The notes beneath the pieces are model-generated. The model made no database searches. It had not been told where the DNA came from and worked only from the letters and a program-made list of their open reading frames with translations. 32,287 nucleotides of DNA from a bacterium. GTDB lineage: Bacteria; JACRDZ01; JAQUKH01. The number at the start of each line of letters is the position of its first letter. The stretch's first letter is position 1. The position numbers and the translations under genes were made by a program. Positions 1 to 32,287 of the stretch are shown one piece after another. Location of the stretch: contig JAQUKH010000029.1 in assembly GCA_028719205.1 (NCBI GenBank), positions 1 to 32,287 of the forward strand, written 5' to 3'.

Positions 1-1
1 A

Positions 2-490
2 AAGGAAATGCTTGGACAGGCCAGGCTCATTTCAAAGTGGGCAAAAAATATTGTGATCAAGATCCCAATAATCAACGCGGACGGTGTTCCATGCACTAAT
101 GTAGTAAAACAATTGGAAGAAGAAGGCATAAAGGTTAACGCGACGCTTATTTTGTCTTTCGGACAGTTTATTCTGGCGGTTAAGTCAAATGCCACATACG
201 CGAGTGTTTTCGCGGGCAGGGTGGAAGATGAGGGTCATGATTCCGCGTTGCTTGTCAACCAATGCTGCGAATTTCTTTCACATTGGCCTGACTACAAGAC
301 TAAAATTATTGTCGCGAGTATCCGCGGGATACGGGATATTCAGGATTCAGCGGTAGCCGGAGCGCACATTTTAACGATCCCGCCAAGCTTAATTAACAGG
401 ATGGCTGATCATAGAAATACACGGTTCGGAGTAAAAACTTTTATCGATGATACCGCGAAATCCATGGAAGCGGCAAAAAACAAAAAATGA
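2..490 (+). CDS. Transaldolase-like protein (fructose-6-phosphate aldolase/TalB-like), 3' part
   Basis: The reading frame is open to the left edge, so the N-terminus lies outside the window; the first ATG at 8 is probably internal. The visible part holds the hallmarks of the small transaldolase family: a strand ending NIVIKIP, whose Lys is the expected Schiff-base residue, then VNATLILSFGQ and a GRVEDEG loop. The family interconverts sugar phosphates in the non-oxidative pentose phosphate pathway or cleaves fructose 6-phosphate; sequence alone does not decide which. The C-terminus is complete and Lys-rich. The stop codon abuts a palindromic repeat that separates it from ispG. Family confidence is good; exact substrate is unknown. 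Confidence 0.85.
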   Translation, partial: KEMLGQARLISKWAKNIVIKIPIINADGVPCTNVVKQLEEEGIKVNATLILSFGQFILAVKSNATYASVFAGRVEDEGHDSALLVNQCCEFLSHWPDYKTKIIVASIRGIRDIQDSAVAGAHILTIPPSLINRMADHRNTRFGVKTFIDDTAKSMEAAKNKK

Positions 491-594
491 ACGCCCCCAA
501 CCCCCTCTTTGTAAAAGAGGGGAAGAAGATAGAAGAAGTGAAATATTTTCCCTTTGATCCCCCTCTTTTTTTAAAGAGGGGGGCAGGGGGAGTT
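490..594. repeat. C-rich nested palindromic intergenic repeat (family A, copy 1)
   Basis: Two hairpins sit back to back: 501-522 (CCCCCTCTTT / AAAAGAGGGG) and 559-582 (CCCCCTCTTT / AAAGAGGGGG). The outer flanks 490-511 and 573-594 are also near-complementary, so the whole unit can fold as one long inverted repeat. It lies between the transaldolase-like gene and ispG and is read through by an in-frame extension of ispG. Related C-rich units occur at 20070-20113 and 27996-28069. Confidence 0.85.
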
Positions 595-603
595 AAATTA
601 GGT

Positions 604-1665
604 ATGAAGACAAAACGCAGAAAATCAAGAAAAATAAAAGTAGGTGGTCTCTTTATCGGAGGCAATTCTCCGGTAACGGTCCAGTCAATGACTAAGACCG
701 ATACGCGTGATATTACCGCGACAGTAAAGCAGATAAGGTCTCTGGAAAAAGCCGGATGCGAAATCATCAGGGTTGCTGTTTTGAACCTTGAAGCGGCAGC
801 TTGTTTAGGTAAAATTAAAAAGAAAATAAGTATTCCTCTGGTTGCGGATATTCATTTTGATTACAGGCTTGCCCTGGAAGCGATAAGGCAGGGAGTTGAT
901 AAAGTAAGGATCAATCCCGGGAATATAGGGGATATCGGACATGTCCGTCAGGTGGTAGAAGCGGCTAAAGACAGAGGGGTTCCTATACGTATTGGTGTTA
1001 ACAGCGGCTCAATAGAAAAAAAACTTTTACTAAAATATGGAGCAACTTCCCGCGCGATGGTAGAAAGCGCGTTATCCGAGATCTCCCTTTTTGAAAAAGA
1101 AAAATTTTCAGATATAATTATTTCCCTTAAAGGTTCCGATGTCCCGATGACTGTTGAGGCATATCAAATGCTTTCGGAAAAATGCGATTATCCTCTGCAT
1201 TTAGGGATCACTTCGGCCGGCCCGGTTTACCAGGGTATGATAAAATCAAGTATAGGTATCGGATCGCTTCTCCTGCGGGGAATAGGTGATACAATAAGGG
1301 TTTCATTAACATCCCGGCCTGAAGATGAAGTTGTTTTGGGTTATAAAATATTAGAGTCCGTTGGTTTGAGAAAAACAGGTCCGGAGATTATTTCCTGTCC
1401 GACTTGCGGCAGGTGTGAAGTTGATTTGATCAGGCTAACTGAAAAGGTTGAAAACGCCCTTAAAGTAATAAAAAAACCGATAAAGGTGGCTGTAATGGGC
1501 TGTGCGGTTAACGGGCCGGGAGAAGCACGCGAGGCGGATATAGGTATCGCGTCAGGAAAAGGCTGCGGGCTATTGTTTAAAAAAGGGAAGATCATCAGAA
1601 AAATACCGGAAAAGGATCTATTCTCCACGCTTATGAAAGAAATCCGTATTATTACGTCTTCTTGA
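604..1665 (+). CDS. ispG: 4-hydroxy-3-methylbut-2-enyl diphosphate synthase IspG (GcpE)
   Basis: IspG reduces methylerythritol cyclodiphosphate to HMBPP, the penultimate step of the MEP isoprenoid pathway, using a [4Fe-4S] cluster. Numbered from the ATG at 604 (353 residues), the cluster ligands are visible: CPTC at 265-268, Cys300 in MGCAVNGPGE and Glu307, with the same spacing as C270/C273/C305/E312 of E. coli IspG. The N-terminal barrel motif VTVQSMTKTDT is present. An upstream in-frame ATG at 487 would add 39 residues encoded by a palindromic repeat, so I reject it; the 604 start gives the normal family length. dxr of the same pathway lies at 16788-17936. Confidence 0.96.
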   Translation: MKTKRRKSRKIKVGGLFIGGNSPVTVQSMTKTDTRDITATVKQIRSLEKAGCEIIRVAVLNLEAAACLGKIKKKISIPLVADIHFDYRLALEAIRQGVDKVRINPGNIGDIGHVRQVVEAAKDRGVPIRIGVNSGSIEKKLLLKYGATSRAMVESALSEISLFEKEKFSDIIISLKGSDVPMTVEAYQMLSEKCDYPLHLGITSAGPVYQGMIKSSIGIGSLLLRGIGDTIRVSLTSRPEDEVVLGYKILESVGLRKTGPEIISCPTCGRCEVDLIRLTEKVENALKVIKKPIKVAVMGCAVNGPGEAREADIGIASGKGCGLLFKKGKIIRKIPEKDLFSTLMKEIRIITSS

Positions 1666-1712
1666 CTATCACACTAAAATCGATTATAATACTTTAATTT
1701 TACAATATAAAA

Positions 1713-2204
1713 ATGACAACAGAAAATAAACCGGTCGAATCGGAAATCAAAGATATATTTATTAAGAAAAAAATGACCCTGGCTGTCGCTGAATCCTGCA
1801 CCGGAGGTTTGGCCGGGCACAGGATAACAAATGTTCCCGGGAGTTCAAAGTTTTTTGAAATGTCGCTTGTGTCTTACAGCGATGAGGTTAAAAACAAGGT
1901 TTTGGGCGTCCCGATTGATGTTATCCGGGAATTCGGGGCGGTAAGTTCCCAGGTGGCGACGGCTATGGCTAAACGCGCGAAGAAAATGGCGCTTACTAAT
2001 GTAGGTTTAGGAATAACCGGGATTGCCGGGCCTGACGGCGGGACCAAAGAAAAACCTGTCGGGTTGGTTTATATAGCCATAGTTACTGATGATAAGATCA
2101 TTTGCAAAGAATATCAATTTGACGGTGAGAGACAGGAAATTAAAGAAAAGATAGTTCAAAAAGCGCTGGAATTGTTACGTGAAATTTTCACAAATCCAAG
2201 TTAA
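1713..2204 (+). CDS. CinA C-terminal-domain protein (nicotinamide-nucleotide amidohydrolase, PncC-like)
   Basis: This 163-residue protein is a stand-alone CinA C-terminal domain. Family motifs are AVAESCTGGLAG near residue 30, the GAVS segment, and GITGIAGPDGGTKEKPVG. Members deamidate nicotinamide mononucleotide to nicotinate mononucleotide in pyridine nucleotide salvage. The N-terminal MoCF-like domain of full-length CinA is missing, which is a common natural form (PncC/YgaD) rather than damage. It lies upstream of thpR and recA; linkage of cinA with recA is a well-known bacterial arrangement. No strong Shine-Dalgarno sequence is visible before the ATG. Confidence 0.92.
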   Translation: MTTENKPVESEIKDIFIKKKMTLAVAESCTGGLAGHRITNVPGSSKFFEMSLVSYSDEVKNKVLGVPIDVIREFGAVSSQVATAMAKRAKKMALTNVGLGITGIAGPDGGTKEKPVGLVYIAIVTDDKIICKEYQFDGERQEIKEKIVQKALELLREIFTNPS

Positions 2205-2221
2205 TATAAAATATTAGCATA

Positions 2222-2809
2222 ATGGAACAGGTGCGGGTTTTTATATCTATAAACTTTCCTTCTGAGACCAAATTGAAGCTGTCCGGTTTTGTTTCGGGCC
2301 TTCGCGATAAATTTTCAGATGTCCGGTGGGTAAATGATGAGAGTTTGCATTTAACGCTTAAATTTTTAGGTGAAATACCAGCAAATGATCTGGATAAGTT
2401 ATATTTGGGATGTCAAAACGCTGTTTCGCATATTGCTTCGTTCAGTTTTTATTGCGAAGGTTTAGGGATGTTTCCGAATGAGCAATTTCCCCGTGTTGTG
2501 TGGCTAGGAATAAAGAAGGGTGAAACAGAACTTAAAGCTTTAGTTTGTAAATTAGAAGCTGATCTTGCAAAACAGGGTTTCCCAAATGAAAGAAGGGATT
2601 ATAAGCCTCATCTTACTTTAGGCCGGATAAAAACAGCAAATAATTCTACTAAAAAATTGTGGAAGGATCTAAGCCCGTACCATAGTTTTTGTTTAGGAGA
2701 GATTGTTGCGGATAGAATTTGTGTGATGAAAAGCGTGCTTGGTTCAAGCGGCGCAGAACATTTTGTTTTAAAAGAGTTCAAACTAGGAGGAAATAAAAAT
2801 GAACGATAA
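2222..2809 (+). CDS. thpR: RNA 2',3'-cyclic phosphodiesterase ThpR (2H superfamily)
   Basis: This 195-residue protein has the two HxT motifs that define the 2H phosphoesterases: H43-T45 in LHLTLKFLG and H130-T132 in PHLTLGRIK. The family opens 2',3'-cyclic phosphates at RNA ends and was first described as a 2'-5' RNA ligase. Length and motif spacing are typical. Its 3' end overlaps the recA start by 11 bases, so the two are almost certainly co-transcribed and translationally coupled. Its cellular role next to recA is unclear. Confidence 0.93.
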
Positions 2810-3863
2810 CCGCGCTAAAGCATTAGAGACCGCGTTACTGCAGATAGAGAAACAGTTTGGTAAAGGTTCCATAATGAAATTAGGGGAAGAGTCCGCTAAG
2901 AGAGATATTCCGTCCATCTCAACCAGCGCTATTTCATTGGATATGGCATTAGGTGTCGGTGGTATTCCACGCGGGAGAGTGATAGAGATATATGGGCAGG
3001 AATCCTCGGGTAAGACGACCTTGTGCCTTCAAGTAATATCTAACGCGCAGAAAAAGGGAGGCGTATGCGCGTTTATTGACGCTGAACACGCGCTGGACCC
3101 GGCCTACGCGAAAAAAATAGGGGTTGATATAGATAATCTTCTGGTTTCTCAGCCTGATACAGGAGAACAGGCATTGGAAATATGCGAAACCTTAGTTAGA
3201 AGCGGGGCAATTGATGTTGTTGTTATTGATTCCGTCGCTGCTTTAGTTCCTAAGGCTGAAATTGAGGGTGACATGGGAGATTCTCATATGGGGCTCCAGG
3301 CAAGATTGATGTCCCAGGCGCTGAGGAAATTGACTTCGTGTATCCATACATCAAAAACTTGTGTTATTTTTATAAATCAGGTTAGGGAAAAGATCGGGAT
3401 CGTGTTTGGAAATCCGCAGACTACACCCGGCGGCAGGGCACTGAAGTTTTATGCATCTGTAAGGCTCGAGGTCAGTAAGGTTGCTCCGATCAAAGAGGGA
3501 GAAGTTGTAATCGGGTATACTACCCGGGTTAAAGTGGTTAAAAATAAGGTTGCCGCTCCTTTCAGGATGGCGGAATTTGATCTGATGTTTGATGAAGGTA
3601 TTTCCCGTGTCGGAAGCCTTTTGGATGTCGCTGTGCAATTCGCGATCATTGAAAAAAGCGGGTCCTGGTATACCTATAATGGTGAACGTATAGGGCAAGG
3701 CAGGGAGAACGCGAAAGGCTTTTTAAAAGGCAACCTGAAGCTTGCGGATGAGATTGAAGCGAAGATCAGGGCAAAAGCGGGATTAGTTAGTACGGAAGCA
3801 AAGGGTGCGGCGCAGGGAGCGGAAAGCAAAGAGCCGAAAGTGAAAACAAAAGAAAAAGCATAG
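2799..3863 (+). CDS. recA: Recombinase RecA
   Basis: RecA forms ATP-dependent filaments on single-stranded DNA, drives strand exchange and triggers LexA cleavage. The 354-residue protein has Walker A GQESSGKT at 66-73, the Walker B segment ending [10 protein letters not shown], the [10 protein letters not shown] stretch and the [13 protein letters not shown] region of the core. The C-terminal tail from about residue 330 is Ala/Lys/Glu-rich, as usual. A good ribosome site, AGGAGG, lies within the end of thpR upstream. No recX follows; alaS comes next after a palindromic repeat. No LexA-type box can be placed upstream because the gene is internal to an operon. Confidence 0.98.
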
Positions 3864-3869
3864 AAATAT

Positions 3870-3955
3870 AGGGGCGAACCCATGTGTTTGCCCTGTACCA
3901 TACGGTACGTTTCGCCCAATTTAACAAAGAAGGGCAGACACATGGGTCTGCCCCT
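3870..3955. repeat. Palindromic repeat with GGGCAGACACATGGGTCTGCCC-type arms (family B)
   Basis: The arms 3870-3894 and 3931-3955 are inverted copies that match at 22 of 25 positions; the right arm ends in GGGTCTGCCCCT. Between them a smaller hairpin, GTACC-ATAC-GGTAC, forms the tip. There is no T-run, so it is not a classic terminator. It fills almost the whole recA-alaS gap. I recall similar CAGACACATGGGTCTG elements scattered in other bacterial genomes, but cannot search here. Confidence 0.85.
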
Positions 3956-3969
3956 ACGAGATAAATATA

Positions 3970-6585
3970 ATGACAGGTAATGAAATCAGAAAAAAGTTTT
4001 TGGAATATTTTGGAAATAAGGATCATTTGATCTGTCCTTCAGCTTCTTTGGTTCCGGATGACCCGAGTGTTTTATTTTCTATAGCCGGGATGGTGCAGTT
4101 CAAAAAGAATTTTCTCGGAGAAGAGCGTTTATCCAAGCCGCGGGCGGTATCATCGCAAAAGTGCCTGCGGACAAATGATCTTGAAAATGTGGGTAAAACA
4201 GCGCGACATCATACTTTTTTTGAAATGCTTGGTAATTTCTCTTTTGGCGATTATTTCAAAGAAGAGGCGATACAATGGGGCTGGGAATTTATAACAAAAG
4301 AAATGGGAATTTCATCCAAAGACCTTTGGGTTTCTATTTATAAAGAAGATGATGATGCCTTGAAAATTTGGAAGAAACATCTGCCGGAAAGCAGGATCGT
4401 CCGTTTAGGTGAAGACAGCAATTTCTGGACCATGGGGCCGACCGGTCCGTGCGGGCCGTGTTCGGAGATAATTATTGACCTCGGGGATAAACGGGGATGC
4501 AATGGGCCTGATTGCCGTGTAGGCTGTAACTGTGACCGTTATCTTGAATTGTGGAACCTGGTTTTTACTCAATTTAACCGTGATGAAAACGGCAAGCTCC
4601 ATCCTTTGCCGCAAAAAAATATTGATACGGGAATGGGGCTTGAAAGATTAGCCTCTGTTATACAAAATACGCCTACTAATTTTGAGACGGATCTTATAAA
4701 ACCGATCATTGATAATATTAAAGGCCTGGCCAATTTAGAAGATCAAACAGATCTGAAACAGAGTATATCCTTTAAGATCATCGCGGACCATATCCGCGCG
4801 ATTACCTTTTTGATCTCTGACGGTGTTCATCCGGGTAATGAAGGAAGAGGTTATGTCCTTAGAAGATTGATCAGGAGGGCGGTCCGTCATGGCAGGCTGC
4901 TCGGGATCGACAAGAAATTTCTTTATATTACAAGCGGAGAAGTTGTCCATCTGATGAAGGACGCGTATCCCGAATTGCATTCAAGAAGGGATTATATCGC
5001 TCAATTGATCGTTTCGGAAGAGGATAGATTCAGGGAGACACTTCGACAGGGTATGAATCTGCTGGAAGATATTATCCGGGATCTGAAAAAAAACGGGAAA
5101 AAACTTATGCTGGGGAGTGAAGTGTTTAAACTTTATGATACTTTCGGTTTTCCATTGGATCTGACGCAGGAGATCCTCGCCGAGGAAAATTTGTCACTCG
5201 ATGAGAAGGAATTTTGCGCCCTTTTGGAAGAACAAAAGAAACAGGCAAGAAAGTTCTGGAAAGGATCAGGAGATGAAGAACTTAATCCTCTCTGGGCAAA
5301 ACTCAATACCCTGTTTTCTGAAACGGAATTTACCGGTTATGAAAAAGAAAAGTCGGAATCTGAGATAGTAGGAATTGTAAAAAATAACGAATTGGCCGAT
5401 AACGCGGAGCAAGGTGAAGAAGCGGAATTTATTTTGAATTTATCTCCGTTTTATGGGGAGTCAGGCGGACAGGTTGGAGATAAAGGAATATTTTTTTCTG
5501 AAGGAAAACGGGTTGAGATCTCAGATACAAAGAAGATAGGAAAAGGAATTTTTCTGCATAAAGGCAAAGTAGTTAAGGGTAATATATCCCGTCATGACCA
5601 GATTTCAGCGGTAATTGATATTAAAAACCGGTTGAATATTGCCCGTAATCATTCTTCAACGCATCTTTTGCAGAGCAGCCTGCGAAAAATATTAGGAAAT
5701 CATGTCGAACAAAGCGGTTCTCTGGTAGGGCCCGATTCTTTTCGTTTTGATTATTCACATTTTTCGCATTTATCGCCCGATGAGACAGAAAGAATAGAGG
5801 ACCTGGTAAATGAAAAGATCAGGGAGAATCTTCACGTTCAAACTAAAGAAACCTCACTTAAAGAGGCTGTTAAAATGGGCGCTACGGCTTTGTTCGGTGA
5901 AAAATATACTGACCGTGTCAGGGTGGTAAAAATAGAGGATTTCAGCCTGGAATTATGCGGCGGAACGCATGTGAAAAGGACCGGGGATATCGGCGCGTTT
6001 AAAATAATTTCTGATCAGGGTATTTCTTCAGGGATCCGGCGGATTGAAGCAGTGACGGGGTATTCCGTCATTAAACTTTTAAGGGAAAAAGAAGCTATGC
6101 TTCAGGAGCTGGCGGAAAAATTTAAATCCAACCAGGGAGAATTGCTTCCGAGGGCGGATAAATTTATTCATGAATATAAAAATATGGAAAAGGAATTGGC
6201 CCGCCAAAAAGAAAATGTTATGAAAGATAAAATGCGTGATCTTGTAAATGATTATGAGGATATAGGCGGGATTAAAATTGTGGTTAAAAAAGTGGAAGAA
6301 ATGGATATGGATGTTTTAAGAAAATCAGTGGATAATATTAAAATGAAATTAAATTCCGGAATAATAGTTTTAGGAAGTATAATGGACGGGAAACCTCTTA
6401 TTTGCGTTGGGGTAACAAAAGATTTGACAAAAAAATACCAGGCTGATAGAATCCTTAAGGATTTAACCAGATATATTGACGGCGGCGGCGGCGGGCGGGT
6501 TGATTTTGCCGTTGGAGGCGGTAAAAAAGTTGAAGGTTTGGATAACGCTTTAAAAGAGGCCAGGGAAATCATAAGAAAATTATGA
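3970..6585 (+). CDS. alaS: Alanine-tRNA ligase AlaRS
   Basis: AlaRS charges tRNA-Ala and clears mischarged Ser or Gly. The 871-residue protein has the class II catalytic core from the start, including a typical RTNDLENVG and HHTFFEMLGNFSFGDYF. The editing domain carries the zinc-binding set HSSTH near residue 560 and CGGTH at 663-667. A C-terminal coiled region and a DHHA1-type glycine-rich end (GGGGGRVDFAVGGG) complete it, so all domains are present and of normal length. It follows recA, an order seen in many bacteria. Confidence 0.98.
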   Translation: MTGNEIRKKFLEYFGNKDHLICPSASLVPDDPSVLFSIAGMVQFKKNFLGEERLSKPRAVSSQKCLRTNDLENVGKTARHHTFFEMLGNFSFGDYFKEEAIQWGWEFITKEMGISSKDLWVSIYKEDDDALKIWKKHLPESRIVRLGEDSNFWTMGPTGPCGPCSEIIIDLGDKRGCNGPDCRVGCNCDRYLELWNLVFTQFNRDENGKLHPLPQKNIDTGMGLERLASVIQNTPTNFETDLIKPIIDNIKGLANLEDQTDLKQSISFKIIADHIRAITFLISDGVHPGNEGRGYVLRRLIRRAVRHGRLLGIDKKFLYITSGEVVHLMKDAYPELHSRRDYIAQLIVSEEDRFRETLRQGMNLLEDIIRDLKKNGKKLMLGSEVFKLYDTFGFPLDLTQEILAEENLSLDEKEFCALLEEQKKQARKFWKGSGDEELNPLWAKLNTLFSETEFTGYEKEKSESEIVGIVKNNELADNAEQGEEAEFILNLSPFYGESGGQVGDKGIFFSEGKRVEISDTKKIGKGIFLHKGKVVKGNISRHDQISAVIDIKNRLNIARNHSSTHLLQSSLRKILGNHVEQSGSLVGPDSFRFDYSHFSHLSPDETERIEDLVNEKIRENLHVQTKETSLKEAVKMGATALFGEKYTDRVRVVKIEDFSLELCGGTHVKRTGDIGAFKIISDQGISSGIRRIEAVTGYSVIKLLREKEAMLQELAEKFKSNQGELLPRADKFIHEYKNMEKELARQKENVMKDKMRDLVNDYEDIGGIKIVVKKVEEMDMDVLRKSVDNIKMKLNSGIIVLGSIMDGKPLICVGVTKDLTKKYQADRILKDLTRYIDGGGGGRVDFAVGGGKKVEGLDNALKEAREIIRKL

Positions 6586-6631
6586 ATTTTAGATAATAAA
6601 TTTAAGATTACTACAAAGAAAGGAGTAAATA

Positions 6632-6721
6632 ATGGGCTGCGGGAAAAAAAGAAAAAAGACAAAAATAGCGACTCACAAAAGAAAGAAAAGACGGAGAGCT
6701 ATGAGACATAAGAATAAATAA
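6632..6721 (+). CDS. Tiny very basic ribosomal-type protein (29 residues)
   Basis: The frame encodes 29 residues, of which more than half are Lys or Arg, with a KIATHKRKKRRRAMRHK core. An AGGAG Shine-Dalgarno sequence lies 7 bases upstream of the ATG. Composition and size resemble the small basic proteins annotated as AURKAIP1/COX24-domain or bTHX-like ribosomal proteins, which bind rRNA. That assignment is inference from composition. A good ribosome site and compact codon run make it a real gene. It sits just after alaS and may be its own transcript or the end of that operon. Confidence 0.72.
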   Translation: MGCGKKRKKTKIATHKRKKRRRAMRHKNK

Positions 6722-6789
6722 TTAAGTGATAGTTTACATTATCCGATATTATAATAAAGTTAAGTTTATATAATAAGTTTTTTAAAAAT

Positions 6790-6818
6790 AGACCAAAGGC
6801 GAAAGGCGCCTGAAGTCT
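6790..6818 (+). other. Hairpin upstream of the 59-residue gene
   Basis: An inner stem AGGCG / CGCCT is closed by an outer AGAC / GTCT pair. It lies directly before the ribosome site of the small gene at 6832. It is too short and lacks a T-run for a confident terminator. Function is unknown. Confidence 0.35.
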
Positions 6819-6831
6819 AAAGGAATTTAAC

Positions 6832-7011
6832 ATGTCGGAAAGGGTTGAAAATTTAAAAGTTAAATGCTTTATGTGCCAGAACATCGCCGCAAAGATCAAA
6901 GAGAACAAGGTCTTGACCAGTGGAGAAGAGTATCATTTAACTACGGACCTTTCAGCTATTGAAAAATTGCGGAAGATAAGTTTTAACAGCGTCAGGCAAG
7001 AGATGAAATGA
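6832..7011 (+). CDS. Small Cys-containing conserved-looking protein, unknown function
   Basis: This 59-residue frame has an AAAGGA-type ribosome site before the ATG and overlaps the next gene by ATGA, which supports translation. It carries one C-x-x-C pair (CFMC at residues 12-15), followed by a charged helical stretch. A lone CxxC is suggestive of metal binding or redox chemistry but no family is recognised. It may be co-expressed with the membrane protein that follows. I do not recognise it beyond this. Confidence 0.6.
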   Translation: MSERVENLKVKCFMCQNIAAKIKENKVLTSGEEYHLTTDLSAIEKLRKISFNSVRQEMK

Positions 7012-7517
7012 GAAGGGTGAAAACATGCCTTGTCTTTTTATTGGCAGGTATAATTTTTTATTGTAATGGAGTAATTGCCAGTGAGATAGAAAAAGAAAGG
7101 CTGCCGCCCAATCGAGTGACTCGCCTTTCTATCATTCCGGGAATGGGCCAATTCTATAATAAAAAAAGAACTAAGGCATGGACCATAATTGGTTTAGAAG
7201 TGGGAGCGATTACCGGCACTCTGGTATTTCATCAGCGCCAGATAAAAGCTTATCGCAACTGGGAGGCGGTTTCTGAACTTGATGAGAAAAAGAGGGGTGT
7301 CTCCCGGCAAAAGCTTGAGGATATTCGCAGGGCCAGGAATACATTTATCTGGCTTGGAGGGTTGTTGTGGGTTTATAATATAGCGGATGCATATGTTGAC
7401 GCGCATTTTTATAAATTTGACGAGCGCAAGAGGGGATCCGAAAAGAGTGGTTTTTATATACTTCCGGAAGGTAATGATCTTAAAACAATTTCATTAATAT
7501 GGGAAAAAAATTTTTAA
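7008..7517 (+). CDS. DUF5683-like membrane/exported protein
   Basis: The 169-residue product starts with a signal-like segment (MRRVK followed by a hydrophobic stretch to about residue 25). The motif SIIPGMGQFYNKKRTKAW, then a hydrophobic segment, then a second one ending NIADAYVDAHFYKFD, is the pattern of DUF5683/P13-like small membrane proteins found at the cell envelope. The role of the family is not established. It overlaps the preceding small gene and is followed 27 bases later by a TPR gene, so an envelope-related operon is plausible. Confidence 0.7.
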   Translation: MRRVKTCLVFLLAGIIFYCNGVIASEIEKERLPPNRVTRLSIIPGMGQFYNKKRTKAWTIIGLEVGAITGTLVFHQRQIKAYRNWEAVSELDEKKRGVSRQKLEDIRRARNTFIWLGGLLWVYNIADAYVDAHFYKFDERKRGSEKSGFYILPEGNDLKTISLIWEKNF

Positions 7518-7544
7518 ATTAGTACAGGGGAGGATGATTACAAA

Positions 7545-8090
7545 ATGAAAAAAAATATTACGGAAAAAGAACAGATCATTGAAAAAACAGAGGATGTAAG
7601 TGTAATAGAAGAAAATATTCCTGAAGCGCCGCATGAAGAGTTAATGGAAAAAGAGACTAAAATTTTTAAAAATTTACTTGAGTCCAGACAAACAGACCAG
7701 CTTTACAAGAAATACGGGCTTACTTTGCTTTATTCTTTAGATTGTCAGGATATGGTTGGATATGAGAAGGAATTAGGAATAAAACCCCAGACTGCTGTTG
7801 ATTATTATAATCATGGTGTTTATTCCGCGCTAAATAAAAGTAATAATTCTCAGGCTATGAAATATTTTCAAAAAACAATTGAGATGGATAATAAATTTTC
7901 GCAGGCGCACTACAATATGGCTTTGATCTATCAGGCAGGGAAAGAAGACAAATTGGCGAAGAAAGAGCTCGCGGAATTTATCCGGTTAGAAGAAGAAAGA
8001 ACAAAGTTTGCTGATAAAGAAAGGGAACCCGCGGAAGGCCAGGTGAATTATTTAGAAGAAGCAAAAAAAATGTTGAAGGCATTGAAATAA
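7545..8090 (+). CDS. TPR-repeat protein
   Basis: The 181-residue protein is acidic and without a signal peptide. Residues about 88-135 read as tetratricopeptide helices: YYNHGVYSALNKSNNSQAMKYF, then a second unit with AHYNMALIYQAGKEDKLAKKEL. Such repeats mediate protein-protein contacts. The N-terminal 60 residues are Glu/Lys-rich and probably flexible. A GGGGAGGA ribosome site precedes the ATG. Only 3 bases separate it from the next gene. The partner is unknown. Confidence 0.75.
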   Translation: MKKNITEKEQIIEKTEDVSVIEENIPEAPHEELMEKETKIFKNLLESRQTDQLYKKYGLTLLYSLDCQDMVGYEKELGIKPQTAVDYYNHGVYSALNKSNNSQAMKYFQKTIEMDNKFSQAHYNMALIYQAGKEDKLAKKELAEFIRLEEERTKFADKEREPAEGQVNYLEEAKKMLKALK

Positions 8091-8093
8091 AAA

Positions 8094-8867
8094 ATGCGCG
8101 ATATAAAAATTTGTGTTCTGGGCAGCGGAAGCAGCGGAAATAGTATATTTATTTCTTCAGGGAAAACAAATATCCTGGTTGATTTTGGTTTTTCAGAAAA
8201 AGAAATAAAAAAGAGGCTTCAAAAAATAGATATAAAATTATCCGATATAAACGCCATCCTGGTTACGCATGAACATTCAGATCATTCAAGGGGCCTTGGA
8301 AAAATAACGGAAAAGATCGCGGGGCAAATATATATTAATGAATTAACTTATCAGTCGATCGAATCCCAGATAGAATGTGAAAATATTATAAAGATCACAA
8401 ATTCCGATATTTTTGAAATCGGAGATTTTTTAATTAAACCGTTTTCTATTTTCCATGACGCTTCTGACCCTTGCGGTTATTCAATATTCTGCAATGATAA
8501 AAAAATAACATTAGCAACCGATCTCGGAATTGTTAATAATACTGTGCTGCAAAATATGGCAGATTCAAATGCTGTTATAATAGAATCTAATTATGACCAG
8601 AAAATGCTTATGGATGGAAATTATCCATGGCATCTTAAGAACAGAATACTTGGCAGAGAAGGACACCTTTCCAATCATGATGCCGGAAAAATGCTCCAGC
8701 AAGTTATGCATTCCGGGTTAGAATATGTGTTTTTATTCCATCTAAGCGAAGAGAATAACACGCCTCAAGCCGCTGTAAATACGGTAAAAACCTATATACC
8801 CTGCGATACCAAGCCAAAAATATTATGTTCCTCACAAGATGATATAAGCGGTTATTTTTACTTATGA
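8094..8867 (+). CDS. Metallo-beta-lactamase-fold hydrolase, YycJ/WalJ-like
   Basis: The 257-residue protein begins with the family signature VLGSGSSGNSIFI and has the metal-binding H59-x-H61-x-D63-H64 in VTHEHSDHSRGL. Further ligand regions are visible at FHDASDPCGY, SNYD and near the C-terminal FLFHLSEENN. YycJ/WalJ-type proteins are cytoplasmic di-metal phosphodiesterases, and some degrade DNA from 5' ends in mismatch repair. Length and motif order match. It sits immediately behind the TPR gene. Exact substrate is inference. Confidence 0.87.
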   Translation: MRDIKICVLGSGSSGNSIFISSGKTNILVDFGFSEKEIKKRLQKIDIKLSDINAILVTHEHSDHSRGLGKITEKIAGQIYINELTYQSIESQIECENIIKITNSDIFEIGDFLIKPFSIFHDASDPCGYSIFCNDKKITLATDLGIVNNTVLQNMADSNAVIIESNYDQKMLMDGNYPWHLKNRILGREGHLSNHDAGKMLQQVMHSGLEYVFLFHLSEENNTPQAAVNTVKTYIPCDTKPKILCSSQDDISGYFYL

Positions 8868-8942
8868 TCTGACTCTTATTCTAATGTTTGACAACAGGAA
8901 AAAAATATGTCATACTGTTTTTTTAAATGGGAGGAAAGAATT

Positions 8943-10394
8943 ATGAAAACAAGAAAAATAAATAATTATTTGTGCGCTATTTTCTTTATTATTCTTAATG
9001 CTTATACTGTTTTCGCGGTTGCAAAGGATGATATAACCAGCGGCAGAAATACAGCTATTGTACAGGCGGCAAAAAAAGTCGGTCCGGCTGTGGTAACCAT
9101 AAAAACAAGCTGGACTGTTAAAGATCAGAAAAAGGCCAATCCTTATCATAATGAACCTCTTGATCAGTTTTATCATGATTTTTTCGGGGAGATGCCGCCT
9201 CAGCAGGAGTTTAAACAGGAAAGCCTGGCTTCGGGTGTGATCATTTCGGCTGATGGTTATATATTGACTAATGAACATGTTGTAAATAGTTCAGAACAGA
9301 TAAAAGTTAAGCTTTCAGACGGAAGTGAATATGAAGGAAAATTAGAGTCTTCTGATGAAGATTCTGATATCGCGCTCGTTAAGATAAACGCTAAAAACGA
9401 TTTACCTTTCGCGGTATTAGGTGCTTCAGATGACCTTATGGTGGGAGAATGGGTAGTAGCGATAGGGAATCCGTTTGGTTTTATTGTAGATGATCCAAAA
9501 CCCACTGTGACCGTTGGTGTAGTGAGTGCGATCGGCCGGACAATACAGGCAGGCAGGCAGTTTGGCAATATGAGAGAATATACAAATCTTATCCAGACGG
9601 ACGCGGCAATTAATCCCGGCAACAGCGGAGGCCCGCTGGTAAATATATTAGGAGAGGTGATAGGTATTAATACCGCTATTTTTTCAACAAGCGGAGGGTC
9701 AGAGGGAATTGGTTTTGCTATACCGATAAATACCGCTAAAAGGATAAAAGACGATCTGCTTTCGCACGGCAGGGTTATTCGCCCTATGATCGGTATACAG
9801 CTTCAGTCATTAGACAAAAAATGGGCTCAATATTACAACCTTAAAGAAGAAAATGGGGTTTTGGTCGCGGGTATTATTCCTTCAAGCCCGGCTGAAAAAG
9901 CAGGAATAAGAAAGGGCGATATTATTTTAAAGCTTGATAATATTGAAATAAAAGACGCGCGCGATATGGTTGAGAAGGTCCAGAGCAAACGGGTTGGAGA
10001 TAAGGTTGTTTTAGAGGTTTTAAGAGACGAAATAAAATTAAATGTTGAAATAGTTTTGGAAGAAAAAGTAACAAACGGTAAAAAGGAAGCAGGAAATAAC
10101 CTGGGCATTGAAGCGGAAGATATAAATCCTGAACTGGTAAAACAATACCGGCTGTCAGATGATGAAGGTGTGGTTATTACCGGAATTAAAACGGACAGCA
10201 TCTCATTTAATATAGGCCTTAGAAAAGGCGATGTTATTAAGGAAATAAACAGGAACAAAATAAAAACGGTTTCTGATTTTAATAAAGTGTTAGAAAAACT
10301 AAATAAAGATACAATGGTCAGTATGATCGTTAATCGCCGTGGCCTTATGTTGCTGGTTACTATGGATTTAGGCGCAGGAAAGGATAAAAAATGA
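8943..10394 (+). CDS. DegP/HtrA-type periplasmic serine protease with two PDZ domains
   Basis: The start at 8943 is preferred over 8907 because it has GGGAGG 8 bases upstream and puts a clean signal peptide (MKTRK plus a hydrophobic core to about residue 27) at the N-terminus. From this start (483 residues) the triad is H112 in NEHVV, D142 in DSDIALVKI and S228 in NPGNSGGP. Two PDZ domains follow, around 290-385 and 395-480. It should degrade or refold misfolded envelope proteins. The 3' end overlaps purB by ATGA. The RseP-type protease at 15709 could act in a linked envelope stress pathway, but no RseA or sigma-E gene is in view. Confidence 0.94.
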   Translation: MKTRKINNYLCAIFFIILNAYTVFAVAKDDITSGRNTAIVQAAKKVGPAVVTIKTSWTVKDQKKANPYHNEPLDQFYHDFFGEMPPQQEFKQESLASGVIISADGYILTNEHVVNSSEQIKVKLSDGSEYEGKLESSDEDSDIALVKINAKNDLPFAVLGASDDLMVGEWVVAIGNPFGFIVDDPKPTVTVGVVSAIGRTIQAGRQFGNMREYTNLIQTDAAINPGNSGGPLVNILGEVIGINTAIFSTSGGSEGIGFAIPINTAKRIKDDLLSHGRVIRPMIGIQLQSLDKKWAQYYNLKEENGVLVAGIIPSSPAEKAGIRKGDIILKLDNIEIKDARDMVEKVQSKRVGDKVVLEVLRDEIKLNVEIVLEEKVTNGKKEAGNNLGIEAEDINPELVKQYRLSDDEGVVITGIKTDSISFNIGLRKGDVIKEINRNKIKTVSDFNKVLEKLNKDTMVSMIVNRRGLMLLVTMDLGAGKDKK

Positions 10395-11683
10395 TAAGCC
10401 GTTACAGCCGCAAAGAAATGGTTAGTGTCTGGGAAGAGGAAAATAAATTTCAGAAATGGCTGGATGTTGAGCTGGCTGTTTGTGATGCGTGGGAAAAACT
10501 GGGTAAGATCCCGAACGGTACGACAAAACGTATTACTCACAAGGCCGGTTTTTCCATTGACCGGATAAAGGCGATAGAGTCGGAAGTAAAACATGATGTT
10601 ATCGCGTTTTTAACTGCTGTGGCCGAGACGGTCGGGCCGGATTCAAGGTTTATTCATCTTGGAATGACATCCTCTGATGTTCTGGATACCGCGCTCGCCC
10701 TGCAGATGAAAGAAGCGGGACTTCTAATTTTACAGGACCTTAAAGCGTTGCTTCTGGTTTTAAAAAAACAGGCAAAAAAATATAAAAATACTTTGATGAT
10801 CGGACGGTCGCACGGGATCCATGGTGAGCCGATAACCCTGGGATTGAAATTCGCGATCTGGTATGAAGAGACAAAAAGAAATATCAGGAGGATGGAAAAT
10901 GCGGTAGACGTGATCAGTTTCGGTAAGATCTCAGGTGCTATGGGAAATTACGCGCATCTGGATCCGCGGGTTGAAAAATATGTTTGTAATAAATTACAAT
11001 TAAAACCTGCGCCTGTTTCTAACCAGATAATCCAGCGCGACCGCCACGCGGAATATCTGTCCGCTCTGGCTATTACCGCGAGTTCACTGGATAAATTCGC
11101 GACAGAAGTCCGTAACCTCCAGCGGACCGATATAGGCGAGGCGGAGGAGCCTTTTACATCAGGCCAGAAAGGTTCATCGGCAATGCCTCACAAGAAAAAT
11201 CCGATCACATGCGAGCAGGTCTCCGGCCTTGCCAGGATAGTTCGTTCTAACGCGCAGGCGGGTTTTGAGAATGTTATTCTCTGGCATGAGCGCGATATCA
11301 GCCATTCGTCCGTGGAACGCGTAATTTTGCCTGACAGCACGATCCTGGTTGATTATATGCTTAATAAAATGATAAATGTTTTAGGGAATCTTCGTGTTTA
11401 TCCGGACCGGATGCTGAAAAATATCGGGCAGAATAAAGGGATAATTTTTTCTCAAAGGCTTCTATTGAAATTGATCGACAAGGGTTTGACAAGGGAAGAG
11501 AGTTACCGTTTGATCCAGTCCAGCGCGTTAAAAACACAAGATTCAAGCGATAGCTTTTTGAATGAAATCCTGCAAAATGAAAACGTCAAAAAATATTTAT
11601 CGGATAAAGAGATAAAGGATTGTTTTGACCTGAAATATTATTTAAAGAACAACGATCATATTTTTAAACAGGTAGGTATATAA
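10391..11683 (+). CDS. purB: Adenylosuccinate lyase
   Basis: PurB removes fumarate from SAICAR and from adenylosuccinate in purine synthesis. The 430-residue protein has the fumarase/aspartase superfamily signature SSAMPHKKNP at 262-271, whose Ser loop is catalytic. It also has the catalytic-His region GRSHGIHGEP at 139-147 and the HLGMTSSDVLDT segment at 89-100. Length is typical. Translation is probably coupled to the protease gene through a 4-base overlap. The next gene begins one base after its stop. Confidence 0.97.
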   Translation: MISRYSRKEMVSVWEEENKFQKWLDVELAVCDAWEKLGKIPNGTTKRITHKAGFSIDRIKAIESEVKHDVIAFLTAVAETVGPDSRFIHLGMTSSDVLDTALALQMKEAGLLILQDLKALLLVLKKQAKKYKNTLMIGRSHGIHGEPITLGLKFAIWYEETKRNIRRMENAVDVISFGKISGAMGNYAHLDPRVEKYVCNKLQLKPAPVSNQIIQRDRHAEYLSALAITASSLDKFATEVRNLQRTDIGEAEEPFTSGQKGSSAMPHKKNPITCEQVSGLARIVRSNAQAGFENVILWHERDISHSSVERVILPDSTILVDYMLNKMINVLGNLRVYPDRMLKNIGQNKGIIFSQRLLLKLIDKGLTREESYRLIQSSALKTQDSSDSFLNEILQNENVKKYLSDKEIKDCFDLKYYLKNNDHIFKQVGI

Positions 11684-12217
11684 ATGTTATTTCCAAAAGA
11701 AAGGATCAGGATCTATGCCGCGTGGCTCGCGGCGATTTTTTTATTCGCCTCAAGCAGGAACGCGAAAATTTCGTGGTGGGCCATCGCTTTCGCGTTGATA
11801 GGCGTGATAATACGCACCTGGGCTTGCGGTTACCTGCAAAAAAACAAAAGTGTTATTGCTTCAGGCCCATATCAATATACCCGGAATCCTCTATATCTTG
11901 GCAGTTTTATTATCGGCCTGGGATTTTTTCTGGCTGTGCAGAATATATTGGTGGTTTTGCTTTTAGCCGTTATTTTTTCTTATATTTATTATCCTGTGAT
12001 TCTGGATGAAGAAAGGATATTAGGAGAAATATTCGGTGATGAGTTTAAAAGATATATGGCACAAGTCCCGCGTATGATTCCGAACCTGACCCTGAAACCT
12101 TTCTCAGAAGAAAAAACTAAGTTTTCCTGGGAAAATGTTTTTAAGAATAAGGAATATAACGCCTGGCTCGGATACCTGCTTGCCTTGGGGCTTATTTTTC
12201 TAATAAGAATATTGTAA
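11684..12217 (+). CDS. Isoprenylcysteine carboxyl methyltransferase-like membrane protein
   Basis: The 177-residue product has four to five hydrophobic segments and the signature GPYQYTRNPLYLGSFIIGLG, followed by a segment with DEERILGEIFGDEFKRYMAQVPR. This is the ICMT/PEMT membrane methyltransferase fold, with S-adenosylmethionine bound near the RNPLY and ExxLxxxFG..YxxYxxxVPR regions. Bacterial members methylate unknown lipids or small molecules. The gene starts directly behind the purB stop, so it is probably the last gene of this operon. Substrate cannot be inferred. Confidence 0.85.
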   Translation: MLFPKERIRIYAAWLAAIFLFASSRNAKISWWAIAFALIGVIIRTWACGYLQKNKSVIASGPYQYTRNPLYLGSFIIGLGFFLAVQNILVVLLLAVIFSYIYYPVILDEERILGEIFGDEFKRYMAQVPRMIPNLTLKPFSEEKTKFSWENVFKNKEYNAWLGYLLALGLIFLIRIL

Positions 12218-12236
12218 TGGGATTGGAACGCGAAGA

Positions 12237-12261
12237 GCGGGCTAATGAAACATCAGCCCGC
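12237..12261. terminator. GC-rich hairpin in a convergent gap, possible bidirectional terminator
   Basis: GCGGGCT at 12237-12243 pairs with AGCCCGC at 12255-12261, with an 11-base loop. A smaller CCCC-TCAT-GGGG hairpin follows at about 12273-12284, then an A/T-rich GTTTTAAAACTTTTT stretch. The element lies between two genes that converge, where a terminator is expected. No perfect T-run follows the main stem directly, so confidence is moderate. Confidence 0.5.
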
Positions 12262-12325
12262 CCCTGCTATCGCCCCTCATGGGGACGGTGCGTTTTAAAA
12301 CTTTTTAAGAGGAATAGCGCAGATT

Positions 12326-13447
12326 CTATCGAACCGACTGGTACCCGCCCATCATTCCTTTTTTTGAAAAAACGATCTGCCATAATTGTAAGGACCGGGC
12401 GCGAAACGATCCGGCAAAACTCATGAGATAATATTTCCACATCCTGTAAAATCTCTCATCATAAATATTTTTTAATTTGTACCAGCTTTTGTCAAAATTA
12501 TTAAACCATGCGGTTAAGGTCAGGTCGTAATCTGCGCCAAAGTTATGCCAGTCTTCAATAATAAATAAGCCTTCAATAGCGGCGCTTATTTGTTTTGCTG
12601 AAGGAACCATGGAGTTAGGAAAAATATATTTGGTGCTCCATTGGTCAGTGTTTATGCTTGTCCGGCTGTTTCCGATAGTATGCAGCAAGAAAATCCCGCC
12701 GTCTTTTAAACAGCGGTTAACCATTTTCATGTAATTACTGTAATTTTTATATCCTACATGTTCAAACATTCCTATTGAAATTATATGATCAAATTTTTCG
12801 TTTAAATCCCTGTAGTCCTGCAATCTTATTTCCACAGGCAATCCCCGGCAGGATTCTTTCGCGAAATTGGCCTGTTCTTTTGACACAGTTATGCCTACCG
12901 TTTTCGCTTTATATTTTTCCGCCGCGTATTTTGTGAAACTGCCCCAGCCGCATCCTATATCAAGAACTGTGTCTCCCTTTTGTAATCCGATTTTCCGGCA
13001 GACAAGATCGAGTTTAGCCTCCTGGGCGTCATCAAGATTATTTATATTTTTCCAATAGCCGCAGCTGTATACCATTCTTTTATCCAGCATATTTTTAAAA
13101 AGTTCATTGCCCAGGTCATAATGTTTTTCCGCGATCTCAAAGGCATTTGATCTGTTACCTGTGTTAAAGATGTGATTCTTTAAAATATAAAAAAGCAATT
13201 CCATATTTGTTTTGATCTTTTTTTCGGGATCTGTCGGGATGATTTTACAGAAGAAATCATCCAGCCGGTCACAATCCCACCAGTCAGCCATATAAGATTC
13301 GCCCAGCCCCAGGGCGCCGCCGGTGAGTATTTTATTGTAGAAGTTTTTATTTTTGATTTTCAGGTCCCATGGCCTGTTCCCGTTTATGGTAATATCCGCG
13401 GGTTGTAAAATTTTCTGTATAATATTTTTTGATTCTGAAAACTCCAT
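12326..13447 (-). CDS. cfa: Cyclopropane-fatty-acyl-phospholipid synthase-like methyltransferase
   Basis: The 373-residue protein belongs to the CFA synthase/mycolic acid methyltransferase family. These enzymes add a methylene group from S-adenosylmethionine to double bonds of membrane lipids. The SAM motif VLDIGCGWGS is at 161-170, preceded by MVYSCGYW with the family Cys at 129. IGMFEHVG, LLHTIGN, KYIFPNSM and the C-terminal ARSLQLWQIVF follow in the usual order. Length is typical. It lies downstream of the LytTR regulator on the same strand with an 81-base gap, so read-through is possible. Confidence 0.92.
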   Translation of the reverse strand: MEFSESKNIIQKILQPADITINGNRPWDLKIKNKNFYNKILTGGALGLGESYMADWWDCDRLDDFFCKIIPTDPEKKIKTNMELLFYILKNHIFNTGNRSNAFEIAEKHYDLGNELFKNMLDKRMVYSCGYWKNINNLDDAQEAKLDLVCRKIGLQKGDTVLDIGCGWGSFTKYAAEKYKAKTVGITVSKEQANFAKESCRGLPVEIRLQDYRDLNEKFDHIISIGMFEHVGYKNYSNYMKMVNRCLKDGGIFLLHTIGNSRTSINTDQWSTKYIFPNSMVPSAKQISAAIEGLFIIEDWHNFGADYDLTLTAWFNNFDKSWYKLKNIYDERFYRMWKYYLMSFAGSFRARSLQLWQIVFSKKGMMGGYQSVR

Positions 13448-13528
13448 GTAACTAATAGTACATCTAATCTAAAAAAAATGAATTGGCTAAATCCACTTTA
13501 TTTTGACTGTTTTCTACTATAAAAAAAT

Positions 13529-14287
13529 CTAAAGTTTAAAGATCTCTTTCAATTTTCTGGTCTGTATCCGGCTGACGGGTATTTCATTCTGTTCGGTGTC
13601 GTCCATTTGAAGGATGTAGGTACTGCTGAAAAACGGGATTATTTCCTTAACGTAATTAAGATTGACAAGATAAGTCCGGTTGGCGCGGAAGAAAAAATAG
13701 GGGGTTAACCGCTCTTCCAATTGTCCCAGGTTAAGATTGGTCGTATATTTTTCCGATCCCGCTTTTATGAACACCAGGCCGTCTTTAACGAAGGCGTATT
13801 TTATATCTTCTATTTTTAATATGGCAAGTTTTTTGCCTTTATGCGCGAGGATCCTGCCGAATTTCTGCTGTTCAGGCTGGGACTTGGTTTGCAGAGAAAA
13901 TTTCTTGACGATCTCTCCCTGATAGATCCGTTTGATCTTATCTATAGTCTGCCTGACTCTTTTTTCATCAAAAGGTTTCAGGATGTAATCTATCGCGTCA
14001 ACCTCATAAGCAGGGATGGCGTGTTCATCATAGGCTGTAACGAAAATGATCAAGGGCGTATAATCAGCCATTTTATTTATTTTTTTAGCGGCGTCAATGC
14101 CGTTAATCCCGGGCATATGAATATCGAGAAATAAAATATCATACTCATTCTTTTTAAGCAATTCAAGTGTTTCATGGGCGTTGTTGGCTTCGGAGATTTC
14201 ACCTATTTCGGGTATGCGTTCCAGGATGAAATGCAGTTCATCCCGCGCCGGTTTTTCATCATCAACAATTAAAGCTTTAATATCCAT
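13529..14287 (-). CDS. LytTR-family response regulator (LytR/AlgR type)
   Basis: The 252-residue protein has an N-terminal receiver domain. Its acidic pair is in LIVDDEKPARDE, the phospho-acceptor is D55 in FLDIHMPG, the conserved Thr is in VTAYDEHA and the Lys in YILKPF. After a linker near residue 125-145, a C-terminal LytTR DNA-binding domain runs to the end, with FFRANRTYLVNLNYVKEI and a terminal IPVSRIQTRKLKEIF. It pairs with the histidine kinase 8 bases upstream. LytTR regulators commonly control envelope or extracellular functions; the target here is unknown. Confidence 0.94.
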   Translation of the reverse strand: MDIKALIVDDEKPARDELHFILERIPEIGEISEANNAHETLELLKKNEYDILFLDIHMPGINGIDAAKKINKMADYTPLIIFVTAYDEHAIPAYEVDAIDYILKPFDEKRVRQTIDKIKRIYQGEIVKKFSLQTKSQPEQQKFGRILAHKGKKLAILKIEDIKYAFVKDGLVFIKAGSEKYTTNLNLGQLEERLTPYFFFRANRTYLVNLNYVKEIIPFFSSTYILQMDDTEQNEIPVSRIQTRKLKEIFKL

Positions 14288-14295
14288 ATTTTTTC

Positions 14296-15702
14296 CTATC
14301 TGATCGGAATCCTGAGAATGATCGTAGTTCCCTTATCGATCGCGCTTTCGATCTTTGGTTCATATTCATCTCCATAAATTGTTTTCAGCCTTTCATAGAC
14401 ATTATTTATTCCTAAACCTGTCCCGTTAACCGAATCAAACGTTTTTAATTTATCTTTTGGCGGCATTCCGACGCCGTCATCCTTAATGGTGATCTTTATT
14501 TCGCCGTTTTCTTTTTGCGCGCGGATGCTTATAACATTCTTATCGGGTTTTTTTTCAATATCTCTATAGGCAAACCCGTGTTTGAGCGAATTTTCAATTA
14601 AGGGCTGTAAAATAAGCACAGGGACTTTATATGGCAAAGTGGCAGGATCGATGTTCTTTTCAATCAAAAGTGAGGTACCGAACCGCGCTTTTTCAAAGGA
14701 CAGATAATCATCAATATATTCCAGTTCTTCTTCAAGTGAAACAAAATTTTCATGCTGTTTAAGGCTTTTCCGGAAAAACTGGGAGAACTTAATAAGAAGC
14801 GTCCGCGCGTCTTCCGGTTTGGTCCGGTAGAAGCTTGCTATTGTATTCAGCGTGTTAAACAGAAAATGAGGATTTATCTGGGCCCTGAGCGCTTTTAATT
14901 CGGCTTCGGTCTTCAACTGGTTCAGGATCTCCAGTTCCGCCAATTCTGTTTGTATGCTTAAAAGCTGCGCGAGATGTATGGCAAGATTTATCTTACTCGG
15001 GGTAATCCTGGAAAGGTCTGTCTGGTAGATTTTCAGGGTGCCGATAACTTCAGTATTACTTTTTAACGGCGCTATTACCGCGCCTGACAACGGGCAAGTC
15101 GCGATAGGGCACCCGATCTCATGTTTAGTACCTATTACTTTTATTTCTCCTGTTTCAATTACATCCCGTGTTGCCTTGGTCAGGATAGATTCACCGACAT
15201 GGTGATGGTCCGAGCCGGTTCCTTCATATGCTAAAATTTTTTTCCGGTCGGTAATAGCCACCGCGGAAACATCTGTTATCTGCAAAATTATCTTCGCGGT
15301 TTTTTTAGCTGTTTCCTGGTTTAATCCAAGCCTTAAAAAAGGCAGGGTCTGTCCCGCGATCTCCAATGTCCTGTGTGATTGGATGGCTTCCTGATGTTCA
15401 TAAGAGATCTCAATATTGCTTAATATTATATTGATGATAATAAGGCTTATAAAGATGGTGATCCCGAAGGGGATGGCTTGTAATTTTATTTCGTTAATTA
15501 TATTCGCTATTGAAATAAAATTATGGCCGAATGAAAAATATATTACGATCAAAAGAAAAGAAAAATAGGCCAAAATTCGTTTTGGCCAGGTAATTTTGGG
15601 ATAAAAGGCCTGCCTGAAGAACTCAATTTGGCTGACGGCATAATAAAATATTATGACCAAAGAAGCCCTGGATATTAAGGCATAAAATTGTTCAAGCAGC
15701 AT
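14296..15702 (-). CDS. LytS-type membrane sensor histidine kinase
   Basis: The 468-residue product has three hydrophobic segments in the first 100 residues, then a GAF-like domain at about 125-250 containing HEIGCPIATCPLSGAVIAPL. A His_kinase domain follows with H279 in LRAQINPHFLFNTLNTI. A HATPase_c domain ends the protein, with N box ENSLKHGF and glycine boxes DDGVGMP and GTGLGINN. It has fewer membrane segments than full LytS (usually six to eight). The Cys pair in the GAF domain could be a sensing site, which is inference. The gene starts 6 bases after the rseP stop, so the kinase and regulator appear to be part of the tsf-rseP operon. Confidence 0.93.
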   Translation of the reverse strand: MLLEQFYALISRASLVIIFYYAVSQIEFFRQAFYPKITWPKRILAYFSFLLIVIYFSFGHNFISIANIINEIKLQAIPFGITIFISLIIINIILSNIEISYEHQEAIQSHRTLEIAGQTLPFLRLGLNQETAKKTAKIILQITDVSAVAITDRKKILAYEGTGSDHHHVGESILTKATRDVIETGEIKVIGTKHEIGCPIATCPLSGAVIAPLKSNTEVIGTLKIYQTDLSRITPSKINLAIHLAQLLSIQTELAELEILNQLKTEAELKALRAQINPHFLFNTLNTIASFYRTKPEDARTLLIKFSQFFRKSLKQHENFVSLEEELEYIDDYLSFEKARFGTSLLIEKNIDPATLPYKVPVLILQPLIENSLKHGFAYRDIEKKPDKNVISIRAQKENGEIKITIKDDGVGMPPKDKLKTFDSVNGTGLGINNVYERLKTIYGDEYEPKIESAIDKGTTIILRIPIR

Positions 15703-15708
15703 TTCTTG

Positions 15709-16797
15709 TTATTTTCCTCCGAAATGAAAAGCTTTAAATGAAGGCAAATAAAATTTTATTATATCACTGTAAGAAGCGAAGAAAAGCAGAAAAAGTAAAA
15801 GAGCCCACCCGATCTGCTGTGCGATCAATTGATGTTTCAGCTTAACAGGGCTGCCTTTTATTTTTTCAATAAGCATTACTAAAAGATATCCGCCGTCCAA
15901 AGGAAGGATAGGGAATAAGTTGATAGTTCCAAGATTAATACCGAGCAGGGCGGCAAAAAACAAAAGATTTAAAAATCCCTGTTTAGCCTGCTCGCCTGTT
16001 ATTTTAATAATGCCAAGCGGCCCCGCGACTTCCGCCTGGATCTTTCCCGTGATCATAAGGTAAATACCTTTTATTATGCTTGTGCCGATGGTCCACGTCT
16101 GGCTTAATGCCTTGCCGGCCGCTGTAAGCGGATCAAATCTCTCTTTAACAAAATCATAGGCAGAACTTATACCGATTATCCCGACCTTAGTTCTTTCCTG
16201 CAATTCCGGAGTTATTTCCAGTTCTATATTAGCCCCGTCTCTTTCAATAGTAAGCATAAGTTTTTTGCCGGCGCTTTCCTGGATGATTTTTGTCATTTCT
16301 TCCCATTTCCAAAGAGCTTTTGTATCGATTGCTATTATCTTGTCGTTTGGTTTTATTCCCGCTTTAGCCGCGGCGCCGTTTTCCACGACAGTTCCTATTT
16401 TAGTAGTCAGGGTAGGGACTCCTGTCATAAATATCAGCAGAAAAATTACCGTTCCGAGCAAAATGTTCGCCAGGGAGCCTGCCACAATAATCAATGAACG
16501 TTTGAGTTTAGACTGGTTATAGAAACTCCGCGGATCGTCATCTTTTTTGGCGGAAGGGTCTTCCTTTAATAATTCTTCTATATCTTCCCCCGCCATTTTC
16601 ACGTAACCCCCGATAGGAATAGCTGAAAACCTGTATTCAGTCTCTCCGCGGGTAAATCCGAAGACTTTCGGCCCCATGCCGATCGAGAATATATCCACTT
16701 TTACGTTTAGTTTTTTCGCGGTTATGAAATGCCCAAGCTCGTGGACTAAAACCAGTATCCCAAGAACAAAAATTGTTGAAATTAGTGTTAAAAACAT
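15709..16797 (-). CDS. rseP: RseP-type site-2 intramembrane metalloprotease
   Basis: The 362-residue membrane protein has the zinc site HELGH at 19-23 in the first membrane segment and the second catalytic motif LDG at 300-302 in FPILPLDGG. One PDZ domain lies between, around 130-210; E. coli RseP has two. The family cleaves anti-sigma factors and leftover signal peptides within the membrane. It overlaps dxr by 10 bases and closes the conserved uppS-cdsA-dxr-rseP cluster. Confidence 0.95.
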   Translation of the reverse strand: MFLTLISTIFVLGILVLVHELGHFITAKKLNVKVDIFSIGMGPKVFGFTRGETEYRFSAIPIGGYVKMAGEDIEELLKEDPSAKKDDDPRSFYNQSKLKRSLIIVAGSLANILLGTVIFLLIFMTGVPTLTTKIGTVVENGAAAKAGIKPNDKIIAIDTKALWKWEEMTKIIQESAGKKLMLTIERDGANIELEITPELQERTKVGIIGISSAYDFVKERFDPLTAAGKALSQTWTIGTSIIKGIYLMITGKIQAEVAGPLGIIKITGEQAKQGFLNLLFFAALLGINLGTINLFPILPLDGGYLLVMLIEKIKGSPVKLKHQLIAQQIGWALLLFLLFFASYSDIIKFYLPSFKAFHFGGK

Positions 16798-17936
16798 AAT
16801 TTTTCAGATTCCTTTCTAGCCCACGAATCAGCACTTAATATTTCTTCTAACCTTGGATTAGAAACAGGGTCATGTTTATCGATTACTGTTTTTATTATCC
16901 TGCTGATGTCGGTAAACTTTATTTTATTTGTTAAAAATGAATGAACAGCCGTTTCATTAGCCGCGTTTAATACAGCGGGCATGGTCCCGCCGGTTATGCC
17001 TGCCCGATACGCGTAAGAAAGGCAGGGATATCTATCCATATCCGGTTCCTTAAAAGATAAATTTTTGATAGAGTTCATATCCAGAGAAGGAAGATATCCT
17101 TTTTTCTTTTCAGGGTAGGTCAGCGCGTGTTGTATAGGAATGCGCATATCCGTTCTGCTTAAAACCGCCATAAAATTCCCGTCGATTAATTCGACTAACC
17201 CGTGAACTATACTTTCAGGATGGATCAGTACCTTTACTTTATCAAAACTTATGTCAAAAAGATATTTTGCCTCTATAACCTCAAAGCCTTTATTCATCAT
17301 AGTAGCTGAATCAACGGATATTTTTGCCCCCATTTTCCAGCGCGGGTGTTTTACCGTTTCCGCGGGGGTTACATTTTTTAAAAATTTTTTTTCAAGATTC
17401 AGGAACGGCCCTCCGGAAGCAGTAAGGATTATATTCTTGATAAATTTTGGCCTGATATTTTCAAGGCATTGGAATATGGCGTTGTGTTCGCTGTCTATCG
17501 GGATTATTTTAACTTTTCTTTTTTTAGCCTCTTTTAAGATAAGGCCACCCGCCATAACCAGTGTTTCTTTATTTGCCAGGGCGATATTTATGCCTGCTTC
17601 AATTGCCGCCATGGTCGGGATCAATCCCGCGGATCCCACGATCCCGGAAACAACAAGGTCCGCTTTTTCGAAGGAAGCGGCTTTTATTAATCCTTCAATG
17701 CCGGATACTACTTCTATTTTTTTACCCTTAAGCCTTGAAGAAACAAGTTTAGCCTTCTCACTATTTGTGATAGCCACGATCTCAGGCCGGAATTTTATTG
17801 CCTGCTGGACCAGAAGCTCAACATTTGAATTAGCGGTAAGGCCGGTTACTTTAAAATCATCAGGAAAATTTTCAATAACATCCAGTGTGGATGTGCCAAT
17901 TGACCCGGTTGAACCTAAAATCGTTATATTTTTCAT
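16788..17936 (-). CDS. dxr: 1-deoxy-D-xylulose 5-phosphate reductoisomerase
   Basis: Dxr converts DXP to methylerythritol 4-phosphate, the first committed MEP pathway step. The 382-residue protein has the NADPH-binding GSTGSIGTSTLDVI at the N-terminus, LANKETLVMAG, the metal-binding DSEHNA, TASGGPF and the HPRWKMGAKISVDSATMMNKG block. It overlaps cdsA by 4 bases and rseP by 10. Together with ispG it shows that this organism makes isoprenoids by the MEP route; the nearby uppS uses the product. Confidence 0.97.
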   Translation of the reverse strand: MKNITILGSTGSIGTSTLDVIENFPDDFKVTGLTANSNVELLVQQAIKFRPEIVAITNSEKAKLVSSRLKGKKIEVVSGIEGLIKAASFEKADLVVSGIVGSAGLIPTMAAIEAGINIALANKETLVMAGGLILKEAKKRKVKIIPIDSEHNAIFQCLENIRPKFIKNIILTASGGPFLNLEKKFLKNVTPAETVKHPRWKMGAKISVDSATMMNKGFEVIEAKYLFDISFDKVKVLIHPESIVHGLVELIDGNFMAVLSRTDMRIPIQHALTYPEKKKGYLPSLDMNSIKNLSFKEPDMDRYPCLSYAYRAGITGGTMPAVLNAANETAVHSFLTNKIKFTDISRIIKTVIDKHDPVSNPRLEEILSADSWARKESEKLCF

Positions 17937-18727
17937 TTTTCCAACACCAATTTCACGTAATAATAAAAAATGGGTATAGTAAAAAACAGGCTGTCAAACC
18001 TGTCTAAAACACCGCCATGCCCGGGTAATAAATTTCCGGAATCTTTTATACCGGCCTTTCGTTTTAAAGCCGATTCAAAAAGATCGCCTGTCTGGGCTAC
18101 AATGCTGAAAATGATACCTATGAGAAAACATTGCGGCAAAGCCAGTGTTGGAATAAAAGTCATTTTAGCCAACAGGGTAACTAAAACAGCGCCGATAATT
18201 CCCGCGACAGCTCCTTCTTTTGTTTTTTTCGGGCTTATGCCGGGAGCTAATTTATGCTTGCCGAAATTCACGCCTATGAAATATGCCGAAGTATCGGTAA
18301 CCCAGACTAACAGAAAAATAAAAAAAACATATTTAGCGCCAAGGCCTTCAATATTCCTTAAAAAAATAAGATGCAGGAAAAAATAAGTTATATAAATATT
18401 TCCGAGGCTAGCCAGTAAAAAATATTTTTTATTGATCTTATTATAATACAAAACCCATATCGCGCCGATCACGGCGAGGAGCGACAGGAAAATAATATTA
18501 AAATATTTAAAAGTATTCATTAACGCGAAAGAGCATAAAATGAATGAAAAAACGGTAAAAATAATAAAATCGAATTTTATCGGGAGCTTTACCATAAGAT
18601 AATATTCTCTCATAGCTAAAATAACTATTATCCACGCCAGGACGGAAAGTAATAACGGGCTATAAAAAATTATTGCCGTAATGATAGGAATAGCGATCAT
18701 TCCTGTGATTATTCGTTCTCTGAGCAT
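17933..18727 (-). CDS. cdsA: Phosphatidate cytidylyltransferase CdsA
   Basis: CdsA makes CDP-diacylglycerol, the precursor of phosphatidylglycerol and phosphatidylethanolamine. The 264-residue protein has about eight hydrophobic segments. The C-terminal signature is visible as ISPKKTKEGAVAG and then GHGGVLDRFDSLFFT. Length is typical. It overlaps the uppS 3' end by 19 bases and dxr by 4, so the set is translated as a tight operon. Confidence 0.96.
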   Translation of the reverse strand: MLRERIITGMIAIPIITAIIFYSPLLLSVLAWIIVILAMREYYLMVKLPIKFDFIIFTVFSFILCSFALMNTFKYFNIIFLSLLAVIGAIWVLYYNKINKKYFLLASLGNIYITYFFLHLIFLRNIEGLGAKYVFFIFLLVWVTDTSAYFIGVNFGKHKLAPGISPKKTKEGAVAGIIGAVLVTLLAKMTFIPTLALPQCFLIGIIFSIVAQTGDLFESALKRKAGIKDSGNLLPGHGGVLDRFDSLFFTIPIFYYYVKLVLEK

Positions 18728-19473
18728 TCTTCTCCCTCATGTATTTTTCCAAAACGGCGTTTTCTTTTCTGGTAGTCCAGGATGGCTTTAAGTAAATGGA
18801 TCTTCCTGAAGTCAGGCCAGAGAATATCCGTGATCCATAATTCAGTGTACGCGAGCTGCCAGAGCATAAAATTACTTAGTCTGTATTCGCCGCTGGTCCG
18901 GATCAAAAGATCCGGCTCCGGAAGCCCTGAAGTATAAAGAAAACTGCTGAAACTTTCTTCGTCAAATTCTTTTAAATTGAGGCCTGAAGACTCATATTTT
19001 TCGATAATTTTTCTGACAGCCTCCAGTATGTCAACCCGCCCGCTGTAATTAAGCGCGAGATTAAGTATAAGTCCCGTATTATTTTTTGTTTTATCAATGG
19101 CATTGTATATTTCCTGCTGGGCGAACAGGGGCAACTCCTGAATACGGCCGATAGCCATGACTTTTACATTTTTTCTCTGAAGTTCGTTTATTTCATTTCT
19201 TAAAAAAATTTTTAATAATTTCATTAAGGAGTTAATCTCGATTTTTGGCCTGTGCCAATTTTCAACAGAGAAGGCATAGAGGGTTAATGCCTGTATGCCG
19301 ATATCCGAGCACATGGTAATAATATCTTTTATAGCCTCAATGCCTGCTTTATGCCCCATGACACGGAGCAAACCCTGTTGTTTGGCCCATCTGCCGTTGC
19401 CATCCATAATGATAGCGATATGCCGCGGCATTTTTTCCGGATTAATAAGTTTTAACAGATCTTCTTCTTTCAT
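18709..19473 (-). CDS. uppS: Undecaprenyl (isoprenyl) diphosphate synthase
   Basis: The 254-residue protein is a cis-prenyltransferase that builds the C55 lipid carrier for peptidoglycan and surface glycans. Motifs are IIMDGNGRWAKQQG at the N-terminus with the catalytic Asp, ALTLYAFSVENW, and the C-terminal PEPDLLIRTSGEYRLSNFML and ELWITDILWPDF. All are in normal order and length. It sits between frr and cdsA in the conserved cluster. Confidence 0.97.
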   Translation of the reverse strand: MKEEDLLKLINPEKMPRHIAIIMDGNGRWAKQQGLLRVMGHKAGIEAIKDIITMCSDIGIQALTLYAFSVENWHRPKIEINSLMKLLKIFLRNEINELQRKNVKVMAIGRIQELPLFAQQEIYNAIDKTKNNTGLILNLALNYSGRVDILEAVRKIIEKYESSGLNLKEFDEESFSSFLYTSGLPEPDLLIRTSGEYRLSNFMLWQLAYTELWITDILWPDFRKIHLLKAILDYQKRKRRFGKIHEGEECSENE

Positions 19474-19495
19474 CAGACTTGAAAACAGTAGGTAA

Positions 19496-20056
19496 TTAGA
19501 ATTCCAATACTTCTTTCTCTTTGATTTGCAGTAGCTGGTCGATCTTTACAATAAAATTATCGGTTGTTTTTTGGATTTTCTCCTGGTCCCGTTTCAGGTC
19601 ATCTTCCGATATTTCATGGCTTTTTTCCGCGCTTTTTAGTTTTTCAATAGCATCCCTGCGGATATTTCGAATAGTTACCTTAGAATCTTCAGATATTTTT
19701 TTCACATGTTTAACCAGTTCTTTTCTCCTCTCCTCGGTTAAAGGAGGAAGATTTAATCTGATATTTTGTCCGTCAACTACCGGATTTATCCCGATGTCGG
19801 ATTTGTTGATCGCTTTTTCTATTTCCTGGATAGCTGCCTTATCCCAGACTTGAATAAGTATCAGCCTTGGTTCAGGAATACTTAAGGACGCGATCTGTTT
19901 TAAAGGAGTAGGGGTTCCATAATAATCTACCATTATTCCGTCAAGGATCGCGGTAGAAGCGCGTCCGGTCCTTATGGATGCTATCTCTCTGCGAAACACT
20001 TCAATCGTCTTATTCATATGATTTTCCATGTCCTGATAAACTAATTTTACATCCAT
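19496..20056 (-). CDS. frr: Ribosome recycling factor
   Basis: RRF, with EF-G, splits the post-termination ribosome. The 186-residue protein has the typical start with MNKTIEVFRREIASIRTGRAS, then PLKQIASLSIPEPR, NLPPLTEERRKELVK and RNIRRDAIEKL. An AGGAGATAAATC ribosome site precedes the ATG. It follows pyrH as in most bacteria, but here a palindromic repeat fills the 60-base gap. Confidence 0.97.
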   Translation of the reverse strand: MDVKLVYQDMENHMNKTIEVFRREIASIRTGRASTAILDGIMVDYYGTPTPLKQIASLSIPEPRLILIQVWDKAAIQEIEKAINKSDIGINPVVDGQNIRLNLPPLTEERRKELVKHVKKISEDSKVTIRNIRRDAIEKLKSAEKSHEISEDDLKRDQEKIQKTTDNFIVKIDQLLQIKEKEVLEF

Positions 20057-20069
20057 GATTTATCTCCTG

Positions 20070-20113
20070 ACCACCCCTTAATCCCCTCCTTGCCAAGGAG
20101 GGGACGGGGGAGG
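20070..20113. repeat. C-rich palindromic repeat in the pyrH-frr gap (family A, copy 2)
   Basis: The core 20083-20103 has 10-bp arms CCCCTCCTTG and CAAGGAGGGG around one base. C-rich and G-rich flanks (CCACCCCTTA and ACGGGGGAGG) extend the pairing. It occupies most of the gap between two co-transcribed essential genes, so it must be transcribed. It resembles the copies at 490-594 and 27996-28069 in architecture. Confidence 0.8.
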
Positions 20114-20116
20114 TAT

Positions 20117-20839
20117 TTATTTAACGGTGGTTCCTACTTTTTCTCCCTGAATTATTCTTTTTATCACGTCTTTTTCATTCATATTAAAAACATTAATAGG
20201 TATTTTATTATCCATACAAAGCGTTATTGCCGTGCTGTCCATGACTTTCAGCTTCTTTTTAATAACGTCGATATATGACAATTCATCAAATTTTACCGCG
20301 TCCGGGTTTGTCATAGGGTCATCGCTGTAAATACCGTCGACCTTGGTGGCCTTAAGTATAACATCGGCGCAAGTTTCAGCCGCGCGCAAAGCGGCAGTAG
20401 TATCAGTAGTGAAATAAGGATTGCCTGTTCCGCCCGCGAATATCACAATACGGCCTTTTTCGAGGTGCCTGATAGCCCTTCGCCTTATATAAGGCTCCGC
20501 GATACGGGGCATTTCGATCGCTGTCATTACCCGGGTGAAAGTTCCGATGTTTTCTAACGCGCTTTGAAGCGCCATCGCGTTTATTACCGTGGCGAGCATT
20601 CCCATATAATCGGCGGAGGTCCTGTCCATACCGTTTTTTGTGGCAGGCGCGCCCCTGAAAATATTGCCTCCTCCTATGACGATCGCGATTTCCACTTTCA
20701 AGGATTTAACATCTTTTATCATTTTCGCGACTTTTTCTATTACATCAAAGTCTATCCCGTTTCCCTGCGCGGGGCATAGTGATTCACCGCTTAGTTTGAT
20801 AAGTATTCTTTTGTAAATAGGTTTAATAGTATTAGGCAT
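20117..20839 (-). CDS. pyrH: UMP kinase
   Basis: The 240-residue protein phosphorylates UMP to UDP. The amino-acid-kinase fold motifs are [11 protein letters not shown] at the start, [11 protein letters not shown], the [12 protein letters not shown] segment, and [20 protein letters not shown]. Length is typical. It lies between tsf and frr in the conserved order. A GTCAC/GTGAC repeat separates it from tsf. Confidence 0.97.
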
Positions 20840-20861
20840 ATTTTAACTCCAATTTAAAAAT

Positions 20862-20945
20862 AAGTCACAAGTTATAAGTCACAACGTCACAAGTAAATAC
20901 AAATTTATTTAACTGGTGACTTGGTGACTTTGTGACTGGCGACTT
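20862..20945. repeat. GTCAC/GTGAC tandem-inverted repeat (family C)
   Basis: The left half carries three GTCAC units (within AAGTCACAAG and similar) and the right half three GTGAC units. An AT-rich tip with AAATACAAATTTATTT joins them, so the whole can fold into a long hairpin. It lies between tsf and pyrH within one operon. It is unlike the C-rich family A in sequence. Confidence 0.8.
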
Positions 20946-20946
20946 T

Positions 20947-21540
20947 TTATTCCCCCAGTTTGAAACGGATAAATCTCCGTATAATGATATTTTCCCCTAA
21001 TTTTGCGATCCGTTCCGTTAAAATATTGTTGATCGAGACTTCCGGTGTCTTTACAAAAGGCTGTTCCATAAGGCAAATTTCAGCGCAATATTTATCAATT
21101 TTTCCCGGCAGGATTTTTTCAATAATATTATCGGGCTTTTTTTGTTCCTTTAACTGGAACGCGAAAATCTCTTTTTCTTTTTCCAGTACTTCCGGCGGGA
21201 TCTCTTCTCTTCTGACATATAAAGGATTAGCGGCCGCGATATGCATGGCGATATCTTTTGCGAGTGACTGGAAATCATTTGTTTTCGCGACAAAATCCGT
21301 TTCGCAGCTTATTTCCAATAAAACTCCGAGTTTCGCTCCCGGGTGGATATATGAGACAATGGTACCTTCTTTAGTAGCTCTTCCTGATTTTTGCATCGCG
21401 GTATCTATACCTTTTTTTCTCAATATTTCAACTGCTTTTTCCATTACACCATTTGCTTCTTCAAGCGCTTTTTTACAGAGCATCATGCCGGCCCCTGTTT
21501 TTTTCCTTAACTCATTTACATCACAAGCCTTAATTTCCAT
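20947..21540 (-). CDS. tsf: Elongation factor Ts
   Basis: EF-Ts exchanges GDP on EF-Tu. The start at 21540 gives MEIKACDVNELRKKTGAGMM, the normal N-terminus, with a strong AGGAGG site upstream; a longer in-frame start at 21624 is rejected. The 197-residue length is that of short EF-Ts forms. Family motifs TGAGMMLCKKAL and a following TDFVAKTNDF are present. It is the first gene of the operon here. rpsB, which precedes tsf in most bacteria, is not upstream. Confidence 0.96.
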   Translation of the reverse strand: MEIKACDVNELRKKTGAGMMLCKKALEEANGVMEKAVEILRKKGIDTAMQKSGRATKEGTIVSYIHPGAKLGVLLEISCETDFVAKTNDFQSLAKDIAMHIAAANPLYVRREEIPPEVLEKEKEIFAFQLKEQKKPDNIIEKILPGKIDKYCAEICLMEQPFVKTPEVSINNILTERIAKLGENIIIRRFIRFKLGE

Positions 21541-21610
21541 ATTTCCTCCTTCAATGAGAACATTATTTATGAAGCACAAAGTGCGCATAGAAATAATAGT
21601 ACGAATTGAA

Positions 21611-21629
21611 CCCCGATGCAACATCGGGG
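21611..21629. repeat. CCCCGATG palindrome in the tsf leader (family D, copy 1)
   Basis: CCCCGATG and CATCGGGG flank a CAA loop. On the minus strand the element continues GGGGTTCAATTC, and the same palindrome plus TTCAATTC occurs upstream of gvpA at 24928-24954. It lies in the transcribed leader of tsf. Confidence 0.75.
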
Positions 21630-21685
21630 TAAATTCAATCTACGACTAAAATCTCCTTATCATTTAATAAGTTATGATTTCATAT

Positions 21686-21713
21686 ATTTTATCAAAATTT
21701 TGGTTTTTGTCAA
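21686..21713 (-). promoter_or_regulatory. Sigma-70-type promoter for the tsf operon
   Basis: On the minus strand there is a perfect -35 TTGACA (21708-21713), a 16-base spacer and a -10 TAAAAT (21686-21691). Transcription would start near 21680 and give a leader of about 140 bases containing the family D palindrome. Confidence 0.7.
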
Positions 21714-21790
21714 TTTATGAATAAAAAAATGTTGGATCCGCTATTTGGAAAAATATTTCTAAGAGATTAGCTGTATTATTTGGAATATTT

Positions 21791-21798
21791 GGTATAAT
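21791..21798 (+). promoter_or_regulatory. Extended -10 promoter element for the XRE-cupin gene
   Basis: TATAAT at 21793-21798 is preceded by TGG, making an extended -10 (TGnTATAAT). No good -35 is visible, as is common for extended -10 promoters. The start codon lies about 48 bases downstream. Confidence 0.5.
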
Positions 21799-21845
21799 AT
21801 AATATATGTAAATATTTGAGATTAAAATGATTATTTAAAAATAAA

Positions 21846-22391
21846 ATGAAAATAGGATATAGAATAAAAAAATTACGAACGCAGCAAAAAATTACCCTGA
21901 AGGAATTGGGAGAGAAAACAGGCTTGACTACAAGTTTTCTTTCACAGTTAGAAAGAGATCTGACCTCACCTTCGTTTACTTCATTAGGAAAAATTGCCGA
22001 GGCTTTAAATACAACAATGATTTATTTTTTCGAGGGGGAAGAACATAAAAAATGGGTGATAGTTAAAAGAGGAACAGTAAAAAGGCCAATTGATAAAAAA
22101 AAGAAATTGTTTTGTGAAACACTGGCCTCAGGGTTTTTGAATGTAAAAATGCAGCCTCATATTTTTACTATAGGAAAAGGAGGTGAACTTGCTAAAGAGT
22201 TGATTTATCCGGAAGGGGAGGGCTTTGGGATGGTCCTTAAGGGCAGGTTGGATTTGGCTTGTTCTGATGAAAAATTAGTTTTGGATGAAGGTGATAGTAT
22301 TTATTGTAATTCTATCCGCCGGCTTCAGAAGGTGACAAATATTGGAGATAAAGATGCTGAACTTCTTTGGATAATTTTTAGAACAGGATAA
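21846..22391 (+). CDS. XRE-family regulator with C-terminal cupin domain
   Basis: The 181-residue protein has an N-terminal HTH_3 domain, residues about 5-60, with RIKKLRTQQKITLKELGEKT and FLSQLERDLTSPSFTSLGKIA. The C-terminal half, about 90-181, reads as a cupin barrel with ELIYPEGEGFGMVLKGRLDL and LDEGDSIYC. This architecture is that of PuuR/SutR-type repressors that sense a small molecule. It is the first of four regulator genes upstream of the gas vesicle operon. No strong ribosome site is visible. Ligand is unknown. Confidence 0.9.
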   Translation: MKIGYRIKKLRTQQKITLKELGEKTGLTTSFLSQLERDLTSPSFTSLGKIAEALNTTMIYFFEGEEHKKWVIVKRGTVKRPIDKKKKLFCETLASGFLNVKMQPHIFTIGKGGELAKELIYPEGEGFGMVLKGRLDLACSDEKLVLDEGDSIYCNSIRRLQKVTNIGDKDAELLWIIFRTG

Positions 22392-22422
22392 ATTATTTTT
22401 TTTAGGAGGTAAAAATTAAAAG

Positions 22423-22818
22423 ATGGAAGAAAATAAAAATTTTGAAAATAGGAGGGACCAACGCAGTGGAAAAAATTTATTTATTTTTTATAAGTTAAAA
22501 TCCGATACTCCAGATAAATCCATGGCAATCACCTGTAACATAAGCGGTAACGGTTTGATGTTTGAGACGGAAAGGGATATATTCAAGGACGAGATAATAG
22601 ACCTTGAAATTTATCAGCCTTTTAATCAATGTAAAAGCATATATTTATCTATTCCTGTAAAATCAAAGGTAGCCTGGATTGAAAAAATATGTAAAAATAA
22701 TTTTCATGAAGGAGAAAATAAATTTAAGGTTGGTATGGAGTTCATAGAAATTAATAAGGAAGACAGAAAGAAAATAGTCAAATATATAGAAAAAAATAAT
22801 TCTTATAAAAGGCCGTAA
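22423..22818 (+). CDS. PilZ-domain protein
   Basis: The 131-residue product consists mostly of one PilZ domain. The c-di-GMP-binding signature is present as RRDQR at about residues 10-14 and NISGNG (N-x-S-x-x-G) near residue 40. PilZ proteins act as c-di-GMP effectors in motility, surface growth and secretion. A TTAGGAGGT ribosome site precedes the start, and only 31 bases separate it from the XRE-cupin gene, so the two probably form one transcript. Its closeness to gas vesicle genes suggests, as inference, a link between c-di-GMP and buoyancy. Confidence 0.82.
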   Translation: MEENKNFENRRDQRSGKNLFIFYKLKSDTPDKSMAITCNISGNGLMFETERDIFKDEIIDLEIYQPFNQCKSIYLSIPVKSKVAWIEKICKNNFHEGENKFKVGMEFIEINKEDRKKIVKYIEKNNSYKRP

Positions 22819-22845
22819 TTTTTTTTGTCTGTTAAGTTAAGCCAT

Positions 22846-22890
22846 ACTTAATATTTATAACATGGACTTAATATATAGTATACTGTTAAT
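22846..22890 (+). promoter_or_regulatory. Putative promoter with paired direct repeats before the MEDS regulator
   Basis: ACTTAATAT occurs at 22846-22854 and again at 22866-22874, exactly 20 bases apart, about two helical turns. A -10-like TATACT (in TAGTATACTG) follows at about 22880. The layout resembles an activator-dependent promoter, with no good -35. Gap 22819-23043 holds no gene. Confidence 0.4.
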
Positions 22891-23043
22891 GTAAATAAGG
22901 CTTCCGCACTCAGGGATCTGGAACTTTTGAGAAAACCGTTTCATCCCTCCGGTTTTTTTGAAAATGGCCGTGTTACCGGTATTTCTGGGTGTGGGAGGTT
23001 TTATACTATCTTGAATTTATTGAAAAAATACCTGGGAGTTATA

Positions 23044-24483
23044 ATGGAAAATAGAAACAAAAATAGAAATAGAAAAAGTGGCGTTGAAATTATCGGGGAT
23101 CTTTCATGGGGAACACATCTCTGCCAATTTTACCGGACCAGGGAAGATTTAATTGAAGTACTGGTTCCTTATTTTAAGGCGGGATTGGAAAATAATGAAT
23201 TCTGTATATGGATTATTTCCGAACCTTTAGGAGTTGAAGAAGCAAAAGAAGCCCTGCGGAAAGAAATAGTGAAATTAGATGACTATTTTAGAAAAGGACA
23301 GATTGAGATATTAGATGTTGTTCAATGGTATGAAGAATCAGGAAGATTCAGCATGGATCTGGTATTAAAGAAGTGGGTAGAAAAAGAACATCAGGCTATA
23401 GAAAGAGGATTTAATGGTGTTCGTGCCAGTGGAGATACCTTTTGGTTAGGAAAAAACAATTGGCCTGATTTCATGAATTATGAAAAAAATGTAAATTATG
23501 TAATTGATAACTTTAAACTTATTGCTATTTGTACATATTCTCTTGATAAATACAGAAATGAAGAAATTATAGATGTAGTTGCAAACCATCAATTTGCCAT
23601 TATTAAAGAGGATGACAAATGGAGACGCGTTGAAGTTTCAGAGTTCAAAAAAACAGAAGAAAAAGTCCAGAAACTAAACAAATTTTTAAATAATATATTA
23701 GAATCATTTAGTTATCCCCTTTATGTAATAAATGCTGATGATTACATTATCCAGGCAGCAAATGAAGTTTCCGGTATGGCAAACTTATCGGAAAGTCAGA
23801 CCTGTTACGCGGTACTTCATAAGCGTAAAAAGCCCTGCAGTGGTGAACTTTGCCCGCTTGAAAAAGTAAAGAAAACCAAAAAAAATATAGTTATAGAGCA
23901 TACTCATTATGATGGGGATGGAAATGCAAAGTTTGTAGAAATTCACGGTTCTCCCATATTTGATGACAAAGGTAATGTAAAGCAAATGATAAACTACGTT
24001 AAGGATATAACCCCCCATAAAATAGTGTTAAATTCCCTGAAAGAGTCTAAAGAGGAACTGCAGAACCAGAAATTGGCTTTAGAACAAAAAGACCTGGCAC
24101 TAAAGGAAATGATAGAACATATTGAGAGGACAAAAAATAAATTAAAAGAAAATATTTCAATCAACATGAATGAAACAATATTGCCGGCTTTAGAGAAGTT
24201 TAAAATGAAAGGTGTATCTTCCGATCACGTTGACCTGCTTCATCGTTATATGGATGAATTAACATCTTCATTTGGCTCTAAAATAACACAAAAAAGTTTC
24301 AAGTTGACACCGAGAGAAGTTGAAATTTGTAATATGATAAAAAACGGTTTTAGTAATAAAGAAATCTCCGATTTCCTGAATATATCCCTCCAGACGGTTG
24401 AAATGCACCGCAAGAATATAAGAAAAAAATTAAACATATCTAATAAAGATATTAATTTATCCTCGTATCTGCATGAAATCTAA
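23044..24483 (+). CDS. MEDS-PAS-LuxR sensory transcription regulator
   Basis: I take the ATG at 23044, which has GGGAG upstream; an upstream in-frame TTG has no support. The 479-residue protein starts with a MEDS/DcmR-type sensory domain at about 15-190, seen in SWGTHLCQFYRTREDLIEVL and FCIWIISEP. A PAS domain follows at about 210-335, with a Cys set in KKPCSGELCPLEKV and the end FDDKGNVKQMINYVKDIT. A coiled linker leads to a LuxR-type HTH at about 420-475 with LTPREVEICNMIKNGFSNKEI. MEDS domains are linked to hydrocarbon or one-carbon sensing in methanogens and methylotrophs. The Cys cluster may bind a metal or heme, which is inference. It could control the gas vesicle operon downstream. Confidence 0.88.
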   Translation: MENRNKNRNRKSGVEIIGDLSWGTHLCQFYRTREDLIEVLVPYFKAGLENNEFCIWIISEPLGVEEAKEALRKEIVKLDDYFRKGQIEILDVVQWYEESGRFSMDLVLKKWVEKEHQAIERGFNGVRASGDTFWLGKNNWPDFMNYEKNVNYVIDNFKLIAICTYSLDKYRNEEIIDVVANHQFAIIKEDDKWRRVEVSEFKKTEEKVQKLNKFLNNILESFSYPLYVINADDYIIQAANEVSGMANLSESQTCYAVLHKRKKPCSGELCPLEKVKKTKKNIVIEHTHYDGDGNAKFVEIHGSPIFDDKGNVKQMINYVKDITPHKIVLNSLKESKEELQNQKLALEQKDLALKEMIEHIERTKNKLKENISINMNETILPALEKFKMKGVSSDHVDLLHRYMDELTSSFGSKITQKSFKLTPREVEICNMIKNGFSNKEISDFLNISLQTVEMHRKNIRKKLNISNKDINLSSYLHEI

Positions 24484-24536
24484 TTCATAAAATCAGAAGC
24501 TGTTTTACAAACCTTCCTTGATTTGTTTTATTTGGT

Positions 24537-24553
24537 GGGTATTTTTTATACCC
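24537..24553. other. GGGTAT-TTTTT-ATACCC hairpin
   Basis: A perfect 6-bp stem around five T residues, 54 bases after the MEDS-PAS-LuxR stop. It could be a weak transcript end or an operator. The lack of a following T-run argues against an intrinsic terminator on the plus strand. Confidence 0.35.
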
Positions 24554-24675
24554 TGTATCTACCTGTTAAGTTCCCGTTGACCATTTTACCCCGATGTATT
24601 AATCTTGACATCAGAAAAAGTTGTCGTATGTCGTACGCTTATCAATTTGATAGGAGCTATTTGGGAATCGATAAA

Positions 24676-24921
24676 ATGGAAAGAAGAAAAAAAATGATCG
24701 GGACAAGTAATATAATAGAGAAAACAGGAATATCCGCTGAAAGGCTGAGATACTGGGAGAGGCTTGGTATTGTTAAACCGGTGTATGTCCAATGCGGGAA
24801 GAGAAAATTTAGAAGATATTCAGAAGAGGATATCCATAGGGCTGTTTTAGTTAAAGTGTTAGTGGATACTGAGAAGTATTCTCTCGAGGGTGCGGTAAAA
24901 AAATTGGATGAAGAAAAATAA
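24676..24921 (+). CDS. Short MerR-type DNA-binding protein
   Basis: The 81-residue form from ATG 24676 is a MerR winged helix alone: NIIEKTGISAERLRYWERLGIV, then GKRKFRRYSEEDIHRAVLVKVLV. There is no effector domain. The start is uncertain; ATG 24694 and upstream ATG 24628 share the frame, and the longest frame (from 24523) has no good ribosome site. It ends 101 bases before gvpA and points towards it, so it is the best candidate for a local gas vesicle regulator. Confidence 0.8.
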   Translation: MERRKKMIGTSNIIEKTGISAERLRYWERLGIVKPVYVQCGKRKFRRYSEEDIHRAVLVKVLVDTEKYSLEGAVKKLDEEK

Positions 24922-24927
24922 ATTTGG

Positions 24928-25006
24928 CCCCGATGTGACATCGGGGTTCAATTCATAGACGGGTTTCGTCCTACGATCCCGAAATCGGGATCGTCTATTC
25001 ATTGAA
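24928..25006. repeat. Nested palindromes upstream of gvpA (family D, copy 2)
   Basis: CCCCGATGT-G-ACATCGGGG at 24928-24946 is a perfect 9-bp inverted repeat. A second perfect one, ACGATCCCGA-AA-TCGGGATCGT, is at 24973-24994. The flanks TTCAATTCATAGACG and CGTCTATTCATTGAA are complementary at 13 of 15 positions, so the second hairpin is nested in a longer one. The first palindrome also occurs in the tsf leader (21611-21629). Confidence 0.85.
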
Positions 25007-25007
25007 A

Positions 25008-25017
25008 AAGGAGGTGA
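25008..25017 (+). promoter_or_regulatory. Near-perfect ribosome binding site of gvpA
   Basis: AAGGAGGTGA is fully complementary to the usual 16S 3' end, 5 bases before the gvpA ATG at 25023. It is the strongest ribosome site in the window, as expected for the main shell protein. It decides the gvpA start over an in-frame ATG at 25002. Confidence 0.85.
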
Positions 25018-25022
25018 TTAAC

Positions 25023-25229
25023 ATGGCAGTAGAAAAAACAATAGGTTCAAGTTCGTTGGTAGAGGTTATCGACAGAATATTGGATAAAGGAGTAGTGGTC
25101 GACGCTTGGGTAAGAGTATCTTTAGTTGGTATTGAAATCCTCGCGGTTGAAGCCAGAGTTGTAGTAGCGTCAGTTGAGACTTATTTGAAGTATGCTGAGG
25201 CTATCGGCTTGACAGCGACAGCAGCCTAA
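25023..25229 (+). CDS. gvpA: Gas vesicle shell protein GvpA
   Basis: GvpA is the small hydrophobic subunit whose ribs form the gas vesicle wall. The 68-residue product matches the family in length and sequence: [31 protein letters not shown], with the helix-strand-strand-helix pattern, then [20 protein letters not shown]. It is the first gene of the cluster. The start at 25023 follows a near-perfect ribosome site; an upstream in-frame ATG at 25002 would add MKKEVIN, which the family lacks. A GNRA hairpin spans its stop codon. Confidence 0.98.
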
Positions 25230-25239
25230 GCGATTAGGC
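25224..25239 (+). other. GNRA-tetraloop hairpin across the gvpA stop codon
   Basis: GCCTAA at 25224-25229, loop GCGA, TTAGGC at 25234-25239: a perfect 6-bp stem with a GNRA loop. The TAA is the gvpA stop. No T-run follows, so it could act as an RNA stabiliser or pause site rather than a terminator. Confidence 0.6.
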
Positions 25240-25301
25240 AGTGAATTAAAGGGCTTCTTGCCGGATTATCCCCCGCTACTGAAGGCGTGGCATAGTTCGC
25301 C

Positions 25302-25313
25302 AAGGAATTCCTT
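25302..25313. other. AAGGAATTCCTT palindrome in the gvpA-gvpC gap
   Basis: A perfect 12-bp palindrome followed by TTTAAA. With a GGCG/CGCC stem at 25284-25301 just before, it forms the rest of the structured 143-base gap between gvpA and the first GvpC-like gene. No gene is seen in the gap. Confidence 0.4.
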
Positions 25314-25372
25314 TTAAACTCAGAATTGTAAAACATCAGCAGCACAATTTATGAAGATTTAAAGGGGAAATC

Positions 25373-26008
25373 ATGCTTTTAACAGAAGAAATAAAAGATA
25401 CTATTATTAATAATGTGCTCTCTTCTTATGAAGATAAGATTGAAAATATCGGAGAGATTTTCCAGGATTCCTTCCTTGATACAAGCCATGAAGTCGAAAA
25501 GATCAATAACGAGTTAAAAGATATACTTGCCAAAAATTCCTCTTTAAGAAAAAAAGATTTCGACCAAATAATGTTTGGGACTTTTTCTTTTCAGGTAAAT
25601 CGCGAAAAAGAGGTAAGGGACCTATCAAAATCATATTTTAATGAACAAAAGGAAATGTCAAAAGGCTTGAGAGAAAATTTAAAGAAATTTAAAGAATCTC
25701 TCGCGAACGGCGAGATCCAGAGAATACAGGAATTTCAGGATATGATAAGAGAAATTCTTGTCAAGCAGGAAGAAAGAAAAAATGAAGTTACCTCTAAACT
25801 AAAAGAATTTCAAAAAGAACAGGAGCTGATGGCAAAGAGTCTCAGCGATCTTTTAGCCAAAGGAAGAGAACTCAGGATAAATGACCTCAAATTAATGCTT
25901 CAGGAATTCAATACTCAGAATAAAGAACGGATGCTGGATCATAAAAACAGGAAAGAGGATATTCGAGAGAAACTAATAGAATTTAAAAAAATGCGATTGG
26001 AATTGTAA
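25373..26008 (+). CDS. GvpC-like coiled-coil gas vesicle protein (first copy)
   Basis: The 211-residue protein is almost wholly helical and charged, with no Cys or signal peptide. Three copies of R-x3-[VIL]-x2-[KM]-L-x-E-F start at R135, R168 and R193 and end at F146, F179 and F204. The F residues are spaced 25, 33 and 25 from F121 on, so a 33-residue period is mixed with a shorter one. Length, position right after gvpA and helical repeats fit a GvpC-type outer strengthening protein. The repeat is less regular than in the next gene. An AAAGGGG ribosome site precedes the ATG. The gvpC call is inference. Confidence 0.55.
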   Translation: MLLTEEIKDTIINNVLSSYEDKIENIGEIFQDSFLDTSHEVEKINNELKDILAKNSSLRKKDFDQIMFGTFSFQVNREKEVRDLSKSYFNEQKEMSKGLRENLKKFKESLANGEIQRIQEFQDMIREILVKQEERKNEVTSKLKEFQKEQELMAKSLSDLLAKGRELRINDLKLMLQEFNTQNKERMLDHKNRKEDIREKLIEFKKMRLEL

Positions 26009-26082
26009 TAACATGTTGAAAACACCATTTGTTGTAAATTTATCGATTTAACCGGCCATAATAGGCACAAAAAGGAGAAAAA

Positions 26083-26748
26083 ATGGGAATAGCTGAAGGC
26101 ATGAAAACTATTGTAGAAAATATTGTTGACTCGCACAAGGGCCGGACAAAAGAAATCAATAGTGTAATAATGGATACAAAAAATATTTTAAAAGAAGCAA
26201 AGACAACCTTACATGATTTTAGCAGGGAACGTAAGACAAATGCTTCCGAACAGGCAAAAAAATTAGCCGGTTTTACATCTGATCTGACAAAGAATGTGGG
26301 TGATATGCTTAAAGAGTTCAGGGAAAACCGTGAAGAAATGAGTGAAGAGCAGTCAAAAAATTTAGGCATTTTTATGGGGAGACTGGAAGATGATGTGGAA
26401 AAATTAAAAAAAGGCGTAAGCTTAATGATGAATGATTTTAAGAAAGATCGTGAAAAGTCTGCGTCCGAACTGAGAGAAAAGCTTGCCAAAGAAGTAACTG
26501 ACATTAAGGCTCATGTAAGCGGGCTTTTAGATGAAGCGGAGGACCTTATCAGCGGATACAGGTCGGATATGGTAGAGGCAAAAAAAGCATGGCAGGGGAT
26601 CTCTTCTACTTTATCTAAATCCGGAAAAGCAGGAATAATGGCAAAGATTGAAGCAGGAGAGAAAATAACTACTGTTGAAAAAAATGCTGAGAAAAAGCCT
26701 GTTGAAAATAAAACTGAAAAGAAGGCCGCAAAAAAGAAGAAAAAATAG
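26083..26748 (+). CDS. GvpC-like gas vesicle protein with 33-residue repeats
   Basis: The 221-residue protein has three imperfect helical repeats: 43-75, 76-115 and 116-148, of 33, 40 (33 plus one heptad) and 33 residues. The register is set by F46/F79/F119, R50/R83/R123 and L61/L94/L134; F64/F97 add to it. Cyanobacterial GvpC as I recall it has 33-residue repeats with the same R-x10-L-x2-F frame. This supports a GvpC that wraps the outside of the shell. The C-terminal 25 residues are Lys/Ala-rich, unlike the cyanobacterial end. A strong AAAGGAG site precedes the ATG. Confidence 0.68.
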   Translation: MGIAEGMKTIVENIVDSHKGRTKEINSVIMDTKNILKEAKTTLHDFSRERKTNASEQAKKLAGFTSDLTKNVGDMLKEFRENREEMSEEQSKNLGIFMGRLEDDVEKLKKGVSLMMNDFKKDREKSASELREKLAKEVTDIKAHVSGLLDEAEDLISGYRSDMVEAKKAWQGISSTLSKSGKAGIMAKIEAGEKITTVEKNAEKKPVENKTEKKAAKKKKK

Positions 26749-26763
26749 GGGAGGTAGATAATA

Positions 26764-27693
26764 ATGGTTGATGAGATGACTACAGTATTAGATCCAAGTC
26801 CCATGCACGACTTTGTGGAAACAAAGTATATAAAAGATATCAGTGACAGGGCGCTTTCTTATATCCAGGCGGGATTCCCGGTTCATTTCAGAGGCACCTC
26901 CGGGACAGGCAAGACAACACTCGCGATGCACATAGCAAGCAAGATCGAAAGGCCAGTGGTAATGATCCACGGAGATGAAGAATTTAAAACATCCGATCTT
27001 GTCGGGGGCGAATACGGATACAGGATGAAAAAGGTTGTGGACAGATTTATATCAAGGGTACTTAAGACGGAAGAGGATATGGTAAAACGCTGGGTAGATA
27101 ACCGGCTTACCATTGCCTGCAAGTACGGATATACATTGGTATATGATGAATTTACACGTTCACGGCCGGAGGCAAATAATATACTTCTTTCTATTTTGCA
27201 GGAAAAGATGATGGACCTGCCTATGGGAAGGGGGGGTAATGAACCTTATTTACGGGTAGACCCGAATTTTACGGCGATATTTACATCCAATCCAGAGGAA
27301 TACGCGGGTGTGCACAGGAGCCAGGATGCCCTTCGTGACAGGATGATCACTATGGACCTGGATCATTTTGACTATGAGACAGAAGTAGCCATTACAAGAG
27401 CAAAATCTCTTTTGGAAAAGAAGGATACAGAGGTAATAGTTAACATTGTCCGGGGCTTGAGGGATTCAGGGAAATGTGAATTCGCGCCGACCATCCGTGG
27501 CTGTATCATGATCGCCAAGACCCTGAAGGTTAGAAATATAACCCTGGGAAAGGCCAACGGGGTTTTTAAACAGATGTGCCAGGATATTCTGGCATCCGAA
27601 ACAAGCAGGGTTGGTTCAAAAACAAACCAGAACAGGGTAAGAGAAGTAGTAAAAGATATAGTTGAGAAGGAACTGGGAGGAGGAAAAAAATGA
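26764..27693 (+). CDS. gvpN: Gas vesicle protein GvpN (MoxR-type AAA ATPase)
   Basis: GvpN is needed for full-size gas vesicles and acts on the growing shell, apparently together with GvpC. The 309-residue protein has Walker A GTSGTGKT at 44-51, Walker B ending in DE at 128-129 (LVYDEFTRSR), and the sensor region IFTSNPEEYAGVHRSQDALRDRM. The MIHGDEEFKTSDLVGG stretch and the FxTSNP motif are family hallmarks. A gap of 15 bases follows the previous gene, with GGGGAGG upstream. It overlaps the next gene by ATGA. Confidence 0.97.
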   Translation: MVDEMTTVLDPSPMHDFVETKYIKDISDRALSYIQAGFPVHFRGTSGTGKTTLAMHIASKIERPVVMIHGDEEFKTSDLVGGEYGYRMKKVVDRFISRVLKTEEDMVKRWVDNRLTIACKYGYTLVYDEFTRSRPEANNILLSILQEKMMDLPMGRGGNEPYLRVDPNFTAIFTSNPEEYAGVHRSQDALRDRMITMDLDHFDYETEVAITRAKSLLEKKDTEVIVNIVRGLRDSGKCEFAPTIRGCIMIAKTLKVRNITLGKANGVFKQMCQDILASETSRVGSKTNQNRVREVVKDIVEKELGGGKK

Positions 27694-27995
27694 AAGGAAT
27701 GCTTCAGGTACCAGGCGCGAGAGATGTAAAAAGTATTCATTCCGCGGGTTTGAGGGCTATCCCTAAAATCCAAAGGTCAAGTTATTTAGAACTATATACG
27801 TTCAAAAGAGAAAAGGACAGACTGGAAAAAGAAATTTTCGCGTTAGATAAAAGAAGGAATACGGCAAGCAGGATGTTAAACGGCCTTTATCAGCGGATCG
27901 AAACACTGGAAAAAGAAATACAAGAGGAAGGGAAAATTAAGACCTACACGAATATACCGGCGAAACCGGTAAAAAAAATGACGATTAATTATTAA
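27690..27995 (+). CDS. Small coiled-coil protein in the GvpV position
   Basis: The 101-residue product starts with an unusual segment rich in Gly, Ala and Pro (VPGARDVKSIHSAGLRAIPK). A coiled coil at about residues 33-80 and a short Lys/Pro tail follow. In the Serratia sp. 39006 cluster the gene order is gvpA-gvpC-gvpN-gvpV, so position suggests GvpV; I cannot confirm sequence relatedness. Translation is coupled to gvpN by an ATGA overlap. It might bind GvpN or the shell. Confidence 0.5.
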   Translation: MKGMLQVPGARDVKSIHSAGLRAIPKIQRSSYLELYTFKREKDRLEKEIFALDKRRNTASRMLNGLYQRIETLEKEIQEEGKIKTYTNIPAKPVKKMTINY

Positions 27996-28069
27996 AACCC
28001 CCTTTATTCCCCCTTATCAGGGGGATAATTCAAGTTTTTCCCCTGATAAGGGGAGATCAAGAGGGGTTA
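27996..28069. repeat. C-rich palindromic repeat inside the gas vesicle operon (family A, copy 3)
   Basis: Two hairpins, CCCCC-TTATCA-GGGGG and CCCC-TGATAA-GGGG, face each other. The outer flanks AACCCCCTTTATT and GATCAAGAGGGGTT also pair, so the unit folds as one long inverted repeat. It sits between the GvpV-position gene and the Hsp20 gene and must be transcribed with them. Confidence 0.8.
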
Positions 28070-28096
28070 GAATTTAGTAATAAAAGAGGGGAAAAA

Positions 28097-28621
28097 ATGG
28101 CAAAAGAAAAAAAATCGAAAACGGATAAAGAAGAAGGTGTGAATTTAGATTTCGGTATGGGAGGCTTATTAAAAGGAATTAATAATATAATCGACATGGC
28201 TGTTAAATTAGAAGAGGCAGGAGGTGAAATTAAAAAAGAAGGAGAGATTGATTTAGACCATCTCAGAAAAGGTATGAAGGGCGTGTTTGGTTTTTCCGTG
28301 AGGACAGCGACAGGCGGGAAAACTGTAGTTGAACCCTTTGGCAATATTAAAAAAACACCCAAAGGGCCAAAGGTTGAAGAAGAGAGAGAGCCTATTATTG
28401 ATATCTTTGATGAAAAAGAAGAGATTAAAATTTACGCTGAGATGCCGGGTGTTAATGAAGGGGATATAAAGATAGATCTGAAAGGTGATATTCTTGAAAT
28501 TTCAGCTGAAACCGGTGACAGGAAATATCATAAAGAAATCTTACTGCCCGCGAAGGTAAGGGCAGACACAATTAAATTTTTCTATAAAAACGGTATGTTA
28601 GAGGTAAAGGTAAAAAAATGA
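28097..28621 (+). CDS. gvpH: Hsp20-type gas vesicle protein GvpH
   Basis: The 174-residue protein has an alpha-crystallin (Hsp20) domain from about residue 100 to the end: YAEMPGVNEGDIKIDLKGD and then FFYKNGMLEVKVKK. The N-terminal 95 residues are Lys/Gly-rich and not part of the fold. Hsp20-like GvpH proteins occur in archaeal and many bacterial gas vesicle clusters, where they may keep shell proteins soluble. The usual I-x-I tail after the domain is missing; the protein ends in VKVKK. It overlaps the ATPase gene by ATGA. Confidence 0.85.
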   Translation: MAKEKKSKTDKEEGVNLDFGMGGLLKGINNIIDMAVKLEEAGGEIKKEGEIDLDHLRKGMKGVFGFSVRTATGGKTVVEPFGNIKKTPKGPKVEEEREPIIDIFDEKEEIKIYAEMPGVNEGDIKIDLKGDILEISAETGDRKYHKEILLPAKVRADTIKFFYKNGMLEVKVKK

Positions 28622-29553
28622 ATGGATTAACCGGTTTAACAGACTCCTCATTAAAATTGATCTTATTTGGCGGGAAGGGCGGGGTTGGAAAGACAACCTG
28701 CAGTGTAGGTACAGGCTTATATTTATCTGAGGGGTTGAAGACACTTTTAATCTCGACAGATCCGGCGCATTCACTTGGTGACAGCCTGGGCCAGGAAATA
28801 GGTGATACTGTGCGGCAGGTAAAGGATATAACTAATCTAAGCGCTCTTGAAATAAGCGCTGAAAAGGCGCTTTCTAAATTTAAGGTAGTATATGAATCCC
28901 AGATAATGAAGATTTTAGGGACATCTACTTATTTAGATGATGAAGATATTGATTCAATTTTTTCTTTGTCTATTCCGGGTATAGATGAGGTCATGGGATT
29001 TAAAGCCATCATTGATCTTATTAACGATGCTAAATTTGATAAATACATTGTAGATACCGCGCCGACAGGCCACACCTTAAGGCTTTTGACATTGCCCGGG
29101 CTTTTAGATCAATGGATCAAGGTTATGGCAAAGATGAGATGGAAGTACAGGTATACGGTTGAAACGTTTGCCGGTGAATATAATCCTGATGAAGGCGATG
29201 ATTTTATTCTGGAGATGAAAAAGACAGTAAAAAGAATTGAGGAATTACTTCGTGATGAAAAGCGATGCGAGTTTGTTGTGGTAACAATTCCGGAAGAGAT
29301 GGCTGTTTTAGAGACAGAAAGATTAATAAATAATTTAACAAAATATGGGATAGCGGTAAAACAACTGGTTATTAATAATGTTTTAGAGTGGAATGAGTGT
29401 GATTTTTGCAGGGAAAGAAGAAAGGTGCAGGAAAAATATATTAACCAGATAAAAAAGAAATTTGGTAATTTACAGATAACTAATATACCTTTACAGGCTC
29501 AAGAGGTTAAAGGGATAACCGCTTTGAATAATTTCAAAAAATTATTATTTTAA
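28618..29553 (+). CDS. ArsA/Get3-type P-loop ATPase in the gas vesicle operon
   Basis: The 311-residue single-domain protein has the deviant Walker A GGKGGVGKT at 18-26, the switch segment DPAHSLGDSLGQ near 50-65, and DTAPTGHTLRLL. A C-x-x-C pair at C261/C264 (CDFCRER) lies where Get3-type ATPases form their zinc-linked dimer. ArsA exports arsenite with ArsB; Get3 delivers tail-anchored membrane proteins. No ArsB is present, and the neighbours are gas vesicle genes. A targeting or chaperone role for the hydrophobic shell protein is therefore a reasonable inference. It ends one base before the AAA ATPase gene. Confidence 0.88.
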   Translation: MNGLTGLTDSSLKLILFGGKGGVGKTTCSVGTGLYLSEGLKTLLISTDPAHSLGDSLGQEIGDTVRQVKDITNLSALEISAEKALSKFKVVYESQIMKILGTSTYLDDEDIDSIFSLSIPGIDEVMGFKAIIDLINDAKFDKYIVDTAPTGHTLRLLTLPGLLDQWIKVMAKMRWKYRYTVETFAGEYNPDEGDDFILEMKKTVKRIEELLRDEKRCEFVVVTIPEEMAVLETERLINNLTKYGIAVKQLVINNVLEWNECDFCRERRKVQEKYINQIKKKFGNLQITNIPLQAQEVKGITALNNFKKLLF

Positions 29554-29554
29554 T

Positions 29555-31714
29555 ATGGGAAATCAGAATATGGTTTTAACACTTAAAGTAAAAGAGGCGC
29601 TGTCAAAAGATGTAGGCAGGGCCGTTGTCAGGATAGATCCGAAAGATATGAGAACCCTTGGATTAGAAGTGGGTGATATCGTAGAGGTTCAAGGCAAGAG
29701 AAGCACACCTGCTAAAGTAATGCCTTGTTATGTTGAGGAAAGAGATAAAAAAATAATTCAGATCGACGGGATATCGCGTGAGAACGCGCAGGTTGGGCTT
29801 GACGAAAAGGTAAAAATTAAAAAGGTTGATTATAATCCGGCAAGTAAAATAGTGCTTTCCACTATAAGCGGGCCGGGTTTTTCCAATACCCAATATCTCG
29901 GTTCTTTGATAGAAGGCCTTCCGTTAATTACAGGGGACCGGATCAGGACCGCGTTATTCGGATCAAAGTATTGTGAGTTCAGGGTCATAGATACAGTGCC
30001 TGCCAACGTGGTTTTAGTGGGGCCGAACACACTTATAAAGATGGATTTAAAGGATGCGAAAGATACGGTTGAACAGTCGAGGGCGAAGGTTTCATATGAG
30101 GATATTGGAGGCCTGGGACCTCAGATCCAAAGGATAAGAGAAATGATAGAATTGCCTTTGAGATACCCTGAGGTTTTTGAGAAATTAGGGATTGACGCGC
30201 CTAAAGGCGTTTTACTTTATGGCCCTCCCGGTACTGGGAAAACCTTAATAGCCCGCGCGGTGGCAAATGAGACGGATGCGTATTTCACCCATATATCAGG
30301 GCCTGAAGTAATGGGGAAATTTTATGGAGAAAGCGAGGGGCGTTTAAGAGGCGTGTTTGAAGATGCTCAAAAACATGCGCCCGCGATTATTTTTATTGAT
30401 GAGATAGACGCGATCGCCCCGAAACGAGAGGATATGGGTTCTGAAAAACAGGTTGAGAGGCGTGTGGTGGCTCAGCTTTTATCTTTACTTGATGGTTTAG
30501 AGAAAAGGGGTCAGGTCATAGTAATAGGCGCGACGAATATCCCAAACGCTTTGGATCCCGCGTTAAGGAGACCCGGCAGGTTTGACCGGGAGATATCTAT
30601 CCCGATACCTGATAAAAACGGAAGATTAAAAATACTTGAGATATATACAAGGGGCATGCCTCTGGAAGAAAATCTGGATTTAGGGAAAATAGCCGGGATG
30701 ACCCATGGTTTTGTCGGCGCGGACCTGGAGGCCCTGGCAAGGGAATCAGCGATGTCGGAGCTTCGCAAGATTATGCCGCTGATAGATTTTGGAATGGAAA
30801 TTCCCTATGAAACCCTGGTTGGATTAAAAGTGACAATGGATGATTTTTTAGAGGGAATGAAAGAGGTTGAACCTTCGGCGATCCGCGAGTTTTTTATAGA
30901 GGTGCCTAATGTTAAGTGGGATGATGTCGGAGGCTTGGATGAAATAAAGGAAGAATTAAAAGAGGCGATAGAATGGCCGCTCAAATATGCTGATGTTTTT
31001 AAGAAAGCGAATACTAACCCTCCCAAGGGGATCTTACTTTACGGGCCGCCCGGAACAGGAAAGACCCTTTTAGTTAAGGCCGCGGCGACTGAAAGCGGGG
31101 TAAATTTTATCTCCGTGAAAGGGCCTTCTCTGGTATCAAAATATATAGGAGAGAGTGAACGTGCGATCCGCGAGGTATTTAAGACCGCTAAACAGGCGTC
31201 GCCCTGTATTTTATTTTTTGATGAAATAGATGCCATTGTTCCTAAAAGAGGCTCTTCGGGTGACAATAATGTTATAGAGCGCGTGATCAGCCAGTTTCTG
31301 ACTGAGATGGATGGGATCGAGGAACTTAAAGGCGTGATGGTTTTAGGCGCCACGAACAGATTAGATATTATTGATCCCGCGATAATAAGGAGCGGCAGGT
31401 TTGATCTTTTGCTTGGTTTATCGCAGCCTTCCGAAAAAGACAGGGAAAAAATATTTAAAATACATACCAAAAATAAACCTTTGGCTGGTGATGTGGACCT
31501 GAAGGCAATGGTAAAACAAACAAATGACAGGACGGGGGCTGATGTTGAATTTATTTGCCGAAGGGCATCGATGCTCGCGGTAAAGGAATACATTGAAGAG
31601 CAAAGAGCAAAGGGCATAGAGCATGGAGCAGATAACAAAGAAGAATTAAAAATTTCAAAGAGGCATTTTGAGGAGGCTATTAAAAACAGAGCTTCAAACT
31701 TTAGAACAATTTAA
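29555..31714 (+). CDS. Cdc48/VCP-type double AAA ATPase
   Basis: The 719-residue protein has the classic Cdc48 layout. A Cdc48-N domain covers about 1-100, with EALSKDVGRAVVRIDPKDM and GLEVGDIVEVQG. D1 has Walker A GPPGTGKT at 223-230 and Walker B IIFIDEIDAI. D2 has Walker A at 497-504 and ILFFDEIDAI. Arg-finger regions (RRPGRFD and RSGRFD) are intact. Cdc48 unfolds or extracts proteins; it is common in archaea and eukaryotes and patchy in bacteria. Its place in a gas vesicle operon suggests work on shell proteins, by analogy with Cdc48 genes reported in some gas vesicle clusters. Overall length is slightly short of archaeal VAT. Confidence 0.94.
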   Translation: MGNQNMVLTLKVKEALSKDVGRAVVRIDPKDMRTLGLEVGDIVEVQGKRSTPAKVMPCYVEERDKKIIQIDGISRENAQVGLDEKVKIKKVDYNPASKIVLSTISGPGFSNTQYLGSLIEGLPLITGDRIRTALFGSKYCEFRVIDTVPANVVLVGPNTLIKMDLKDAKDTVEQSRAKVSYEDIGGLGPQIQRIREMIELPLRYPEVFEKLGIDAPKGVLLYGPPGTGKTLIARAVANETDAYFTHISGPEVMGKFYGESEGRLRGVFEDAQKHAPAIIFIDEIDAIAPKREDMGSEKQVERRVVAQLLSLLDGLEKRGQVIVIGATNIPNALDPALRRPGRFDREISIPIPDKNGRLKILEIYTRGMPLEENLDLGKIAGMTHGFVGADLEALARESAMSELRKIMPLIDFGMEIPYETLVGLKVTMDDFLEGMKEVEPSAIREFFIEVPNVKWDDVGGLDEIKEELKEAIEWPLKYADVFKKANTNPPKGILLYGPPGTGKTLLVKAAATESGVNFISVKGPSLVSKYIGESERAIREVFKTAKQASPCILFFDEIDAIVPKRGSSGDNNVIERVISQFLTEMDGIEELKGVMVLGATNRLDIIDPAIIRSGRFDLLLGLSQPSEKDREKIFKIHTKNKPLAGDVDLKAMVKQTNDRTGADVEFICRRASMLAVKEYIEEQRAKGIEHGADNKEELKISKRHFEEAIKNRASNFRTI

Positions 31715-31727
31715 AGGAGGATTAAAG

Positions 31728-31847
31728 ATGTTAAAGATCATTGAAAAAATTAAAAATTTATTCACGTGTAAAAAGAAAGAAGAAGAATTAACGCCACAGC
31801 AGGAAAAGCCTGAAGCAGAAGAACCTAAACCAGAAGAAAAAAAATAA
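31728..31847 (+). CDS. 39-residue peptide with basic helix and acidic tail
   Basis: An AAAGGAGG site 8 bases upstream of the ATG and a clean 39-codon frame support this tiny gene. The N-terminal MLKIIEKIKNLF could be an amphipathic helix, with a lone Cys at 14. The tail is rich in Glu, Pro and Lys (PEAEEPKPEEKK). It could be a membrane- or shell-binding peptide, but nothing here proves it. No family is recognised. It lies between the Cdc48-type gene and gvpF/L. Confidence 0.6.
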   Translation: MLKIIEKIKNLFTCKKKEEELTPQQEKPEAEEPKPEEKK

Positions 31848-31867
31848 TAAATTGAGGGTAGAATTTT

Positions 31868-32287
31868 ATGGCTGAAATCGGAAAATATATTTATGGGATT
31901 ATAAATTCCAATACAACATTACATCTTTCTGTTCCAAAAGATTTTTCCGGGGCTGAAGGCGTCAGTGACGGTGTTTATACAATTCCTTATCATGATATTT
32001 CGGCAATGGTAAGGGATTGTGAGGTGTTTGATTATACCTCCGTGCCTAATGATATTGGCGTCAGGATGTTACTCAAGCATCAGACGATTATTGAAAGAAT
32101 CATGAATTCCGGGATCACGGTTATCCCTGTAAAGTTAGGGACCTTTATTCAGGATGAGGTGGAGATCAAACATGTTTTAGATAAAGGATATAACCTCATA
32201 AAAGATGTTTTGGATAAAATAAACGATAAGATAGAGATTGATGTCGCTGTTACGTGGAATGATTTTCCTTCATTCATAAAAGAGATA
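31868..32287 (+). CDS. Gas vesicle protein GvpF/GvpL, 5' part
   Basis: The frame is open to the window edge (140 codons visible). The N-terminus GKYIYGIINSN and the segment VIPVKLGTFIQDE are family hallmarks of GvpF/GvpL, which bind GvpA and start vesicle assembly. F and L cannot be told apart from this part. A GAGGGTAGA site precedes the ATG. The C-terminal domain and any gvpG, gvpK or gvpJ genes lie outside the window. Confidence 0.93.
   Translation, partial: MAEIGKYIYGIINSNTTLHLSVPKDFSGAEGVSDGVYTIPYHDISAMVRDCEVFDYTSVPNDIGVRMLLKHQTIIERIMNSGITVIPVKLGTFIQDEVEIKHVLDKGYNLIKDVLDKINDKIEIDVAVTWNDFPSFIKEI

Follow-up and report, generated by a model that had tools for sequence, protein, structure and literature searches.

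A gas vesicle operon encoding a conserved set of Hsp20, Get3-like ATPase, Cdc48 and J-domain GvpF, with a possible role in vesicle assembly

The contig described here ends in a gas vesicle operon that continues on a second contig of the same genome and encodes, among its gvp genes, an Hsp20 (GvpH), a Get3-like ATPase, a Cdc48 and a GvpF with a C-terminal J domain. Sequence comparison shows that these four proteins are encoded together, in conserved order, and are inherited with gvp genes across many phyla. On balance we favor the interpretation that the gas vesicle operon is complete and includes a chaperone module dedicated to client handling, which would act on the assembly side as a relay for aggregation-prone subunits of the GvpA family, with Cdc48 taking apart those that are mis-assembled. 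The mechanism is one that we infer; the linkage of the genes is observed directly.

The gas vesicle operon

The window, by which we mean the whole stretch of 32,287 nucleotides that was analyzed, is an entire contig (C29) from a genome of 2.59 Mb that is 93% complete. A preliminary description of this DNA had suggested that the organism probably came from a poorly studied candidate phylum; the lineage is indeed poorly sampled, and the relatives listed included only three further genomes from its phylum. It had also reported ten co-directional, closely spaced genes, and all ten are present where it placed them, on one strand, with family models confirming the core members. The genes run from position 25023 to the contig end, the distance from one to the next ranging from -4 to 143 bp, and most have good ribosome-binding sites. 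There are 4-bp overlaps between gvpN and the 101-aa gene and between hsp20 and the Get3-like ATPase gene, and a single base separates the ATPase gene from cdc48. The features are listed below; G001 is a genome of the same genus and G041 belongs to a different phylum.

24973..24994, + strand: perfect inverted repeat of 9 bp directly 5' of gvpA, a candidate operator or leader hairpin (from a scan for terminator-like structures)
25023..25229, + strand: gvpA, main shell protein, 68 aa (PF00741, 3.5e-15; NF006874, E 5.3e-39)
25373..26008, + strand: C1, helical protein of 211 aa in the GvpC position, whose family is conserved among gvp loci (G001 81%, G041 54%)
26083..26748, + strand: C2, helical protein of 221 aa with a lysine-rich tail, of the same position class as C1
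26764..27693, + strand: gvpN, AAA+ ATPase of the MoxR/dynein type (TIGR02640, 1.7e-101)
27690..27995, + strand: coiled-coil protein of 101 aa in the GvpV position; most gvp loci have a relative of it following gvpN
28097..28621, + strand: Hsp20, a GvpH-type small heat-shock protein, 174 aa (PF00011, 1.3e-8)
28618..29553, + strand: single-chain Get3/TRC40-like ATPase ('ArsA'), 311 aa (TIGR00345, 2.6e-86)
29555..31714, + strand: AAA+ unfoldase of the Cdc48/VAT type, 719 aa, with N domain, D1 and D2 (TIGR01243, 4.4e-280; tree; motifs)
31728..31847, + strand: peptide of 39 aa with an amphipathic N-terminal stretch and a charged tail; both the peptide and its ribosome-binding site are conserved in G001
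31868..32287, + strand: gvpF/L (GvpF1), first 140 aa, cut by the contig end (PF06386)

The scan that yielded the inverted repeat found no excess of such structures over shuffled sequences in the region overall, and a consensus promoter scan of the region likewise found no excess over shuffles. RNA folding of the interval between gvpA and C1 gave a z of -1.6, and a partial terminator there is not supported.

Most of the gene labels proposed earlier stand, namely gvpA, gvpN, Hsp20, ArsA/Get3, Cdc48, the 39-aa peptide and gvpF/L. GvpN scores 339 bits against TIGR02640, above the cut-off of 266.8, and the 39-aa peptide is real: a closely similar peptide of 39 residues lies at the same place, behind AGGAGG, in G001, the one genome in which it was compared. 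The label 'GvpC-like' given to C1 and C2 does not stand as a model assignment, since the Pfam GvpC repeat model matched none of 23 C1/C2 relatives at E <= 0.01; the name refers solely to position and helical make-up.

The last 191 bases of C29 are identical at 97.9% to the end of another contig from the same genome, C14, in reverse complement, and from this end overlap we infer that the two contigs join. GvpF1 is completed on C14 and has a C-terminal DnaJ domain (PF00226, 3.4e-12) with an intact HPD motif (FHPDNNPN). It is followed by two GvpF/L proteins, GvpG, a GvpO-like protein of 82 aa (p82), another GvpF/L, a GvpJ/A-GvpK fusion, a second GvpA-family protein (gvpA2) and a TraB/ChaN-like protein. 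The p82 protein scores 15.1 bits against PF05800, below the cut-off of 25; 19 of 20 of its relatives match that model at E <= 0.1, the best at 8.5e-8. The preliminary description had suggested looking past position 32287 for gvpG, gvpK and gvpJ; C14 carries gvpG and gvpK (the latter fused behind a GvpJ/A domain), together with more GvpA and GvpF/L genes. Taken together through the 191-bp overlap, C29 and C14 contain gvpA and the core genes gvpF/L, gvpG, gvpK and gvpN, the content by which a gvp cluster is recognized.

Conservation of the gene set in other genomes

The operon recurs as a syntenic block in G001 (GvpN 93%, ArsA 90%, Cdc48 83%), and the gene order is nearly identical in G041. Searching one genome per species with an alignment of GvpN, we obtained 80 loci, of which we counted the 48 others with at least 8 kb of downstream sequence. 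In these 48 loci, which are the closest GvpN relatives and so describe one branch of gas vesicle clusters and not all of them, 46 had Hsp20, 45 had Cdc48 and 38 had ArsA. All three genes were consecutive (Hsp20-ArsA-Cdc48) in 32 of the 48; Cdc48 adjoined GvpF1, directly before its gene, in 37, and GvpF1 had the HPD motif of a J domain in 43. The gvp loci that carry Cdc48 span about 18 phylum labels. The same gene set therefore recurs in related genomes, the outcome that had been named as support for the earlier proposal.

Co-occurrence across whole genomes leads to the same view. Among 247 genomes of the Bacteroidota group, a few of the sampled genomes being already known as gvp-positive, 19 had gvpN, 19 had Cdc48 and 18 had both (Fisher 3.7e-25, a value that is only indicative because the sampled genomes are related and p-values overstate their independence). 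One genome had gvpN only, and its sequence breaks off 0.9 kb behind that gene; one had Cdc48 only. An ArsA of the gvp type, scoring at least 295 bits, was found in exactly the 18 genomes with both gvpN and Cdc48, and the next match scored 141. In one genome (G282), gvpN, ArsA and Cdc48 lie on separate contigs and all three are present; that they are kept although dispersed indicates function, and not co-location alone. In 247 genomes of Thermodesulfobacteriota the association is looser, with Cdc48 in 15 of the 18 genomes that have gvpN and in 9 of the 229 others. A case that speaks against the interpretation favored here is the isolate Prolixibacteraceae bacterium JC049, which carries gvpN and ArsA while no Cdc48 was found in its genome.

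The ATPase genes might instead be chance neighbors, or part of a general stress operon that lies beside gvp genes. Unrelated ArsA proteins do occur outside gvp loci in many Bacteroidota-group genomes, and Cdc48 was found in 9 of the 229 Thermodesulfobacteriota genomes that lack gvpN. Linkage and co-occurrence in many phyla, together with a clade of Cdc48 specific to gvp genomes (below), contradict this explanation, which we reject as extremely improbable. These comparisons support assigning the NTPases to the gas vesicle system, and the finding that would have undone the earlier proposal, ATPase genes unlinked to gvp genes in relatives, was not what we saw. The view that the combination is unusual, or an addition to the operon, is not supported: Hsp20, ArsA and Cdc48 next to gvpN are common in this branch, and gvp-linked ArsA and Hsp20 have been known since 2010. 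The system is widespread and to that extent less unusual than first held. The set of Hsp20, Get3-like ATPase, Cdc48 and J domain, recurring as it does in many phyla, is probably standard equipment for handling proteins as the vesicle wall is built, and one that has drawn little notice.

The Hsp20 and the Get3-like ATPase

The Hsp20 scores 139.6 bits against the archaeal Hsp20 model NF041800, for which the cut-off is 140, and pairs of Hsp20 and Cdc48 are also found outside gvp loci, in haloarchaea. The borderline score and the haloarchaeal pairs suggest that a Hsp20-Cdc48 pair of archaeal type was recruited into the gvp cluster.

The protein labeled 'ArsA' scores 289.8 bits against the TRC40/GET3/ArsA model TIGR00345 (cut-off 135), which places it in the TRC40/Get3 family. 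It could be thought an arsenite-pump ATPase that landed here by accident, given that its Pfam family is ArsA_ATPase. However, it is a single chain of 311 aa corresponding to one half of the two-half arsenite-pump ArsA, and against arsenical-pump models it reached 136 of 650 bits, far under the cut-off. It has a Get3-style CxxC (CDFC), the dimerizing motif of that family; of 39 single-chain homologues linked to gvp genes, 32 have it. The predicted model (pLDDT 86.7) has its best fold match in TRC40/Get3 (Z 32.8, rmsd 2.2 over 278 residues, 38% identity), compared with about Z 25 and 27% identity for arsenite-pump ArsA. The ATPase is moreover conserved in 38 of the 48 gvp loci, and we noticed no other ars gene in the operon. 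We therefore reject the pump, to which we give next to no credence; by sequence model and predicted fold, the gvp 'ArsA' is nearer to TRC40/Get3.

The resemblance to archaeal TRC40/Get3 (3zq6, 3ug7) extends to the fold (the Z of 32.8 is to 3zq6), the P-loop GGKGGVGKT, the DTAPTGH switch and the CxxC. The client lobe differs. Archaeal Get3 has a methionine-rich lobe, whereas in the alignment the gvp protein has the lobe motif WIKVMAKMRWKYRY, and the stretch WIKVxAKMRWKYRYM is conserved in its gvp homologues. Because the lobe is unlike that of archaeal Get3, binding of hydrophobic clients by the gvp ATPase is not assured. The gvp protein also differs from TRC40/Get3, an ATPase of tail-anchored protein targeting, in being linked to gas vesicle genes.

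The Cdc48 of gas vesicle loci

Cdc48 scores 931 bits against TIGR01243 (cut-off 803) and has an N domain (PF02359), two PF00004 domains and their lids, as expected of the CDC48 family. Two Walker A motifs occur in each of the 55 full-length gvp Cdc48s, nearly all of which also have aromatic pore loops. These proteins share the N-D1-D2 architecture, aromatic pore loops and intact Walker motifs of archaeal VAT/Cdc48, but form a clade of their own: in our trees every gvp-linked Cdc48 falls in one clade with support 100 and a long stem. The clade includes alphaproteobacterial plasmid copies and dispersed copies from gvp genomes, and also two unlinked copies in gvp genomes (L174 and L177), while copies from haloarchaeal plasmids, Rhizobium, Methylobacterium and two further genomes (G021 and G376) fall outside. 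That the clade is exclusive to gas vesicle systems is provisional, because the trees were quick ones and the outside sample had nine rows.

A second difference from archaeal VAT/Cdc48 concerns proteolysis. No row of the gvp Cdc48 alignment has an HbYX-like C-terminus, the feature for working with a proteasome, which membership of the CDC48 family does not require, and no gene of the proteasome family PF00227 or HslV was found in the host genome (93% complete). Coupling of Cdc48 to a proteasome in this host was considered and rejected on these grounds.

Cdc48 is a segregase, and the module might serve disassembly or turnover, with Cdc48 and Hsp20 stripping GvpA or GvpC from vesicles that have collapsed or are no longer wanted, which would allow buoyancy to be lost or subunits to be reused. 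The intact rings and aromatic pore loops would suit such a task, and the haloarchaeal Hsp20-Cdc48 pairs outside gvp loci are what one would expect of a repair pair. However, Cdc48 sits among assembly genes, immediately upstream of gvpF1 in most loci, the Get3-like and J-domain parts are of holdase and delivery types, and the host has no detected proteasome. We consider turnover unlikely as the main role.

Comparison with known gas vesicle systems

ArsA homologues and Hsp20 in gvp clusters were reported in 2010, with a proposed role in energizing gas vesicle biogenesis (PMC2963123). The clusters of Polaribacter irgensii, Pelodictyon luteolum and Geobacter uraniireducens in that report resemble the present one in having gvpN, multiple gvpF/L, gvpG, gvpJ, gvpK, an ArsA homologue and Hsp20. 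Their ArsA has two domains (about 640 aa), and neither Cdc48 nor a J domain is mentioned there, whereas here a single Get3-like chain is followed by Cdc48. On plasmid p1 of Methylocella tundrae T4 and plasmid pMSC49b of Methylosinus sp. C49, both from cultured organisms, a stretch of about 8 kb contains gvpA, gvpN, gvpF, gvpG, gvpJ, Hsp20/GvpH and an ATPase of the CDC48 family; they differ in that no ArsA/Get3-like gene was seen in these clusters and a TraB-like protein lies between Hsp20 and Cdc48. In open-access full texts, neither a gvp-linked Cdc48 nor a fusion of GvpF with DnaJ was found described; the result covers that literature and does not establish that the two are new.

The haloarchaeal clusters (gvpACNO and gvpDEFGHIJKLM) share GvpA, N, F, G, J, K and L and the chaperone GvpH, but the 14-gene cluster as described in PMC6107691 is without Cdc48 and without a Get3-like gene. 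In haloarchaea, split-GFP experiments identified GvpF as the only Gvp that clearly binds GvpA, and GvpH prevents aggregation of GvpM (PMC9501494, PMC6107691). GvpL is described as a platform that binds almost all Gvp (PMC9501494). The last observation would fit another possibility, that Cdc48 and the Get3-like ATPase recycle assembly factors (complexes of GvpN, GvpF/L and GvpO) and not GvpA itself. Cdc48 does adjoin gvpF1, and the operon encodes several GvpF/L paralogues and a GvpO-like protein. Recycling of this kind nevertheless leaves unexplained the company of a Get3-type ATPase and Hsp20, which are holders of hydrophobic clients, and we regard it as quite unlikely.

A model for subunit handling

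The assembly-side relay that we favor would operate as follows. GvpA and its relatives (GvpJ and GvpA2) would be hydrophobic subunits produced in large amounts, which Hsp20 and a dimer of the Get3-like ATPase may shield. GvpF-J would bind GvpA and recruit DnaK through its HPD motif, and GvpN/GvpO with the GvpF/L complex would insert subunits at the growing rib. Subunits that aggregate or are wrongly inserted (or possibly assembly factors) would be threaded by the Cdc48 hexamer and returned for another attempt; because no proteasome was found, this return would proceed in this genome without proteasomal proteolysis. A gvp-linked Cdc48 is not a general need, because, to our knowledge, vesicles form without one in many of the characterized systems, such as those of haloarchaea, Serratia and cyanobacteria.

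A bolder reading, which we offer tentatively and hold to be doubtful, is that in many bacteria two dedicated factors attend to the shell subunits, a Get3-like targeting ATPase that delivers them and a Cdc48 that polices them. Such a pathway would be the cytosolic equivalent of tail-anchor targeting and of extraction by Cdc48, put to use in building a protein-walled gas organelle.

Conclusions

For the steps that keep the very hydrophobic GvpA in solution and incorporate it in the growing wall, the conserved set of Hsp20, Get3-like ATPase, Cdc48 and GvpF(J) provides specific candidate assembly factors that are absent from model systems. Heterologous expression of gas vesicles is used for ultrasound imaging. 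Cdc48 is a family usually regarded as archaeal and eukaryotic, and the present results give its bacterial members a concrete likely role: nearly every Cdc48 of the Bacteroidota group, in the sample of 247 genomes, occurs in a gas-vesicle genome.

Regulatory genes and a repeat upstream of gvpA

Directly upstream of gvpA, positions 22927-24921 encode a MerR-type regulator, an assignment that was confirmed, and a putative PAS/LuxR-like sensor-regulator, identified by reading the sequence only. In three of the compared loci (L021, L111 and L112), gvpA is likewise flanked by two-component or regulator genes. A perfect 9 bp inverted repeat, ACGATCCCG-AAAT-CGGGATCGT, lies a short distance upstream of gvpA at 24973-24994; it is possibly an operator for the adjacent upstream MerR-type gene, or else a leader hairpin.

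Further proteins and second gene copies

Between cdc48 and gvpF1, positions 31728-31847 encode a 39-aa peptide with an amphipathic N-terminal part and a charged tail; both the peptide and its ribosome-binding site are conserved within the same genus.

The gvp loci repeatedly encode a TraB/ChaN-like protein of approximately 200-230 aa, and Cdc48 is very frequently its direct neighbor, as in the gene order Hsp20-Cdc48-p228 of Chloroflexi-type loci, where p228 is the TraB/ChaN-like protein. Pfam TraB matches were found in 9 of the 13 proteins, all of them weak, and the predicted model matched ChaN with a Z score of 8.8.

TraB/ChaN-like proteins in the compared gvp loci
L004, 12704-13390, minus strand
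L036, 19809-20486
L039, 17027-17644
L048, 14114-14731
L111, 18624-19205
L182, L183 and L184

In several relatives (L062, L064, L072, L074 and L057), a single cluster contains a pair of distinct gvpN genes, the second copy being 53-63% identical to the GvpN of the window. One MAG, G100, has two operon pieces with a gvp-type Cdc48 (L033 and L179), whose closest relatives in the Cdc48 tree differ; the two pieces represent either two gvp clusters or contamination of the bin.

In many relatives, the neighbors of gvpN include small proteins that contain repeated CxxCxG zinc fingers of the DnaJ type (among others, close to gvpN in L031, L032, L035, L039, L040 and L044), whereas no such protein is found beside gvpN in the window. 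Together, the CxxCxG proteins and the J domain of GvpF look like one DnaJ divided among separate gvp genes.
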